A stretch of 64,000 nucleotides of DNA from Thermobifida alba. Lineage in GTDB: Bacteria > Actinomycetota > Actinomycetes > Streptosporangiales > Streptosporangiaceae. The translations under genes and the position numbers were made by a program. The stretch is from NCBI RefSeq assembly GCF_023208015.1, contig NZ_CP051627.1, positions 186,001-250,000 on the forward strand, in the 5' to 3' direction. A model generated the notes under the pieces. That model saw only the letters and a list, made by a program, of their open reading frames with translations, ran no database searches and had not been told where the DNA came from. This document shows, in pieces, positions 1 through 64,000 of the stretch (position 1 is its first letter; each line of letters opens with the position of its first letter).

Positions 1-852
1 CCGCGCGGCGGCGCCGAGCGCGAGGGGCCGTTCTCCAGTGAGGAGGAGCTGCGCCACCTGGTCGACCTGGCCGAGCGGGGGCACGTCATCGACCCCGAGG
101 AACGCCAGATGATCCACTCGGTGTTCCAGCTCGACGACACCACGGTGCGCGAGGTGATGATCCCGCGCACCGACATCGTCTTCCTGGACGGCGACGTCTC
201 CGTCGAGGAGGCCCTGGAGAAAGCGCTGAGCAGCGGCTACTCCCGCATCCCGGTGATCGGGGAGAGCCTCGACGACGTCGTCGGCATCGTCTACCTCAAG
301 GACGTCGTGGCGCGGATGTACGACGTCTGGCGGGACGGCGGCGGGGCTTTCGGCCACGGGCGCACGGTCCGCGAGCTCATGCGCGAGGCCACCTACGTGC
401 CCGACTCCAAACCCGTCGACGAGCTGCTGCGGGAGATGCAGCAGCAGCGCATCCACCTGGCGGTGGTGATCGACGAGTACGGCGGCACCGCCGGAATCGT
501 CACGATCGAGGACATCGTGGAGGAGATCGTCGGGGAGATCACCGACGAGTACGATGACGAGGTCCCGCCGATCGAACCGCTGGGCGAGGGCCGCGCCCGG
601 GTCACCGCGCGGCTTCCGGTGGGCGAACTCGCCGAACTGTTCGACGTGGAGATCGACGCGCCCGACGTGGACACCGTCGGCGGTCTGCTCGCCTACGCGC
701 TCGGCCGGGTCCCGGTCCCCGGCTCCACGACCGAGTACGCGGGGCTGCGGCTCGTGGCGGAGGACCCCGCGCGCCGCCGCCGCAAGACCGCCACGGTCCT
801 GGTGGAGCGGCTGACCGGGGCCGCGGAGTCGGCGGACCCAGACCAGACCTGA
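1..852 (+). CDS. CBS-domain/CorC-type membrane protein (HlyC/CorC family), 5' part missing
   Basis: The frame is open from the first base, so the start and the usual N-terminal DUF21 membrane domain lie upstream of the window. The visible 283 residues hold a tandem CBS pair. The first has the family motif MIPRTDIVFLD near residue 48; the second ends in VIDEYGGTAGIVTIEDIVEE near residue 156. A C-terminal CorC_HlyC domain follows (about residues 190-275). Family members bind adenosyl ligands in the CBS pair and are linked to Mg/Co transport or efflux at the membrane. The gene lies just upstream of a deaminase homologue and era, an order common in actinobacteria. Confidence 0.9.
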   Translation, partial: PRGGAEREGPFSSEEELRHLVDLAERGHVIDPEERQMIHSVFQLDDTTVREVMIPRTDIVFLDGDVSVEEALEKALSSGYSRIPVIGESLDDVVGIVYLKDVVARMYDVWRDGGGAFGHGRTVRELMREATYVPDSKPVDELLREMQQQRIHLAVVIDEYGGTAGIVTIEDIVEEIVGEITDEYDDEVPPIEPLGEGRARVTARLPVGELAELFDVEIDAPDVDTVGGLLAYALGRVPVPGSTTEYAGLRLVAEDPARRRRKTATVLVERLTGAAESADPDQT

Positions 853-872
853 CCGCAGGGAGGCGGTTTTCC

Positions 873-1223
873 GTGAGCAACACCACCTATGACGTCCAGG
901 ACCCCGAGGACGTCAAGCTGATCACCCTGGCCCGTTCCTCGCGGGCCCGCAACGGCGCCGCGGAGGGTGCGGCGGTGCGCGACGAGACGGGCCGCACCTA
1001 CGTGGCCACGACCGTCGCCCTGCCGTCGCTGCGCCTGAGCGCCGTGCAGGCCGCGGTGGCCGCCGCGGTCTCCAGCGGTGCGCAGCGCCTGGAAGCGGTC
1101 GTGGTGGTGAGCCAGGACGCGGAGTGGGCCGAGGCCGACCGCGCGGCGGCGGCCGACCTCGGCGCGGCGACCCTGGTGCTGGCCGCGCCCGACGGCACCC
1201 CGGTCCGCGTGGAGCGGACCTGA
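873..1223 (+). CDS. cytidine deaminase-like protein without zinc ligands
   Basis: Encodes 116 residues from a GTG start preceded by GGGAGGCGG at a good distance. The sequence resembles the cytidine-deaminase homologue that sits between CorC and era in actinobacteria. Where active deaminases have C-A-E and P-C-x-x-C, this protein has SLRLSAVQAAV and no cysteine at all, so it cannot bind the catalytic zinc in the usual way. It is probably a non-catalytic member whose role I cannot name. Only 20 bp separates it from the gene before and 16 bp from era, so the three are likely co-transcribed. Confidence 0.75.
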   Translation: MSNTTYDVQDPEDVKLITLARSSRARNGAAEGAAVRDETGRTYVATTVALPSLRLSAVQAAVAAAVSSGAQRLEAVVVVSQDAEWAEADRAAAADLGAATLVLAAPDGTPVRVERT

Positions 1224-1239
1224 GCGGTCACGGGAACCG

Positions 1240-2211
1240 GTGAGACTGGAAAGCATGGACGACCTCGACAGCACCACGCCGCTCCCGCCGCTGCCGATGG
1301 CCGCGCACCGGGAGGGCTACCGCAGCGGCTTCGTCTGTTTCGTCGGACGCCCCAACGTGGGCAAGTCGACGCTGATGAACGCCCTCGTCGGCCAGAAGGT
1401 GGCGATCACCAGCAACCGGCCGCAGACCACGCGGCGCACGGTGCGCGGCATCGTGCACCGCGAGGACGCGCAGCTGATCATCGTGGACACGCCGGGTCTG
1501 CACAAGCCGCGCACCCTGCTGGGGGAGCGGCTGGACAGCCTGGTGCGCTCCACCCTGGTGGAGGTCGACGTGATCGGCTTCTGCCTCCCCGCCGACGAGC
1601 CGATCGGACGCGGTGACACCTACATCGCCCGGGAGCTCGCCCAGCAGAAGGAGACCCCGGTCGTCGCGATCGTCACCAAGACCGACAAGGCCGACCGCCG
1701 GCGGATCGCCGAGCAGCTGGTGGCGGTCTCCCGGCTGGGGGAGTGGGCCGACATCGTCCCGGTCTCCGCAGAGAGCGGCTTCCAGCTGGGAGAGCTCACC
1801 GACGTGCTGTGCGGCCACCTCCCGGAGGGGCCGCCGCTGTATCCGGACGGCGACCTCACCGACGAGCCCGACGAGATGCTGGTGGCGGAACTGGTCCGGG
1901 AGGCCGCCCTGGAGGGGGTGCACGACGAGCTGCCGCACTCCATCGCGGTGGTGGTCGACGAGATGGCGCCGCGCGCGGGCCGGGACCTCATCGACATCCA
2001 CGCCTCGCTGTACGTGGAGCGCCCCAGCCAGAAGGCGATCGTCATCGGCACGAAGGGCGCCCGGCTGCGCGAGGTCGGCACCCGGGCACGCCGGCAGATC
2101 GAAGCGCTGCTGGGCAGCCGCGTCTACCTCGACCTGCGGGTGAAGGTCGCCAAGGACTGGCAGCGCGACCCCAAGCAGCTGCGCCGGCTGGGCTTCGACC
2201 AGCAGGTCTGA
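1240..2211 (+). CDS. era: GTPase Era
   Basis: Era is a ribosome-assembly GTPase that binds 16S rRNA through a C-terminal KH domain. The G1 motif GRPNVGKS is at residues 36-43, the G3 motif DTPG at 83-86 and the G4 motif TKTD at 146-149. The KH region around VIGTKGARLREVG and the family ending KDWQRDPKQLRRLGF are intact. The start is uncertain: GTG at 1240 is the longest option, ATG at 1255 has a GGA just upstream, and ATG at 1297 would still keep the whole GTPase domain. Length (323 aa) is normal for an actinobacterial Era. Confidence 0.95.
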   Translation: MRLESMDDLDSTTPLPPLPMAAHREGYRSGFVCFVGRPNVGKSTLMNALVGQKVAITSNRPQTTRRTVRGIVHREDAQLIIVDTPGLHKPRTLLGERLDSLVRSTLVEVDVIGFCLPADEPIGRGDTYIARELAQQKETPVVAIVTKTDKADRRRIAEQLVAVSRLGEWADIVPVSAESGFQLGELTDVLCGHLPEGPPLYPDGDLTDEPDEMLVAELVREAALEGVHDELPHSIAVVVDEMAPRAGRDLIDIHASLYVERPSQKAIVIGTKGARLREVGTRARRQIEALLGSRVYLDLRVKVAKDWQRDPKQLRRLGFDQQV

Positions 2212-2388
2212 CGGCGGCGGGGACGCGGGGTGCGCGGATTTCCTCCGGGGAGGCGGAGGAGGGGGCGGCGGTCCGCCCGAGTGTCCGGCCCGGCACCGGC
2301 GACCGGCGGCGGACCGCCGTGAGAACCGGACCGCGACGCCGGGGGAGCGGGGCCGTGTCCCGCGCCCGGCGCGGCGGCCGTGCGGCCG

Positions 2389-3228
2389 TCACCGGGGCCG
2401 GGCGGCCTGGTTGTTGAGGTCATCGGCCAGGTCACGGGCCGCCTGGCGCACCACGGGCGCGGCCTTGGCCACGAAGTCCCAGGTCATCCTGGATTCGGGG
2501 CCGGAGATGGAGACGGCCATCATCGCCGGGCCGCCCAGGATCGGCACGGCCAGGCAGCGCACGCCGACCTCCTGCTCCCCGTCGTCGACGGCGTAGCCGC
2601 GACTGCGCACCCGGGCCAGTTCGGCGGCGAACGCCTCCGGGGTGGTGATCGTGCGGTCGGTGGCCGCGGGCATCCCGGTGCGGCGGACCACGGCCAGCGC
2701 CTCGTCCTCGGGCAGCTGGGCCAGCAGCGCCTTGCCCACGCCCGCCGAGTGCGGCAGCACCCTCCGGCCGACCTCGGTGAACATGCGCATCGCGTGGGCC
2801 GACGGGACCTGGGCCACGTAGACCACCTGGTCGCCGTCGAGCATGGCCAGGTTGGCGGTCTCGCCGAGTTCGTCCACCAGGTGCGCCAGGTGCGGGCGGG
2901 CCCAGGCGCCCAGCAGGCGTGAGGCGCTCTCGCCCAGGCCGATCAGGCGCGGCCCCAGGGCGTAGCGGCGCGACGGCAGCTGCCGCACGTAGCCGTTGCC
3001 GACCAGGGAGCGGACGATGCGGTGGATCGTGGGCAGCGGCAGTCCCGAGGAGTGCGCGAGTTCGCTGAGCGAGGTCTCCCCGCCCGCTTCGGCCATGATC
3101 TCCAACAGGGTGAACGCGCGGTCCAGCGACTGCACCCCGCCGGAGCGTTCCCGCTTGCCCGCAGTGACGGCGGCCCCGTTCACACCGTCGAGTCCGGCGT
3201 CACCGGTCGCTGTCTGTGACGTCGTCAA
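2389..3228 (-). CDS. IclR-family transcriptional regulator
   Basis: A 279-residue IclR regulator. The N-terminal winged helix-turn-helix covers about residues 25-90 (SLDRAFTLLEIM... SGLPLPTIHRIVRSL). The C-terminal ligand domain follows, with PHSAGVGKALLAQLPE and GVRCLAVPI motifs typical of the AllR/GlcR-like branch. I chose the TTG start at 3228 because GGGAG lies 9 nt upstream and the domain begins soon after. The frame stays open further upstream but the residues there look random. It is convergent with era. The effector and targets cannot be read from the sequence; the 442-bp upstream gap may carry its operator. Confidence 0.88.
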   Translation of the reverse strand: MTTSQTATGDAGLDGVNGAAVTAGKRERSGGVQSLDRAFTLLEIMAEAGGETSLSELAHSSGLPLPTIHRIVRSLVGNGYVRQLPSRRYALGPRLIGLGESASRLLGAWARPHLAHLVDELGETANLAMLDGDQVVYVAQVPSAHAMRMFTEVGRRVLPHSAGVGKALLAQLPEDEALAVVRRTGMPAATDRTITTPEAFAAELARVRSRGYAVDDGEQEVGVRCLAVPILGGPAMMAVSISGPESRMTWDFVAKAAPVVRQAARDLADDLNNQAARPR

Positions 3229-3670
3229 AGGAATCAGCTCCCATCGCCGTGACCGACCGAGCTGACGGCCACATGAGTTCTCGGGACCCTCATTCTGCGG
3301 CACACGGAGCCGCGTCCGCGGGCACGGCGCCCGTGTTGCGCGGATCAAAGCCGCCGCCCGCACCGTACCGGGCACGGCGGTCCGGTCCACGGGGCGAAGG
3401 CTGCGCGTCGTCCACTCTTCCGAAGTGTAGAAGTTGACATCCGTCATGTGGAAGTGGTGGGGCGGAACAGCTGGTGGGCGCGGCGCCCGCCCGGTGCCCC
3501 GGTGGCCGTTTCCGGTCAGCACGCCCCCGGAGGTTTCGGAAGTCCCCAGGTGGGAAACCCCGGCGCCCCGTGGTGGAGGGGAGGCCGGGGGAACAGCGCT
3601 CACCAGGGGGAAACGGTGCCCTAGGATGCTCTCGCGATCGTGTCCCCCTACCCCCGAGGAGTGAGTTGAG
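3229..3670. other. 442-bp intergenic region between divergent IclR gene and a small membrane-protein gene
   Basis: No convincing gene is present. A TTGACA hexamer lies at 3434-3439 on the plus strand, close to an AT-richer patch with short CTTC/GAAG arms (CTTCCGAAGTGTAGAAG, about 3416-3432). I cannot pair it with a clear -10 box. The region must hold the promoters of the two divergent genes. Confidence 0.4.
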
Positions 3671-3997
3671 TTGATCATCTGGCGCGGCTGGGGAATCCTC
3701 GTTCTCCTCATGACAGGGCTCCCGGCGGGGCTGGGCGCCTTCGCGGCGCAGGCGCTGCTGGGCGAGGACATGGCGCAGCTCGGCGCGGGCATCGGGATCG
3801 TCGTGGGCGGTGTCGCCTCGTTCCTGGTCGGGCAGCGGCTCAACGCCCCCGTCCAGGGCTACCACCCCCAGACCGGGCAGCCGGTGCTGTACAAGAACCG
3901 GCACACGCTGTTCTTCATCCCCATGCAGTACTGCGGTGTCCTGCTGCTGGTCCTCGGTGCGGTCGTGGGGTTCACCAGCCTGCCGAACCTGCTGTAG
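3671..3997 (+). CDS. small two-helix membrane protein
   Basis: Encodes 108 residues from a TTG start with GAGGAG 9 nt upstream. It has a hydrophobic N-terminal helix and a glycine-rich second segment (residues 8-57), a short polar loop with YHPQTGQPVLYKNRHTLFFIP, then a last membrane helix (VLLLVLGAVVGF). I do not recognise a named function. Proteins of this shape are common next to leuA-type genes in actinobacteria, but the neighbourhood does not give a role. Confidence 0.7.
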   Translation: MIIWRGWGILVLLMTGLPAGLGAFAAQALLGEDMAQLGAGIGIVVGGVASFLVGQRLNAPVQGYHPQTGQPVLYKNRHTLFFIPMQYCGVLLLVLGAVVGFTSLPNLL

Positions 3998-4292
3998 TCC
4001 GGTCGGCTCCTCCCGGACGCGGGCAGACCCGTGGAGACCGCGGCCCGGGAGGGGCGGTCCGTCCGGTCGTCGCCGGACGGCCGGAGGGGACACGCGCCCC
4101 GCGCACCGGGCTGTGCGGGAAGGCCGCCCGCGGGGCAGGGAGGGGCGGGCGACGGCGCCCCGGGTGGGTGGTGTCCGTGACATTCCCCGCAATCCCCCTG
4201 TGACGTCGGGAGACGGCGGAGGTGTTGCGTAGCCTCGGGACGAGGTGCTCCGCCACGCCGTGGGGCAACGGTCTGCTAACGTTGGTTCCGTC
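3998..4292. other. intergenic region upstream of the leuA leader
   Basis: I see no gene here. A TAACGT hexamer at 4277-4282 could be the -10 box of the leuA promoter. Transcription would then start about 4289, almost at the leader ATG (4293), giving a leaderless transcript. No good -35 box is present. Confidence 0.35.
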
Positions 4293-6124
<1,832 letters not shown>

Positions 6125-6196
6125 GCCCGACGGCGGTGACCGGGCGCGGCGCGGGTCGTCCCCGCGCCGCGCCCGAGTACTGTGCCGCGTGGTTCG

Positions 6197-6255
6197 CGGA
6201 CGCGACGGAGCCCCGCCCCCTGCGTAGCCGGGAGGGCGGGGCTCCGTCGCGTCCG
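6197..6255. terminator. strong bidirectional terminator between leuA and the CAP-domain gene
   Basis: A perfect 22-bp inverted repeat (6197-6218 with 6234-6255; core GGAGCCCCGCCC) with a 15-nt loop lies between two convergent genes. Confidence 0.85.
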
Positions 6256-6268
6256 GACCGCGCTGCCG

Positions 6269-7126
6269 TCACTCCCGGCCGAACATCTGGGTCCAGGCGC
6301 CGTTGGCCTCGCCCACCCCCAGGGCGCGGTTCTCGCAGTTGAGGATGTTCTGCCGGTGGCCGGGACTGTTCATCCAGTCGCGCATGACCTGCTCGGCGGT
6401 GCGCTGCCCCTTGGCGACGTTCTCCCCGGACCACGCGTGGTAGCCCTGCGCGCGGGCGCGGTCCGCCGGGGAGCGGCCGTCGAGGCTGGTGTGCGACATG
6501 TAGTTGTTGCGGTCCATGTCCTCGCTGTGGAGCTGGGCGGCGGCGGTCAGCCGGTCGTCCGCGTGGACCGGAGGGCAGCCCGCCGCCGAGCGTTCCTCGT
6601 TGACCAGGGCGAAGACCTGGGCGCTCAACGTGTTCATGGTGCCGGCGGACCGGCCGCCACCGCCGGAGGACGACCCTCCGCCGCCTCCGCTCCCGCCCCG
6701 GGAGCCTCCCCCGCTGCCGCCGCCACCGCCGCCGGAGGAGGAGCCCCCGTCGTCGGAGCCGCTCTCCTCCGCCCGGGTCTCCACGCCGTCGAGCCGCTGC
6801 TCGGCCTGGGGGACGGGGGAGGGGGCGGCGGAGGGCTCGGCGGCCTCCGCCCCCGGCTCGGGACTGGGGAAGAACGCGGTGGGCAGCGAGGCGTCGTCGG
6901 GAAGCAGGGCGTCGGGCGCGTAGGCGGCCGGATCGCCGTCGGGCAGCGCCGTCGACCCGAGCAGCAGCACGGCGGCCAGGGCCAGCCCCGCCGGTACGGA
7001 CAGCAGGGCGGCGAGCAGCGGGCCCCGCCAGCGGCGTCGCGGACGGGTGGAGCGCCGTGCCCGGGAGCGGGCGCGGCGGCGCCGGTGCGACCGGGAGCCG
7101 AGCGGTGGATGCTCGTCCTCGGACAT
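6269..7126 (-). CDS. membrane-anchored CAP/SCP-domain protein (YkwD-like)
   Basis: Encodes 285 residues: a very basic N-terminus ([18 protein letters not shown]), one membrane segment (about 36-60), a long low-complexity linker of Gly/Ser/Pro, then a C-terminal CAP domain (about 165-285). The CAP motifs are visible: [60 protein letters not shown]. The domain would be displayed outside the membrane. Similar proteins of Gram-positives are linked to cell wall or sporulation, but the substrate is unknown. It faces leuA across the terminator. Confidence 0.85.
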
Positions 7127-7314
7127 TCGCCTGCCTCCGTTCGTGCGGGTGCATGGGGGACGGGGAAGTCGGATTCCCCCCGTGGGGGACGATCGTAGAC
7201 GAAAACGGGACCCAAAGTGTTATTCAGCCGAGATGTGCCCCAGGATTGCACAGGCCCGAAGCGGGGAAGCAGTCCGGGTTCGTCCCGGGGGGAGGCGTCG
7301 GCGACAATGGGGGA

Positions 7315-8046
7315 GTGAGCCTCTACCGCGACGAGGGCATCGTCCTTCGCACCCAGAAGCTGGGAGAGGCCGACCGCATCGTGACCCTGCTGACCCGACG
7401 CACCGGGCTGGTCCGCGCGGTCGGCAAGGGAGTCCGCCGCACCCGGTCCCGTTTCGGCGCTCGGCTGGAGCCGTTCAGCCATGTCGACCTGCAGCTCCAC
7501 ACCGGCAGAAGCCTCGACGTGGTCACCCAGGCCGACACCCTGCACGCCTACGGCAGCACCCTGGTCACCGACTATCCGCGCTACACCGCCGGGACCGCGA
7601 TGCTGGAGACCGCGGAGAAGATCGTGAGCGTGGAGAAGGACCCGGCGCTGCGGCAGTTCCTGCTGCTGTGGGGCGGACTGCGCACGCTCGCCGAGGGCTC
7701 CCACGACCCCCGTCTGGTCCTCGACGCCTACCTGCTGCGCTCCCTCGCCGTCGCCGGGTACGCCCCGGCTTTGGAAGAATGTGCCCGTTGCGGTGCGCAG
7801 GGCCCGCACCGGGAGTTCGCGGTGCACGCCGGAGGTATGGTGTGCTCGCTGTGCCGTCCCGCGGGCTCGGTCCGGCCGTCCCCCGCCGCGGTGGCGCTGA
7901 TGGCCGCGCTGCTGCGCGGCGACTGGGAGAGTGCCGACGCCAGTGCCGAGCGCGACCGTACCGAGTGCAGCGGCCTGGTCGCCGCCTACCTCCAGTGGCA
8001 CCTGGAGAACGGAATCCGATCTTTGCGCCTTGTGGAGCGTGCGTGA
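7315..8046 (+). CDS. recO: DNA repair protein RecO
   Basis: RecO loads RecA with RecF and RecR during recombinational repair. The 243-residue protein begins [27 protein letters not shown], the standard RecO OB-fold start. It has the C-terminal zinc-binding cysteines CARC (near 157) and CSLC (near 179). I placed the start at GTG 7315 because homology begins exactly there; the frame is open upstream. Its TGA overlaps the GTG of uppS, so the two are translationally coupled. Confidence 0.95.
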
Positions 8047-8894
8047 GTCCCAACACCGTCTTCTCGCCCAGGACCGCCCAACCGGAGCCGGTCCCGCCGC
8101 GGCCGCACCCCAGCGGCGCCCGTCCGCCCGAACTCCCCCGGGAACTCGTCCCCCGCCACGTGGCCATCGTCATGGACGGCAACGGCCGCTGGGCCAAGCA
8201 GCGCGGGCTGCCCCGCACGGAGGGGCACAAGGCCGGGGAGGCCTCCCTGTTCGACGTGATCGAGGGAGCGCTGGAACTGGGCGTGCCCTACCTGTCCGCC
8301 TACGCCTTCTCCACCGAGAACTGGAAGCGCTCGCCCGAGGAGGTGCGCTTCCTCATGGGCTTCAACCGCGACGTGATCCGCCGCCGCCGCGACGAGCTGC
8401 ACGCGCGCGGGGTCCGGGTGCGCTGGGCGGGACGGCAGGGGCGGCTGTGGAAGAGCGTCCTCAAGGAGCTCGCCGACGCCGAGGAGCTGACCAAGCACAA
8501 CACCAGGCTCACCCTCCAGTTCTGCGTGAACTACGGGGGGCGCGCGGAGATCGCGGACGCCGCCGCGGCGCTGGCGCGCGACGTCGCCGCGGGCCGGGTC
8601 AACCCGAACCGGGTCGACGAGGCCACGCTCGCCCGCTACCTGTACCAGCCGGACATCCCGGAGGTGGACCTGTTCGTGCGCTCCTCCGGCGAGCAGCGGT
8701 TCTCCAACTTCCTGCTCTGGCAGTCCTCCTACGCCGAGTTCGTGTTCCTCGACACGCTCTGGCCCGACTTCGACCGGCGGCACTTCTGGCACGCCTGCGA
8801 GATCTACGCCAGCCGGGACCGCCGCTACGGGGGAGCCGAACCCAACCCGGTGGAGCCGCCTCCGTCGTCCGCCGACGCGGAGGGGCCGCGCTGA
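8043..8894 (+). CDS. uppS: isoprenyl (polyprenyl) diphosphate synthase, cis-type
   Basis: Makes the cis-prenyl diphosphate lipid carrier used for cell-wall synthesis. The 283-residue protein has the catalytic [19 protein letters not shown] motif (near residues 41-59), [21 protein letters not shown], and the C-terminal [20 protein letters not shown] and AEFVF motifs of cis-prenyltransferases. GTG 8043 overlaps the recO stop (GTGA). The end overlaps the next gene by ATGA, so recO, uppS and the first SGNH hydrolase form one operon. Confidence 0.95.
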
Positions 8895-9694
8895 TGGGAG
8901 TGATCGACCCCGGAGCCCCGGTCGACTACGTGGCCGTCGGCGACAGCTTCACCGAGGGCGTGGGCGACTGGTACCCCGACGGCACGCCGCGCGGCTGGGC
9001 GGACCGCTTCGCCGAGCACCTGGCCGGACACGCCGGACGGGTGCGCTACGCCAACCTCGCCGTGCGCGGCAAGCTGATACGGCAGGTGATGGAGGAGCAG
9101 CTGCCCCGCGCGCTGGAGCTGCGGCCCACCCTGGCGACGTTCAGCGCGGGCGGCAACGACCTGCTGCGGCCGGGGAGCGACCCTGACCGGCTGGCGCGCG
9201 TCCTGGAGGTCGGGGTGCGCAGGCTGCGTGCGGTCGGCGCCGAGGTGGTGCTGTTCACCGGGGTCAACATCGCCACCGGGTACATGCGGGGGCTCATCGG
9301 CCGGTTCGCCCGCTACTACCTCAACATCCGCGCCGTCGCCGACCGGCACGGCTGCCACCTGGTCGACCAGTGGTCCATGCCGGTGCTGACCGATCCGCGC
9401 GCCTGGGACGCCGACCGGCTGCACCTGTCCGCCGAGGGGCACCGCAGGCTGGCGCTGCGGGTGTGCGAGGTGCTGGGCGTGCCCGCCGAAGGGGACTGGG
9501 ACGAGCCCTGGCCCGAGACCGAGCCGGTGCCCCGGAGCCGGGCGCTGCGCGAGGACGTGAACTGGGCCAGGGAGCACCTGGTGCCGTGGATCGGCCGGCG
9601 GCTGACCGGCCGCTCCTCCGGGGACTCCGTCACCGCCAAGCGCCCCGATCTGGAGGAGTACCCGCCCGTGACGGCGGTCGGACGCAGCGGCTGA
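8894..9694 (+). CDS. SGNH/GDSL hydrolase, first copy of a tandem pair
   Basis: A 266-residue SGNH hydrolase without a signal peptide. Block I is YVAVGDSFTEG (nucleophile Ser at residue 17), block III is SAGGNDLLRP and block V is DADRLHLSAEGHRRLALR (catalytic Asp/His). It overlaps uppS by ATGA. The next gene is a paralogue of nearly the same length. Substrate is unknown; cytoplasmic members include esterases and lysophospholipases. Confidence 0.88.
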   Translation: MGVIDPGAPVDYVAVGDSFTEGVGDWYPDGTPRGWADRFAEHLAGHAGRVRYANLAVRGKLIRQVMEEQLPRALELRPTLATFSAGGNDLLRPGSDPDRLARVLEVGVRRLRAVGAEVVLFTGVNIATGYMRGLIGRFARYYLNIRAVADRHGCHLVDQWSMPVLTDPRAWDADRLHLSAEGHRRLALRVCEVLGVPAEGDWDEPWPETEPVPRSRALREDVNWAREHLVPWIGRRLTGRSSGDSVTAKRPDLEEYPPVTAVGRSG

Positions 9695-9817
9695 GCCGGG
9701 ACGGCGGGACGTGGGGGGCCGGGGCCGTCGGGCGTGCTGTGAGAGGCGTGACAAAAACCGGCGACCCCGAAACCTACTGTCGCGTAACCGTGGCTTTACG
9801 ATGCATCATCGTCTACC

Positions 9818-10621
9818 ATGAGCGGCTTTCAGATCGGAAAGGACATCCTCTCCTACGTGGCTGTCGGTGACAGCTTCACCGAAGGACTCGACGACCCCTA
9901 TCCGGACAGCGCGGACTTTCCCTCGGGCCGCTACCGGGGCTGGGCGGACCGCTTCGCCGAGCACCTGGCCCGGCACGTGGGCGAACTGCGCTACGCCAAC
10001 CTCGCCGTGCGCGGCAAGCTGCTGCGCCAGATCCTCACCGAGCAGCTGCCCCGGGCCGTGGAGCTGAGCCCGGACCTGGTCACCCTCTGCGCGGGCGGCA
10101 ACGACATCCTCCGTCCCGGCTCCGACCCGGACGCGCTCGCCGACGCCTTCGAGAGCGGGGTCCGCAGGCTCCGCGACACCGGAGCGGACGTGGTCGTCTT
10201 CACCGGGTTCGACACCGGGTTCCAACCGGTCATGAAGCACCTGCGCGGCAAGGTCGCGACCTACAACATGCACCTGCGCGCCATCGCCGACCGCCACGGC
10301 TGCGCGGTGGTGGACCTGTGGAGCATGAAGATCTTCCAGGACCGCCGGGCCTGGAGCGCCGACCGGCTGCACCTGTCCGCCGAGGGGCACCGCAGGCTGG
10401 CGCTGCGGGTGTGCGAGGTGCTGGGCGTGCCCGCCGAGGGGGACTGGGACGAGCCCTGGCCGCAGCTGCCGCCGTCGCCCTGGCGGCAGGCCCGGCAGGA
10501 GGACCTGCGGTGGGCGAGGGAGCACCTGGTGCCGTGGATCGGCCGGCGGCTGACCGGCCGCTCCTCGGGCGACGGGCTGGCGCCCAAGCGCCCCCACCTG
10601 GAACCGCTCGTCCGGCGGTGA
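9818..10621 (+). CDS. SGNH/GDSL hydrolase, second copy
   Basis: Encodes 267 residues with the same SGNH blocks as its neighbour: YVAVGDSFTEGLDDP, CAGGNDILRPG and SADRLHLSAEGHRRLALR. It has its own 123-bp upstream gap, so it may have its own promoter. About 100 bp coding for the block V region (around 10363-10463) is virtually identical to the first copy, as is a stretch near 10525-10562, while the rest has diverged clearly. This points to a tandem duplication with later gene conversion. Confidence 0.88.
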   Translation: MSGFQIGKDILSYVAVGDSFTEGLDDPYPDSADFPSGRYRGWADRFAEHLARHVGELRYANLAVRGKLLRQILTEQLPRAVELSPDLVTLCAGGNDILRPGSDPDALADAFESGVRRLRDTGADVVVFTGFDTGFQPVMKHLRGKVATYNMHLRAIADRHGCAVVDLWSMKIFQDRRAWSADRLHLSAEGHRRLALRVCEVLGVPAEGDWDEPWPQLPPSPWRQARQEDLRWAREHLVPWIGRRLTGRSSGDGLAPKRPHLEPLVRR

Positions 10622-10633
10622 GGCCCCGCGGGG

Positions 10634-11020
10634 TCAGGTGCGGGCCTGCGCCACGCAGTCGGAGCAGGTGCCGAACAGCTCCAGGGTGTGGGTGAGGTCG
10701 ACGAAGCCGTGCCGGGCGGCCAGTTCGTCCGCCCAGTCCTCCACCGCCGGTCCCTCGATCTCCACGGCCTTGCCGCAGGAACGGCAGACCAGGTGGTGGT
10801 GGTGGGTGCGGGTGGCGCAGGCCCGGTAGACGGCCTCACCCTCGTTGGTCATCAGGACGTCCACCTCGCCCGCGTCGGTCAGGGCCTGCAGGGCGCGGTA
10901 GACGGTGGTCAGGCCGATCTTGGCTCCGTCGGCCCGCAGGGACGCGTAGAGGTCCTGGGCGCTGCGGAAGCCGCTGCTCCGGTGCAGTGCCTGGCGGACG
11001 GTCTCGCGACGTGTGCTCAT
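10634..11020 (-). CDS. zur: Fur-family zinc uptake regulator (Zur)
   Basis: A 128-residue Fur-family repressor with the N-terminal winged helix (TTVYRALQALTDAGEVDVL) and the metal-site motif RTHHHHLVCRSCGKAVEIEG. The C-terminal CSDC pair supplies the second half of the structural zinc site. It ends the znuCB-zur operon and overlaps znuB by 4 bp, so its targets very probably include this operon. The Zur-like box at 12735-12749 supports zinc rather than iron control. Confidence 0.9.
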   Translation of the reverse strand: MSTRRETVRQALHRSSGFRSAQDLYASLRADGAKIGLTTVYRALQALTDAGEVDVLMTNEGEAVYRACATRTHHHHLVCRSCGKAVEIEGPAVEDWADELAARHGFVDLTHTLELFGTCSDCVAQART

Positions 11021-11910
11021 GACGAAACGCTCCCCGGATCGGTCCCGGAAATGGTACCCACCACCGTAGGGGAGGTTCCCTCGGGGGTGGTCCGGGATCG
11101 TCTGCCACGCAGCAGGATCCCACCTCCGGCCGCCGCGACGAACAGCGTGATCGCGACCAGCACGATGGCGGCGCCCGGGGCGGTGTCGGTGTAGAACGCG
11201 GTGGACAGGCCGGTCAGGGCGGCGAGCACGCCGAGGAGCACGGACAGGCCCACGGTCGCCCGGAAGCTGCGGGTGAGCTGCTGGGCCGCGGCCACCGGCA
11301 CCACCATCAGCGCGCTGACCAGCAGCACGCCCACGACCCGCATGGCGAGGACCACGGTGACCGCCGCGACGACCGCGATCACCGTGCCCAGCAGGCGCAC
11401 CGGGAGCCCGTGCGCGCGGGCCACCTCCTCGTCCTGGCAGAGGACGAACAGCTCCTGGCCGAAGTAGCCCATGACCGCGAGGACGGCCACGGCCAGCACC
11501 GCGACCAGGGCCACGTCCTCCGCGCTCACGGTGCTGACCGAGCCGAACAGGAAGGAGGTGAGGTCGGCGTTGTTGACCCCGGGGGCCAGCCCGGTCAGGA
11601 ACACGCCTCCGGCGATCCCGCCGTAGAACAGCAGGGCCAGGGCGAGGTCCCCGCTGGTGCGGGTGTGGGTGCGCACCAGTTCGATGAGGACCGCCCCGAC
11701 GACGGAGACGGCCAGCGCGGTCAGCACCGGGGAGTGGTGGGTGAGGAACCCGAGGCCCACGCCGGTCAGTGCGACGTGCCCGATGCCGTCGCCCAGCAGG
11801 GCCAGGCGGCGCTGGACCAGGAAGACCCCGATGACCGGGGCGGTCAGGCCCACCAGTGCGGACGCGACGAGGGCGCGGACCATGAAGTCGAGTTGGAGCA
11901 TGTCAGGCAC
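11017..11910 (-). CDS. znuB: zinc ABC transporter permease
   Basis: A 297-residue ABC-3 family integral membrane permease with about eight hydrophobic segments and the family motif LALLGDGIGHVALTGVGLGF (near residue 35). It overlaps znuC (8 bp) upstream and zur (4 bp) downstream. It would move Zn(II) inward with ZnuC as ATPase. A manganese-specific role is possible in this family, but the Zur box argues for zinc. Confidence 0.9.
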   Translation of the reverse strand: MPDMLQLDFMVRALVASALVGLTAPVIGVFLVQRRLALLGDGIGHVALTGVGLGFLTHHSPVLTALAVSVVGAVLIELVRTHTRTSGDLALALLFYGGIAGGVFLTGLAPGVNNADLTSFLFGSVSTVSAEDVALVAVLAVAVLAVMGYFGQELFVLCQDEEVARAHGLPVRLLGTVIAVVAAVTVVLAMRVVGVLLVSALMVVPVAAAQQLTRSFRATVGLSVLLGVLAALTGLSTAFYTDTAPGAAIVLVAITLFVAAAGGGILLRGRRSRTTPEGTSPTVVGTISGTDPGSVSS

Positions 11911-12715
11911 GGCGGGAGACCTCGATGAGGGGGACGGCCGGCGGGGTCGGGTCGCTGTCGGCGTGCGGGTGGACGTGGTCGTGTCCGGGGCGGGCGCAGG
12001 CCCCCTCGGGAGGGACCGGGGCGCCGTCGCCGACCAGGGTGCCGCCGGCCAGGGTGAGGGCGCGGTCGATCAGCGGTTCCAGGGGGCCGAGTTCGTGCAG
12101 GACCAGCAGGACGGTGGCGCCCCGGTCCGACAGCGCCCCGATGGTGTCGGCCAGCGCCTGCTGGTTGGCCGCGTCCACGCCCGCCATGGGCTCGTCCATG
12201 ACGAAGAGGTCGGGTTCGCCGGCCAGGGCGCGCGCGATGAGCACGCGCTGCTGCTGGCCGCCGGAGAGCTCGTGCACGGAGTCGTCGGCCCGGTCGAGCA
12301 GTCCCACCGCGGTCAGGGCCGCGGTGACGGCCGCGCGGTCGTGCGCCGAGGCGGGGCGGAACCGGCGGCGCCGGTTGATCCGGCCGGAGGCCACGATCTC
12401 GCGCACGGTCGCCGGGACCCCGCCGCCCACGGACAGCCGCTGCGGCACGTAGCCGATGCGCGCCCAGTCGCGGAAGCGGCGCAGCGGGACACCGCAGACC
12501 GAGACCTGCCCGGAGGTGAGCGGCACCAGGCCGAGGAGGGCGCGGGTCAGGGTGGACTTGCCCGACCCGTTGGGGCCCATGACGGCGACGGTCTCGCCCC
12601 GGGCGATCTCGAAGGAGACGCCGCGCACCACGGGCCTGCGGTCGTAGGACACGACGACGTCGCGCGCGGCGAAGGCGGGAACGGCGGTTTCGGCGGACGA
12701 GGTGGCAGACGACAC
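11903..12715 (-). CDS. znuC: zinc ABC transporter ATP-binding protein
   Basis: A 270-residue ABC ATPase: Walker A GPNGSGKST (near residue 46), signature LSGGQQQR, Walker B LFVMDEP and the H-loop VLHEL. The C-terminal tail is histidine-rich (GHDHVHPHADSD), common in zinc transporters. GTG 12715 is the start; residues before it have no ABC homology. No substrate-binding protein gene (znuA) is in this operon, so ZnuA must be encoded elsewhere. Confidence 0.9.
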   Translation of the reverse strand: MSSATSSAETAVPAFAARDVVVSYDRRPVVRGVSFEIARGETVAVMGPNGSGKSTLTRALLGLVPLTSGQVSVCGVPLRRFRDWARIGYVPQRLSVGGGVPATVREIVASGRINRRRRFRPASAHDRAAVTAALTAVGLLDRADDSVHELSGGQQQRVLIARALAGEPDLFVMDEPMAGVDAANQQALADTIGALSDRGATVLLVLHELGPLEPLIDRALTLAGGTLVGDGAPVPPEGACARPGHDHVHPHADSDPTPPAVPLIEVSRRA

Positions 12716-12734
12716 TTCTCCAGTGTGGCGAAAA

Positions 12735-12749
12735 TGAAAACGATTGTCA
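12735..12749. promoter_or_regulatory. Zur-type operator upstream of znuCB-zur
   Basis: TGAAAACGATTGTCA is a near-perfect dyad of the TGAAAATGATTTTCA class bound by actinobacterial Zur. It lies 20 bp upstream of the znuC start and overlaps the stop codon of the gene at 12747-13121. The surrounding AT-rich stretch (AAAATGAAAAC...) stands out from the GC-rich background. Confidence 0.8.
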
Positions 12750-13121
12750 AAATATCCCGGATTGCAGTACTCCGAGTCCGAGCAGGACGGCCACCACCGC
12801 GCACCGCATGGCCCGCTCGGCCCCCGACAGCCGGGGCCAGGCCAGGTAGCCCAGCCAGCCGAAGAACGCGGCCAGCAGCACCAGGAGCAGCGCGCCGGCG
12901 ATCCCGGGCAGCAGCAGACCGGAGAAGAACACCCCGACCACGGCGACGGGCAGCACCCAGGAGGGCGCGTTGTGCAGCAGCACCAGCGGAACCGCGCTGC
13001 GCTCCTCGACCGTGCGGCGCAGGCGGGAGGCGCGGGGAGCGGCGGACGGCTCCCCGTCGGGGGAGCGGCGGTCGGCGGGCTCGGGGCGGCGCTGTTCGGG
13101 GGACACCCGGCTCTCCTCCAC
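12747..13121 (-). CDS. small membrane protein (DUF6703-like)
   Basis: Encodes 124 residues: a charged N-terminal third, then three hydrophobic segments (PLVLLHNAPSWVLPVAVVGV, LLLPGIAGALLLVLLAAFFGW, MRCAVVAVLLGLGVLQ). It resembles a small actinobacterial membrane family of unknown function. Its 3' end overlaps the Zur box, so znuC is transcribed from a promoter at the end of this gene. Confidence 0.7.
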   Translation of the reverse strand: MEESRVSPEQRRPEPADRRSPDGEPSAAPRASRLRRTVEERSAVPLVLLHNAPSWVLPVAVVGVFFSGLLLPGIAGALLLVLLAAFFGWLGYLAWPRLSGAERAMRCAVVAVLLGLGVLQSGIF

Positions 13122-13228
13122 GGTGTTCGGGGCGACGGACTTAGCGTACTGATTCCGGAGCCCTCCTCCCGGCCCGGACGGTCCACCGCCCCGCCCGGGC
13201 CCGCGGACCGCTGTGGCACCATGGCCGC

Positions 13229-13528
13229 GTGATCGTCATCACCAGGCACACCGTCGCCCCCGAGGATTCCGAGGACTTCGCCGCGCGCGCCGCGGCCGCG
13301 CTGGAGGTCCTGTCCCGCCGCCCCGGCTACCGCAGGGGGTCGCTGGCCCGCGCAGCGGACGACCCCGCGCTGTGGACGCTCGTCACCGAGTGGGACGGCC
13401 CGGGCGCCTACCGCCGGGCGCTGTCCGACTTCGACGTCAAGGTCTCCGCGGTGCCGCTGCTGTCCACCGCCCACGACGAGGCCAGCGCCTTCGAGGTCCT
13501 GGCCGTCCAGGGCCCCGCGGCGGACTGA
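13229..13528 (+). CDS. antibiotic-biosynthesis-monooxygenase (ABM)-fold protein
   Basis: A 99-residue ferredoxin-like alpha/beta-barrel protein starting VIVITRHTVAPEDSEDFAARAAAALEVL, with the ABM pattern RPGYRRGSL and WTLVTEWDGPGAYRRALSDFDVK. Such proteins are heme-degrading or quinone-forming monooxygenases, or simply small dimers of unknown role. The GTG start at 13229 is the first in frame. It is divergent from the zinc genes and precedes glyS by 162 bp. Confidence 0.75.
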   Translation: MIVITRHTVAPEDSEDFAARAAAALEVLSRRPGYRRGSLARAADDPALWTLVTEWDGPGAYRRALSDFDVKVSAVPLLSTAHDEASAFEVLAVQGPAAD

Positions 13529-13690
13529 GCAGCGGGGGCCTCCGACACGACGGGCGGAGGAAACGGACATGTCGCCGGGTTGCGTGAAGTCGTCGACGGG
13601 TCCAATAGGCTGGTGGCCCGTAACCCGTTCGAGCGTCGCGCCTTTCCGCGATCCGCCGACCGCCAGCCGGATGGATGGAGATCAGACACT

Positions 13691-15079
13691 ATGGCCGCCA
13701 AGTCAGAGGCAATGGACACCCTGGTCAGTCTCGCCAAGCGCCGGGGACTGGTCTACCCCTCCAGCGAGATCTACGGGGGCCTGCGCGCCTCGTGGGACTA
13801 CGGCCCCCTGGGCGTGGAGCTGAAGAACAACGTCAAGCGCCAGTGGTGGCGCAGCATGGTCCAGGAGCGCGAGGACATCGTCGGCCTCGACTCCAGCGTC
13901 ATCCTCGCCCGCGAGGTCTGGGAGGCGTCCGGCCACGTCAGCGCCTTCGTCGACCCGCTCACCGAGTGCCAGTCCTGCCACAAGCGCTTCCGCGCCGACC
14001 ACCTCGTCGAGGCCTACGAGGCCAAGCACGGCCGGGAGCCCGCCAACGGCCTGGCCGACCTCAACTGCCCCAACTGCGGGGCCAAGGGCGCCTTCACCGA
14101 GCCGCGGATGTTCAACGGCCTGCTGCGCACCTACCTGGGACCGGTGCAGGACGAGACCGGCCTGGCCTTCCTGCGCCCCGAGACCGCGCAGGGCATCTTC
14201 ATCAACTACAAGAACGTCGAGCAGTCGGCGCGCCGCAAGATCCCCTTCGGCGTCGGCCAGATCGGCAAGTCGTTCCGCAACGAGATCACCCCGGGCAACT
14301 TCATCTTCCGCACCCGCGAGTTCGAGCAGATGGAGGTGGAGTTCTTCGTCAAGCCCGGCACCGACGAGGAGTGGCACCAGTACTGGATCGACACCCGCCT
14401 GCAGTGGTACGTCGACCTGGGCATCAACAAGGACAACCTGCGGCTGTACGAGCACCCGAAGGAGAAGCTGTCCCACTACTCCAAGCGCACCGTCGACATC
14501 GAGTACCGGTTCAACTTCGCCGGCAGTGAGTGGGGCGAGCTGGAGGGCATCGCCAACCGCACCGACTACGACCTGTCCACGCACTCGGAGAAGTCGGGCA
14601 CCGACCTGTCCTACTTCGACCAGGAGAGCAACGAGCGGTACATCCCCTACGTGATCGAACCCTCGGCGGGGGTCGACCGGACGATGCTCACCTTCATGCT
14701 GGACGCCTACACCGAGGACGAGGCCCCCAACGCCAAGGGCAAGATGGAGAAGCGCGTCGTCATGCGGCTCGACCCGCGGCTGTCCCCGGTCAAGGCCGCG
14801 GTGCTGCCGCTGTCGCGCAACGCCGACCTCTCGCCGAAGGCCCGCGACCTCGCCGCGACGCTGCGCAAGCGGTGGAACGTGGAGTTCGACGACGCCGGGG
14901 CGATCGGCCGCCGCTACCGCCGGCAGGACGAGATCGGCACCCCGTTCTGCGTCACGGTCGACTTCGACACCCTGGAGGACAACGCGGTGACCGTCCGCGA
15001 GCGCGACTCCATGGCCCAGGAGCGCATCTCGATCGACCAGGTCGAGCAGTACCTGTGGGAGCGGCTGCCCGGGTGCTGA
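13691..15079 (+). CDS. glyS: glycyl-tRNA synthetase
   Basis: Class II aminoacyl-tRNA synthetase (dimeric eukaryote-like type), 462 residues. The N-terminus [18 protein letters not shown] and the zinc-ribbon cysteines CQSCHKRF ... CPNCGAKG are clear. Class II motif 2 ([21 protein letters not shown]) and motif 3 ([14 protein letters not shown]) follow, then an anticodon-binding domain. ATG 13691 is preferred: GGAG lies about 10 nt upstream and the domain begins at once. A 36-bp palindromic terminator follows. Confidence 0.96.
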
Positions 15080-15098
15080 CCCGGCCCGCCTCCCGGTG

Positions 15099-15134
15099 AC
15101 GGGGCCCCGGACCGGTACCGGTCCGGGGCCCCGT
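15099..15134. terminator. bidirectional terminator between glyS and trhA-like gene
   Basis: A continuous 36-bp perfect palindrome (core GGGGCCCCGGACCGGT) begins 20 bp after the glyS stop and lies between convergent genes. Confidence 0.8.
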
Positions 15135-15149
15135 GCGCTGTCCGCCCCC

Positions 15150-15896
15150 TCACAGGGCGGAGCGGACGACGAAGAACACCGCGATGTACTGGCAGACGAA
15201 GGCCGCGATGGTCAGCACGTGGAAGATCTCGTGGAAGCCGAACCAGCGGGGCGCCGGGTCGGGGCGTTTCAGGGCGTAGACCAGCGCGCCCAGGCTGTAG
15301 AGGACGCCGCCGACGAGGACCAGGACGAGGGGGGCGGCCTCGATGCCGCGCACCAGGTCGGGCAGGAACAGCAGCGCGACCCAGCCCAGCGCCAGGTACA
15401 GCGCGGTGGACAGCCAGCGCGGGGCGTTCAGCCACAGCAGTTTGAACAGCACGCCGGCCGCGGCGCAGCCCCAGATCAGCGCGAGCATCGCGGTGCGCAG
15501 CGTGCCCTCCAGCACGAGCAGCACGAACGGCGTGTAGGTCCCCGCGATGATCAGGTAGATGTTGGAGTGGTCCATCCGGCGCAGGACGGCCGCGGTCCGC
15601 GGTGACCAGCGGCCCACGTGGTAGGTCGCCGAGGTGCTGAACAGCAGGACCGCGCTGAGGGCGTAGACCGCGCTGGCGAACCGGGCCGCGGCGGTGGGCG
15701 CCAGGCACACCAGGACGATGCCCGCGGCCAGGGCCAGGGGGGCCGTGCCCAGGTGCAGCCAGCCGCGCAGCCGGGGCTTGGCCGCGTCCAGCAGGTCGGA
15801 GGCGGCCGCCTCGACCCGGTCGAGCGGCCCCTCGGAGGGGTCGGGGGAGACGTGCGGGTTCTCTGCTCGGGATCGGTCCTCAGACTGCACGGTCAC
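15150..15896 (-). CDS. hemolysin III / TrhA (PAQR family) membrane protein
   Basis: A 248-residue protein with seven hydrophobic segments and the PAQR family signatures: FSTSATYHVGRW, RRMDHSNIYLIIAGTYTPF and RWFGFHEIFHVLTIAAFVCQY. These carry the conserved Ser/His/Asp metal site. Bacterial members (YqfA/TrhA) affect membrane fluidity homeostasis. The GTG start at 15896 precedes TVQSEDRSRAEN, an acidic cytoplasmic tail. A dyad at 15951-15976 lies just upstream. Confidence 0.88.
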   Translation of the reverse strand: MTVQSEDRSRAENPHVSPDPSEGPLDRVEAAASDLLDAAKPRLRGWLHLGTAPLALAAGIVLVCLAPTAAARFASAVYALSAVLLFSTSATYHVGRWSPRTAAVLRRMDHSNIYLIIAGTYTPFVLLVLEGTLRTAMLALIWGCAAAGVLFKLLWLNAPRWLSTALYLALGWVALLFLPDLVRGIEAAPLVLVLVGGVLYSLGALVYALKRPDPAPRWFGFHEIFHVLTIAAFVCQYIAVFFVVRSAL

Positions 15897-15950
15897 GCTC
15901 TTCTTCGCCGCCTCTGCTCCGTGGTCGCCCGTGGGCTCCTTGCTCTGGAG

Positions 15951-15976
15951 AGTAACTTACGCCGACGTAGGTTACT
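15951..15976. promoter_or_regulatory. inverted repeat upstream of the hemolysin III gene
   Basis: AGTAACTTACG (15951-15961) and CGTAGGTTACT (15966-15976) form an 11-bp dyad with one mismatch. It is centred about 70 bp upstream of the GTG at 15896. The shape fits a TetR-type or similar dimeric repressor site; the regulator is unknown. Confidence 0.45.
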
Positions 15977-16059
15977 TGGCGGTACGGATGTGGCGCTGGG
16001 CACACTCCGGGCTGGTTCCCCCTGATTGTGGGCCAGCTTTCTGGGCAGCGGTGAGGGTG

Positions 16060-16076
16060 AGTGGTCTAAACAGGCT
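16060..16076. promoter_or_regulatory. GntR/HutC (DasR dre-like) half-matching site 1 upstream of ppdK
   Basis: The sequence AGTGGTCTAAACAGGCT contains the GntR-family core GTnTAnAC (GTCTAAAC). Its left half is identical to the DasR dre consensus (AGTGGTCTA); its right half is degenerate. It lies about 220 bp upstream of ppdK, in a lower-GC gap that holds no gene (15897-16287). Confidence 0.45.
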
Positions 16077-16155
16077 CTGACCTTTGGTTTTGCTGGATCT
16101 GTGGAGCGGCTTTCCGGGGATTTTGGGGTCTGAAACCGGACAAAACGAGTGGACC

Positions 16156-16171
16156 ATTGGTTTAAACCACT
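16156..16171. promoter_or_regulatory. DasR dre-like operator (site 2) upstream of ppdK
   Basis: ATTGGTTTAAACCACT contains the perfect palindrome TGGTTTAAACCA (16158-16169), which fits TGGTnTAnACCA. Flanking GAGTGG/CCACTC arms extend the symmetry. A TTGACC hexamer at 16181-16186 may be the -35 box of the ppdK promoter, so a bound repressor would block it. GntR/HutC regulators of the DasR type respond to amino-sugar phosphates in actinomycetes. Confidence 0.6.
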
Positions 16172-16287
16172 CGAACCTCTTTGACCTGCGGAAACACCAG
16201 AATAAGGGGTGTGCTGAACAAAGTTGCTGGACGGCTTCGGGTAGAGTCGCGCCATCTCAGGTCGCCCGGCCGTGAAAAGGAGTTCCC

Positions 16288-18963
<2,676 letters not shown>

Positions 18964-18994
18964 GACCTGCTGACGCCCCCTTAGACGCTCCGAA

Positions 18995-19023
18995 CGCGCC
19001 CCGGGTTCGCCGCCCGGGGCGCG
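18995..19023 (+). terminator. terminator downstream of ppdK
   Basis: CGCGCCCCGGG (18995-19005) pairs perfectly with CCCGGGGCGCG (19013-19023) across a 7-nt loop, 31 bp after the ppdK stop. The rest of the 302-bp gap to the next gene (18964-19265) shows no other structure I can support. Confidence 0.7.
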
Positions 19024-19265
19024 AAGGCCGCATATGGCTGATGCTGGACATTCGGGTGTTTTGGTTGTGACCTTCTCGTAGCATTGGTGCCGGGAAGCGG
19101 GTGTCCCGGGCAGGTCCCGGCTTCGCGACCCCGGTCGGGCGTCCAACCGCACGGTGCGCGCCGTGGCCGTCCGTCCCCGCAGACGCCCGAGGGCCGCCCG
19201 GCGCCGCCCGCACGACCCGGGGAGCGGGTACCGCGCGACCGTGCTCGATCAGCCAGGGGGTGAAG

Positions 19266-20234
19266 GTGCGCACGACCGGTGACGGACCCGAGAAGGGGCA
19301 GCGGGACGGGCACGACGAGGCCACCCGGGTGTTCGCCCGGACCCCTCCGGCCTTCGAGGAGACCGCCCGGTTCGTCCGCGGCGACGGGGACGAGCGCCCC
19401 GACGACGACCGGGCCCGCACGTTCGTCCGGCCCGCCGGGGGCTTCGGGGCCGCCGCCCCGCCGCCCGCCGACCAGGCCACCCGGCCGTTCGTCCGGGAGG
19501 ACGTCCCCGCCACCGGGGAGCCGCTCCGCCGGGCCGCCTCCGACGATCCGGACGAGGACGCCGGACAGAGCCGCCCCCCGCGGCGGAAGAGACGCCGCCG
19601 GAGGCGGCCGCGCAGCCTGGGCCGGATCCTGCTGCGCACCCTCGCGCTGATCGTGCTCGTCGTGGTCATGCTGCCCTTCGCCACCTGGGGCTGGGTCTGG
19701 TACACCGCGCGCCAGGACGAGCGTCCCCCCTCCGACGCGATCGTGGTGCTGGGCGCCAGCCAGTACAACGGCCGCCCCTCCCCCGTCTTCGAGGCCCGGC
19801 TGCGGCACGCCGCCGACCTGTACACCGAGGGGGTGGCGCCCGTCGTGGTCACCGTCGGCGGCAACCAGCCGGGCGACAACTTCACCGAGGGGGGCAGCGG
19901 CGCCCGCTGGCTGGTCGAGCAGGGCCTGCCCGAGGACAGCGTCGTCCCCATCGGGGAGGGCGCCGACACCCTGGAGAGCCTGGAACTGGTGGCCCGGACC
20001 TTCGAGGAGCGGGGCTGGCGCACCGCCGTGATCGTCAGCGACCCCTGGCACTCGCTGCGCTCCCGGGAGATGGCCGAGGACTTCGGCATCGAGGCGGCCA
20101 CCTCCCCAGCCCGGTCGGGGCCCGCCGTGCTCGAACGCGAGACCCAGCTGTGGTACATCACCCGGGAGACCGCCTCGCTGTGGCACTACTGGGTCTTCGG
20201 GGAGAGCGCCACGGTCCGCGTCGACGCGCTGTGA
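19266..20234 (+). CDS. DUF218/ElyC-SanA-YdcF-type membrane protein with repeat-rich N-terminus
   Basis: A 322-residue protein. The first ~120 residues are polar and carry four related heptads ([26 protein letters not shown]). A basic patch [12 protein letters not shown] and one membrane helix follow, then a DUF218 domain outside: [31 protein letters not shown] and [18 protein letters not shown]. Relatives act in cell-envelope maintenance or vancomycin tolerance. GTG 19266 is chosen because AGGGGG lies 5 nt before it; GTG 19260 is also possible. Confidence 0.8.
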
Positions 20235-20325
20235 GCCGGCCGCGGCGCGCCCGGGAAAGAGCGGACTTCCGGCCCGGACGTCCCTAGAGTGGGGCGGAGG
20301 ACACCGAAGCGCCGTGGGGACACGC

Positions 20326-21558
20326 ATGGTCGACATCCCGGACCGCGGCTACGGCGACCACGACCGGAGCAGGTGGGTCGCGGAGCCGCCCAAGAGGCGG
20401 TCCCGAGGCGATTTCGAACGGGACCGCGCCCGCGTCCTGCACAGCTTCGCGCTGCGCAGGCTCGCCGCCAAGACCCAGGTGGCCCAGCCGGGGGTCAGCG
20501 ACTTCCCGCGCACCCGGCTCACCCACTCGCTGGAGTGCGCCCAGATCGGGCGGGAGCTCGGCGGCGCTCTCGGCTGCGACCCGGACCTGGTGGAAGCGGC
20601 CTGCCTGGCCCACGACCTGGGGCATCCGCCGTTCGGGCACAACGGGGAGGCCGCCCTGGACGCGGCCGCGCGCCCCTGCGGGGGCTTCGAGGGCAACGCG
20701 CAGAGCCTGCGGCTGCTCACCCGGCTGGAGGCCAAGGTCAGCGCGCCCGACGGACGCAGCGCCGGACTCAACCTGACCCGGGCGACCCTGGACGCCACCC
20801 TCAAGTACCCCTGGCGGCGCGGCGAGGGGGAACGGTTCCGGAAGTTCAACGCCTACGCCGAGGACGGCGACGTCCTCGACTGGGTGCGCCGGGGCGCCCC
20901 CGAGGGGCGCACCTGCTTCGAGGCGCAGGTCATGGACTGGGCCGACGACGTGGCCTACTCGGTGCACGACCTGGAGGACGGGCTGTACTCCGGGCAGATC
21001 CGGCTGGCGGCGCTGCGCAGCCCGGTCGAGCGCGGCCGGGTGTGCGCGATCGCGGCCGCGCGCTACTGCGACGCCGGGACGGCGGAACTGGAGGAGGTCT
21101 TCGAGCGGCTCCTGGCCCAGGACTTCTGGCCCGGCTCGCTCACCGGCGACCTGCCCTCGCTGGCGGCGCTGAAGAACCTCACCAGCGAGCTGATCGGCCG
21201 GTTCTGCCGTGCCGCGGAGCGGGCCACCCGGGAGGCCTACGGGACGGCGCCGCTGGTCCGCTACACCGCCGAACTGGTGGTGCCGCGCCGCCAGCGGCTG
21301 GAGTGCGCGCTGCTCAAGGCGGTGACCGCGCACTACGTGTTCCCCGGGGACGACAGCCGCCGCTACGAGCAGGAGCGGAAGGTGGTCACCGAACTGGTCG
21401 AGGCGGTCGCCGCGGGCGCGCCCCGCACCCTGGAGCCGCCGTTCCGGGCGGACTACGCGGCGGCCCGCGACGACGCCGCCGCGCTGCGGGTGGTGATCGA
21501 CCAGGTGGCCTCGCTCACCGACACCTCCGCCCGGGCCTGGCACGCCCGGCTGTGCTGA
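20326..21558 (+). CDS. dgt: deoxyguanosinetriphosphate triphosphohydrolase-like protein
   Basis: An HD-domain dNTP triphosphohydrolase, 410 residues from ATG 20326 (GTG 20314 also possible). The N-terminus has [19 protein letters not shown], followed by [21 protein letters not shown] and the metal-binding HD signature [16 protein letters not shown] near residue 106. A further metal ligand lies in [14 protein letters not shown]. The dgt-dnaG order is typical of actinobacteria. It controls dNTP pools; substrate range is not readable. Confidence 0.9.
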
Positions 21559-21694
21559 GCAGCCCGCGGGCGGCGGGGAGGCGGCCGGGCGCGGCCGGAC
21601 CGACCGCCGGGCGGGAGCCGCCCGAAGCCCCCCGCGCTCCGCGGGGCCGCCGCCCCCGCGGCCCCGTCCGGCGGGACGACTACCCTGAACTCCT

Positions 21695-23560
21695 GTGGCA
21701 GGTCGAATCAGAGACGAAGACGTCGCCCTGGTCAGGGAGCGCTCCCCCATCGCCGACGTGGTCGGCGAGTACCTCCAGCTCCGCAACGCCGGGGGCGGCT
21801 CCCTGAAGGGCCTGTGCCCCTTCCACGACGAGAAGACCCCCTCGTTCAACGTCACCCCGGCCCGCAACCTCTGGTACTGCTTCGGCTGCGGGGAGGGCGG
21901 GGACGTCATCTCCTTCATCCAGCGGATCGAGCACCTGGGGTTCGCGGAGGCCGTCGAGCACCTGGCGCGCGCGGCGGGCATCCAGCTCCGCTACGAGCAG
22001 GGCGGCTACGTGCCCCGCAACGAGCAGGGGCAGCGCCAGCGGCTGGTCGAGGCGCACCGGGCCGCCGCGGAGTTCTACGCCGAGCAGCTGCTGAGCCCGC
22101 AGGCGCAGGCGGGCCGCCGCTTCCTCGCCGAACGCGGGTTCACCCGCGCCGACGCCGAACGCTTCGGGGTCGGCTACGCTCCCCCCGGCTGGGAGGCGCT
22201 CACCACCCACCTGCGCAAGAAGGGCTTCACCGACGCCGAGATCGTGCTCGGCGGACTGGCCAGCCAGGGACGGCGCGGCCCCTACGACCGGTTCCGCGGC
22301 CGCCTGGTGTGGCCGGTGCGCGACGTCACCGGGGAGGTCGTCGGCTTCGGCGCGCGCAAGCTCGACCCCGACGACAACGGCCCCAAGTACCTCAACACCC
22401 CCGAGACCCCGCTGTTCAAGAAGGGCAGCCTGCTGTACGGGCTGGACCTGGCCAAGAAGGAGATCGCCCGGCAGCGGCAGGCCGTGGTCGTGGAGGGCTA
22501 CACCGACGTGATGGCCTGCCACCTGGCCGGGGTCACCACCGCCATCGCCACCTGCGGCACCTCCTTCGGCGAGGAGCACCTGAAGATCCTGCGCCGGCTG
22601 CTGCTGGGCCGCTCGGAGTTCGGCGGCGAGGTCGTCTTCACCTTCGACGGGGACAAGGCCGGACGCAACGCGGCCCTGCGCGCCTTCGCCGAGGAGCACG
22701 GGTTCGCCTCGGAGACCTTCGTCGCCGTGCAGCCCGACGGGCTCGACCCGTGCGACCTGCGCGTGCAGCGCGGCGACGGGGCCGTGCGCGACCTGATCGC
22801 GGCCAAGCAGCCGCTCTACGAGTTCATGATCCGCAGCAAGTTCGAGGGGCACAACCTCGACACCCCCGAGGGGCGGCTGGCCGCGCTGGACGCGGCGGCC
22901 CCCATCGTGGCGAGCATCCGCAACGCCGGGGTGCGCAAACTCTACGGGGTCAGCCTGGACCGCTGGCTGGGCATCATGGACGAGGAGTTCGTCAGCAGGC
23001 GGGTCCGCGAGCACATGCGGCGCGCCCGCTCCGGAGGCAGGCCCGAGCGGCGCCCGGCCCAGGCGGCGCCCGCTCCCGACTACGACCCGCGCGACCCCTC
23101 GGTGCAGCGGGAGCGGCTGGCCCTCAAGCTCGCGGTGCAGCACCCCCTGCTGTGCACCGGCTTCGACCAGCTCGACGCGGAGGTGTTCACCGTCGAGCGG
23201 CACCGCGAGGTGTTCGACCTCATCCGGCAGCAGGGCGGGACCGCCGGGGTGCAGGACCCGGCGCGGTGGGCCGGACAGTTGCGCGAGGCCGCCCGCACCG
23301 ACGCGCAGCGCGCCTTCCTCACCCAGCTGGCGGTGGAACCGATCGAGGTCTACGGGGAACTCGACGAACAGCGGGCCCAGGAGATCATCGGCACAATCAG
23401 AATTCATTCCATCAACCGTCGGATCACAAACCTCAAATCGCGCCTGGGCCGGCTCGATCCGATGGCCGAAGCCGATGAATACCAGCGGGTTTTTGCCGAA
23501 CTCATGGCTGTTGAACAGCGTAAACGCATGATGCGGGAGCGTTTTGGGGGAGCCGTGTGA
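21695..23560 (+). CDS. dnaG: DNA primase
   Basis: Synthesises RNA primers for replication. The 621-residue protein has the N-terminal CHC2 zinc finger ([15 protein letters not shown] ... [16 protein letters not shown]), the TOPRIM catalytic core ([16 protein letters not shown] and [11 protein letters not shown]) and a C-terminal helicase-binding region. GTG 21695 begins at the conserved [19 protein letters not shown]. The last 150 bp are unusually AT-rich for this genome. A sigma-factor gene starts 58 bp downstream, as in the classic dnaG-rpoD arrangement. Confidence 0.96.
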
Positions 23561-23618
23561 CACAAAGGTGACAAAATTCAATCCCTCTTTCCTTGAAAAA
23601 CGGGGGCACACTGTAAGG

Positions 23619-24743
<1,125 letters not shown>

Positions 24744-24845
24744 GCCGTCCGCAATGGCGGGCGGTTGGGTTGCGGCCACACCAAAAACACATCTGACGGC
24801 GTTTTCTGCGGAGTCGTTCCGTCACCGAGCGGATACGTTGGGGGC

Positions 24846-26204
24846 ATGACGGGTCGCCACCGGATTCTCCTCACACGGCAGCGTCCAACCGCGTTCACGT
24901 CGCTGGTCCTGCTGGTGGCCGGCAGCGTGGTAGTCCTGCTCGGCGGGATCGTCGCGGTCACGCTCGCGGGACAGTTGTCGGGCTCGCGCGACGCGTCGGC
25001 CAGGGAGCGCATGGCCTACTTCGCGGACTGGAACACCGCCAACCGCGGCTACACCATCAAGGACGTCGACGACAGCGGCGCCGCCGCGCTCCTGGACCGG
25101 TTGATCTGGGCGTTCGGGGACGTCAACGAGGAGGGGGAGTGCCACGTCCCCACCGACACCGACCAGCCGTGGCAGCTCTTCCAGCGCCGCTACGAGGCGG
25201 AGGAGAGCGTGGACGGCCAGGCCGACACCTACGAGCAGCCGCTCGCCGGCAGCCTCAACCAGTTGCGCAAACTCCAGGAGAAGCACCCCCACCTGCGGGC
25301 CAGCATCTCGCTGGGCGGGTGGAACTGGTCGACGCACTTCTCCGAGGCGGTGCGCACCGAGGAGTCGCGTGAGCGCTTCGTCGCCTCCTGCATCGACCTG
25401 TGGCTGCGCGGCGACCTGCCGCGGCTGGAGGGGGAGCCGCAGGGCGGCGAGGGGGTCGCCGCGGGCCTCTTCGACGGCGTCGACCTGGACTGGGAGTGGC
25501 CGGGCGGCAACGGGCACCCCGACAACGTGGAGCACCCCGACGACAAGCGGAACTTCACCCTCGTGGTGCGGGAGTTCCGCAGGCAGCTGGACGCCCTGGA
25601 GGTCGAGACCGGCCGGGAGTACACCCTGTCGGCGTCGCTGAGCCACGACCCGACGATCATGCGGGACAGCTACGAGCCCGAGATATTCGCCTACCTGGAC
25701 TTCGCGACGGTGCAGGGGTACGACTTCACCGGGTCGTGGAAGGAGACCACCGGCCACCACGCGCAGCTGTACGCGCCCTCGGACGACCCCGACCAGCCCA
25801 GCGTGGACCGGGCGGTGCGGCAGTACCTCGAATACGGGCTGCCCGCGGACAAGCTGGTGCTGGGGATCCCCGGCTACGGCCGCGGCTGGAGCGGGGTGCC
25901 CCCCGGCCCGGACGCCGACGGGTGGTCCGTCCGGGCCGAGCAGGGCGCCGACGGCGACTACGGCGAGGCGACCGACGCCTACGAGACCCTGGAACAGCTC
26001 ACCGGTGAACGCTTCTTCGACCGCGCGACCGGCACCCAGTGGGTCTACGACGGCGACGAGTGGTGGTCCTACGACACCCCCGAGGTGGTCCGTCTCAAAG
26101 GCGAGTACGCCATCGACCGCGGACTGCGCGGCCTCGTGCTGTGGAACCTGGACATGGACCCGGAGGGCGAACTGGTCGCCGCGATGGCGGAGGCGCTGCG
26201 CTGA
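24846..26204 (+). CDS. GH18 chitinase, membrane-anchored or secreted
   Basis: A 452-residue glycoside hydrolase family 18 enzyme. A hydrophobic N-terminal segment (SLVLLVAGSVVVLLGGIVAVTLAG, residues ~16-39) has no clear signal-peptidase site and may act as an anchor. The catalytic motif DGVDLDWEWPGG is at 210-221, with Glu217 as acid. SISLGGWNWSTHF, YDFTGSW and the C-terminal LRGLVLWNLDMDPEG strand complete the barrel. No chitin-binding module is present. A GH18 chitinase of this kind is known in T. fusca. No DasR-type site is visible upstream. Confidence 0.9.
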   Translation: MTGRHRILLTRQRPTAFTSLVLLVAGSVVVLLGGIVAVTLAGQLSGSRDASARERMAYFADWNTANRGYTIKDVDDSGAAALLDRLIWAFGDVNEEGECHVPTDTDQPWQLFQRRYEAEESVDGQADTYEQPLAGSLNQLRKLQEKHPHLRASISLGGWNWSTHFSEAVRTEESRERFVASCIDLWLRGDLPRLEGEPQGGEGVAAGLFDGVDLDWEWPGGNGHPDNVEHPDDKRNFTLVVREFRRQLDALEVETGREYTLSASLSHDPTIMRDSYEPEIFAYLDFATVQGYDFTGSWKETTGHHAQLYAPSDDPDQPSVDRAVRQYLEYGLPADKLVLGIPGYGRGWSGVPPGPDADGWSVRAEQGADGDYGEATDAYETLEQLTGERFFDRATGTQWVYDGDEWWSYDTPEVVRLKGEYAIDRGLRGLVLWNLDMDPEGELVAAMAEALR

Positions 26205-26216
26205 GCGTCCGCGCCG

Positions 26217-26681
26217 TCACTTCCGCGTGAACCGGCGGAGCCCCGCGCCCGATTGCCACAGGTCGATGACCAGGGTGTCGCCGTCCACCGAGGTCAGCAC
26301 GGCGTCGCGGAGGTCCAGCCGGAACAGGTGGAACGGCCCGGGCGGGACGCCGGTCCGGCGGAAGTCCTCGATCACGTCGGGGTCGGTCACCTCCACGGCG
26401 ACCCCCGACACCTTGGCGTCACCGCCCGTCATCGCGGCGTCGCCGGGGTTGGCGTGCAGCGCGAACCGTCCGTCGCGCCGCAGGTCCAGGGCCTTGACCG
26501 CGCCGGGCATCGACCCGAGCACGAGGTCGGGGCCGTAGAAGGCCACCTCGGTGCCGCTGACCCGGGGCGAGCCGTCGGCGCGGAGGGTGGCCAGGACGTG
26601 GTGCTGGTGGGCCTCGAAGCGGGCGCGGACCGCCGAAGCGAGCCGCGGCGCCTCGGCCGCGAAGGATTCCCAGTTCGTCAT
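26217..26681 (-). CDS. PPOX-class flavin/F420-dependent oxidoreductase-like protein
   Basis: A 154-residue split-barrel protein (pyridoxamine 5'-phosphate oxidase superfamily): HHVLATLRADGSPRVSGTEVAF and GRFALHANPGDAAMTGGDAKVSGVAVEV are typical. ATG 26681 fits the family start; it has no Shine-Dalgarno, suggesting a leaderless mRNA. A 7-bp dyad (CCTGACA/TGTCAGG, 26704-26722) lies just upstream and may be an operator. It is convergent with the chitinase. Confidence 0.8.
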   Translation of the reverse strand: MTNWESFAAEAPRLASAVRARFEAHQHHVLATLRADGSPRVSGTEVAFYGPDLVLGSMPGAVKALDLRRDGRFALHANPGDAAMTGGDAKVSGVAVEVTDPDVIEDFRRTGVPPGPFHLFRLDLRDAVLTSVDGDTLVIDLWQSGAGLRRFTRK

Positions 26682-26741
26682 GGGAGGGAGTGTCCCCGTC
26701 TTTCCTGACATCCTCTGTCAGGTAGGACGGCGTCGGCGGTC

Positions 26742-27242
26742 TCAGACGCCCATCTGCTCCCGCAGGCGTGCCAGGGCCTGCGCGCAGCGCCTGCGGACCT
26801 CGGGGGAGTCGGGGTCCACGCCCTCGTCGTAGCGGAGCCGCCAGGCGATCTCGGTGCCGCCGGGGGCGCGGCGCGCGGTGAGCCGCACGCCGGGGGAGCC
26901 CTCCTCCTCCGACAGCAGCGGCACGTGCCGGGAGACCACGATGGTGGCGGTGACCCGCTCGTAGACGGCCTGGGCCAGCCGGCCGGGGGCGGGCAGGGGG
27001 ACGGTCTGCTCGGGTTCGCCCTCCACGGTGAGCGCCAGGCCGACGTCGTTCCAACCGGCGCGGTCGACGCGCTCCCACGGCACCCGCCGCCCGTCGGGCA
27101 GGTGCAGGGCGGCGGTGGTGGCCACCACCGCCGCCGCCCGGTCCCCGGTCAGGGCGTGGGCGATCACCCGTTCTCCCGGGGCGAGGACGAGTCGGGCGCG
27201 GATCTCGGGGGGCAGGGCGTGCCGGCGCAGCCATCGCAGCAT
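26742..27242 (-). CDS. conserved actinobacterial protein of unknown function
   Basis: Encodes 166 residues. It starts MLRWLRRHALPPEIRARLVLAPGERVIAHALTGD and contains a PH-like beta-rich middle (VVATTAALHLPDGRRVPWERVDRAGW) and a helical C-terminus. It has no membrane segment or cofactor motif. This resembles a family found throughout actinobacteria, but no function is known to me. ATG 27242 lies just behind GTGGGGG; a GTG at 27251 is also possible. Confidence 0.65.
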   Translation of the reverse strand: MLRWLRRHALPPEIRARLVLAPGERVIAHALTGDRAAAVVATTAALHLPDGRRVPWERVDRAGWNDVGLALTVEGEPEQTVPLPAPGRLAQAVYERVTATIVVSRHVPLLSEEEGSPGVRLTARRAPGGTEIAWRLRYDEGVDPDSPEVRRRCAQALARLREQMGV

Positions 27243-27288
27243 GGCCCCCACCGTAGTCCGCGTCCGGGGACGGTGCGGACGGGGCCGC

Positions 27289-27603
27289 TCAGTCCCGCAC
27301 CGCGCTGTCGGGCGCGGCCGCGGCGGCTTCGACCCGGTCCAGTTCGGCCTCCTCCTCCGGGGTGGGCCGGGCGAGGAAGTCGCGCACCGAGGCGACCGGG
27401 ACCTTCTCGGAGAGCTTGGCGTAGGCGGTCCTCCCGGCGCTGGTCACCTGGTCCCGCACCAGGCCGGCGGTCTCCTGCACGGCCGGGTGCTCGGCGACGC
27501 CGCGTGCGAACCGGGCGATCTGCTCGTAGCGCTCCCGTCCGGCCTTGGCTCCGAGGACGTACCCGACGGCGAGCCCGGCAACGAAGGCGATCCGATAGCG
27601 CAT
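27289..27603 (-). CDS. YtxH-like small membrane-associated protein
   Basis: A 104-residue protein starting MRYRIAFVAGLAVGYVLGAKAGRERYEQIARFARG, the glycine-rich helix of YtxH-type proteins, then an amphipathic helical region. GGGAGGA lies 5 nt before ATG 27603. YtxH relatives are often stress-induced. A GGGTAG at 27644-27649 (minus strand) could be a SigB-type -10, but its -35 match is poor. Confidence 0.7.
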   Translation of the reverse strand: MRYRIAFVAGLAVGYVLGAKAGRERYEQIARFARGVAEHPAVQETAGLVRDQVTSAGRTAYAKLSEKVPVASVRDFLARPTPEEEAELDRVEAAAAAPDSAVRD

Positions 27604-27787
27604 GCGGTCCTCCCGAGGTGATGGGTCTGTGCCGTGCTCAACGCTACCCGCAGCGGTCGCCGCACGACGGGAGGCGACGGCGGCGCCCTCCCACCGTGCC
27701 GGAGGAAAACCTGTCACGACCACTGCGCCGAGTGCGCTAACCTATTCATGTCGCTGCGGGGAACACCCCCGGACGCGGCGAACGCGA

Positions 27788-27863
27788 TCCCGCGTAGCTC
27801 AATTGGCAGAGCAGCCGGCTGTTAACCGGCAGGTTATTGGTTCGAGTCCAATCGCGGGAGCCA
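27788..27863 (+). tRNA. tRNA-Asn (GTT)
   Basis: A full cloverleaf: acceptor TCCCGCG (27788-27794) pairs with CGCGGGA (27853-27859). The D arm contains AGCTCAATTGGCAGAGC. The anticodon GTT is at 27821-27823 in the loop CTGTTAA, and the T arm is GGTTCGAGTCC. The CCA end is encoded (27861-27863). Confidence 0.97.
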
Positions 27864-27929
27864 CGCAGGCGCCATCGGAATCCGCTCGTGAAGCCGGTCC
27901 GGTGGGGCTTCGGCAGAGTTCCTGGAGCA

Positions 27930-27966
27930 GGTCCTTTCCGGTACGGAAAGGGCCTGTCTTGTTTTT
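27930..27966 (+). terminator. terminator downstream of tRNA-Asn
   Basis: GGTCCTTTCCG pairs with CGGAAAGGGCC (11 bp, one G-U) over a 3-nt loop, followed by TGTCTTGTTTTT. This is a rare textbook intrinsic terminator with a U-tract in this genome. Confidence 0.85.
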
Positions 27967-28101
27967 CCGGCTCCCCGCAGCGCCGCCGCCACCGCCGGCC
28001 GGGCGCTTTTCGGCGTACCGAATCCCCAAGCGTTCTCCCAGCCCAGGCCCGCCGTGGTGCCGCGGGCGGGTCCGTCACCCGTCCGGGCCAGTGACCTCGG
28101 A

Positions 28102-28523
28102 GTGCCTGCCTTTCGGGAGGAGCGCGAGCAGGCGGTGGAGGCGTTCACCGCCGAGTTCCTGCTCCCCCGGACCAGGGTGCGGGCGGTCGCGGGGGAAGAC
28201 GACGCGTCGGCGCGCCGCCAGGCTCTGGTGCGCTTGGCGGCGGTCTACCGGGTCTCCTGGAGTCTTGCCGTCGCCCACCTCAGACGTACCGGGCTGGTGG
28301 ACGCCGAGGAGTTGCGTGCGCTGCGGACCCGACGGCCCACGGACGCCGAATTCCGGGACGCGGTGGGGTGGAAGCCCCAGCCGGACCTCGCCTCGGTGCG
28401 GGTTTCTCCCCGCTACGCCTCAGCGGTGATGGCGGCCCCGCGTGCGGAGCGGATCCCCCCCGCACGCGCCGTGGAGATGATGCGCGGCCAGGTCCCGATC
28501 GAAGAACTCACTGAGGAAGCAGC
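28102..28523 (+). pseudogene. remnant of an ImmA/IrrE-type metallopeptidase (antitoxin-like) gene
   Basis: The translation EREQAVEAFTAEFLLPRTRVR ... VYRVSWSLAVAHLRRTGLV matches the part of ImmA/IrrE (COG2856) proteins that follows the HExxH zinc helix. The N-terminal domain with HExxH is missing; DNA upstream to the tRNA terminator has no homology. The natural stop is also lost, and the frame runs on into the next gene's region. The gene was probably the first half of an ImmA-PIN pair. I infer decay, but a sequencing error cannot explain the missing N-terminus. Confidence 0.6.
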
Positions 28524-28525
28524 TG

Positions 28526-29048
28526 ATGGAATCCCTCCGCCCCACTGCTGTTCCATGCTTCCCCGCTGCTGCACTCCGCCAAGGCGGACCGTCTCGACGT
28601 TCTCGGGGATCTGCTCAGCGGATTCGTCGCGCTGACGACCAGGGCCGTGATCGACGAGATCGGCCGTCACGACGCGGACGCGCGGACAGCGGTCGTCAGT
28701 GCCCCGTGGATCTCGGTGGTCCATGGCGACTCGCTGGAACTGCTCGCCGCCTACGGAGTGTGGAGCGGGCGCAGGAGACCGACCGACGACCGCACTGTGC
28801 GCCTGTGCCGAGGTCAACGGCGGCACGCTGGTGCTGGACGACCGGGCGGCCCGCAGGGTCGCGCGGCGGCGCGGCCTGGCCGTCCGGGGCGCGCCGCCGG
28901 GCTGGTCGCCGACGCGTGCCGGCGGGGAAGGTGCACGGTCACGAACGCCTCGGTGCTCGTGGACGACCTCCACGCCACGGGGATGCGGCTCCCTTTTCCC
29001 CGGGGCGGATCCGAGTCGTGGGCCCGGGAGAAGAAACTGCTCGGGTGA
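28526..29048 (+). pseudogene. frameshifted PIN-domain-like toxin gene
   Basis: Pieces of one PIN-like protein occur in different frames. PLLHSAKADRLDVLGDLLSGFVALTTRAVIDEI comes first. NGGTLVLDDRAARRVARRRGLAVRG is in the +1 frame from about 28785. ADACRRG...NASVLVDDLHATGMRLPF is back in the first frame after about 28895. The start (ATG 28526) is also out of frame with the first piece. The first catalytic Asp of PIN domains seems replaced by His (LFHASPLL). At least three shifts make function very unlikely. Confidence 0.6.
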
Positions 29049-29066
29049 GCTGAGCAGCGGATGCCG

Positions 29067-29093
29067 AGGCCCCTCCCGGTGCGGGAGGGGCCT
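29067..29093 (+). terminator. hairpin downstream of the PIN pseudogene
   Basis: AGGCCCCTCCC pairs with GGGAGGGGCCT (11 bp, 5-nt loop), 19 bp after the last stop of the pseudogene. Confidence 0.65.
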
Positions 29094-29227
29094 GCTTCGT
29101 GTGCGCTCCACCGGGAGTGCCGGACGCACCCGTTTCCGTTCCGCGCGCCCTCCCGCCGGGGCCGCGCTGCCGCCTCCCCGCGCCGGGGCGGGCGTGGTGA
29201 GAGTGGTCACGATCGCTCTTCGTGATT

Positions 29228-29241
29228 TGAAGAATTCTTCA
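29228..29241. promoter_or_regulatory. palindromic operator candidate upstream of arsR-sulP
   Basis: TGAAGAATTCTTCA is a perfect 14-bp palindrome in a strikingly AT-rich stretch (29222-29260), 64 bp before the ArsR-family start. ArsR regulators typically bind AT-rich dyads in their own promoters, so autoregulation is likely. Confidence 0.55.
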
Positions 29242-29305
29242 TTTTCAGACATTCTTAGGCAGGCAATCCCCCCATAACACCTCAAAAGTTGGAAGAAGGT
29301 CGATC

Positions 29306-29650
29306 GTGCCGGTACCGCTCTATCAGGCCAAAGCGGATTTTTTTCGGACGCTCGGCCACCCCGTTCGCATCCGGGTCCTGGAACTGCTCCAGGACGGTCC
29401 GCGACCCGTCCACGAACTGCTCGCCGACATCGGGGTGGAGGCGTCCAACCTCTCCCAGCAGTTGGCGGTGCTGCGCCGCACCGGTCTGGTGGTCTCCCGG
29501 CGCGAGGGCAGCGTCGTGCGCTACGAGCTGAGCACCCCGCAGGTGGTGGACCTGCTGCGGGCTGCCCGCACCATCCTCACCAGCATGCTCGCCGACCAGG
29601 GTGAACTGCTGGCCGAACTGCGCGAGGCCCAGCGGGAGGAGCAGCGGTGA
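29306..29650 (+). CDS. ArsR-family transcriptional regulator
   Basis: A 114-residue winged-helix protein: KADFFRTLGHPVRIRVLELLQDGPRPVHELLADIGVEASNLSQQLAVLRRTGLVVSRREGSVVRYEL. There is no cysteine, so it is not a classic thiol metal sensor. It overlaps the SulP gene by GTGA, an arrangement seen for SulP-linked ArsR regulators. GTG 29306 has GAAGAAGG upstream. Confidence 0.88.
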   Translation: MPVPLYQAKADFFRTLGHPVRIRVLELLQDGPRPVHELLADIGVEASNLSQQLAVLRRTGLVVSRREGSVVRYELSTPQVVDLLRAARTILTSMLADQGELLAELREAQREEQR

Positions 29651-31419
29651 AAACTCCCTCCCCGCGCGGCGCCGCCCTGCGCGCCGCCCTGGGCCGCGTC
29701 ACCGGGCTGCTCCCGGCCCGCGCGGACCTGGCCCGCATGCGGCACGCCCCCGGACGCAACCTGCTGGCGGGGCTGACCGTCGCCGTCGTCGCGCTCCCGC
29801 TCGCCCTGGGCTTCGGCATCTCCTCCGGCCTGGGGGCGCAGGCCGGGCTGGTCACCGCGATCGTCGCGGGCGCGATCGCCGCGTTCTTCGGCGGCTCCAA
29901 CCTCCAGGTGTCGGGCCCCACCGGCGCGATGACGGTGGTGCTGGTGCCCATCGTCGCCCAGCACGGCGCCTCCGGGGTGCTCACCGTCGGCCTCATCGCG
30001 GGCGTGATGCTCGTCCTGCTGGCCGTGCTGCGCGCGGGCCGCTACGTCCGCTACATCCCCGCCTCGGTGGTGGAGGGCTTCACCGTCGGCATCGCCGCGG
30101 TCATCGCCCTGCAGCAGGTGCCCGCCGCGCTCGGCGTGCCCACCCCGGAGGGGGAGAAGGTGCTCCTGGTGGCGTGGGAGGCGGTGCGCGAGTTCGCCGC
30201 CCACCCGCACTGGACGGCGCTGGGGATCGCCGTCGGCGTGGCCGCGGTGATGCTGGTCGGCGCCCGGTGGCGGCCCACGGTCCCGTTCTCGCTGCTGGCC
30301 GTCGCGGCGGCCACCCTGCTCGTGGAGGTCACGCCCCTGGAGGCGGAGCGGATCGGCGACCTCCCGGCGGGACTGCCCGCCCCCTCCCTCGGCTTCCTCG
30401 ACCTGTCCCAGGTGAGCGCGCTGGTGGCGCCCGCCGCGGCGGTGGCGGCCCTGGCCGCGCTGGAGTCGCTGCTGTCGGCCACGGTCGCCGACGGCATGAG
30501 CGTCAACCAGCGCCACGACCCCGACCGGGAACTGTTCGGCCAAGGACTGGCCAACATCGCCTCCCCGCTGTTCGGCGGAGTCCCGGCGACCGCGGCCATC
30601 GCCCGCACCGCCGTCAACGTGCGCTCCGGGGCGAGCTCCCGGCTGGCGGCGCTCACCCACGCCCTGATCCTCGCCGGAATCGTGTACGCGGCCGCGCCCC
30701 TGGTGGAGCGCATTCCGCTGGCCGCGCTGGCCGGGGTGCTGCTGGCCACGGCGGTGCGCATGGTCGAGGTCGGCTCGGTGCGGGCCATGCTCCGCGCCAC
30801 CCGGTCCGACGCCTTCGTGCTGGTGCTCACCGCGGTGGCCACCCTCGCCGTGGACCTGGTGGTCGCGGTCCTGGTCGGCATGCTCGTCGCGGGCACCCTC
30901 GCCCTGGTCGCGCTGGCCCGCAACGCCAGCCTCGACCAGGAGGAGCTGGCGCGGCACCTGCCCCCGGGCGACCACACCGAGGCCGAGCGCGCGCTGCTGG
31001 CCGAGCACATCGTCGCCTACCGGCTCGACGGCCCGCTGTTCTTCGCCGCCGCCCACCGGTTCCTGCTGCAACTCAGCGAGGTCGCCGACGTGCAGGTGGT
31101 CATCCTGCGCATGGCCCGGGTCAGCACGATCGACGCCACCGGGGCGCGGGTCCTCGGCGACGTCGTGGACCGGCTCCGGGCGCGCGGCATCACCGTCATG
31201 GTGTCCGGTCTGCGCCCCGGCCAGCTGCGCCCGCTGGAGTCGCTGGGCACCCTGCCCCGGCTGCGGGAGGAGGGCTGCGTCTTCGCCACCACGCCCGAGG
31301 CCATCGACGCGGCCCTGGCCATGCTGCACCGCAACGGGATGTTCCCGGAGCGGCACCGCCCGGCGCAGGAGGGGCAGCCGCTCGACCGGGTCAGCGCCGA
31401 GGGGAGGGGACCGAGGTGA
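29647..31419 (+). CDS. SulP-family anion transporter with STAS domain
   Basis: A 590-residue SLC26/SulP permease. The membrane domain (about residues 35-430) has ten or more helices and motifs such as GSNLQVSGPTGAMTVVLVP and LFGQGLANIASPLFGGVPATAAIARTAVNVRSGASS. The C-terminal STAS domain (about 450-560) contains VVILRMARVSTIDATGARVL. It would import sulfate, bicarbonate or another small anion; the sequence does not decide which. Co-transcribed with the ArsR gene. Confidence 0.92.
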   Translation: MKTPSPRGAALRAALGRVTGLLPARADLARMRHAPGRNLLAGLTVAVVALPLALGFGISSGLGAQAGLVTAIVAGAIAAFFGGSNLQVSGPTGAMTVVLVPIVAQHGASGVLTVGLIAGVMLVLLAVLRAGRYVRYIPASVVEGFTVGIAAVIALQQVPAALGVPTPEGEKVLLVAWEAVREFAAHPHWTALGIAVGVAAVMLVGARWRPTVPFSLLAVAAATLLVEVTPLEAERIGDLPAGLPAPSLGFLDLSQVSALVAPAAAVAALAALESLLSATVADGMSVNQRHDPDRELFGQGLANIASPLFGGVPATAAIARTAVNVRSGASSRLAALTHALILAGIVYAAAPLVERIPLAALAGVLLATAVRMVEVGSVRAMLRATRSDAFVLVLTAVATLAVDLVVAVLVGMLVAGTLALVALARNASLDQEELARHLPPGDHTEAERALLAEHIVAYRLDGPLFFAAAHRFLLQLSEVADVQVVILRMARVSTIDATGARVLGDVVDRLRARGITVMVSGLRPGQLRPLESLGTLPRLREEGCVFATTPEAIDAALAMLHRNGMFPERHRPAQEGQPLDRVSAEGRGPR

Positions 31420-31420
31420 C

Positions 31421-31456
31421 CCCGGCCCCGGTGCACTCCGGTGCACGGGGGCCGGG
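31421..31456. terminator. terminator between sulP and the convergent hydrolase
   Basis: CCCGGCCCC (31421-31429) pairs with GGGGCCGGG (31448-31456), and GTGCAC pairs with GTGCAC inside, with one mismatch between the two stems. It starts 2 bp after the sulP stop. Confidence 0.65.
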
Positions 31457-31519
31457 AGGACCCCGGCGCGGGTCGGGCCGCGCGCCCGGGCCGGGGAGTC
31501 CGCCGCGGGGGACAGGGGA

Positions 31520-32287
31520 CTACTTGCCGAAGTGCTCGACGAGCAGCTCGTTGACGATGGTCGCCTGCTCCCACGACACCAGGTGGGCGGCGTCGGGGAC
31601 GATCTCCAGGCGGGCGTCGGGGATCGCCGAGGCGATCAGCTCGGACAGCTCCGGCGGGGTGGAGGGGTCCTGCTTGCCCACCACGACGAGGGTGGGCGCG
31701 CTGATCGAGGGCAGCCCCGGCCGCAGGTCCATGTGCTGGATGGCGGCGCAGCAGCCCGCGTACCCCTCGGCGGGGGTGTTCGCGACCATGTCGACGAACA
31801 GCGCCACGGTCTGCGGCTCGCGTTCGGCGTAGGCGGGGGTGAACCAGCGGCTCACCACGGTCGGGGCCAGCGCGGCCATGCCCTCGGTGCGCACCGTGTG
31901 GATGCGTTCGGCCCACCCCTCCCGGGTGCCCGGCGGCTTCGGCGAGGTGCCCAGCAGCGCCAGCCGGTCGATCCGCTCGGGGGCGTGCGCCGCCAGCCAC
32001 ATGCCGGTCATGCCGCCCAGCGACAGGCCCGCGAAGTGCGCGCGTTCCACTTTCAGCCGGTCGAGCAGGCGCAGCACGTCGGACCCCAGGTCGGCTATGG
32101 AGTAGGGCGCGGGCGGGACCGGGGACCCGCCGTGCCCGCGGATGTCGTGGCGGACCACCCGGAACTGCCCGGTCAGCCCCGCCATCTGCGGGTCCCACAT
32201 GTCGAGGCGGCTGCCCAGCGCACCGCTGAGCACCACCACCGGCGCGTCCTCGGGACCGTCCACGGTGTAGTGCACGTCGACACTCAT
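31520..32287 (-). CDS. alpha/beta hydrolase, 3-oxoadipate enol-lactonase-like (PcaD)
   Basis: A 255-residue alpha/beta hydrolase. The oxyanion region is VVLSGALGSRLDMWDPQM, the nucleophile elbow is GLSLGG (Ser near residue 94), and the acid and histidine are in VVVGKQDPSTPPE and PDAAHLVSWEQ. The pattern is that of PcaD, which opens the enol-lactone in the beta-ketoadipate pathway. A PcaF-like thiolase lies 1 kb away, but the rest of the pathway is not here. Function as PcaD is plausible but unproven. Confidence 0.75.
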   Translation of the reverse strand: MSVDVHYTVDGPEDAPVVVLSGALGSRLDMWDPQMAGLTGQFRVVRHDIRGHGGSPVPPAPYSIADLGSDVLRLLDRLKVERAHFAGLSLGGMTGMWLAAHAPERIDRLALLGTSPKPPGTREGWAERIHTVRTEGMAALAPTVVSRWFTPAYAEREPQTVALFVDMVANTPAEGYAGCCAAIQHMDLRPGLPSISAPTLVVVGKQDPSTPPELSELIASAIPDARLEIVPDAAHLVSWEQATIVNELLVEHFGK

Positions 32288-32363
32288 CGTCTTGTCATCT
32301 CCTCACGTCTGTCGGCCGGGACGGAGCGGAATCAGCCGGCGCGGCCGCGTGTTGGTGACGATC

Positions 32364-33195
32364 ATGACCCACTGGACGCTGCACCGCACCCACACGACCG
32401 CCCGCGGCACCGTGCGCTGGGACCGATTCGGCTCCGGCGACCCCGTGGTGCTGCTGCACGGGACGCCGTTCTCCTCCTACGTCTGGCGGGATGTCGCCCG
32501 CGCCCTCGCCGCTACCCACGAGGTGTACGTATGGGACATGCTCGGGTACGGAATCTCCGAACAGCGCGACGGCCAGGACGTCTCGCTGGCCGCGCAGACG
32601 GACGTCTTCGCCGACCTGCTGGACCTGTGGGACCTGCCCGCGCCCGCGGTGGTGGCGCACGACGTCGGCGGCGCGGTGGCGCTGCGGACGCACCTGCTGC
32701 GCGGCGCCGCCTACCGGAGGCTGGCCCTGGTGGACGCGGTGGCGCTCGCCCCGTGGGGCTCCCCGTTCTTCCGCCTGGTGGGGGAGCACACGCCGGTGTT
32801 CGAGGCGCTGCCCGCGCCCCTGCACGAGGCCCTGGTGCGCGCCTACGTGTCCTCGGCCGCCCGCGGTGCGCTGCCCCCGCCGGTGCTGGACGCGCTGGTC
32901 GCGCCGTGGCTCGGGGAACGCGGGCAGGCCGCGTTCTACCGGCAGATCGCCCAGGCCGACCAGCGCCACACCGAACAGGTGCGGCCGCGCTACCCGGAAC
33001 TCGACCTGCCGGTCCTGGTCTGCTGGGGGGGAGCAGGACGCCTGGATTCCGCCGGAGCGGGGCCGCGAGCTGGCCGCCCTCATCCCCGGGGCGCGGCTGC
33101 GGATACTGCGCGGCGCCGGGCACCTGGTGCAGCAGGACGCGCCCGCCCAGCTCACGGCCGCGCTCGTGGAGTTCCTGGCGGAGCGGGACGGCTGA
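32364..33195 (+). pseudogene. frameshifted haloalkane-dehalogenase-like alpha/beta hydrolase
   Basis: The protein is normal for its class up to residue ~220: VVLLHGTPFSSYVWRDVARAL, nucleophile elbow VVAHDVGGAVALR (Asp nucleophile, as in haloalkane dehalogenases), then PVLVCWG. It then breaks at a run of seven G (33025-33031). With six G the frame continues in GEQDAWIPPERGRELA...GAGHLVQQDAPAQL, which holds the catalytic His, and ends at 33195. As given, the protein loses its His and runs on in a random frame. This could be a sequencing error, a recent mutation or slippage at poly-G. Confidence 0.75.
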
Positions 33196-33294
33196 TCCGG
33201 CCGCCGCGTCCTCCCGCGCGGCACCCGGCGGGCCGCGCGGAGGCGCCGGGGCGGCCGGACGGCGCTCCGGGCGCCCGCGCGCCTTCGCCCGGGG

Positions 33295-34470
33295 TCAGGC
33301 GTGCAGCACCACGGCCAGCCCCTGGCCCACGCCGATGCAGATGGCGGCCAGCCCCCAGCCGCCGCCGCGGCGGCGCAGCTCGTGCGCGAGCGTGCCGAGG
33401 ATGCGGGCACCGGAGGCGCCCAGGGGGTGGCCGATGGCGATGGCGCCGCCGTTGGGGTTGACGATCTCGGGGTCCAGGTCCGGCCACAGCTTCAGGCAGG
33501 CCAGCGACTGGGCGGCGAACGCCTCGTTGAGCTCCACCACGGACAGGTCGCCCCAGCCGATTCCGGCGCGGCGCAGGGCGGTCTCGGCGGCCTCGACGGG
33601 GCCGATGCCGAAGACGTCCGGGTCCACGGCGGCCACCCCGCGGCTGACGATGCGGGCCAGCGGTTCGCGGCCGACCCGTTCGGCCGCGGCGGCGTCCCCG
33701 ATGAGCAGGGCGGCCGCGCCGTCGTTGAGGGGGGAGGCGTTGCCCGCGGTGATGGTGCCGTCGGGGCGGAACGCGGGTTTGAGGGAGGCCAGCTTCTCCG
33801 CCGAGGTCTCCCGGATGCTCTCGTCCCGGTCCAGCTCCGCGCCGGGCACCTGGGTGATCTCGGCGGCGAAGGTCCCCTCGGCCCACGCGCGGGCGGCGCG
33901 TTCGTGGCTGCGCAGCGCGAAGGCGTCCTGCTGGGCGCGGTCGACGCCGTACCGGGCGGCGACCTGCTCGGTGCTCTCCCCCAGGGAGACGGTCCACCGC
34001 TCGGGCATGGCCGGGTTGACCATGCGCCAGCCCAGGGTGGTGGAGTGCAGGGTCTCGTGCCCCGACGGGAAGGCCCGGGCGGGCTTGGGCAGCACCCACG
34101 GCGCCCGGCTCATCGACTCCACGCCTCCCGCCACCGCCAGGGAGGCGTCGCCCACCGCGATCGCGCGGTTGGCGGCGATCGCGGCCTCCATGCCGGAACC
34201 GCACAGCCGGTTGAGGGTCGCCCCCGGGACCGAGGTGGGCCAGCCCGCGAGCAGTGCCGCCATGCGGGCCACGTTGCGGTTGTCCTCGCCGGCGCCGTTG
34301 GCGTCGCCGAAGTAGACGTCGTCCACGGTGGCGGGGTCCAGGCCGGGGGAGCGTTCGGCGAGCGCGCGCAGCACGTGCGCGGCCAGGTCGTCGGGGCGGA
34401 TGCCGGACAGGGCGCCGCCGTAGCGGCCGAAGGGGGTGCGGACCGCGTCGAGGATGTACACGTCGGTCAT
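33295..34470 (-). CDS. acetyl-CoA acyltransferase (thiolase), 3-oxoadipyl-CoA thiolase-like
   Basis: A 391-residue thiolase II. The active-site Cys is in LNRLCGSGMEAAIAANRAI (near residue 90), and GGVESMSRAPWVLPK, NEAFAAQSLACLK, GGAIAIGHPLGASGAR (His) and the C-terminal CIGVGQGLAVVL complete it. The sequence (DVYFGDANGAGEDNRNVARMA, TTLGWRMVNPAM) resembles PcaF, which cleaves 3-oxoadipyl-CoA in aromatic catabolism. General acetyl-CoA acetyltransferase activity is also possible. ATG 34470 is the conserved MTDVYILDAVRTPFG start. Confidence 0.9.
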   Translation of the reverse strand: MTDVYILDAVRTPFGRYGGALSGIRPDDLAAHVLRALAERSPGLDPATVDDVYFGDANGAGEDNRNVARMAALLAGWPTSVPGATLNRLCGSGMEAAIAANRAIAVGDASLAVAGGVESMSRAPWVLPKPARAFPSGHETLHSTTLGWRMVNPAMPERWTVSLGESTEQVAARYGVDRAQQDAFALRSHERAARAWAEGTFAAEITQVPGAELDRDESIRETSAEKLASLKPAFRPDGTITAGNASPLNDGAAALLIGDAAAAERVGREPLARIVSRGVAAVDPDVFGIGPVEAAETALRRAGIGWGDLSVVELNEAFAAQSLACLKLWPDLDPEIVNPNGGAIAIGHPLGASGARILGTLAHELRRRGGGWGLAAICIGVGQGLAVVLHA

Positions 34471-34649
34471 GGGGTCACTCCTGACTCGCCGTCGACTGGG
34501 GACGGTCAGTAACATACCGTCCAGTCAGTTTGCGAGGTGAGGCGAGTGCGGCTCCTCCGGGGGACCCGTCGGGGAACCGCGCGGACCGGAACCGGCCGCG
34601 ACGCGCCGCAGCGCCGGGAGGGCCGGGCGCGCCCGCTAGCCTGGGCGGC

Positions 34650-35342
34650 ATGACCGCCGAACGCCCCCGTGTCATCCTCAGCTGCGCCGTGTCGCTGGAC
34701 GGCCGCATCGACGACGCCTCCCCCGAACGGCTGCGGCTGTCCAGCGAGGCCGACTTCGACGAGGTCGACGAACTGCGCGCGTCCTGCGACGCGATCCTGG
34801 TGGGCGCGGGGACCGTGCGCGCCGACAACCCGCGGCTGCTGGTGCGCTCCCCCGAGCGGCAGCGGCGCCGGCTCGCCGAGGGCCGCACCGCCCACCTGCG
34901 CAAGGTGGTGCTGAGCAGCAGCGGCGACCTCGACCCCGCGGCACGGATCTTCACCACCGGCGACGCCGGATGCCTGGTGTACGTCGCCGACGACGCGCTG
35001 CCCGCCGCCCGGCGGCGCCTCGCCGGCCTCGACGGCGTGGAGGCGGTCGCGGCGGGGCAGCCGGTGCGGCTCGCCGGGGTCCTGGCCGACCTGGCCCGCC
35101 GCGGGGTGCGCCGGCTCCTGGTGGAGGGCGGGACGGCGGTGCACACCGCGTTCCTCACCCACGACCTCGTCGACGAGCTGCGCCTGGCGGTCGCGCCGTT
35201 CTTCGTCGGCGACGAGCAGGCGCCCCGCTTCGTCCACCCGGGGGTGTTCCCGCACCGCCCCGAACGGCCCCTGCGGCTGGTCTCGGTCCGGAACGCGGGC
35301 GGCACGGCGGTGCTGCACTACGCGGCGGGGGAGGAGCGGTGA
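34650..35342 (+). CDS. RibD C-terminal (pyrimidine reductase/DHFR-like) domain protein
   Basis: A 230-residue stand-alone reductase of the RibD_C/dihydrofolate-reductase fold: RVILSCAVSLDGRID, ASCDAILVGAGTVRADNPRLLVRS and RLLVEGGTAVHTAFL are typical. In RibD it reduces the ribosyl-amino-pyrimidine with NADPH. It overlaps the following deaminase gene by GTGA. Order is reversed relative to fused RibD (deaminase first), so the operon encodes a split bifunctional system. Confidence 0.85.
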   Translation: MTAERPRVILSCAVSLDGRIDDASPERLRLSSEADFDEVDELRASCDAILVGAGTVRADNPRLLVRSPERQRRRLAEGRTAHLRKVVLSSSGDLDPAARIFTTGDAGCLVYVADDALPAARRRLAGLDGVEAVAAGQPVRLAGVLADLARRGVRRLLVEGGTAVHTAFLTHDLVDELRLAVAPFFVGDEQAPRFVHPGVFPHRPERPLRLVSVRNAGGTAVLHYAAGEER

Positions 35343-35800
35343 CCCGGCCGACCGACCAGGACCTGCGCCTGCTGCGCCGGACCGTGGAGCTGTCCCGCTC
35401 CTGCCCGCCGTCGCGCACCGCGTTCTCCGTCGGCGCGCTCGTCGCCGCCGCCGACGGCACGGTCCTCGCCGACGGCTACTCCCGCCGCGACGACCCGCAC
35501 GACCACGCCGAGGAGGCGGCGCTGCGGGCCCTGGCCGCCGACGACCCGCGCCTGGCCACGGCCACCCTCTACAGTTCGCTGGAGCCGTGCAGCACCCGCG
35601 CCTCCCGGTCCCGCTCGTGCACGGCCCTCATCCTGGACACCCCGATCCCCCGGGTGGTGTTCGCCTGGCGGGAGCCCGACCTGTTCGTGGACTGCGAGGG
35701 CGCCGAACTGCTGCGGGCGGCCGGGCGCGAGGTCGTGGAGGTCCCCGAACTGGCCCCGCTGGTGCGCCGGGTCAACGCCCACCTGCTCGACCGGCGGTGA
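35339..35800 (+). CDS. RibD-type pyrimidine deaminase
   Basis: A 153-residue CDA-fold deaminase with the zinc motif HAEEAAL (residues ~59-65) and SLEPCSTRASRSRSC (PC-x8-C, slightly different from the PC-x8-C with His/Gly/Arg in RibD). It should deaminate a pyrimidine, plausibly in riboflavin synthesis together with the overlapping reductase. Other nucleoside substrates are possible. GTG 35339 is fixed by the overlap. Confidence 0.82.
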   Translation: MTRPTDQDLRLLRRTVELSRSCPPSRTAFSVGALVAAADGTVLADGYSRRDDPHDHAEEAALRALAADDPRLATATLYSSLEPCSTRASRSRSCTALILDTPIPRVVFAWREPDLFVDCEGAELLRAAGREVVEVPELAPLVRRVNAHLLDRR

Positions 35801-35801
35801 G

Positions 35802-35836
35802 CACGCCCCCGGCCGCTTCGGGGCGCCGGGGGCGTG
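35802..35836 (+). terminator. terminator after the split ribD operon
   Basis: CACGCCCCCGGC (35802-35813) pairs perfectly with GCCGGGGGCGTG (35825-35836) across an 11-nt loop, just after the deaminase stop. Confidence 0.75.
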
Positions 35837-35868
35837 ACGGCCGACGGCGGCGGCCGGGCGGCGGAGGG

Positions 35869-38385
35869 TCAGAAGGAGTCCTTGCGGTCCACCGCCGTCA
35901 CGTGCACGACCGCACGGCCCTCCGCGTCGGAGGCGGCCAGGTCCACCCGGGCGCTGATCCCCCAGTCGTGGTTGCCCTCCGGGTCGTCGAAGACCTGCCG
36001 GACCTCCCAGGAGTCCTCCCGCTCCTCGATGAGCAGCAGGTGCGGGCCGCGCGCGTCGGGGCCGGTGCCCAGCGTCTCGTGCTCGGCGTGGTAGGCGGAC
36101 ATGGCCTCCTCCCACGCCTCGGCGTCCCAGCCGTCCTCGCCGTCCAGCTCGCCCAGCTCCCGGTAGCGGCGCAGCGCGGCCAGCTCCACCCGGCGGAACA
36201 GCTCGTTGCGCACCAGCACCCGGAAGGCGCGCTGGTTGGCGGTGACCGGCTTGGGCTTGGTCTCCACGGGAGCGTCCTCGGGCAGCTCCTCGGCCGGGTT
36301 GGTGAGCTGCTCCCACTCGTCCAGCAGGCTGGAGTCGACCTGGCGCACCAGCTCGCCCAGCCACTCGATCAGGTCGCGCAGCTCCTCGGTCTTGGCGTCC
36401 TCGGGAACCGTCTGGGTCAGCGCCTTGTAGGCGCTGGCCAGGTAGCGCAGCACCAGCCCCTCGGAGCGGGCCAGCTCGTAGTGGCCGATGTAGTCGGTGA
36501 AGGTCATCGCGCGCTCGTACATGTCGCGCACCACCGACTTGAGCTGCAGCGGGTGGTCCCCCACCCAGGGGTGGCCGCGCCGGTAGGTCTCGTAGGCGTG
36601 CTCCAGCAGCTCCTCCAGCGGCTTGGGGTAGGTGATCTCCTCCAGCCGCGCCATCCGCTCCTCGTACTCGATCCCGTCGGCCTTCATCTGCTGCACCGCC
36701 TCGCCGCGCGCCTTGTTGAGCTGGGCGGCGAGGATCTGCCGGGGGTCGTCGAGGGTGGCCTCGACCACGCTCACCACGTCCAGCGCGTAGCTGGGCGAGG
36801 CGGGGTCCAGCAGCTCGAAGGCGGCCAGCGCGAACGTGGACAGCGGCTGGTTGAGCGCGAAGTCCGGCTGCAGGTCGACGGTGAGCCGCGCGGTGCGGCC
36901 CTCGGCGTCGGGCTCCTCCAGCTTCTCCACGATCCCGCCGTCCAGCAGGGACCGGTAGATCGCGATGGCCTCGCGGATGTGGCGGCGCTGGGTTTTGCGG
37001 TCGTCGTGGTTGTCGGTGAGCAGGTGCCGCATGGCCGCGAAGCAGTCCCCGGGGCGGGCGATGACGCTCAGCAGCATCGCGTTGCTCACCTTGAACCGGG
37101 AGGTCAGCGGCTCGGGCTGGGCGTTGATCAGCTTCTCGAAGACCGCCTCGTCCCAGCCGACGAACCCCTCCGGCGGCTTCTTGCGCACCACCTTGCGCCG
37201 CTTCTTCGGGTCGTCGCCCGCCTTGGCCAGCGCCTTCTCGTTCTCCACCACGTGCTCGGGGGCCTGCGCCACCACGTTGCCGACCGTGTCGAACCCGGCC
37301 CGTCCCGCGCGGCCCGCGATCTGGTGGAACTCGCGGGCGCTGAGGCGGCGCACCCGGGAGCCGTCGTACTTGGACAGCGCGGTGAACAGCACGGTGCGGA
37401 TGGGCACGTTGACGCCCACCCCCAGGGTGTCGGTGCCGCAGATGACCTTGAGCAGGCCCCGCTGCGCCAGCCGCTCCACCAGCCGCCGGTACTTGGGCAG
37501 CATGCCCGCGTGGTGCACGCCGATGCCGTGCCGCACGTAGCGGGACAGGTTGCGGCCGAACCGGGTGGTGAAGCGGAAGTTGCCGATCTCCGCGGCGATG
37601 GCCTCCTTCTCCGCCTTGGAGCACATGTTGATGCTCATCAGCGACTGGGCGCGCTCCACCGCGGCGGCCTGCGTGAAGTGCACGATGTAGATGGGGGCCT
37701 CGCGGGCCTCCAGCAGTTCCTCCAGCGTCTCGTGCAGCGGGGTGGTCCGGTAGGAGTAGAACAGCGGGACCGGGCGCTCGGCCGAGGAGACCACGCTGGT
37801 GGCGCGGCCGGTGCGGCGGGTCAGGTCCTCCTCGAAGCGGGTGACGTCGCCGAGCGTGGCCGACATGAGCAGGAACTGCGCCTGCGGCAGTTCCAGCAGC
37901 GGCACCTGCCAGGCCCAGCCCCGGTCGGGGTCGGCGTAGAAGTGGAACTCGTCCATGATGACGGTGCCGATGTCGGCGTCGGCGCCGTCGCGCAGCGCGA
38001 TGTTGGCCAGCACCTCGGCGGTGCAGCACACGATGGGCGCGTCGGCGTTGACGCTGGCGTCGCCGGTCATCATGCCGACGTTCTCGGTCCCGAAGACCTC
38101 GCACAGGTCGAAGAACTTCTCCGACACCAGGGCCTTGATCGGCGCGGTGTAGAAGCTGCACTCGTCGCGGGCCAGTGCGGCGAAGATCGCGCCGGTGGCC
38201 ACCAGGCTCTTGCCGGAGCCGGTGGGGGTGTTGAGGATGACGTTGGACCCCGACACCACCTCGATGAGGGCTTCCTCCTGGTGGGGGTAGAGGGTGAGCC
38301 CCCGTTCCTCGGCCCACAGCGCGAAGGCGTCGAACAGGGTGTCGGGGTCGGCGGTGCCCTTGGGGAGATGATCGATGAGGCTCAC
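35869..38385 (-). CDS. DEAD/DEAH-box RNA helicase with C-terminal DUF3516
   Basis: An 838-residue superfamily 2 helicase. The Q-motif region is TLYPHQEEAL, motif I is TPTGSGKS (near residue 55), motif II is MDEFHFY, motif III is LMSATLG and motif VI is QIAGRAGRAGFD. The last half is the DUF3516 region found in large Ski2-like actinobacterial helicases. Such proteins are thought to unwind RNA in decay or ribosome work; the substrate is not readable. It forms a minus-strand unit with the small XRE gene upstream. Confidence 0.9.
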   Translation of the reverse strand: MSLIDHLPKGTADPDTLFDAFALWAEERGLTLYPHQEEALIEVVSGSNVILNTPTGSGKSLVATGAIFAALARDECSFYTAPIKALVSEKFFDLCEVFGTENVGMMTGDASVNADAPIVCCTAEVLANIALRDGADADIGTVIMDEFHFYADPDRGWAWQVPLLELPQAQFLLMSATLGDVTRFEEDLTRRTGRATSVVSSAERPVPLFYSYRTTPLHETLEELLEAREAPIYIVHFTQAAAVERAQSLMSINMCSKAEKEAIAAEIGNFRFTTRFGRNLSRYVRHGIGVHHAGMLPKYRRLVERLAQRGLLKVICGTDTLGVGVNVPIRTVLFTALSKYDGSRVRRLSAREFHQIAGRAGRAGFDTVGNVVAQAPEHVVENEKALAKAGDDPKKRRKVVRKKPPEGFVGWDEAVFEKLINAQPEPLTSRFKVSNAMLLSVIARPGDCFAAMRHLLTDNHDDRKTQRRHIREAIAIYRSLLDGGIVEKLEEPDAEGRTARLTVDLQPDFALNQPLSTFALAAFELLDPASPSYALDVVSVVEATLDDPRQILAAQLNKARGEAVQQMKADGIEYEERMARLEEITYPKPLEELLEHAYETYRRGHPWVGDHPLQLKSVVRDMYERAMTFTDYIGHYELARSEGLVLRYLASAYKALTQTVPEDAKTEELRDLIEWLGELVRQVDSSLLDEWEQLTNPAEELPEDAPVETKPKPVTANQRAFRVLVRNELFRRVELAALRRYRELGELDGEDGWDAEAWEEAMSAYHAEHETLGTGPDARGPHLLLIEEREDSWEVRQVFDDPEGNHDWGISARVDLAASDAEGRAVVHVTAVDRKDSF

Positions 38386-38467
38386 CCCTCCATACTGCCC
38401 GCTTTCCGCACCCGATCGCTCCGTCCGACGCGAAGAGGGGCCGCGCCGGACGCGGGGGCGGCGGTCC

Positions 38468-38701
38468 TCACGGGGTGGCTTCCGCCTCCTCGGCGCAGGA
38501 GAACACGGCGTCGACCGGCACCCCGAACACCCGGGCGATCCGGAAGGCCACCTCCAGGGAGGGGGAGTGGCGGCCCTGCTCGACGGCGATGACGGTCTGG
38601 CGGGTCACCCCCACACGCCTCGCCAGTTCCGCCTGGGTCATCTCCCCGTGCGCGAAGCGCAGGGCGCGGATGCGGTTGGTGATGCGGACCGGTCTCACCA
38701 C
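38468..38701 (-). CDS. small XRE-family regulator (YozG-like)
   Basis: A 77-residue stand-alone helix-turn-helix: [60 protein letters not shown]. This is the YozG/XRE type that often pairs with a small membrane protein. Two adjacent GTG codons (38701, 38698) can start it, and both overlap the stop of the 30-codon frame upstream. A good promoter overlapping a dyad lies at 38823-38866. Confidence 0.88.
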
Positions 38702-38787
38702 GGCCGCAGCCCCCGGCGGCGGGCGGCGGTCCGCACTGCCGCACCGGGCGCGGCCGCGGGCCGCGCGCGTTGGTCCTCCCGTGCCAT
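38695..38787 (-). CDS. putative 30-residue peptide coupled to the XRE gene
   Basis: ATG 38787 follows a strong GGAGGGAAC ribosome site, and the frame ends overlapping the GTG of the XRE gene. The peptide is Arg/Ala-rich ([14 protein letters not shown]...RRRGLRPW). It may be a translational-coupling leader or the stump of the membrane protein that usually accompanies YozG-type regulators. Coding is not certain. Confidence 0.4.
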
Positions 38788-38822
38788 GTTCCCTCCCGGA
38801 CGAGTACGGAGCCGACGCCGGG

Positions 38823-38866
38823 AATGTAAAAAATACCGGACACGATGTCGAATGCCTTTGACATCG
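38823..38866 (-). promoter_or_regulatory. promoter with overlapping operator for the XRE operon
   Basis: On the minus strand TCGACA (38846-38851) and TACATT (38823-38828) are separated by exactly 17 nt. A dyad CGATGTC (38843-38849) / GACATCG (38860-38866) with a 10-nt spacer covers the -35 box. This fits autoregulation by the XRE protein 120 bp downstream. Confidence 0.65.
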
Positions 38867-39063
38867 CCCACGGTGGCGTCCCGGCGGGCACAGGGGTGCT
38901 GAAGTGGGATCTTCCGCCTCCCCGGGGAGCCCGGTCGCGGTGGCGGGGCGGGATTTCCGCGCCTTCGGCCCGACGGCCCCCCTGCTAGAATCGCGGACGT
39001 CCTGGCCGGTCCGTGACCGGTCTGGTGTGCGGAGCCCACCCTTCCGGGCCCGGTTTTTCGCGC

Positions 39064-39137
39064 GGGCCGGTAGCTCAGCTGGTCAGAGCAGGGGACTCAT
39101 AATCCCTGGGTCGCGGGTTCGAGTCCCGCCCGGCCTA
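39064..39137 (+). tRNA. tRNA-Met (CAT)
   Basis: A complete elongator-type cloverleaf: GGGCCGG (39064-39070) pairs with CCGGCCT (39130-39136; G-U at the end). The D arm is GCTCAGCTGGTCAGAGC. The anticodon CAT is at 39098-39100, and the T arm is GCGGGTTCGAGTCCCGC. CCA is not fully encoded. The 3' part is the left attachment site of the adjacent island. A CAT-decoding tRNA-Ile cannot be wholly excluded. Confidence 0.93.
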
Positions 39138-39139
39138 CC
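39093..39139 (+). repeat. attL: 3' part of tRNA-Met, repeated at 43624-43670
   Basis: These 47 bp, from the anticodon stem to just past the tRNA 3' end, recur at 43624-43670 with one difference (A at 39101, C at 43632). Such a direct repeat of a tRNA 3' end is the mark left by tyrosine-recombinase integration. Confidence 0.88.
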
Positions 39140-39257
39140 CGCCGCCACCTGGTATGCAGCCGGTCCCGCTCCCAGGCGACTCCTGACAGCCGATCTGACC
39201 GCCAGCCCGCTTTTCCTCACTGGTTTCCTCACCGGCTGCCGACGATTTCCGTGACCG

Positions 39258-39727
39258 GTGTCCGCCAGTCGCCGGACACCTCGTGCCCGAACACGACAAC
39301 GGACCCAGGGCGGTGAGACCGGCTGGCGCTCCCACGCCATCGCCGCCGCGGTGGACACCCTCATCGTGCTGAGCGTCTACGCCGGGCGCGTGGCCAAGAG
39401 CGTCGTCGGCAGCATCCACCACGGGCTGCGCGCTGACTTGCCCGCGGCCTGCTGCGCCCCGACATCGCCGTCCAGGCCGCCACGCGGCAGACCATCACCG
39501 GCATCGACGGCAACGCCACGAGCGCGCCGTGGATCGGGGTATTGCCGTCGTTCGACAGCACCGTGGTCCTGCTGCCCGGCGAGGAACCGACCCGCGGCGT
39601 CGAACAGTCCGACATCGGCGAGCCGGGCGGCCACCTGGCCTACCTCAACCCCGACGGGACGATGATGTGCTGGGACGCCCCCACCGAGGACACCGGTGGC
39701 GGGCTGGACGACGTCACCGCTGAGTAA
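39258..39727 (+). pseudogene. frameshifted island protein of unknown function
   Basis: The first frame gives HAIAAAVDTLIVLSVYAGRV, then GSIHHGLRADLPAA; near 39448 it loses sense. One missing base there would join it to LLRPDIAVQAATRQTITG and, further on, VVLLPGEEPTRGVEQSDIGEPGGHLAYL...GLDDVTAE, which ends at 39727. The joined protein would have a hydrophobic N-terminal helix and a soluble domain ending in an acidic tail. Function unknown. The start (GTG 39258 or later) is uncertain. Confidence 0.55.
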
Positions 39728-39808
39728 CGTCTCCTCACACTCCTGACACGCAGAAATCCCCGTCCTATGCTGGCGTCGACGGTATGACCAGCAGGACGGG
39801 GATTACTC

Positions 39809-41033
39809 ATGAAGGACGATAGCACCATAGGCGCCCAGATCCGAGACCTGCGCCGCCGTCGCGGTCTCACCCAGGAGGACCTGGCGGCCAAGGCCGGCCT
39901 GTCACGCGACGTCATCAAGAAGATCGAGAGCGGCGGCAGCGCGCATGTCCACCTACCACGCCATCGCTCGCGCACTCGGCGTGGTCACGCTCACGTTCGC
40001 GGCCCCGCGGTCCCCAGAGCCGGTGCCCGCAGCCCACAACGACGCCGCCCTGGCCGAGATCCGCTCGGCCATCAACCCGCCCACGGGCATCGACGGACAG
40101 CCCCTGTTCAAGTTCAACGGCGATGCCGAGCCGGACCTGGGCATGCTGCGCGATGCCGTCCGCACCGTCGCGCTGGCCTACCACGGTGACCGCTACGACA
40201 CGGTGGCCGAGCTCGCGCCCGCCGTGGTGCGGTCCGCCCACCAGCACGTCGCCGCCCTCGACGGCGACCAGCAGGCCGAGGCACGGCGGCTGCGCTCCGA
40301 CGCGCTCGGCGCGATCGGCCGCTACCTCATCCAGATCCGCGAGCACGACCTGGCGCTGATGGCGCTGCGCGACAGCCTCGCCGACGCGCTCGCCATCGAG
40401 GACAAGTCCTTGGCCGCGGCTGCGATCAGCAGCCAGGCGTGGGCTCTCATGCGCCAAGGGCGGTTCCGGGAGGTCGAGGACCTGTGCGTCGCCGCGGCTG
40501 ACCGAGTGGAGCCGCAGATCTCCAAGGCCACGCCGGACCAGCTCTCGGCGTGGGGATGGCTGATGCTGCGTGCCGCAGCCGCCGCAGCACGCAACAACCG
40601 CCCGGCCGAGGCACGCGAATACCATCGGGTCGCTGTAGCCGCAGCCGCGCCGCTGGGCCGCGAGCATGAGCACACCGTCGGCTGGCGTGCCTGGGGGCCG
40701 CTCACCGTGGCGTTGAAGGGCCCCGAGCATGAACTCGTGATGGGGGCGCCCGACCAGGCGCTGGCCCTGACCGAGCAGCTGCCCGTCGGGGTGGGCCGCA
40801 CCATGCCGTCGGACTGGCACCGCCACCTGCTGGACCGCGCCCACGCCCACCTGCAGCTCGGCGACACCGACCGCGCCACCGAGATCCTCACCCGCCTGCG
40901 CGTGCAGGCGCCCGTCTGGCTGCGCTACCAGCAGACCGCACGCGAGATCACCGAGGACCTGCTGGCCGCCGCCAAGCGTATGCCCTCCGAACAGCAACGC
41001 GATCTCGCCGACTTCCTCGCTGTCACCCCATAA
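39809..41033 (+). pseudogene. XRE-family regulator with TPR-like domain, split by a frameshift
   Basis: Frame one (from 39809) encodes the helix-turn-helix: GAQIRDLRRRRGLTQEDLAAKAGLSRDVIKKIESGGSA. At 39941-39945 the natural continuation (MSTYHAIARALGVVTLTFAAP) moves to another frame, which then runs 363 codons to 41033 as a helical, TPR-like domain. Two bases lost from a GCGCGC run would explain it. Alternatively the second part is translated alone from ATG 39945, but it has no ribosome site. The intact type of protein is a common regulator in actinomycete elements. Confidence 0.7.
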
Positions 41034-41050
41034 CCGCTGACCAGCGGCGT

Positions 41051-41100
41051 GGGTACGTTCCGTACCCGAACGGAGAGCCCTCGTCCAGAACGGGGGCTCT
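41051..41100 (+). terminator. double hairpin after the XRE gene
   Basis: GGGTACG/CGTACCC (41051-41067, 3-nt loop) is followed by AGAGCCCTCGT/ACGGGGGCTCT (41074-41100, 11 bp with one G-U). They stand 17 bp after the regulator's stop. Confidence 0.65.
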
Positions 41101-41179
41101 TCGTCACTGGGAGTGTTCGACGACGTTTCGTAACGTCCATCTCACCGAGTCACCGAATCGACCCGCCGTGAGGTGAGAC

Positions 41180-41464
41180 ATGACGGAGCCGAGCGAGCGC
41201 GAACTCCAGCGCCTGGACCTGCTGGGACCATGGCCGACCGGAGCAGAGGATCTCGAAGCCAGCCACCCCGACTGGATGATCTGGAGATCCCGGGGGCAGG
41301 ACGGCACGCACGGCCCATGGATGGCGCAGCGCTCCGAGTTCCTGACCCCCCGGCAGCAGACGCGAGGCCTGCGCTCGACCCTGACCGCGGACACGGTCGA
41401 CGAGCTCGGTCGGCTGCTCGACGCCCAGGAGCGGCTGCGGGAGCAGGAGGCGTCGGATGGCTGA
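41180..41464 (+). CDS. small island protein A (94 aa)
   Basis: A soluble, acidic protein: LLGPWPTGAEDLEASHPDWMIWRSRGQDG ... STLTADTVDELGRLLDAQERLREQE. It is a paralogue of the next gene: both share (S/T/R)xxPDWxIxR and a C-terminal TAD-V-x2-L-x2-L helix. Its stop overlaps the ATG of that gene. Function unknown; such proteins appear beside XRE regulators in actinomycete islands. Confidence 0.7.
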   Translation: MTEPSERELQRLDLLGPWPTGAEDLEASHPDWMIWRSRGQDGTHGPWMAQRSEFLTPRQQTRGLRSTLTADTVDELGRLLDAQERLREQEASDG

Positions 41465-41699
41465 CGACCTGCAGACGCTTCGGTCGCGTTACCCGGACTG
41501 GCTGATCACCCGGGAGGCCACCGGGCGGCTGGTGGCCGTGCACCGCACGGAGCAGCCCGACCCTCAGCGGGAGAAGGCGTTGCTCCTCACCCGAGTCACC
41601 GCGGACATGGTCGAGCAGCTCGACCCGAAGCTGCTCGTGCAGCGGTGCCTACGCGAACAGCTGCCCGGCGGGTACCCGGTGCCCCGCGGCGTCCGCTGA
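41457..41699 (+). CDS. small island protein B (80 aa), paralogue of A
   Basis: Begins MADDLQTLRSRYPDWLITREATGRLVAVHR and ends ADMVEQLDPKLLVQRCLREQ. It has the same PDW-x-I-x-R start and C-terminal helix as protein A, so the two arose by duplication. They are translationally coupled (8-bp overlap). No known motif; one cysteine. Confidence 0.7.
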   Translation: MADDLQTLRSRYPDWLITREATGRLVAVHRTEQPDPQREKALLLTRVTADMVEQLDPKLLVQRCLREQLPGGYPVPRGVR

Positions 41700-41709
41700 A
41701 GGAGGCCTT

Positions 41710-42045
41710 GTGGTCGCTTACGAGGTGCACGACGACACGGTGGTGGGCCCCGACGGCGAACGCCTGTCGTCCGGGGCCGTCGCGAAGCTCGCCGACCAGC
41801 TGCACCACATCGCCGGCCAGCTGGCCTACATGGAGATGCGGCGGCGTTACCCGCTCGGCTCCCTGATCCGCTACCAGCCGTTCAACCGGCGCTACACCGT
41901 CATCGGGTACGGCGTTCCGGGGTCGCTCACTCCCGAGGTACGGGCGCGACCCACGGGAGAGGACCTGGTCAGCGACCCGGTGCTGCTGCCCGTCGACCGC
42001 ATCGAACCGGTCCCGTCGCCTCTCGGGGGTGAGGCGACGCCCTAA
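41710..42045 (+). CDS. small island protein C (111 aa)
   Basis: Starts at GTG 41710, 10 bp after protein B and behind GAAGGAGG. The protein is beta-rich in its second half: LGSLIRYQPFNRRYTVIGYGVPGSLTPEVRARPTGEDL. The first half forms an amphipathic helix (SGAVAKLADQLHHIAGQLAYMEMRRRY). It has no recognised domain. Its place in the A-B-C string suggests co-expression with them. Confidence 0.6.
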   Translation: MVAYEVHDDTVVGPDGERLSSGAVAKLADQLHHIAGQLAYMEMRRRYPLGSLIRYQPFNRRYTVIGYGVPGSLTPEVRARPTGEDLVSDPVLLPVDRIEPVPSPLGGEATP

Positions 42046-42189
42046 GGGCGCCCCCGCCTTCCGCTGGGACGCCCCTCCCCAACCGGCCGCCCGGCCCTCC
42101 TGCCCCTGGCCCGAGGCCGGGCGGTCAACCACAGAAGATCACTCCCGTCGACACACCGGCGGCAGGAGCTCGTATCCATAGGGAAGAAC

Positions 42190-42354
42190 ATGGCCTGGGG
42201 AAAGAAAGACACCGACGACAACAACAGCAAGAAGGACTGTGGCGCCTGCGACGGTGACGGCGGGAGCTGGGTCTACTCGGACGGACAGACGCAGGGCAAG
42301 AGCCACCAGAGGTGGGTGGCATGTCAGGCGTGCGGCGGCAGCGGGAAGGTCTGA
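42190..42354 (+). CDS. 54-residue CxxCxGxG peptide, candidate substrate of the adjacent methyltransferase
   Basis: Starts MAWGKKDTDDNNSKKD, then CGACDGDG, a middle part SDGQTQGKSHQRW, and CQACGGSGKV at the end. The two CxxC pairs look like half a DnaJ-type zinc finger. The Asp/Asn-rich start and the three Asp-Gly pairs are typical aspartimide-prone sites. ATG 42190 follows GGGAAG. It ends 2 bp before the methyltransferase start, so the two are surely co-translated. It is either a small zinc protein or a RiPP precursor; I favour the latter as a hypothesis. Confidence 0.7.
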   Translation: MAWGKKDTDDNNSKKDCGACDGDGGSWVYSDGQTQGKSHQRWVACQACGGSGKV

Positions 42355-42356
42355 GC

Positions 42357-43436
42357 ATGACATTCGAAGCAGCACTGCGCGCGGCGGGGGTGTCCGACCG
42401 GGTCGCCGAGGCGTTCGCGCGGGTGCCGCGCCACCCGTTCATCCCCGACCGGATCTGGCACCGCGGCCGACCCGTGGACCGGGCCGCCGACCCGGACCGG
42501 TGGCGGCGCCTGGTCGACACCGACGACGCGGTCGTGACGCAGGTCGACGACGGCGCCGAGAACGGACCGGGCCTCCCCACGTCGTCCTCCAGCGCGCCGA
42601 GCATCATGGCCGCCATGCTGGACGCGCTGGACGTCCACCCCGGCCAATGGGTCCTGGAGATCGGCACCGGCACCGGATGGAACGCCGCGCTCCTCTGCGA
42701 ACTGGTGGGGGATGCGGACCGGGTCACGACCGTCGAGGTCGACCCGGTGCTCGCCGAGCGGGCGCGGGGCGCACTGGAGGCCGCCGGATACCGGACACGG
42801 GTCGTGACCGGCGACGGTGCGGCCGGGTTCCCCGCACTCGCACCCTACGACCGGATCATCGCCACCTGCACGGTGCGGGACGTCCCGAAGGACTGGCTCG
42901 TACAGATCCGCGACGGCGGCCTGGTCGTCACCCCGTGGTCGCCCCAGCCGTCCGGCCCGGGCGGTGTGCTCGCCCGGCTCCGGGTGCGCGGCGACACCGC
43001 CGAAGGCCGGTTCATCCAAGGCCTGTCGTTCATGTGGCTGCGCGCCCAGCGCAACAGGGGCGGTACACCGCACGACCTGAACGCCACCGCCGACCAGATC
43101 CGCCCGATCGAGGCCGGGCAGGACCTCCTGCTCGACGGGACGGTCGTGCTGCCGCTGATGCTGATGCTCCCCGCTTGGCGGTTCGGCATGCGACGCAGCC
43201 CCGAGGGCATGGTGATCTGGCTCTCCGCCACCGACTCGCCGTCGTGGGCGCGGGTGTACGAGGACCGGGTCGAGCAGGGCGGGCCGCGCCGACTGTGGGA
43301 CGAACTGGAGCAGGCGCACGCCTGGTGGGACCAGCGAGGCCGCCCGGGGGTCGAGGAGTTCGGGCTGACCGTCGGAGCGCGGGGCCACACGGTCTGGCTG
43401 GGCTCCCCCGACGGCCCGTCCTGGCGGCACGGGTAA
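42357..43436 (+). CDS. PIMT-like (protein L-isoaspartyl) O-methyltransferase
   Basis: A 359-residue SAM-dependent enzyme. The PIMT N-terminus is DRVAEAFARVPRHPFIPDRIW. The substrate-site SSSSAPSIMAAMLDAL replaces the usual TISxP loop. The SAM motif VLEIGTGTGWNAALL is near residue 99, then VTTVEVDPVLAERAR and YDRIIATCTVRDVPKDWLVQIRDGGLVVTPW. The extra C-terminal ~130 residues mark the group found in actinobacterial RiPP and element loci, not housekeeping repair PIMT. It methylates Asp/isoAsp side chains in known relatives. It follows the CxxCxGxG peptide by 2 bp and is closed by a strong terminator. Confidence 0.88.
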   Translation: MTFEAALRAAGVSDRVAEAFARVPRHPFIPDRIWHRGRPVDRAADPDRWRRLVDTDDAVVTQVDDGAENGPGLPTSSSSAPSIMAAMLDALDVHPGQWVLEIGTGTGWNAALLCELVGDADRVTTVEVDPVLAERARGALEAAGYRTRVVTGDGAAGFPALAPYDRIIATCTVRDVPKDWLVQIRDGGLVVTPWSPQPSGPGGVLARLRVRGDTAEGRFIQGLSFMWLRAQRNRGGTPHDLNATADQIRPIEAGQDLLLDGTVVLPLMLMLPAWRFGMRRSPEGMVIWLSATDSPSWARVYEDRVEQGGPRRLWDELEQAHAWWDQRGRPGVEEFGLTVGARGHTVWLGSPDGPSWRHG

Positions 43437-43447
43437 CCGTAGAAACG

Positions 43448-43490
43448 AGCGCGGCCCCCGTCCACCGTGCTGGTGGGCGGGGGCCGCGCT
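43448..43490 (+). terminator. terminator after the methyltransferase
   Basis: A 19-bp stem (43448-43466 with 43472-43490, one G-U pair, 5-nt loop GTGCT) starts 11 bp after the stop. Confidence 0.85.
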
Positions 43491-43623
43491 TCATTCAGCT
43501 GCCCGGTACCGGCCCGTACCGGCGGCGCGATCAGCGTCGGGACCGGCGCGGCTGCGGCGGGTGCCACCGCGGGGCGGTACCCCGCCACGGCCGCCCGGCC
43601 GGCACCGTGAACGCATGAGCCCA

Positions 43624-43670
43624 GGACTCATCATCCCTGGGTCGCGGGTTCGAGTCCCGCCCGGCCTACC
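43624..43670 (+). repeat. attR: copy of the tRNA-Met 3' part
   Basis: 46 of 47 bases equal 39093-39139, in direct orientation. No 5' half of a tRNA precedes it, so it is not a gene. The stretch 43491-43623 before it and 43671-43818 after it contain no gene I can support. Confidence 0.88.
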
Positions 43671-43818
43671 TTCCGGCGGGCTCCCCGTCGTCTCCGGCAG
43701 CAGATCGCCGCCTCCTCCGTCTGCGCTCCCCGCCCAGCCGCGCCCTGTTCCGGGCCGCGGAGCCGCCGTGCCGGGCCGCCCGCCCGGTCGTCTTCCGGGC
43801 CGCGGCCGGGAGGAGTCC

Positions 43819-44199
43819 TCACCCGTCGCCGACGTGGCGCAGGACGCCTGCGGCGTCCGGGGCGTAGCGGGAGCTGCCGCCGCCGCGGACGGGCAGGGTG
43901 AGTCCCGCGGAGAGCTGCTCCTCGGACAGGCCGGACAGGTCCAGGCGCTCGCCGTCGAGGGGGCCGCCGTACAGCTCCACGACCCCGCGCCGCGGCCCGA
44001 AGAGCCCGTGGCGCCGGTGGGAGAGCGCGGCCACGGCGAAGGTGAGGACCAGGACCACTCCGGCGGCGACCGCCCACAGCGGGTGGCCGAACCGCATCCA
44101 GCCGGTCATCAGCGCGGGGACCGCCAGAAACGCGCAGAAGACGGCCTTTCTGGGGACCGCCCTGCGCGGGGCGGCCGTCTCCACCAGTCGGTTCGCCAT
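43819..44199 (-). CDS. small membrane protein of unknown function
   Basis: Encodes 126 residues from ATG 44199 behind GGGAGG. Two hydrophobic helices (AVFCAFLAVPALMTGWM and WAVAAGVVLVLTFAVAAL) are followed by a soluble tail VVELYGGPLDGERLDLSGLS, which recalls small ligand-like domains seen in phage and element proteins. A dyad at 44260-44286 resembles the site upstream of the MarR gene, so it may belong to the same regulon. Confidence 0.6.
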   Translation of the reverse strand: MANRLVETAAPRRAVPRKAVFCAFLAVPALMTGWMRFGHPLWAVAAGVVLVLTFAVAALSHRRHGLFGPRRGVVELYGGPLDGERLDLSGLSEEQLSAGLTLPVRGGGSSRYAPDAAGVLRHVGDG

Positions 44200-44259
44200 G
44201 CTCGTGCCTCCCATCGGACCCGCGGCCCACCGGGTCGAAGGTCCCGTCCGATCTGGGAC

Positions 44260-44286
44260 TTAGTGCCCAAACCATTAATGCACTAA
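44260..44286. promoter_or_regulatory. TTAGTGC dyad (MarR/OhrR-type operator candidate 1)
   Basis: TTAGTGC (44260-44266) and GCACTAA (44280-44286) form a perfect 7-bp dyad in an AT-rich island, 61 bp upstream of the membrane-protein start. The same heptamer occurs at 44906-44912. Confidence 0.55.
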
Positions 44287-44376
44287 CTGATAGCGTGGAT
44301 GTTATCCCGGGGGTTCGGGGAGCCGACACCGGGTGGGTGCAGGACCGGTCCGGACGAAGGGGGCGGGATGCGGGGC

Positions 44377-44850
44377 TCAGGAGTCGGCGTCGGCGCGGCC
44401 GGCGCCGGTCGCCGCCGCGTTGAGCCGGGAGAGCACGGCGTTGAGCTGGTGGAGTTCCGCGGCGTCCATGCCCAGCAGGCGCATCATCCGCTCGGGGATG
44501 TCCCGGGCCTGCTCGCGCATCTCGCGGCCGGCGGGAGTGAGGGTCACCACGAGCCGGCGCTCGTCCTCGGGGTCGCGCTCCCGGCGCACCAGGCCCGCCG
44601 CCTCCAGGCGCTTGAGCAGGGGGGAGAGGGTCGCGGAGTCCAGTTCCAGCAGGGTCGCCAACTCCTTGACCGACAGGGGGGCGAACTGCCACAGCGCCAG
44701 CATCACCAGGTACTGCGGGTGGGTCAGGCCGAGCGGGGCCAGCACCGGACGGTAGAGCGCGACCACGTTGCGCGCCGCGATCGTCAGCGCGAAGCAGACC
44801 TGGTTCTCCAGGGTCAGCGGATCGCCGATGCCGGGATCGCCGCTGCTCAC
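44377..44850 (-). CDS. MarR-family regulator, OhrR-like 1-Cys peroxide sensor
   Basis: A 157-residue MarR protein: ENQVCFALTIAARNVVALYRPVLAPLGLTHPQYLVMLALW, then the wing SVKELATLLELDSATLSPLLKRLEAAGLVRRERDPEDERRLVVTLT. Cys19 in NQVCFAL sits where OhrR has its reactive cysteine, so it probably senses organic peroxides or similar oxidants. GTG 44850 has GAGG 3 nt upstream; GTG 44859 or 44865 are alternatives. Divergent from ctaD with an AT-rich operator region between. Confidence 0.85.
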   Translation of the reverse strand: MSSGDPGIGDPLTLENQVCFALTIAARNVVALYRPVLAPLGLTHPQYLVMLALWQFAPLSVKELATLLELDSATLSPLLKRLEAAGLVRRERDPEDERRLVVTLTPAGREMREQARDIPERMMRLLGMDAAELHQLNAVLSRLNAAATGAGRADADS

Positions 44851-44897
44851 AATCCTCACCCCCACTGAGGGTCCCCTCGGACCCTGTGTAGCATCCT

Positions 44898-44935
44898 ACA
44901 AGTAATTAGTGCGCCAACTATTTGTGCGTTAATTC
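44898..44935. promoter_or_regulatory. operator region between the MarR gene and ctaD (candidate 2)
   Basis: The AT-rich stretch contains ACAAGTAATTAGTGC (44898-44912) and AACTATTTGTGCGTTAAT (44916-44933), which are imperfect inverted copies of each other. TTAGTGC is shared with candidate 1. ATTAACGCAC on the minus strand matches ATTAATGCAC at 44274-44283 in 9 of 10 bases. It can control both divergent genes. Confidence 0.55.
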
Positions 44936-45031
44936 TTTGCTTGTCACTGCCTGTCTGGAGCGTGGCGCGTCCCGGCGGAGTCCCGCCGGGCACCCCGGGA
45001 CGAGGCGGGCGACCCGAAGGGGAGATGAATC

Positions 45032-46702
45032 GTGGCCACACAGGTCGCGGCGGCTCCGAAGCCGTCAGTCCGGGCGCGGCCCGGCTCGAAGATCGTCGAC
45101 TGGATGACGTCGACCGACCACAAGGTCCTCGGGTACCTGTACCTGATCACCTCGTTCGTGTTCTTCGTCGTCGCCGGCGTCATGGCGCTGCTGATCCGGG
45201 CCGAGCTGATGCTCCCCGGCATGCAGCTGATGAACAACGAGACCTACAACCAGCTGTTCACCATGCACGGCACGGTGATGCTGTTCCTATTCGCGACACC
45301 GCTGTTCGCGGGCTTCGCCAACGTGCTGGTGCCGCTGCAGATCGGCGCGCCCGACGTGGCCTTCCCCCGGCTCAACCAGCTCGGGTACTACCTGTTCCTG
45401 TTCGGCGGCCTGATCACGGTCTCCGGGTTCTTCACCCCCGGCGGCGCGGCGAGCTTCGGCTGGTTCGCCTACGCGCCGCTGTCGGACGCGGTGCGCTCCC
45501 CCGGCATCGGCGGCGACCTGTGGATCCTCGGACTGGCGCTGGCCGGCCTGGCCTCGATCCTGGGCGCGGTCAACTTCATCACCACGATCCTGTGCATGCG
45601 CGCGCCCGGCATGACCATGTTCCGCATGCCGATCTTCACCTGGAACGCGGCGCTGACCAGCGTGCTGATCCTGCTCACCTTCCCGGTGCTCACCGCGGCC
45701 CTCGTCGCGCTGCTCGCCGACCGGATCGTGGGCGCCCACGTCTACGACCCCGCGCACGGCGGCCCGATCCTCTACCAGCACCTGTTCTGGTTCTTCGGCC
45801 ACCCGGAGGTCTACGTCCTGGCCCTGCCGTTCTTCGGCATCGCCACCGAGATCCTGCCGGTGTTCAGCCGCAAGCCGATCTTCGGCTACAAGAGCCTCAT
45901 CGGCGCCACCATCGCCATCGCCGGCCTCTCCGGGACCGTGTGGGCGCACCACATGTTCCCCACCGGCGCGGTGCTGCTGCCGTTCTTCTCCTTCATGACC
46001 TTCCTCATCGCGGTGCCCACCGGCGTGAAGTTCTTCAACTGGATCGGCACCATGTGGCGCGGCCAGCTCACCTTCGAGTCCCCGATGCTGTTCACCATCG
46101 GCTTCATGGTGACCTTCCTGTTCGGCGGACTCACCGGGGTCATGCTCGCGTCCCCGCCGCTGGACTTCCACGTCGCCGACTCCTACTTCGTGGTGGCCCA
46201 CTTCCACTACACCCTCTTCGGCACCGTGGTGTTCGCGATGTTCGCGGGCTTCTACTTCTGGTGGCCCAAGTTCACCGGGAAGATGCTCGACGAGACGCTG
46301 GCCAAGTGGCACTTCTGGACGCTGTTCTTCGGCTTCCACGGCACCTTCCTGGTGCAGCACTGGCTGGGCGCGGAGGGCATGCCGCGGCGCTACGCCGACT
46401 ACCTGCCCAGCGACGGGTTCACGCTGCTCAACCAGATCTCGTCGGTGTCCTCCTTCGTGCTGGGCGCCTCCACCCTGGTCTTCCTCTACAACGTCTGGGT
46501 GACCCACAAGAAGGCGCCGAAGGTCACCGTGGACGACCCGTGGGGCTACGGCTGCTCCCTGGAGTGGGCGACCTCCTGCCCGCCGCCGCGGCACAACTTC
46601 ACCTCGCTGCCGCGCATCCGCAGCGAGCGCCCCGCCTTCGACCTGCACCACCCCTACGCCGCCGTCGTCACCGAGCAGGCGGACGCCCCGCAGCGGAGGT
46701 GA
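45032..46702 (+). CDS. ctaD: cytochrome c oxidase subunit I (stand-alone copy)
   Basis: A 556-residue heme-copper oxidase subunit with about 12 membrane helices. The low-spin heme ligand His is in [11 protein letters not shown]. The active-site motif [11 protein letters not shown] has His257, Glu259 and Tyr261. CuB ligands AHHMFPTG and heme ligands [11 protein letters not shown] follow. No ctaC, ctaE or ctaF is adjacent, so it is a separate copy that must use subunits made elsewhere. The neighbouring OhrR-like regulator suggests expression under oxidant stress. GTG 45032 follows GGGGAG. Confidence 0.95.
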
Positions 46703-46719
46703 CGGCCCGCAACGCGGAC

Positions 46720-46755
46720 CGGGCCGGGACCCGCCGCTGACCGGGTCCCGGCCCG
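46720..46755 (+). terminator. terminator downstream of ctaD
   Basis: CGGGCCGGGACCCG (46720-46733) pairs perfectly with CGGGTCCCGGCCCG (46742-46755), 14 bp with an 8-nt loop, 17 bp after the ctaD stop. Confidence 0.8.
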
Positions 46756-46790
46756 CCGTCCGAGGCTCCGCACACCCCCGGAGACAACGG

Positions 46791-46819
46791 CCGGCGGCGG
46801 CCACGGGGGCCGCCGCCGG
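46791..46819 (-). terminator. terminator downstream of the first cutinase gene
   Basis: CCGGCGGCGGCC (46791-46802) pairs with GGCCGCCGCCGG (46808-46819), 5-nt loop, 45 bp beyond the cutinase stop. The same stem sequence, three pairs longer, follows the other cutinase. Confidence 0.75.
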
Positions 46820-46863
46820 GGGGAGAGAGTGGGTCGACCCGTCGGGGACGGGGCCCTTCCCGA

Positions 46864-47766
46864 CTAGAACGGGCAGGTGGAGCGGTACTCCTCGACGTCG
46901 CTGAGCAGGCCGGTGCGCGGTCCGGGGCAGAGGAACTGGGTGTAGCGGGTGTCCTCGTCCACGAAGCGCTTGAGCCAGGCCACGCTGTACATGCCGATGG
47001 TCTTGTTGGTGATGTTGGGCGCGAAGTGGCTCGCTCCGTCGAGCTCCAGGTAGGCCTTGTCGGTGGAGCTGGGGATGCTGTTGTAGAACGGCTTGGAGTG
47101 CAGGGTGACCGAGGCGATGGTGTCGTACTCGGCGCCGATGATCAGGGTCGGCACGGTGATGTCGCGCCAGGACTTGTTGAGGTGCCAGGGGGTCAGCGGG
47201 ATGGCGGCCTTCAGGTCGGGGCGCTGGGAGGCCAGGCGCAGGGTGCCGCCGCCGCCCATGGAGTGGCCCATGACCGCCAGGCGGCTGGCGTCGATGCGGT
47301 TGCGCACCGCCGAGGAGGCGTCGGTGAGCATGTAGTCCAGCGCGGCGTTGAGCTGGCGGGCGCGGCTGTCGGGCTGGTCCAGCGTGGTGTTGGTGTCGAT
47401 GGCGATCACGACGAAGCCGTGGGAGGCGATGCGCTCGCCCAGCCAGGCGATGGAGGACTGGGTGCCGGTGTAGCCGGGGGAGATGGCGATCGCGCCGTAG
47501 GTGTTGTTCTCCCGCGGGTAGTAGATGGTGCCGCCGCCGAAGCCGTCCGCGCCGAAGCGGGAGGCGCGCTCCTCGCTGACGGAGAAGGGGCCGCTGCGCG
47601 CCTCCAGCATGGACTCGGTCGGGTAGGGGCCGCGTTCGTAGGGGTTGGCGGCCTGGGCCGGAGCGGCCAGCGCCACGGTGGCGACGACCGCCGTGGCGGC
47701 CGCGGCGGTGGCCCGCAGGGCGCGGGAGAGCAGCGAGGTCTCCCGGCGGGGGGTGGTGACCGACAT
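46864..47766 (-). CDS. secreted cutinase / polyester hydrolase, copy 1
   Basis: A 300-residue preprotein. A Sec signal peptide ends at AAPAQA before ANPYERGP (mature start near residue 40). The alpha/beta hydrolase core has [15 protein letters not shown] (oxyanion), the nucleophile elbow GHSMGGGG (mature Ser130), Asp176 in GAEYDTIAS and His208 in GASHFAPN. A disulfide joins Cys in LCPGPR and STCPF at the end. It matches Thermobifida Cut1/Est119-type cutinases as I recall them; these degrade cutin and PET-like polyesters. Copy 2 is about 550 bp upstream. ATG 47766 has GAGGAAC before it. Confidence 0.95.
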
Positions 47767-48267
47767 ACTCTGTTCCTCTTCGTCTCCGGGCGGGGCCCGG
47801 CGCTGGCCGCACGCGCAGGTGTCGGCGGTGCCGGGTTCCCCGCCTGACAACAGGGGGGTGAGCTGGGCTGTTCGGGAGGGCTGCGGGACCGGCCGTCCGG
47901 GTCGCGTCCGGCGCCGGGGAACGGGCCGGACCGTTCGCCGTGGGGCTCCGAACGGTCCGCCGCCGCCCCTCCCCGGGGGGTGGAGGGCGTGGCCGCCGCG
48001 ACCGGTGGACGGGGCCCGGTGCCACCCGGACCCGGGTCCCGCGGACTCCTGAACGGGGACGCTCAGCAGCCGCGGTAAGGAAACTCGGGGTTTATCAGCT
48101 CCTTATCTCGACCGCGCTGCCACTATGGGGCATCTCACAGTCACCACGCATCCGTGAAACCACCAGTGTTCACCCGAGCCTGATTCGGTTACGCCGGTTT
48201 CCGCAGGACAGGGCGGCGTCCGGTGCCGCGGGTGCGCCGCCGGGGACCGGGGAGGGGGAACAGAAGG
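47767..48267. other. intergenic region upstream of cutinase copy 1 with duplicated control DNA
   Basis: No gene is seen. A dyad lies at 47928-47958. A block at about 48070-48169 is clearly homologous to 49553-49650 upstream of copy 2 and ends in 22 identical bases (48148-48169 and 49629-49650). The block is probably the promoter and upstream control region, copied along with the gene. Confidence 0.6.
47928..47958. promoter_or_regulatory. 10-bp-arm dyad in the 5' region of cutinase copy 1
   Basis: GGACCGTTCG (47928-47937) and CGAACGGTCC (47949-47958) are perfect inverse copies, 11 nt apart, about 160 bp before the start codon. The same dyad occurs at the same distance before copy 2 while the spacer differs, so the arms are conserved. 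It could be an operator or an mRNA leader hairpin. Confidence 0.6.
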
Positions 48268-48300
48268 CCGGCGGCGGCCACGTTCCGTGGCCGCCGCCGG
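48268..48300 (-). terminator. terminator downstream of the second cutinase gene
   Basis: CCGGCGGCGGCCACG (48268-48282) pairs with CGTGGCCGCCGCCGG (48286-48300), a 15-bp stem with a 3-nt loop, 29 bp beyond the stop. Confidence 0.8.
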
Positions 48301-48329
48301 GTGAGGGGGCGCAAAGGCCCGTGCCGTTC

Positions 48330-49220
48330 CTAGAACGGGCAGGTGGAGCGGTACTCGTCGACGTCGCTGAGCAGGCCGGTGCGCGGTCCGGGGCAGAGGA
48401 ACTGGGTGTAGCGGGTGTCCTCGTCCACGAAGCGCTTGAGCCAGGCCACGCTGTACATGCCGATGGTCTTGTTGGTGATGTTGGGCGCGAAGTGGGTGGC
48501 GTTGTTCAGCTCCAGGTAGGCCTTGTCGGTGGAGCTGGGGATGCTGTTGTAGAACGGCTCGGAGTGCGAGCTGACCGGAGCGATGGTGTCCAGGTCCGCG
48601 CCGATGATCAGCGTCGGGACGGTGATGTCGCGCCAGGACTTGTTGAGGTGCCAGGGGGTCAGCGGGATGGCGGCCTTCAGGTCGGGGCGCTGGGAGGCCA
48701 GGCGCAGGGTGCCGCCGCCGCCCATGGAGTGGCCCATGACCGCCAGGCGGCTGGCGTCGATGCGGTTGCGCACCGAGGAAGAAGCGTCGGTGAGCATGTA
48801 GTCCAGTGCCGAGTTCAGCTGGCGGGCGCGGCTGTCCGGCTGGTCCAGCGTGGTGTTGGTGTCGATGGCGATGACCACGAAGCCGTGGGAGGCGATGCGC
48901 TCGCCCAGCCAGGCGATGGAGGACTGGGTGCCGGTGTAGCCGGGGGAGATGGCGATCGCGCCGTAGGTGTTGTTCTCCCGCGGGTAGTAGATGGTGCCGC
49001 CGCCGAAGCCGTCCGCACCCAGGCGGGAGGCGCGCTCCTCGCTGACGGAGAAGGGGCCGCTGCGCGCCTCCAGCATGGACTGGGTCGGGTTGGGGCCGCG
49101 CTCGTAGGGGTTGGCGGCCTGGGCCGGAGCGGCCAGCGCCACGGTGGCGGCCGCCGCGGCCGCCACGGCGACGGCGCGGGAGAGCAGCGACGCGCCCCGG
49201 CGGGGGGTGGTGATCGACAT
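48330..49220 (-). CDS. secreted cutinase / polyester hydrolase, copy 2
   Basis: A 296-residue preprotein, the tandem paralogue of copy 1. The signal peptide is shorter ([21 protein letters not shown]... ends AAPAQA). The mature enzyme differs mainly near the substrate cleft: [17 protein letters not shown] in place of [17 protein letters not shown], and [11 protein letters not shown] in place of [11 protein letters not shown]. The triad and the disulfide are intact. Such paired cutinases are known in Thermobifida. ATG 49220 is preceded by GAGGAAC. Confidence 0.95.
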
Positions 49221-49374
49221 TCTCTGTTCCTCTTCGGTGCGGGGGCGTGACCCGGGTCCGGCCGCGCACGGTGCGCGCCGGCGGGGCGGGTCAGCCCGAC
49301 AACAGGGAGTGAGCGGCACCGTCCAGGCGTCGCGCGGACCGACAATCCGGTCGCCCGGTGTCGGGCAGCGGGCC

Positions 49375-49406
49375 GGACCGTTCGCCGTGGGGACATCGAA
49401 CGGTCC
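49375..49406. promoter_or_regulatory. 10-bp-arm dyad in the 5' region of cutinase copy 2
   Basis: GGACCGTTCG (49375-49384) and CGAACGGTCC (49397-49406) with a 12-nt spacer, about 155 bp upstream of the start; identical arms precede copy 1. Confidence 0.6.
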
Positions 49407-49719
49407 CGCCCCACCGGAACCGCGCACCCCGGGGGACCGGGGGCGGGGCCCTCGTGACCGTCGGAGCGCAGGGGAGCCGCTCCGGTGGCCGGCGGGTGTC
49501 GCGTTCCGCGCGAGCCTGGAAAGCCGTTGCGGGTGAGCCACTCAAAAAGGTTGCGGTAAAGAGACTCGGGGGTGACCGACTCCTTACCTCGGCTGCACCG
49601 CCACTATTCGTCATCGCCCGGTGACAGTGCATCCGTGAAACCACCAGTGTCCACGGAACGGCTGGTCAGCGGGGTGATTTTGGGGGAGTGGAACGGCTGC
49701 CCCGTGCCGGGGACCGGGG

Positions 49720-49733
49720 TGGGAGCGCTCCCG
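49720..49733. promoter_or_regulatory. CelR-type operator candidate
   Basis: TGGGAGCGCTCCCG matches 13 of 14 bases of the T. fusca CelR operator TGGGAGCGCTCCCA, a LacI-family site relieved by cellobiose. It lies 500 bp upstream of cutinase copy 2 and beyond the putative promoter block, so its target is not obvious. Confidence 0.5.
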
Positions 49734-49829
49734 GACCCGGTGTGCGGCCACCGGGACCACCCACGGGGGCAGGAACGGGAGAAGTCCCGGAGCCCTGGGG
49801 CGGGACGGGTTACCGCGCGGCGCCGCGCC

Positions 49830-51350
49830 TCACTCGGGCGCGGCCGCCGGACTCCACGCGGGCACGTACAGCACCCAGGCGCGCGGATCGTCGTCGGGCC
49901 CCAACGGCAGGGCGGGCCACTCGGCCGCCCAGTCGGGCGGGTCGCCGTCCCTGGCGAGCAGCCCGAACGGGACGGTGCGCCCCAGCGCGAGCAGCTCCTC
50001 CAGGGTGTGCGTGGTGTTGTTGCCCGACGGGGCGGCCGAGGCGCACCCCGTGTAGTAGGCGACGGGGATGGCGTCGTCCCCGGTGAGCAGGCAGGGCGGG
50101 CGCAGTCCCGCCTCCCGCAGCTCGCCGGCGAGCCGGGCGTAGTCCTGGCGGGCCGCCAGGTGGACGGCGGCCCAGTGCGTCAGGATGGCCCCCTGGATGA
50201 GCAGGTGGCCGACGACCGCCACGGCCAGCCCGGTGCCCAGCACGGGGCGCAGCGCCGGGCGCGTCGACGCCCACGCGTCCCGCAGTCCGGCCGCGGCGGG
50301 CAGCATCAGCAGGGCGTGGGTCGGCAGCAGGAACCGCGGCGCCGAGTAGGAGACGAGGAACAGGTAGGTGAAGGCCGTCGACACCGCGACCACGACCGGC
50401 AGCCAGCCCACCGCCGGCCGCCGTGCCCGCTGCGCGACCGCCACCCCGAAGACCACCAGCACCACCAGGGCGATCGGCCACAGCAGCGCGGGCCAGCGCA
50501 CCAGGTCCTCGGTGCAGGGGCGGCACAGCAGCGGCCCGTCCAGGGTGCTGAGCGCGTACCCCGCGCTGAGGGTCCACCCGGTGCCGCCCTGGATCTCGGC
50601 GGCCCGCGCCAGCCGCTCCGGCACGCCCCCGTAGGCCGCCTCCGCCTCCACCAGCCACGGCGCCACACCGGCCAGGGCGCCCCCGGCGACGGCCGCGACC
50701 AGCCCCGCACGCCGCCACGCCGGGACGAGCAGCGCCGCCAGCCCCAGCGGCGCGGTCAGCCAGAACGCGTCGCTGGGCCGCATCAGCCCGGCCACCGCCA
50801 GCATCACCGCCAGCCCGGCCGGCGCGGCCCGGGAGCCCGGCTCGCGGAGTGCCACCAGGAACCAGCCGACCGCGCCCACCGCGGCCATCGCCGTGTAGTG
50901 GTTGGGCATCGCCGCGGCCGCGTAGAACAGGCTCACCCACAGGCTCGCGTACCCCAGCGCCGCCAGCGGCGCCACCGAGCCGCGCGGCCACAGCCGCAGC
51001 CACGGCCAGAACGCCGCGAACATCGCGGCGGCGGCCGCCGCCGCGAGCCACAGCCGCAGCGCCACCACCGAGTCCGTCACCAGCACCACCGGCGCGGCCA
51101 GCAGCGAGACGCCCCGGGACCGGGGGGCGCTGAAGAACGCGGCGGGGTTGCGCGGGTCGTACTGGCTGACGTAGACGACCTCGTCCCAGCCCAGCCCCAG
51201 CCACGGCGGGACCAGGGTGAGCCCGGCGACGGCGAAGGCCGCGCAGACCGCGCCCAGGGCCCACGCCGCCTCGGCGCGGCCGCGCTTTCGCCCGCCGCGC
51301 GCCCGGTCGGGCGACGGACGGTCCACAGCGGCTCGGAGTACGGGTGGCAC
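49830..51350 (-). CDS. polytopic membrane protein, glycosyltransferase (GT39/ArnT)-like
   Basis: A 506-residue protein with about ten hydrophobic helices. After the first helix comes LGWDEVVYVSQYDPRNPAAFFSAPRSRG, an acidic external loop (Asp-Glu) characteristic of GT-C mannosyltransferases. A soluble C-terminal part follows (LLTGDDAIPVAYYTGCASAAPSGNNTTHTL). It would transfer a lipid-linked sugar on the outer face of the membrane; donor and acceptor are unknown. GTG 51350 is set by GAGGAGGGAAC just upstream. Confidence 0.7.
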   Translation of the reverse strand: MPPVLRAAVDRPSPDRARGGRKRGRAEAAWALGAVCAAFAVAGLTLVPPWLGLGWDEVVYVSQYDPRNPAAFFSAPRSRGVSLLAAPVVLVTDSVVALRLWLAAAAAAAMFAAFWPWLRLWPRGSVAPLAALGYASLWVSLFYAAAAMPNHYTAMAAVGAVGWFLVALREPGSRAAPAGLAVMLAVAGLMRPSDAFWLTAPLGLAALLVPAWRRAGLVAAVAGGALAGVAPWLVEAEAAYGGVPERLARAAEIQGGTGWTLSAGYALSTLDGPLLCRPCTEDLVRWPALLWPIALVVLVVFGVAVAQRARRPAVGWLPVVVAVSTAFTYLFLVSYSAPRFLLPTHALLMLPAAAGLRDAWASTRPALRPVLGTGLAVAVVGHLLIQGAILTHWAAVHLAARQDYARLAGELREAGLRPPCLLTGDDAIPVAYYTGCASAAPSGNNTTHTLEELLALGRTVPFGLLARDGDPPDWAAEWPALPLGPDDDPRAWVLYVPAWSPAAAPE

Positions 51351-51436
51351 GTTCCCTCCTCGGTCGGCGGACGGGGGCCTGAGGGGGAACGCGGGGCGCG
51401 GCGGCCGCGCCCCGGACGGGCCGCGCGGGGCGCGGG

Positions 51437-52612
51437 TCACGGCTGGAACAGCGTCTTGACCATCCCGCCGGCCTTGCGCTGGAACGCGGCGTAGGCGCGC
51501 GGCGCCTCGGCGAGGGGGAGCCGGTGGGTGGCGAAGGAGTCCACGCCCAGCGGGTCGTCGTCGGTGAGCAGCGGCATGATCTCGTCCACCCACCGGCGGA
51601 CGTTGGCCTGTCCCATGCGCACCTGGATCTGCTTGTCGAACAGGGTGAGCATGGGCAGCGGGTCGACCATGCCGCCGTAGACGCCGGACAGGGAGACGGT
51701 GCCGCCGCGCCGGACCAGGTCGATGGCGGTGAGCAGGGCGGTGAGCCGGTCCACGCCCGCGGTGCTCATCAGCCTGGTGCCCATCCCCCGGGGCAGCCGG
51801 GTGGCGAGGCGCTGCGCGGCCCTGGCCGCCGGCGCGCCGTGCGCCTCCATGCCGACGGCGTCGATGACGGCGTCGGGGCCGCGCCCGCCGGTGCGCTCCC
51901 GGATCTCCTCGACGGTGTGGTCGTCGAAGCGGAAGGTGGACACCCCGCGCCGGGCGGCCCGGTCGAGCCGCTCGGGCACCACGTCCACGCCGAAGACCTG
52001 CTCGACGCCGAGGTGCTGGGCGATGCGGCAGCACATGTCGCCGATGGGGCCCAGCCCCAGCACCGCGAGGCTGCCGCCGGGCGGGACGGCGGCGTAGCGC
52101 ACCGCCTGCCACGCGGTGGGCAGCACGTCGGAGAGGTAGACGAACCGGTCGTCGGGCGGCCCCTCGGGAACCCTGATGGGGCCGTAGTCGGCGTGCGGGA
52201 CGCGCAGGAACTCCGCCTGCGCGCCGGGCACGGCGCCGTAGAGGCTGGTGTAGCCGAAGAGCCGGGCGCCCATGCCCTGCTCGCGGACCTGGGTGGTCTC
52301 GCACTGGGTCTGCAGCCCCTGCTCGCACATGAAGCAGTGGCCGCAGGCGATCTGGAACGGGACGACCACCCGGTCGCCGGGGCGCAGGCCGGTCACCTCG
52401 CTGCCGACCTCCTCCACCACGCCCATCGGTTCGTGGCCGAGGAGGTCGCCCTCGTGCATGAAGGGCGCCAGCACCTCGTACAGGTGCAGGTCGGAGCCGC
52501 ACAGCCCGGAGCTGGTGACGCGGATCACCGCGTCGGTGGGTTCCTGGACGGAGGGGTCGGGCACGGTCTCCACGCGCACGTCGCGCGGCCCGTGCCAGGT
52601 GAGCGCTCGCAT
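51437..52612 (-). CDS. zinc-dependent alcohol dehydrogenase family protein
   Basis: A 391-residue MDR enzyme. The catalytic zinc ligands are in SGLCGSDLHLYE and LLGHEPMGVVEEVG. The structural-zinc loop is reduced: CGHCFMCEQGLQTQC has the four Cys. The NAD(P) motif is VLGLGPIGDMCCRIAQHLG. It looks like the glutathione-independent formaldehyde-dehydrogenase or threonine-dehydrogenase-like branch; substrate unknown. ATG 52612 has GAGGAGAGG upstream. It lies 148 bp after the Mn-catalase gene, in the same direction. Confidence 0.88.
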   Translation of the reverse strand: MRALTWHGPRDVRVETVPDPSVQEPTDAVIRVTSSGLCGSDLHLYEVLAPFMHEGDLLGHEPMGVVEEVGSEVTGLRPGDRVVVPFQIACGHCFMCEQGLQTQCETTQVREQGMGARLFGYTSLYGAVPGAQAEFLRVPHADYGPIRVPEGPPDDRFVYLSDVLPTAWQAVRYAAVPPGGSLAVLGLGPIGDMCCRIAQHLGVEQVFGVDVVPERLDRAARRGVSTFRFDDHTVEEIRERTGGRGPDAVIDAVGMEAHGAPAARAAQRLATRLPRGMGTRLMSTAGVDRLTALLTAIDLVRRGGTVSLSGVYGGMVDPLPMLTLFDKQIQVRMGQANVRRWVDEIMPLLTDDDPLGVDSFATHRLPLAEAPRAYAAFQRKAGGMVKTLFQP

Positions 52613-52760
52613 TCTGGTCCTCTCCTCCCGCCGGCCGGTCGCGTGCGGTACGGGCGACCGGGAACGGCGCCGTCGGCCGTGTGGACGCGGTCGTCGCGTG
52701 CGGCGCCGGACCCGAGCGGGTCCGGCGCCGACGCGGGTGCGGGCCCCGGTCAGGGGCACG

Positions 52761-53669
52761 TCATTCGAGGACCCCCTTGACCTTGTCGGTCAGGCTCTCC
52801 CGGGGGCCGGGGGCGCGCTGGGCGCCCTTCCGCGAGCCCTGGCCGGGCACCCCGGCGAACGTGCCGTACAGCTCGGGGTCGGGCGGCGGGGCCGAGGCCG
52901 GTCCGCCCAGCGGTTCGGGGTCCTCCAGGTAGCGCAGTTCGTGCCGCTCGTCGGGCGCGGGCCGCCGCGTCCAGCCGCCCTGGGCCGCGGTGCTGCCCGC
53001 GGACAGGCCCCAGATGGTGTTGGCGTGCTCCTGGTTCTCCTCGTCGAACAGGGCGTCGGGCGCGATCGTGCCCTCCAGCCCGTCCTCCTTGAGCTCCTCG
53101 ATCGCGGCCAGCCACATGTTCTGGTGCACGGTGTCGCGGGCGAGGTTGAACTTCAGCATCTCCTTCACGCCGGGGTCGTCGGTCATGTTGTACAGGCGCG
53201 CGGTCTGCAGCCGCCCCTGCGCCTCGGCGGCGACGTTGGCGTAGAAGTCGGCCAGCAGGTTGCCGCTGGCCACGATGTACTTGCCGTTCCACGGGGTGCC
53301 CGCGGAGTCGGCGGGGGTGGCCCCGCCGCCCGACACGATCGCCTGCTGCACGTCCATGCCCCCGACGACGGCCGCCACGGCCGGGTCCTTCACCGCCTCG
53401 GCCGTGGTCTCGGCGGGGGCTCCCTCCAGCAGCCGCGCCACCATCGTGGCGAGCATCTCCACGTGGCCGATCTCCTCGGTGGCCACGTCCATGATGAGGT
53501 CCTTGTACTTGCCCTCCATGCGGCAGTTCCACCCCTGGAAGAGGTACTGCATGGTCACGGTCATCTCGCCGTAGGCCCCGCCGACCAGCTCCTGGAGCTT
53601 CTTCGCGAACAGCGGGTCGGGCTTCTCCGGTCTGGCCTCGAACTGCAGGCGCTTGTCGTGACGGAACAT
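52761..53669 (-). CDS. manganese-containing catalase
   Basis: A 302-residue ferritin-like di-manganese catalase that splits hydrogen peroxide. The metal-binding helices are GGAYGEMTVTMQYLFQGWNC, ATEEIGHVEMLATM, LLADFYANVAAEAQGRLQTARLYNM and FNLARDTVHQNMWLAAIEEL. No heme is needed. ATG 53669 follows AGGGAGCAGG. Upstream is a SigB-type promoter (53732-53756), and the SigB-like factor is encoded next to it. This fits a general or oxidative stress function. Confidence 0.93.
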   Translation of the reverse strand: MFRHDKRLQFEARPEKPDPLFAKKLQELVGGAYGEMTVTMQYLFQGWNCRMEGKYKDLIMDVATEEIGHVEMLATMVARLLEGAPAETTAEAVKDPAVAAVVGGMDVQQAIVSGGGATPADSAGTPWNGKYIVASGNLLADFYANVAAEAQGRLQTARLYNMTDDPGVKEMLKFNLARDTVHQNMWLAAIEELKEDGLEGTIAPDALFDEENQEHANTIWGLSAGSTAAQGGWTRRPAPDERHELRYLEDPEPLGGPASAPPPDPELYGTFAGVPGQGSRKGAQRAPGPRESLTDKVKGVLE

Positions 53670-53731
53670 TCCTGCTCCCTTGCCGTCGGGTGGGGACGTT
53701 CCTCCGGTCTCGGGCGTCCGAGTGACGGCGA

Positions 53732-53756
53732 CTACCCGGGCGGCGGGGGGACGAAC
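53732..53756 (-). promoter_or_regulatory. SigB/SigF-type promoter of the Mn-catalase gene
   Basis: On the minus strand GTTC (53753-53756), 15 nt, GGGTAG (53732-53737), 62 bp before the ATG. It agrees with the actinobacterial GTTT-N15-GGGTAT class recognised by SigB/SigF factors. Confidence 0.65.
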
Positions 53757-53893
53757 ACGGCGCAACCGGGGATGACGGAAGTTTTCCGTGGATTTCCGTG
53801 GAGCCGCGGCGGCCGGCGGGGCGCCGGACCCGGCCCGGGCAGCGGACGGGGCCGGCGGGGAGCTGTCCCCCGCCGGCCCCGGGGCCGCGTCGG

Positions 53894-54733
53894 TCAGTGG
53901 TCGCCGACGAGCTGGCGGCGCAGGGTCGCCAGGATGGCGGCGAGCCGCCGCGAGACGTGCATCTGCGACAGCCCCACGATGTCGGCGATCTGCGCCTGGG
54001 TCTTGTCCCCGGCGAACCGGAGCAGCAGGATGCGCCGGTCCCGGGGGGACAGCGCGGCCAGTGCGGGACGCAGCGCCGCGTGGTCGACGACGCGCTCCAG
54101 CGCGTCGTCGAGCCCGCCCAGGGTGTCGCCCAGGGTGGCGCCGTCGTCGTCGGGACCGAACGGCACGTCCAGGGAGAGCGTGCTGTAGGCGCGGGCCGCG
54201 TCGATGAGCTCGAGGGTCTCCTCCTCGTCCATCTCCAGCAGCTCGCCCAGCTCCCGCACGGTCGGCGAGCGCCCGTGCTGCTGGGTGAACTCGGCGGTCA
54301 CCCGGTTGAGTTCGGCGCGCCGCTCCTGGTACTTGCGCGGCACCCGGATCGCCCAGGTGCGGTCCCGGAAGTGCCGTTTCACCTCGCCCGTCATCATCGG
54401 CAGCGCGTAGGAGATGAACTCCTTGCCGTAGGCGGGGTTGAAGTTGCGGATCGCGTTGTACAGCCCGACCATCGCCACCTGGCGCAGGTCCTCCTCGGGC
54501 TCGCCGCGGTTGCGGTACTGGCGGGCGATGCGTCGGGCCACGGGAGCGTGCAGTTCGGTCAGCTTGAGATAGATGCGTTCGCGGGCGTCCGGGTTCTCGC
54601 GGACGCGGTCGAGTTCGTCGAGCAGCTCGCGGGTCTGACGCAGGTAGGCTTCGTCGGCGTGGCGGGTTGACCGGCCGCGCCGACTGCGTCTGCCGTCGGA
54701 GCCGCAACCGCTGTGTGAAACCGAAACGGACAT
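53894..54733 (-). CDS. SigB/SigF/SigG-type (group 3) sigma factor
   Basis: A 279-residue sigma factor: region 2 LHAPVARRIARQYRNRGEPEEDLRQVAMVGLYNAIRNFNPAYGKEFISYALPMMTGEVKRHFRDRTWAIRVP is the group 3 pattern, with region 3 and region 4 (DKTQAQIADIVGLSQMHVSRRL) following. Group 3 factors govern general stress or sporulation and read GTTT-N15-GGGTAT promoters, of which several lie nearby. No anti-sigma gene is adjacent. ATG 54733 follows GGGGGA. Confidence 0.93.
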   Translation of the reverse strand: MSVSVSHSGCGSDGRRSRRGRSTRHADEAYLRQTRELLDELDRVRENPDARERIYLKLTELHAPVARRIARQYRNRGEPEEDLRQVAMVGLYNAIRNFNPAYGKEFISYALPMMTGEVKRHFRDRTWAIRVPRKYQERRAELNRVTAEFTQQHGRSPTVRELGELLEMDEEETLELIDAARAYSTLSLDVPFGPDDDGATLGDTLGGLDDALERVVDHAALRPALAALSPRDRRILLLRFAGDKTQAQIADIVGLSQMHVSRRLAAILATLRRQLVGDH

Positions 54734-55080
54734 TGCGAAACGTCCCCCGCAGGGTCATGGTGTGGTCCGCGCGCACTTCGGACGGGTGTGGCGACGGCGG
54801 GTCCGCTCCGCCCGGCTCGGTCGCGTCTGCCGCGGTGCGGGGCGCCTGGATGGTCTGCGGTGCCGTCGTTCCGGAAAAAACGGGTCGAAGTGGCGGATGG
54901 GATTCAGGTCCCCATTTGGACCCGGATTTCGCCACCCACTGTAAGCAAAAGATCACAGAAGGGGAACGAACGCGGCCGAAACCGGGAAGTTGTTTTGCCG
55001 GAGGACAACACGCCGGAGTTTGGGGCGTCCCGGATCGGTGAGTGGGTCTGCGCAGCGGTCACGACTGACGGGGAGGCGGC
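54734..55080. other. 347-bp intergenic region between divergent sigma-factor and SDR genes
   Basis: No gene found. On the plus strand, GTTT (55018-55021), 15 nt, GGTGAG (55037-55042) is a weak SigB-like promoter 39 bp before the SDR gene. I do not see a good SigB-type promoter for the sigma gene itself. The stretch around 54940-55015 is AT-richer than its surroundings. Confidence 0.4.
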
Positions 55081-56142
55081 ATGCAACCACGCACGGCACT
55101 GCTGGGACTGGCCACGGCCGCGGCGGCCACCGGATACGCGCTCCGGCGCGCCCGCCGGTACCGGCTGCGCGGCCGCACCGCACTGGTCACCGGGGGCTCC
55201 CGAGGGCTGGGGCTGCTGCTCGCCCGGGAGCTGGGGGCGCGCGGCTGCCGCGTCGCGGTGTGCGCCCGGGACGGCGACGAACTGCGGCGGGCCGCCACCG
55301 ACCTGCGCACCCTCGGCGTCGAGACCCACCCGATCACCTGCGACCTGCGCGACCGCGACCAGGTGCGGGACATGGTCGCCGAGGCCGTCGACCGCTTCGG
55401 CGGGCTCGACGTCGTGGTCAACAACGCCGGGACCATCCACAGCGCCCCGCTGGACTCGCTGGGCGAGGCCGAGTTCGACGAGGCGATGCGGATCATGTTC
55501 TGGGCGCCCCTGTGGGTGTTCCAGGAGGCCAGACCGCACCTGCGGGGCGGGGTGCTGGTCAACATCACCTCGGTCGGCGGCAAGATCAGCCCGCCCCACC
55601 TGCTGCCCTACGCCTGCGCCAAGTTCGCGCAGGTCGGCCTCTCCGAAGGGCTCGACGCGGCGCTGACCCGCGACGGCACCCGCGTCCTCACCGTGGTGCC
55701 CGGCCTGATGCGCACCGGGTCGCCGCGCCGCGCCCACTACGCGGGCCGCCCCGCCCTGGAGTACGCCTGGTTCTCCCTGCTGGCGGGGGCCCCGCTGGTG
55801 TCGATGAACGCGGCGCGCGCGGCACGCCGGATCGTCGACGCCGTCCAGGACGGGCGGCACCACCTCACCCTCACCCCGATGGCGCGCGCCGCCACCGCCG
55901 TCCACGGGGTGGCGCCCGGCCTCACCCAGGCCGTGCTGCGCACCATGAACCGCGTGCTGCCGGGACCGGGCGACGAGGGGCCCACCAGCGGGCTGGAGGC
56001 CGCCCCCCGCGCCGACCGGTGGGGGATGCGGCTGCTCACCCGGCTCAACGACCGGGCCGGCCGCGACCTCAACCAGCTCCCCGCACAGCAGCGCGGCGGC
56101 GTCCCCCGGCCCCGCGGCGCGCGCCACCGCTCCCGCCGCTGA
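55081..56142 (+). CDS. membrane-anchored short-chain dehydrogenase/reductase
   Basis: A 353-residue SDR. A hydrophobic N-terminal helix (ALLGLATAAAATGYAL) precedes the Rossmann motif TGGSRGLG (near residue 38). NNAGT, the catalytic ITSVGG...YACAK (Tyr/Lys) and a C-terminal extension of about 100 basic residues follow. Substrate unknown. It opens a string of genes (to 63.1 kb) several of which have SigB-type promoters. ATG 55081 has GGGGAGGCGG before it. Confidence 0.88.
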   Translation: MQPRTALLGLATAAAATGYALRRARRYRLRGRTALVTGGSRGLGLLLARELGARGCRVAVCARDGDELRRAATDLRTLGVETHPITCDLRDRDQVRDMVAEAVDRFGGLDVVVNNAGTIHSAPLDSLGEAEFDEAMRIMFWAPLWVFQEARPHLRGGVLVNITSVGGKISPPHLLPYACAKFAQVGLSEGLDAALTRDGTRVLTVVPGLMRTGSPRRAHYAGRPALEYAWFSLLAGAPLVSMNAARAARRIVDAVQDGRHHLTLTPMARAATAVHGVAPGLTQAVLRTMNRVLPGPGDEGPTSGLEAAPRADRWGMRLLTRLNDRAGRDLNQLPAQQRGGVPRPRGARHRSRR

Positions 56143-56162
56143 GCCCCGCGGCGCGGGCCCCC

Positions 56163-56187
56163 GCTTCACCGGGCGGAATCCGGGTAG
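56163..56187 (+). promoter_or_regulatory. SigB/SigF-type promoter of the nucleotidyltransferase-BON operon
   Basis: GCTT (56163-56166), 15 nt, GGGTAG (56182-56187), 83 bp before ATG 56270. The -10 is perfect for the class and the -35 keeps G--T. Confidence 0.6.
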
Positions 56188-56269
56188 CGGAGGAGTCCAC
56201 GCAGCATCACGCGGCTTGCGGGGGAGGAGCCGACACGCCGCCGTCCGGTCCGCGCGGGAGAAGACGCCG

Positions 56270-57091
56270 ATGGAGCACGAACCGCACATCCGGGACCTGC
56301 TGACCACGCTCAAACGCGTGGCGGGGGCCTTCAAGGCCGACGGGGTGCCGTTCGCGCTGAGCGGAGGGTTCGCGGCGTTCGCGCGCGGCGCCCCGCCGTC
56401 CCGACACGACGTCGACTTCGCGGTGCTGCCCGAGGACGCCGAACGCGCCCTGGAGGTGCTCGCCAAGGCGGGCCTCAGACCCGTCGACACCGTGGAGGAC
56501 TGGCTGGTCAAAGCCCACGACGGGGAGGTCGTGGTGGACCTCATCCACAGCCCCGCCGACATCCCGGTCACGCCCGCCCTGCTGGCCCGGGCCGCCCCGC
56601 TGAAGGTCGACTCGGTGCACGTGCCGGTGCTGGACGCCACCGACCTGGTGGTCATGCGGCTGCGCGCCTTCACCGAGCACGAGTGCGACTTCTCCGGGCC
56701 GCTGGCCACCGTCCGCGCGCTGCGCGAACAGGTGGACTGGGGCCGGGTGGACGCCGAGGTCGGCGCCTCCCCGTACGCGCGGGCGTTCCTGGTGCTGCTG
56801 GGCCTCCTGGGTGTGACCGGTGGAAAGGGGAGCGCGATGCCGCACGAGCCGCCGCAGTACGCGGCGGGCCACCTCCAGCAGGCGCTGGCGGAGGACCCGC
56901 GTACCGCGGAGCAGGGAATCCGGGTGCGCGTGGTGGGGGACGACGTCTACCTGTCCGGACAGGTCTCCTGCCCGCGGCGCCGGGACAGGGTCCTGGAGGT
57001 GGCGCGGGAGCGGATGCCGGACTACCGCGTCCACGACGAACTGTCGGTGGTCCGGTTCGACGGCCCGGTCCGAGAGGAGCGACTGACATGA
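56270..57091 (+). CDS. nucleotidyltransferase-like protein fused to a BON domain
   Basis: A 273-residue protein. Residues ~10-185 look like a stand-alone nucleotidyltransferase (AbiEii/MNT type): FALSGGFAAFARGAPPSRHDVDFAVLPED holds the GG and the D-x-D metal pair. The C-terminal ~75 residues are a BON domain (EDPRTAEQGIRVRVVGDDVYLSGQVSC...VHDELSVVRF), known to bind membranes or phospholipid and common in stress proteins. I know of no standard function for the combination. It overlaps the next gene by ATGA. ATG 56270 follows GGGAGAAG. Confidence 0.7.
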   Translation: MEHEPHIRDLLTTLKRVAGAFKADGVPFALSGGFAAFARGAPPSRHDVDFAVLPEDAERALEVLAKAGLRPVDTVEDWLVKAHDGEVVVDLIHSPADIPVTPALLARAAPLKVDSVHVPVLDATDLVVMRLRAFTEHECDFSGPLATVRALREQVDWGRVDAEVGASPYARAFLVLLGLLGVTGGKGSAMPHEPPQYAAGHLQQALAEDPRTAEQGIRVRVVGDDVYLSGQVSCPRRRDRVLEVARERMPDYRVHDELSVVRFDGPVREERLT

Positions 57092-57798
57092 TCACCGTCG
57101 CGGCGGTGGGCGACGTGCACCTGGACGAGGAGATGCGCGGACGCTACCGGCAGCGGCTCGGCGGGCTGGCCGACGGCGTCGACGTGCTGCTGCTCGCCGG
57201 GGACCTGACCAAGCACGGCACGGTCGGCGAGGGCAGGGTGGTCGTCGAGGAGTTCCGCGACCTGCCCGTCCCCGTCGTGGCGGTCCTCGGCAACCACGAC
57301 TACCAGTCCGACGCGCAGGACAAGATCACCGAGCTGATGCGGGCCGCGGGGATCACCGTCCTGGAGGGCGAGGGCACGGTCGTCGACTGCCCGGGAGGGC
57401 GGCTCGGCATCGCCGGGGTGAAGGGCTTCGCGATGGGCTTCGCGGGCAAGTGCGCCTCGGAGTTCGGCGAACCGGAGATGAAGAGCTTCGTCCGGCACGC
57501 CCGGGTGGCGGCCGAGAAGCTGCGGGAGGCGTTCACGACGCTGGAGGCCGACACCACGGTCGCCCTCACCCACTACTCGCCGGTCAAGGACACCCTGGCC
57601 GGGGAGCCGCCGGAGATCTTCCCCTTTCTCGGCAGCTACCTGCTGGCCGAGGCCATCGACACGGCGGGGGCGACGCTGGCGGTGCACGGGCACGCCCACC
57701 GGGGCACCGAGTACGGGATGACCCCGGGCGGGGTGCGGGTGCGCAACGTCGCGCTGCCGGTCCTGGGCCGCCCCTACGCGGCGTACGGCATCGACTGA
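57088..57798 (+). CDS. metallophosphoesterase
   Basis: A 236-residue calcineurin-like phosphoesterase with the five blocks: VGDVHLDEE (GDxH), LAGDLTKHG (GDxx), LGNHDYQS (GNHD), LTHYSP (H) and HGHAHRGTEYG (GHxH). It binds two metals. Substrate unknown; it is translationally coupled to the nucleotidyltransferase-BON gene, so the pair may make and hydrolyse the same phosphate bond. Confidence 0.85.
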   Translation: MITVAAVGDVHLDEEMRGRYRQRLGGLADGVDVLLLAGDLTKHGTVGEGRVVVEEFRDLPVPVVAVLGNHDYQSDAQDKITELMRAAGITVLEGEGTVVDCPGGRLGIAGVKGFAMGFAGKCASEFGEPEMKSFVRHARVAAEKLREAFTTLEADTTVALTHYSPVKDTLAGEPPEIFPFLGSYLLAEAIDTAGATLAVHGHAHRGTEYGMTPGGVRVRNVALPVLGRPYAAYGID

Positions 57799-57892
57799 CC
57801 GGCCGGTGCGGGGCCGCGTGCCCCGCGACCGGGGCCGCGCAGCGGAGCGGGGCGCGCCCCTCGCGGGCGTGCCCCGCCGGAGCGCGGGCGGG

Positions 57893-59503
57893 TCAGCGGC
57901 CCCCGGAGGCCTCCGACACCGCCCTGCTCACCTCGTCGGGGCCCGAGTAGCGGCGGTCGGCGACGCCGCGCAGCGCCGCCAGGACGCGGTCGGCGGCCCC
58001 GTGCTCGCGGGCGTGGCTGACGAGGGCGTCCCGGTCCGCCGGGTAGTCGATCCCGGACAGGGCCTTCTGCACCTCGACGAAGGTCGGGTCGGACATGGTC
58101 GTCGCTCCCTCCTGGACGGTTTCGGTTCTCTGCCGCGGCAGCGGCGTGCGGTCCCCGCCCGTGCCGTGCAGCCGCACGGGACCGGTGGCCAGGCGCAGGG
58201 CGAAGTGGTTGAGCGAGTGGGGCAGCGGCCGGTCCGGGCGCAGTCCGGCGGGTTCGACCAGCCGCACCTCGCGGCGCTCCAGCAGCGCGGCGAGCAGCGC
58301 GGTGACGGTGAACAGCACCAGTTCGCGGCCCGCGCACTCGGCGGGGCCGCCGCTGAACGGGACCATCCCGTCGCGTTCGGCGGTGCCGTCCAGCCAGATC
58401 TGTGGCGCGAACCGGTCGGCGTAGGGCAGCCGCTCGGGGTCGCGGTGGAAGAACGCGCTGAAGACGACGAAGGTCGTGCCCGCGGGGACGACCGCGCCGT
58501 CCCACTCGGTGTCGGCGGTGCTGTCCCGCAGGAGGGCCGGCGTGGTCGGCCACAGCCGGACCGCCTCCAGCACGGTGGCCCGCAGCCGCTCCAGCCGGGC
58601 CACTCCCTCCGCCGAGGCGGGGTTGTGCCCGCCGAGTTCGGCGCGCACCGCCTCCGCCTGCTCGGGGTGCGCGGCGAGCAGCGCGAGCGCGCGGAAGGCG
58701 GTGATCACGGCGGCGTCGAACGCGAACAGCCAGTGCGGCACCTGCCCGGCCGCGTCGACGCCGCCCGGCGCGTCCTCGGCGAACGCGCCCGCCAGGCTGT
58801 GCGGGTCGGGCCGGTCCAGGTGGCCGCGGAGCCGTTCGTCGAACCGGGCGCGCAGCCGTTCGCGCCGCGGCCGCAGGTAGAACCAGTTGGCGTCGGAACG
58901 CAGCCGCGCCAGCAGGTCGGTGAGCCTCCGGTCGTCGCGGGCCGCCCCGCCCAGCACGACGGCCCGGATCGCGTTCCACAGCGACGGCGCGAACCGGGAC
59001 CAGGTCAGTTCGCCGTCGGCGCCCAGGGCGCGGTCCAGGACTTCGACCTCCTCGCGGAGCACCGGCAGGAAGGAGCCGGCCAGGGAGTGCACCCGGCGGC
59101 CGGTCTCCAGCGCCGCCTCGTGGAACTCCCGCCGCCGCTGCCGCTCCACCCCCTGGGAGATGAGCACCCCGTGCGGCTGGAAGTGCCCGAGCGCACCCCG
59201 CTTCTCCAGGCTGGCCGGGGAGAACGGCTCGGGGGAGCCGGCCAGCACCCGGCGCACCTGGCCGGGGGTGAGCAGCAGGACCGCACGCCGGCCGAACAGG
59301 TCCGCGCGGACCGGTCCGGGGCCGTGGGCGGCGCGCAGCCGCCGCAGCGTCTGCACCGCGTGCCGGTCGGCGTCCAGCGCGTCGGCCGCGGCCACGCCGC
59401 CGGGGCGCCGGACGACGACCCCCCGCAGCAGGGTGGGCAGCAGCAGGGCGGCGCCGATCCGTGCCCGCTCGGTGCGGGACGCGCGGGGCGGGGAGAGTGT
59501 CAC
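57893..59503 (-). CDS. cytochrome P450 fused in frame to a DUF2795 domain
   Basis: A 536-residue protein. Residues 1-~455 form a P450: ExxR in VLEAVRLWPTTPALLRDS, and the heme loop FSGGPAECAGRELVLF with Cys390. The I-helix FAFDAAVITAFRALALL lacks the usual acid-Thr pair, so oxygen activation may be unusual. The last 67 residues (from Met at 58096, MSDPTFVEVQKALSGIDYP) are a DUF2795 domain, normally a separate small gene. AGGAGGG precedes that Met, so the domain may also be made alone. GTG 59503 has AGGAAGG upstream. Confidence 0.8.
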   Translation of the reverse strand: MTLSPPRASRTERARIGAALLLPTLLRGVVVRRPGGVAAADALDADRHAVQTLRRLRAAHGPGPVRADLFGRRAVLLLTPGQVRRVLAGSPEPFSPASLEKRGALGHFQPHGVLISQGVERQRRREFHEAALETGRRVHSLAGSFLPVLREEVEVLDRALGADGELTWSRFAPSLWNAIRAVVLGGAARDDRRLTDLLARLRSDANWFYLRPRRERLRARFDERLRGHLDRPDPHSLAGAFAEDAPGGVDAAGQVPHWLFAFDAAVITAFRALALLAAHPEQAEAVRAELGGHNPASAEGVARLERLRATVLEAVRLWPTTPALLRDSTADTEWDGAVVPAGTTFVVFSAFFHRDPERLPYADRFAPQIWLDGTAERDGMVPFSGGPAECAGRELVLFTVTALLAALLERREVRLVEPAGLRPDRPLPHSLNHFALRLATGPVRLHGTGGDRTPLPRQRTETVQEGATTMSDPTFVEVQKALSGIDYPADRDALVSHAREHGAADRVLAALRGVADRRYSGPDEVSRAVSEASGGR

Positions 59504-59546
59504 GGTTCGCCTTCCTGGTCGTCGGACGCGGTCGTGCGGCATGCCG

Positions 59547-59921
59547 CTACCCGCTGATCTCCGGGTCCTCCCCGGGGCGGGGCGAGTCGGGTTTGAGCGG
59601 GTCGTGGCCCAGGCTCATCAGGGTGCGCCGCCAGGTCTCGTCGTCCGGGCGCGGCTCCACCAGCAGCGACGACACCTCGTCCACCACGGCGCGCATGGTC
59701 TGCACGTCCTCGTCGGTCAGGTCGGTGCGCCGCTTGTTCAGCACGTGGACGACGTCCCGCCCGCTGACGTCGAGGTCCAGCGAGGGGTCGGAGGCGAAGC
59801 CCTCCGGCCCCGAGGCCTCCGTCAACAGCCAGGAGCGCAGTTCGTGACCGGTCATGTTGACGAGTTCGTGGAAACGCGTCCACAGTTCGGCGGTGTCACC
59901 GCCGAGGCGGTTGTGCGCCAT
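59547..59921 (-). CDS. DUF3140-family protein
   Basis: Encodes 124 residues: LWTRFHELVNMTGHELRSWLLTEASG, SGRDVVHVLNKRRTDLTDEDVQTMRAVV and TWRRTLMSLGHDPLKP are the DUF3140 blocks. Its proteins are small and helical and have no known function; they cluster with stress genes in actinobacteria. A SigB-type promoter lies at 59970-59994. ATG 59921 has GGGAGG upstream. The P450-DUF2795 gene follows 43 bp downstream. Confidence 0.75.
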   Translation of the reverse strand: MAHNRLGGDTAELWTRFHELVNMTGHELRSWLLTEASGPEGFASDPSLDLDVSGRDVVHVLNKRRTDLTDEDVQTMRAVVDEVSSLLVEPRPDDETWRRTLMSLGHDPLKPDSPRPGEDPEISG

Positions 59922-59969
59922 GTCTGCCTCCCGTGGCTGCTGCGGATCCGACGTCCGTGTCCGGTTCCG

Positions 59970-59994
59970 CTACCGAACACGTCCGGCCGCAAAC
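59970..59994 (-). promoter_or_regulatory. SigB/SigF-type promoter of the DUF3140 gene
   Basis: On the minus strand GTTT (59991-59994), 15 nt, CGGTAG (59970-59975), 49 bp before the ATG. It is a back-to-back partner of the promoter at 60017-60041. Confidence 0.65.
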
Positions 59995-60016
59995 ACGCCC
60001 CGCCCGGAGCCGCGGG

Positions 60017-60041
60017 GTTTGCCGGCCGCTCTGGTCGGTAG
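60017..60041 (+). promoter_or_regulatory. SigB/SigF-type promoter of the 60088 gene
   Basis: GTTT (60017-60020), 15 nt, CGGTAG (60036-60041), 46 bp before ATG 60088. Same boxes and spacing as the divergent promoter 22 bp away. Confidence 0.65.
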
Positions 60042-60087
60042 CCGCGGAGACGAGGACGCGACATCGGCCGGTGCCGGGGAGGAGAGC

Positions 60088-60609
60088 ATGGGTGTGGTGA
60101 GGTCGGCCGTGCAGGGGGCGGTGGCGGGGCTCGCGGCGACGGCGGCCATGAGCGCCGTCATGGCGGCCGCCCGCGGGGAGGGCCGGGTCGGACGGCTGCC
60201 GCCGAAACTGCTGACCCGCCGCTTCCTGCCCGGCGGACGGGAGTACACCCCCCGCCCCGGGGAGAACCTCGCGACCGCCGTGGCGCACGGGGGGTTCGGC
60301 ACGGCGGCGGGCGCCGTCTTCGGCGTGCTGACCGGCGGACGGCCGCCCCGCGTCCGCACCGGCCTGGCCTACGGGCTGGGGGTGTGGCTGGCCAGCTACG
60401 AGGGCTGGGTGCCGCGGGTGACCGTGCAGCCGCCCGCGCACCGCGACGCGCCCGCCCGCACGGCCGTCATGGCGGCGGCGCACCTGGTGTACGGCTGTGC
60501 GCTGGCCGCCGTGCTGCGCCGGATGCGGCGGCCGCGCCGGTCCGCGGCGAGGCCGGTCCGCGGCGCGGTCGAGGACCCGCGGGGTCCGGACACGACAGCA
60601 GAGAGGTGA
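60088..60609 (+). CDS. small membrane protein (DUF1440/YagU-like)
   Basis: Encodes 173 residues starting MGVVRSAVQGAVAGLAATAAMSAVMAAA, with a glycine/alanine-rich helix, a polar loop (LTRRFLPGGREYTPRPGENLATAVAHGGFG) and two more membrane segments. Proteins of this pattern are found with stress and ion-related genes; function unknown. GGGGAGGAGAG precedes the ATG. It is followed at 5 bp by the ChaB-type gene and probably co-transcribed with it. Confidence 0.65.
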   Translation: MGVVRSAVQGAVAGLAATAAMSAVMAAARGEGRVGRLPPKLLTRRFLPGGREYTPRPGENLATAVAHGGFGTAAGAVFGVLTGGRPPRVRTGLAYGLGVWLASYEGWVPRVTVQPPAHRDAPARTAVMAAAHLVYGCALAAVLRRMRRPRRSAARPVRGAVEDPRGPDTTAER

Positions 60610-60614
60610 GGGAC

Positions 60615-61019
60615 ATGCCCGCCAGGGACGAACTGCCCGGCACGCTGCGGCGCTCCTCCGAGGAGGCCCAGCACACCTGGTCCGAGGCGCACGACGCGGC
60701 GGTCGAGACCTACGGCGAGGGCGAACGCGCCCACCGCACCGCCTACGCCGCGCTGAAGCACCGGTTCGAGAAGGTCGGCGACCACTGGGAGGCCAAGGAG
60801 GACAGCGGGCCGTCGGACCGGCAGGCCGCCAACCCCCGCGCCGGGCGGGGCGGCGACACCGGGACCGCCGAGGGCGTGGACGCCAAAGCCTCCCGCCGGC
60901 ACCTGTACGAACGCGCCCGGGAACTGGACATCCCCGGCCGCTCCACGATGGACAAGGACGAGCTGGTGGACGCGCTGCGCAGGGAGAACCGCTCCCGCAC
61001 CCGCCGGGCCCGGCAGTGA
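60615..61019 (+). CDS. ChaB-domain protein with C-terminal Rho N-terminal-like domain
   Basis: A 134-residue protein. The N-terminal ChaB domain is ELPGTLRRSSEEAQHTWSEAHDAAVETYGEGERAHRTAYAALKHRFEKVGDHWEAK. A basic linker follows, then SRRHLYERARELDIPGRSTMDKDELVDALRRENR, the Rho_N/SAP-like fold that binds nucleic acid. In Streptomyces-type actinomycetes this family is stress-linked. ATG 60615 has GAGAGGTGAGGG upstream. Confidence 0.85.
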   Translation: MPARDELPGTLRRSSEEAQHTWSEAHDAAVETYGEGERAHRTAYAALKHRFEKVGDHWEAKEDSGPSDRQAANPRAGRGGDTGTAEGVDAKASRRHLYERARELDIPGRSTMDKDELVDALRRENRSRTRRARQ

Positions 61020-61041
61020 CCGGGCAGCCCCGGCCGCGCCG

Positions 61042-62046
61042 TCACCGCAGGCTCGCGGCGAGCAGGTCGTCGCAGGCCGCCAGTACCTCGTCGGCGGTGA
61101 TGGACGCCAGGCCCGGGTCGATGCGGTCGGCGTGCGGGTCGCCGGTGGTGCCCGCCCACAGGCAGCGGTGCCGGTCGGTGTCGATCCGCGGCCCCCACAG
61201 CCCGGGCGGGCAGGGGCCGAACAGCACCACCGACGGGGTGCCGTAGGCGGTCGCCAGGTGCGCCACCCCGGTGTCGCCGCTGACCACCAGGCGCGCGCCC
61301 GCCACGAGCGCCGCGAGCTGGGACAGCCCGGTGGCGCCCGCCACGTTGTCCTGCGGGACCAGCCCCGCCACCCGGGCGACGCGCTCGGCGGTCCGGTGCT
61401 CCTCGGCGGAGCCGGTGACCGCCACCCGCAGGCCGCGCTCCCGCAGGTGCCGGGCGACCTCGGCGAACCGCAGCTCCGGCCAGCGGCGGGACGCGGACGC
61501 CGCCCCCGGGTGGACCACGGCCGTCTCGGCGGGGGCCGCGCCGCCCACGGGGGCGGGCCAGCGCAGGTCCTCGGGGTCCACGGGGACGCCGTGGTAGGAC
61601 AGCAGCCGGCACCAGCGGTCCACCTCGTGCAGGTCGTCGACCCAGTCCGGGCCCCGCGCGGCCGCCTGCTCCGTCCCGCGGTGCGTCCACAGCCGCCGGG
61701 GGCGCAGCGCGGCCAGGGCGCGCACGCTCTGCGGGCCGCGGCCGTGCAGGTTGATCGCCAGGTCCGGGGGGTCCAGCCCGTTCCACGGCGGGGTGTGCGG
61801 ACCGTCCACGGTGACGGTCTCCCAGGCCAGGCCGGCCAGCGCGAGCAGGTCGTCGTAGGAGTCGGGGCCCGCCAGGATGCGGCGGTGCCCGGGGAAGGCG
61901 CGGTCCAGCGCGCGCAGCGCGGGGACCGCCGTCGCGAAGTCGCCGAGCCCCAGCGCGCGCAGCACCAGCAGGATCGGCCGCTCCCGGTCGGGACCGGAAG
62001 GCCGGGGAACGGCGACGGCGGGCGGGGTAGCGCGGTCTTCTGCCAT
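61042..62046 (-). CDS. glycosyltransferase family 9 (heptosyltransferase-like)
   Basis: A 334-residue GT-B enzyme: RPILLVLRALGLGDFATAVPALRALDRAFPG at the start, and the GT9 sugar-nucleotide motif HPGAASASRRWPELRFAEVARHL, then GDTGVAHLATAYGTPSVVLFGP. In Gram-positives such enzymes glycosylate cell-wall or antibiotic-like acceptors; the donor is not known. A SigB-type promoter lies just upstream (62056-62080). Convergent with the ChaB gene. Confidence 0.88.
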   Translation of the reverse strand: MAEDRATPPAVAVPRPSGPDRERPILLVLRALGLGDFATAVPALRALDRAFPGHRRILAGPDSYDDLLALAGLAWETVTVDGPHTPPWNGLDPPDLAINLHGRGPQSVRALAALRPRRLWTHRGTEQAAARGPDWVDDLHEVDRWCRLLSYHGVPVDPEDLRWPAPVGGAAPAETAVVHPGAASASRRWPELRFAEVARHLRERGLRVAVTGSAEEHRTAERVARVAGLVPQDNVAGATGLSQLAALVAGARLVVSGDTGVAHLATAYGTPSVVLFGPCPPGLWGPRIDTDRHRCLWAGTTGDPHADRIDPGLASITADEVLAACDDLLAASLR

Positions 62047-62055
62047 GCGGCACGC

Positions 62056-62080
62056 CTACCGAAACGGGCGCGGGGCAAAC
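62056..62080 (-). promoter_or_regulatory. SigB/SigF-type promoter of the GT9 gene
   Basis: On the minus strand GTTT (62077-62080), 15 nt, CGGTAG (62056-62061), only 10 bp before the ATG at 62046. The transcript may be almost leaderless. Confidence 0.6.
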
Positions 62081-62128
62081 CTTGGCCCGGCGCCGCGGCC
62101 CCCGGCACGATCTTGGCCGAAAACGGCG

Positions 62129-62154
62129 GGTTGGGGTGACCGCCTCCCGGGTAG
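62129..62154 (+). promoter_or_regulatory. SigB/SigF-type promoter of the Rieske gene
   Basis: GGTT (62129-62132), 16 nt, GGGTAG (62149-62154), 11 bp before ATG 62165. It is the partner of the divergent GT9 promoter. Confidence 0.6.
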
Positions 62155-62164
62155 CCGGGCGCCC

Positions 62165-63121
62165 ATGAGACTCGGTGAACCCATTCGCAAGATCGAGCGG
62201 TACGAGCGCCTGGACCGGATCGCGGCCTTCGCCAAACAGCTGGTGGACCGCGCCATACCCGAGGGGGGCAAGGCCCGTGACCTGCTGCACGGCGTGCCCC
62301 TCGGCCACCCGGCGCACCCGGTGCTGGTGCAGGTGCCGATCGGCGCGTGGCTGTCGGCGACGCTGCTGGACATGGTGCCCGGCAGCGGTCCCGGGCTGCG
62401 CCGCTCGGCGCACCTGCTGGTCAACGTCGGCCTGCTGGCGGCCGTCCCGACGGCGGTGGCCGGGTGGGTGGACCTGACCCGGCAGCACGAGCGCCAGCAG
62501 CGCACCGGCGTGGTCCACGCGCTGACCAACGGCGCGGGCATCGCGCTGTTCGGACTGTCCTCGCTGGCGCGCTCCCGGGGGCAGCACCCGATGGGGGCGC
62601 TGCTCGGCGCGATGGGCATGGGCGCCGTCGCGGTCGGCGGGATGCTCGGCGGCCACCTGTCCTACTACCGGGCCAGCGGAGCCAACCGCGCCGACTACCT
62701 GATCGACCGGATGCCGTCCGACTGGCAGGAGATCGGCCGGGTCGAGGACTTCCCGGAGGGCAGGCCCACCCGCGCCGACGTCGGCGAGGTGCCGCTGGCG
62801 GTGGTGCGCACCGGCGGCCAGGTCCGCGCGCTCGTGGGCGTCTGCGCCCACCTGGGCGGGCCGCTGGACCAGGGGGAGATCGTCGACGGGGACTGCATCC
62901 GCTGCCCCTGGCACGGCAGCACCTTCCGCGCCGCCGACGGCGTGGTGGTCCACGGCCCGGCCACCGCGGCCCAGCCGATGATGGAGGTGTCGGTGCGCAA
63001 CGGGGTGGTGCGGGTGCGCCGCCCCAAGGACCGCCCCGTCATGGAGGTGCCCCGTCCCCGGGACGAGACCCGGGAACGGACCAGGGCCAAGGCCCGCGGC
63101 GGGAGCCCCGCCACCGGGTGA
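62165..63121 (+). CDS. DUF2231 membrane domain fused to a Rieske [2Fe-2S] domain
   Basis: A 318-residue protein. The DUF2231 part (about 40-190) has four hydrophobic segments and HPAHPVLVQVPIGAWLSATLLD. The C-terminal Rieske domain binds a 2Fe-2S cluster with CAHLGG (Cys/His) and CPWHGSTF (Cys/His). It probably receives or passes electrons at the membrane; the partner is unknown. ATG 62165 lies right behind the SigB-type promoter. Confidence 0.88.
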   Translation: MRLGEPIRKIERYERLDRIAAFAKQLVDRAIPEGGKARDLLHGVPLGHPAHPVLVQVPIGAWLSATLLDMVPGSGPGLRRSAHLLVNVGLLAAVPTAVAGWVDLTRQHERQQRTGVVHALTNGAGIALFGLSSLARSRGQHPMGALLGAMGMGAVAVGGMLGGHLSYYRASGANRADYLIDRMPSDWQEIGRVEDFPEGRPTRADVGEVPLAVVRTGGQVRALVGVCAHLGGPLDQGEIVDGDCIRCPWHGSTFRAADGVVVHGPATAAQPMMEVSVRNGVVRVRRPKDRPVMEVPRPRDETRERTRAKARGGSPATG

Positions 63122-63127
63122 GGCCCG

Positions 63128-63167
63128 CCCGGCCGCCGGGGGCGCGGCAGCGCTCCCGGCGGCCGGG
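63128..63167. terminator. terminator downstream of the Rieske gene
   Basis: CCCGGCCGCCGGG (63128-63140) pairs perfectly with CCCGGCGGCCGGG (63155-63167), 7 bp after the stop. Confidence 0.75.
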
Positions 63168-63184
63168 GACGGCCCGGCCCGGGG

Positions 63185-63632
63185 CAGTCCGCGGAGCCGC
63201 GGCCCACGTCGAAGCGCGCGGCGTAGCGGTCGCGGGCCTGGTCCACCGCGGCCCGCGACAGCCGGGCCACCGGCACCGCGTCGGCCAGCAGCGGCTCGTG
63301 GTCGGGGCCGCGGCCGACGACCCGGCCCGACAGCACCCAGGCGGCGCGGTCGTCCGCCGCGTCGGTGAGCTCCACGTACGTGCAGATCTGGCGGGCCAGC
63401 CAGTCGGCGAGGGGCGGGTCCACCACGGCTGCGGGGTCAGCACGGTCGCCGACAGCCCCGGCAGCGCCAGACCGCTCTCGTAGTCCCGGCTGGTCTCGGC
63501 CGCGTCGGCGTCCGGCCCCCGCGAGTGGCGCAGGTACAGCGGCCGGTCCGCCCCGCCGACCAGTGCCGCCAGCGCGTCCAGACCCTCCACCACCCGGATG
63601 CGCGCCCCGGGCGTCCCGGACGAAGTGCCCAT
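63185..63632 (-). pseudogene. frameshifted DUF6098-like gene
   Basis: ATG 63632 starts MGTSSGTPGARIRVVEGLDALAALVGGADRPLYLRHSRGPDADA...SRDYESGLALPGLS..LTPQPWW. At about 63420 the sense moves frame: PLADWLARQICTYVELTDAADDRAAWVLSGRVVGRGPDHEPLLADAVPV. One missing G (TGGTGGG to TGGTGG) would join the two. After RYAARFDVGRGSADC no stop is near in that frame, so the 3' end is also doubtful. Sequencing error cannot be excluded. Confidence 0.6.
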
Positions 63633-63717
63633 GTCCCGCCCCTACCCCGGCCCCGCCCCGCCCTACCCCGGCACCGCTGGTCGTGCCCGTTTTGGCGGGG
63701 TTGGCGACGCAGTGTTT

Positions 63718-63731
63718 GAGAAGCGCTTCTC
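63718..63731. promoter_or_regulatory. LacI-type palindrome upstream of the carbamoyltransferase gene
   Basis: GAGAAGCGCTTCTC is a perfect 14-bp palindrome with the AAGCGCTT core of LacI-family operators, 43 bp before the start codon. No LacI-family regulator is encoded in the window. Confidence 0.55.
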
Positions 63732-63738
63732 CTGGTAG

Positions 63739-64000
<262 letters not shown>

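What the first reader, a model, noticed from the sequence alone, without database searches (positions are those of the whole stretch)
42190..43436. Candidate aspartimide-forming RiPP locus: Asp/CxxCxGxG peptide plus PIMT-like methyltransferase
A 54-residue peptide ends 2 bp before a PIMT-type methyltransferase with a long extra C-terminal part. The peptide has an Asp/Asn-rich start (DTDDNN), three Asp-Gly pairs and two CxxCxGxG units. PIMT homologues modify Asp in lanthipeptides and graspetides, and in imiditides, where the enzyme acts on an otherwise unmodified precursor. No lanthipeptide synthetase or ATP-grasp enzyme is nearby, so an imiditide-like two-gene system is the closest fit. Whether the peptide is precursor or a zinc-binding partner is inference.
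Basis: partly seen in the sequence, partly recalled or inferred. Interest (0 to 1): 0.78.

Follow-up and report, generated by a model that had tools for sequence, protein, structure and literature searches.

The report
Known-type zinc-peptide RiPP gene pair
A small zinc-finger-like peptide gene sits directly in front of the enzyme gene predicted to rearrange one of its aspartates; this is a new member of an already described natural-product class (type II pamtides or cysimiditides), carried here on a small island inserted at a tRNA gene.

Summary
A 54-aa peptide (42190-42354) ends 2 bp before a 359-aa PIMT-like methyltransferase with a long C-terminal domain (42357-43436). The class suggested is right, but the subclass is off by one. 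The pair fits "type II pamtides" (Lee 2023), also called "cysimiditides" (Zhu 2025): CxxCxGxG-Asp-CxxCxGxG peptides whose zinc-held hairpin presents one Asp to the enzyme. "Precursor or zinc-binding partner" is therefore not an either/or. The likely target is Asp31 (VYSDGQ), not the Asp/Asn-rich start.

Relatives support this. Of 75 family peptides next to such a methyltransferase, 74 have Asp at this position. Of 17 relatives without the enzyme, 12 have Asn at the same column (p about 1e-11, not corrected for relatedness). That switch is the least expected result. It supports Asp31 as target and raises an untested idea of enzyme-free succinimide peptides.

The cassette lies on a 4.5-kb island at a tRNA-Met gene. 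Its regulator carries a 2-bp frameshift. In a sister species the only change in the peptide gene removes the fourth cysteine.

Verdict: new member of a known kind. Chemistry is inferred from characterised homologues; none was tested here.

The parts
42190..42354 (+). Type II pamtide / cysimiditide precursor peptide, 54 aa (MAWGKKDTDDNNSKKDCGACDGDGGSWVYSDGQTQGKSHQRWVACQACGGSGKV)
   Evidence: ORF; profile match 66.5 bits, best of all genomes searched; beside the methyltransferase in the relatives
42238..42261 (+). First zinc motif CGACDGDG (residues 17-24)
   Evidence: Sequence; C17, C20, G22 invariant in 12 aligned peptides, G24 nearly so
42280..42282 (+). Asp31, predicted methylation/aspartimide site in the hairpin turn (SDGQ)
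   Evidence: Invariant in 12 aligned peptides; Asp in 74 of 75 methyltransferase-linked peptides; corresponds to the modified Asp of FcaA (ITVTSDGK; PMC10787088)
42322..42345 (+). Second zinc motif CQACGGSG (residues 45-52); Cys48 is Gly in the sister genome G001
42357..43436 (+). PAMT: PIMT-type peptide aspartyl O-methyltransferase with C-terminal domain, 359 aa
   Evidence: PF01135 E 6e-32; model pLDDT 89.1; best solved-structure match 1DL5, Thermotoga PIMT, over the full length
43326..43346 (+). WxxxGxP motif (WDQRGRP, residues 324-330) of RiPP-associated PIMT homologues
   Evidence: Sequence; W324 nearly invariant and P330 invariant in 34 homologues; motif described in PMC13001092
39064..39139 (+). 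tRNA-Met (CAT), left boundary of the island
   Evidence: ARAGORN
43624..43670 (+). Copy of the 3' 47 nt of that tRNA (98%), right boundary of a ~4.5-kb island 39140-43670
   Evidence: tRNA-to-flank distance is only about 190 bp in G003
39809..41033 (+). HTH-TPR regulator, split by a 2-bp deletion at 39938 (HTH part from 39809, TPR part from 39945); intact as one ~408-aa ORF in G001
41180..41464 (+). Small protein, 94 aa, weakly similar to the next one; among the loci compared, conserved in the G001 cassette only
41457..41699 (+). Small protein, 80 aa; among the loci compared, conserved in the G001 cassette only
41710..42045 (+). Small protein, 111 aa, unknown; among the loci compared, conserved in the G001 cassette only

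Best explanation
This is a two-gene type II pamtide (cysimiditide) locus. The peptide binds one zinc through its four cysteines and folds into a hairpin that puts Asp31-Gly32 at the turn. The methyltransferase, using its extra C-terminal domain for recognition, methylates the side chain of Asp31. The ester is attacked by the backbone nitrogen of Gly32, losing methanol, to give an aspartimide, which hydrolyses mostly to isoaspartate. Shown here: the gene pair, the conserved motifs, linkage across genera, and the Asp-to-Asn switch in relatives without the enzyme. Inferred from characterised homologues (FcaA/FcaM, TceA, NalA): zinc binding, methylation, aspartimide and isoAsp. Unknown: the biological role, and whether the locus is expressed in this strain, since the linked regulator is frameshifted.
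For: Exact match to the published type II definition CxxCxGxG-D-CxxCxGxG plus adjacent PAMT (PMC10787088; PMC13001092). C17, C20, G22, D31, C45, G50, G52 invariant in 12 aligned peptides and G24, G32, C48 nearly so. The closest enzymes (G001 98%, G013 61%, G003 70%, G033 54% identity) all have such a peptide just upstream. 25 of 30 best peptide loci across the family are PAMT-linked. Asp at the turn in 74/75 PAMT-linked peptides versus 4/17 without a PAMT. C-terminal domain and WxxxGxP motif present; 1DL5, the only solved structure that Lee et al. (2023) knew of in the RiPP-associated clade, is the top full-length structural match (PMC10787088). No other RiPP enzyme nearby.
Against: No chemistry was measured. 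The peptide model is only moderate (pLDDT 71.9, six sequences) and its best structural matches, DnaJ/UvrA zinc regions, are not significant. The regulator upstream is frameshifted, so the locus may be silent. In the sister genome the fourth Cys is lost, suggesting weak or relaxed selection on the peptide in the genus.
Confidence: 0.9

Rival explanations
1. The peptide is not a substrate but a structural or regulatory zinc-ribbon partner (DnaJ- or anti-TRAP-like) of the methyltransferase, which modifies something else.
For: Weak DnaJ_CXXCXGXG match (E 1e-4); PAMT-less zinc-ribbon relatives exist.
Against: The Asp is kept almost always where the enzyme is present and is otherwise mostly Asn, as expected of a substrate residue. 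Homologous peptides are modified at this Asp in published work. The peptide is below the DnaJ cut-off (22.8 against 32.7 bits).
Confidence: 0.06
2. The locus is a decaying remnant: an acquired island whose regulator is already broken, with no product made in this strain.
For: 2-bp deletion at 39938 splits the regulator; the sister species has lost Cys48; a partly deleted second methyltransferase copy lies elsewhere in this genome (G000:C1:3604653-3605073).
Against: Peptide and enzyme are both intact, and the enzyme differs from G001 at 11 synonymous and 7 non-synonymous codons, which is not runaway decay. The deletion could be a sequencing error. Compatible with the best explanation as to what the genes encode.
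Confidence: 0.25
3. The enzyme is a general isoaspartate-repair methyltransferase (Pcm) and the peptide is a chance neighbour.
For: PCMT domain match.
Against: Long C-terminal domain, TIGR04188-like sequence, many paralogues in the genome, recurrent linkage to the peptide.
Confidence: 0.01

Closest known systems
Type II pamtides (FcaA/FcaM, Frankia casuarinae; Lee et al. 2023, PMC10787088)
   Same: CxxCxGxG-Asp-CxxCxGxG peptide, two-gene locus, PAMT with C-terminal domain, Asp-Gly at the hairpin turn
   Different: Longer linker between the zinc motifs (20 aa here) and a longer N-terminal extension (16 residues before the first Cys) than most relatives aligned here
Cysimiditides (TceA from T. 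cellulosilytica, NalA from Nocardiopsis alba; Zhu et al. 2025, known here only through the review PMC13001092)
   Same: Same class under another name; the window is probably from Thermobifida (its cutinase matches PDB 3vis over its full length), so TceA is probably a close orthologue
   Different: The primary paper is not held, so sequence identity to TceA could not be checked
Type I pamtides / imiditides (SpaA, NmaA)
   Same: PAMT as only modifying enzyme; many share the MGKH-like N-terminus with type II peptides
   Different: No cysteines, linear, Pro/Gly/Asp/Lys-rich
Graspetide PIMTs (TIGR04188)
   Same: Closest NCBIfam model to the enzyme
   Different: Below the family cut-off; no ATP-grasp partner

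Membership tests
Type II pamtide / cysimiditide | Short peptide with two CxxCxGxG motifs | tested here: met
   CGACDGDG and CQACGGSG
Type II pamtide / cysimiditide | Conserved Asp between the motifs | tested here: met
   Asp31 invariant in 12 aligned peptides; Asp in 74 of 75 PAMT-linked peptides
Type II pamtide / cysimiditide | Adjacent PAMT gene | tested here: met
   2 bp downstream; recurrent in relatives
Type II pamtide / cysimiditide | PAMT with C-terminal domain of over 100 aa as in Thermotoga PIMT 1DL5 | tested here: met
   Model with well over 100 residues beyond the core; 1DL5 is the top hit over 354 columns
Type II pamtide / cysimiditide | No primary enzyme of another RiPP class nearby | tested here: met
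   Neighbours: helicase, HTH, tRNA, small proteins, MarR, COX1, cutinases
Type II pamtide / cysimiditide | Zinc binding by four Cys, required for modification | not testable with these tools
   Four Cys present; no biochemistry possible
Type II pamtide / cysimiditide | Asp to methyl ester to aspartimide to isoAsp (+14, -18, 0 Da) | not testable with these tools
   Needs mass spectrometry
Type I pamtide / imiditide | Cysteine-free, Pro/Gly/Asp-rich linear precursor | tested here: not met
   Four Cys and no Pro in the peptide
Graspetide PIMT (TIGR04188) | Score above the curated cut-off 380 and an ATP-grasp partner | tested here: not met
   318.9 bits; no ATP-grasp gene near
FxLD-system methyltransferase (TIGR04364) | Score above the curated cut-off 320 | tested here: not met
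   157.7 bits
DnaJ central domain (PF00684) | Score above the gathering cut-off 32.7 | tested here: not met
   22.8 bits

The most novel reading that the evidence does not exclude
The turn residue of this zinc-hairpin peptide family switches with the enzyme: Asp when a PAMT is next door, mostly Asn-Gly when it is not (12 of 17, in about five lineages by eye). Asn-Gly cyclises to a succinimide without an enzyme, so the PAMT-less relatives may be enzyme-independent succinimide/isoAsp peptides, and the zinc hairpin itself may be the conserved function. The milder reading, that Asn-Gly is just a good hairpin turn, is not excluded.
Probability: 0.12. Interest if true: 0.6.

Novelty: new member of a known kind. 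Interest (0 to 1): 0.33.

Why it matters
As a locus it adds a natural case to a small, recently defined RiPP class whose biological role is unknown. Two natural changes are useful for the field: a sister species whose peptide differs only by Cys48Gly, and a cassette found as a unit at two different chromosomal places, one of them a tRNA site. The Asp/Asn switch is independent comparative evidence that this Asp is the substrate of the enzyme. It also points to a PAMT-less sister family that would allow a direct test of whether the succinimide, or only the hairpin, matters.

Tried and rejected
A loose DNA pattern for a single CxxCxGxG in 343 genomes hit every genome, below its own backward control, and was useless. 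The primary cysimiditide paper (PMC13015260) is not held, so identity to TceA and the meaning of the asterisk in "TceA*" remain open. The peptide model gave no significant structural match. Considered and rejected: type I imiditide (has cysteines), graspetide tailoring enzyme (no ATP-grasp gene, below cut-off), housekeeping Pcm, chance neighbourhood. Looking for a substitute enzyme beside the PAMT-less Asn-Gly peptides found none that recurs, only a second CxxCxGxG protein (109 aa in L203) beside most of them. PAMT homologues occur on actinomycete plasmids, but no mobile element was shown for this island.

Full report
What is there. A 54-residue peptide gene (42190-42354) is followed after 2 bp by a 359-residue methyltransferase gene (42357-43436), with a GGGAAGG ribosome-binding-like stretch inside the peptide's end. 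The enzyme is a PIMT by Pfam (PF01135, 6e-32). It is nearest, but below cut-off, to the graspetide methyltransferase model TIGR04188 (318.9 against 380 bits). Its model (pLDDT 89.1) has a PIMT core plus a C-terminal domain, and its best solved match over the full length is Thermotoga maritima PIMT 1DL5. Lee et al. (2023) name that structure as the only one they knew in the clade that holds most RiPP-associated PIMTs (PMC10787088). The WxxxGxP motif of several RiPP-associated PIMT classes (PMC13001092) is present as WDQRGRP; W324 is nearly invariant and P330 invariant in 34 homologues.

What it is. Lee et al. 2023 defined type II pamtides as peptides with CxxCxGxG-D-CxxCxGxG next to a PAMT. They showed that FcaM turns Asp24 of FcaA into isoAsp by way of ester and aspartimide, only when zinc is bound by the cysteines. 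A 2026 review calls the same class cysimiditides, lists examples from Frankia, Thermobifida cellulosilytica and Nocardiopsis alba, and counts 125. The window peptide meets every sequence criterion. Asp31 of VYSDGQ corresponds to the modified Asp of ITVTSDGK. The Asp/Asn-rich start and the other two Asp-Gly pairs are not conserved.

Recurrence. In 159 loci, 10 of 11 distinct dual-CxxCxGxG ORFs lay within 70 bp of a PAMT, same strand. The PAMTs closest to this one (G001, G013, G003, G033) all have the peptide; more distant PAMTs often have cysteine-free MGKH peptides of type I instead. A profile of 12 peptides found 50 positive genomes among 161 of the family and 27 among 395 of the class. Of the 30 best loci of the family search, 25 have the pair adjacent, in either order.

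The Asp/Asn switch. I scored 92 family peptides by the residue at the turn (14 residues after the first Cys, one either side allowed) and by PAMT adjacency. With a PAMT: 74 Asp, 1 other (L180, SENG). Without: 12 Asn, 4 Asp, 1 other (Fisher p 1.4e-11). Caveats: many are related, I counted about five Asn lineages only by eye, and the profile was built from PAMT-linked Asp peptides, which works against finding Asn. The simplest reading is that Asp is kept for the enzyme, while Asn-Gly, a good type I' turn, serves the hairpin otherwise. A bolder one is spontaneous succinimide formation at Asn-Gly. The turn and deamidation chemistry are from general knowledge, not from a test here.

Surroundings. 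ARAGORN finds a tRNA-Met at 39064-39139, and the last 47 nt of it recur at 43624-43670 with 98% identity. The stretch between is about 4.5 kb and holds the regulator, three small proteins, the peptide and the enzyme. In G003 only about 190 bp separate the tRNA from the flanking gene; in G001 about 2.2 kb and in G002 about 11.7 kb of other DNA are present. So this looks like an insertion hot spot and the cassette like an island. In G001 the same cassette (97.5% over 4 kb) lies elsewhere, with no tRNA found near it. I saw no integrase in the island. Relative to G001 the regulator here has a 2-bp deletion at 39938 that splits HTH from TPR. In G001 the only nucleotide difference in the peptide gene is TGC to GGC at codon 48, which removes the fourth zinc ligand. 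As published work found no modification when zinc or the cysteines are unavailable, the G001 product may be inactive; this is inference.

Organism. A window protein (46867-47766, minus strand) matches PDB 3vis over its full length (E 1e-198). If it were, the asterisk in the review's "TceA*" might mark a changed peptide; I could not read the primary paper.

Verdict. It is a new member of a known kind. Shown: genes, motifs, linkage, comparative signal. Inferred: chemistry and fold. Unknown: role and expression.

Noticed in passing
L203, L204, L211, L219, L226, L228, L235, L237, L240, L241, L242: Zinc-hairpin relatives without a PAMT carry Asn-Gly in place of Asp-Gly and mostly sit beside a second CxxCxGxG protein (109 aa in L203) of unknown function.
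   Followed up: partly
window 39064-43670: tRNA-Met with a 47-nt copy of its 3' end 4.5 kb away; the site holds different inserts in G001 and G002 and is nearly empty in G003.
   Followed up: yes
window 39938: 2-bp deletion splits the HTH-TPR regulator that is intact in G001; real or sequencing error.
   Followed up: partly
L009 / L038 (G001): Cys48 of the peptide is Gly, the only nucleotide difference in the peptide gene between the two species.
   Followed up: yes
L042, G000:C1:3604653-3605073: Partly deleted second methyltransferase copy in the same genome (97% DNA identity to the window gene's 3' end), with a short CxxCxGxG peptide gene of another kind about 670 bp upstream.
   Followed up: partly
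L125 (Actinomadura sp. NBRC 104425): Three separate type II pamtide pairs within 13 kb.
   Followed up: no
window 46864-47766 and 48330-49220, minus strand: Two tandem PET-hydrolase-like cutinase genes; the first matches PDB 3vis over its full length.
   Followed up: partly
L081, L125, L150, L025, L026 against L023, L028, L080 and others: Type I and many type II precursors share an MGKH-like N-terminus, hinting at a common origin or recognition element.
   Followed up: no
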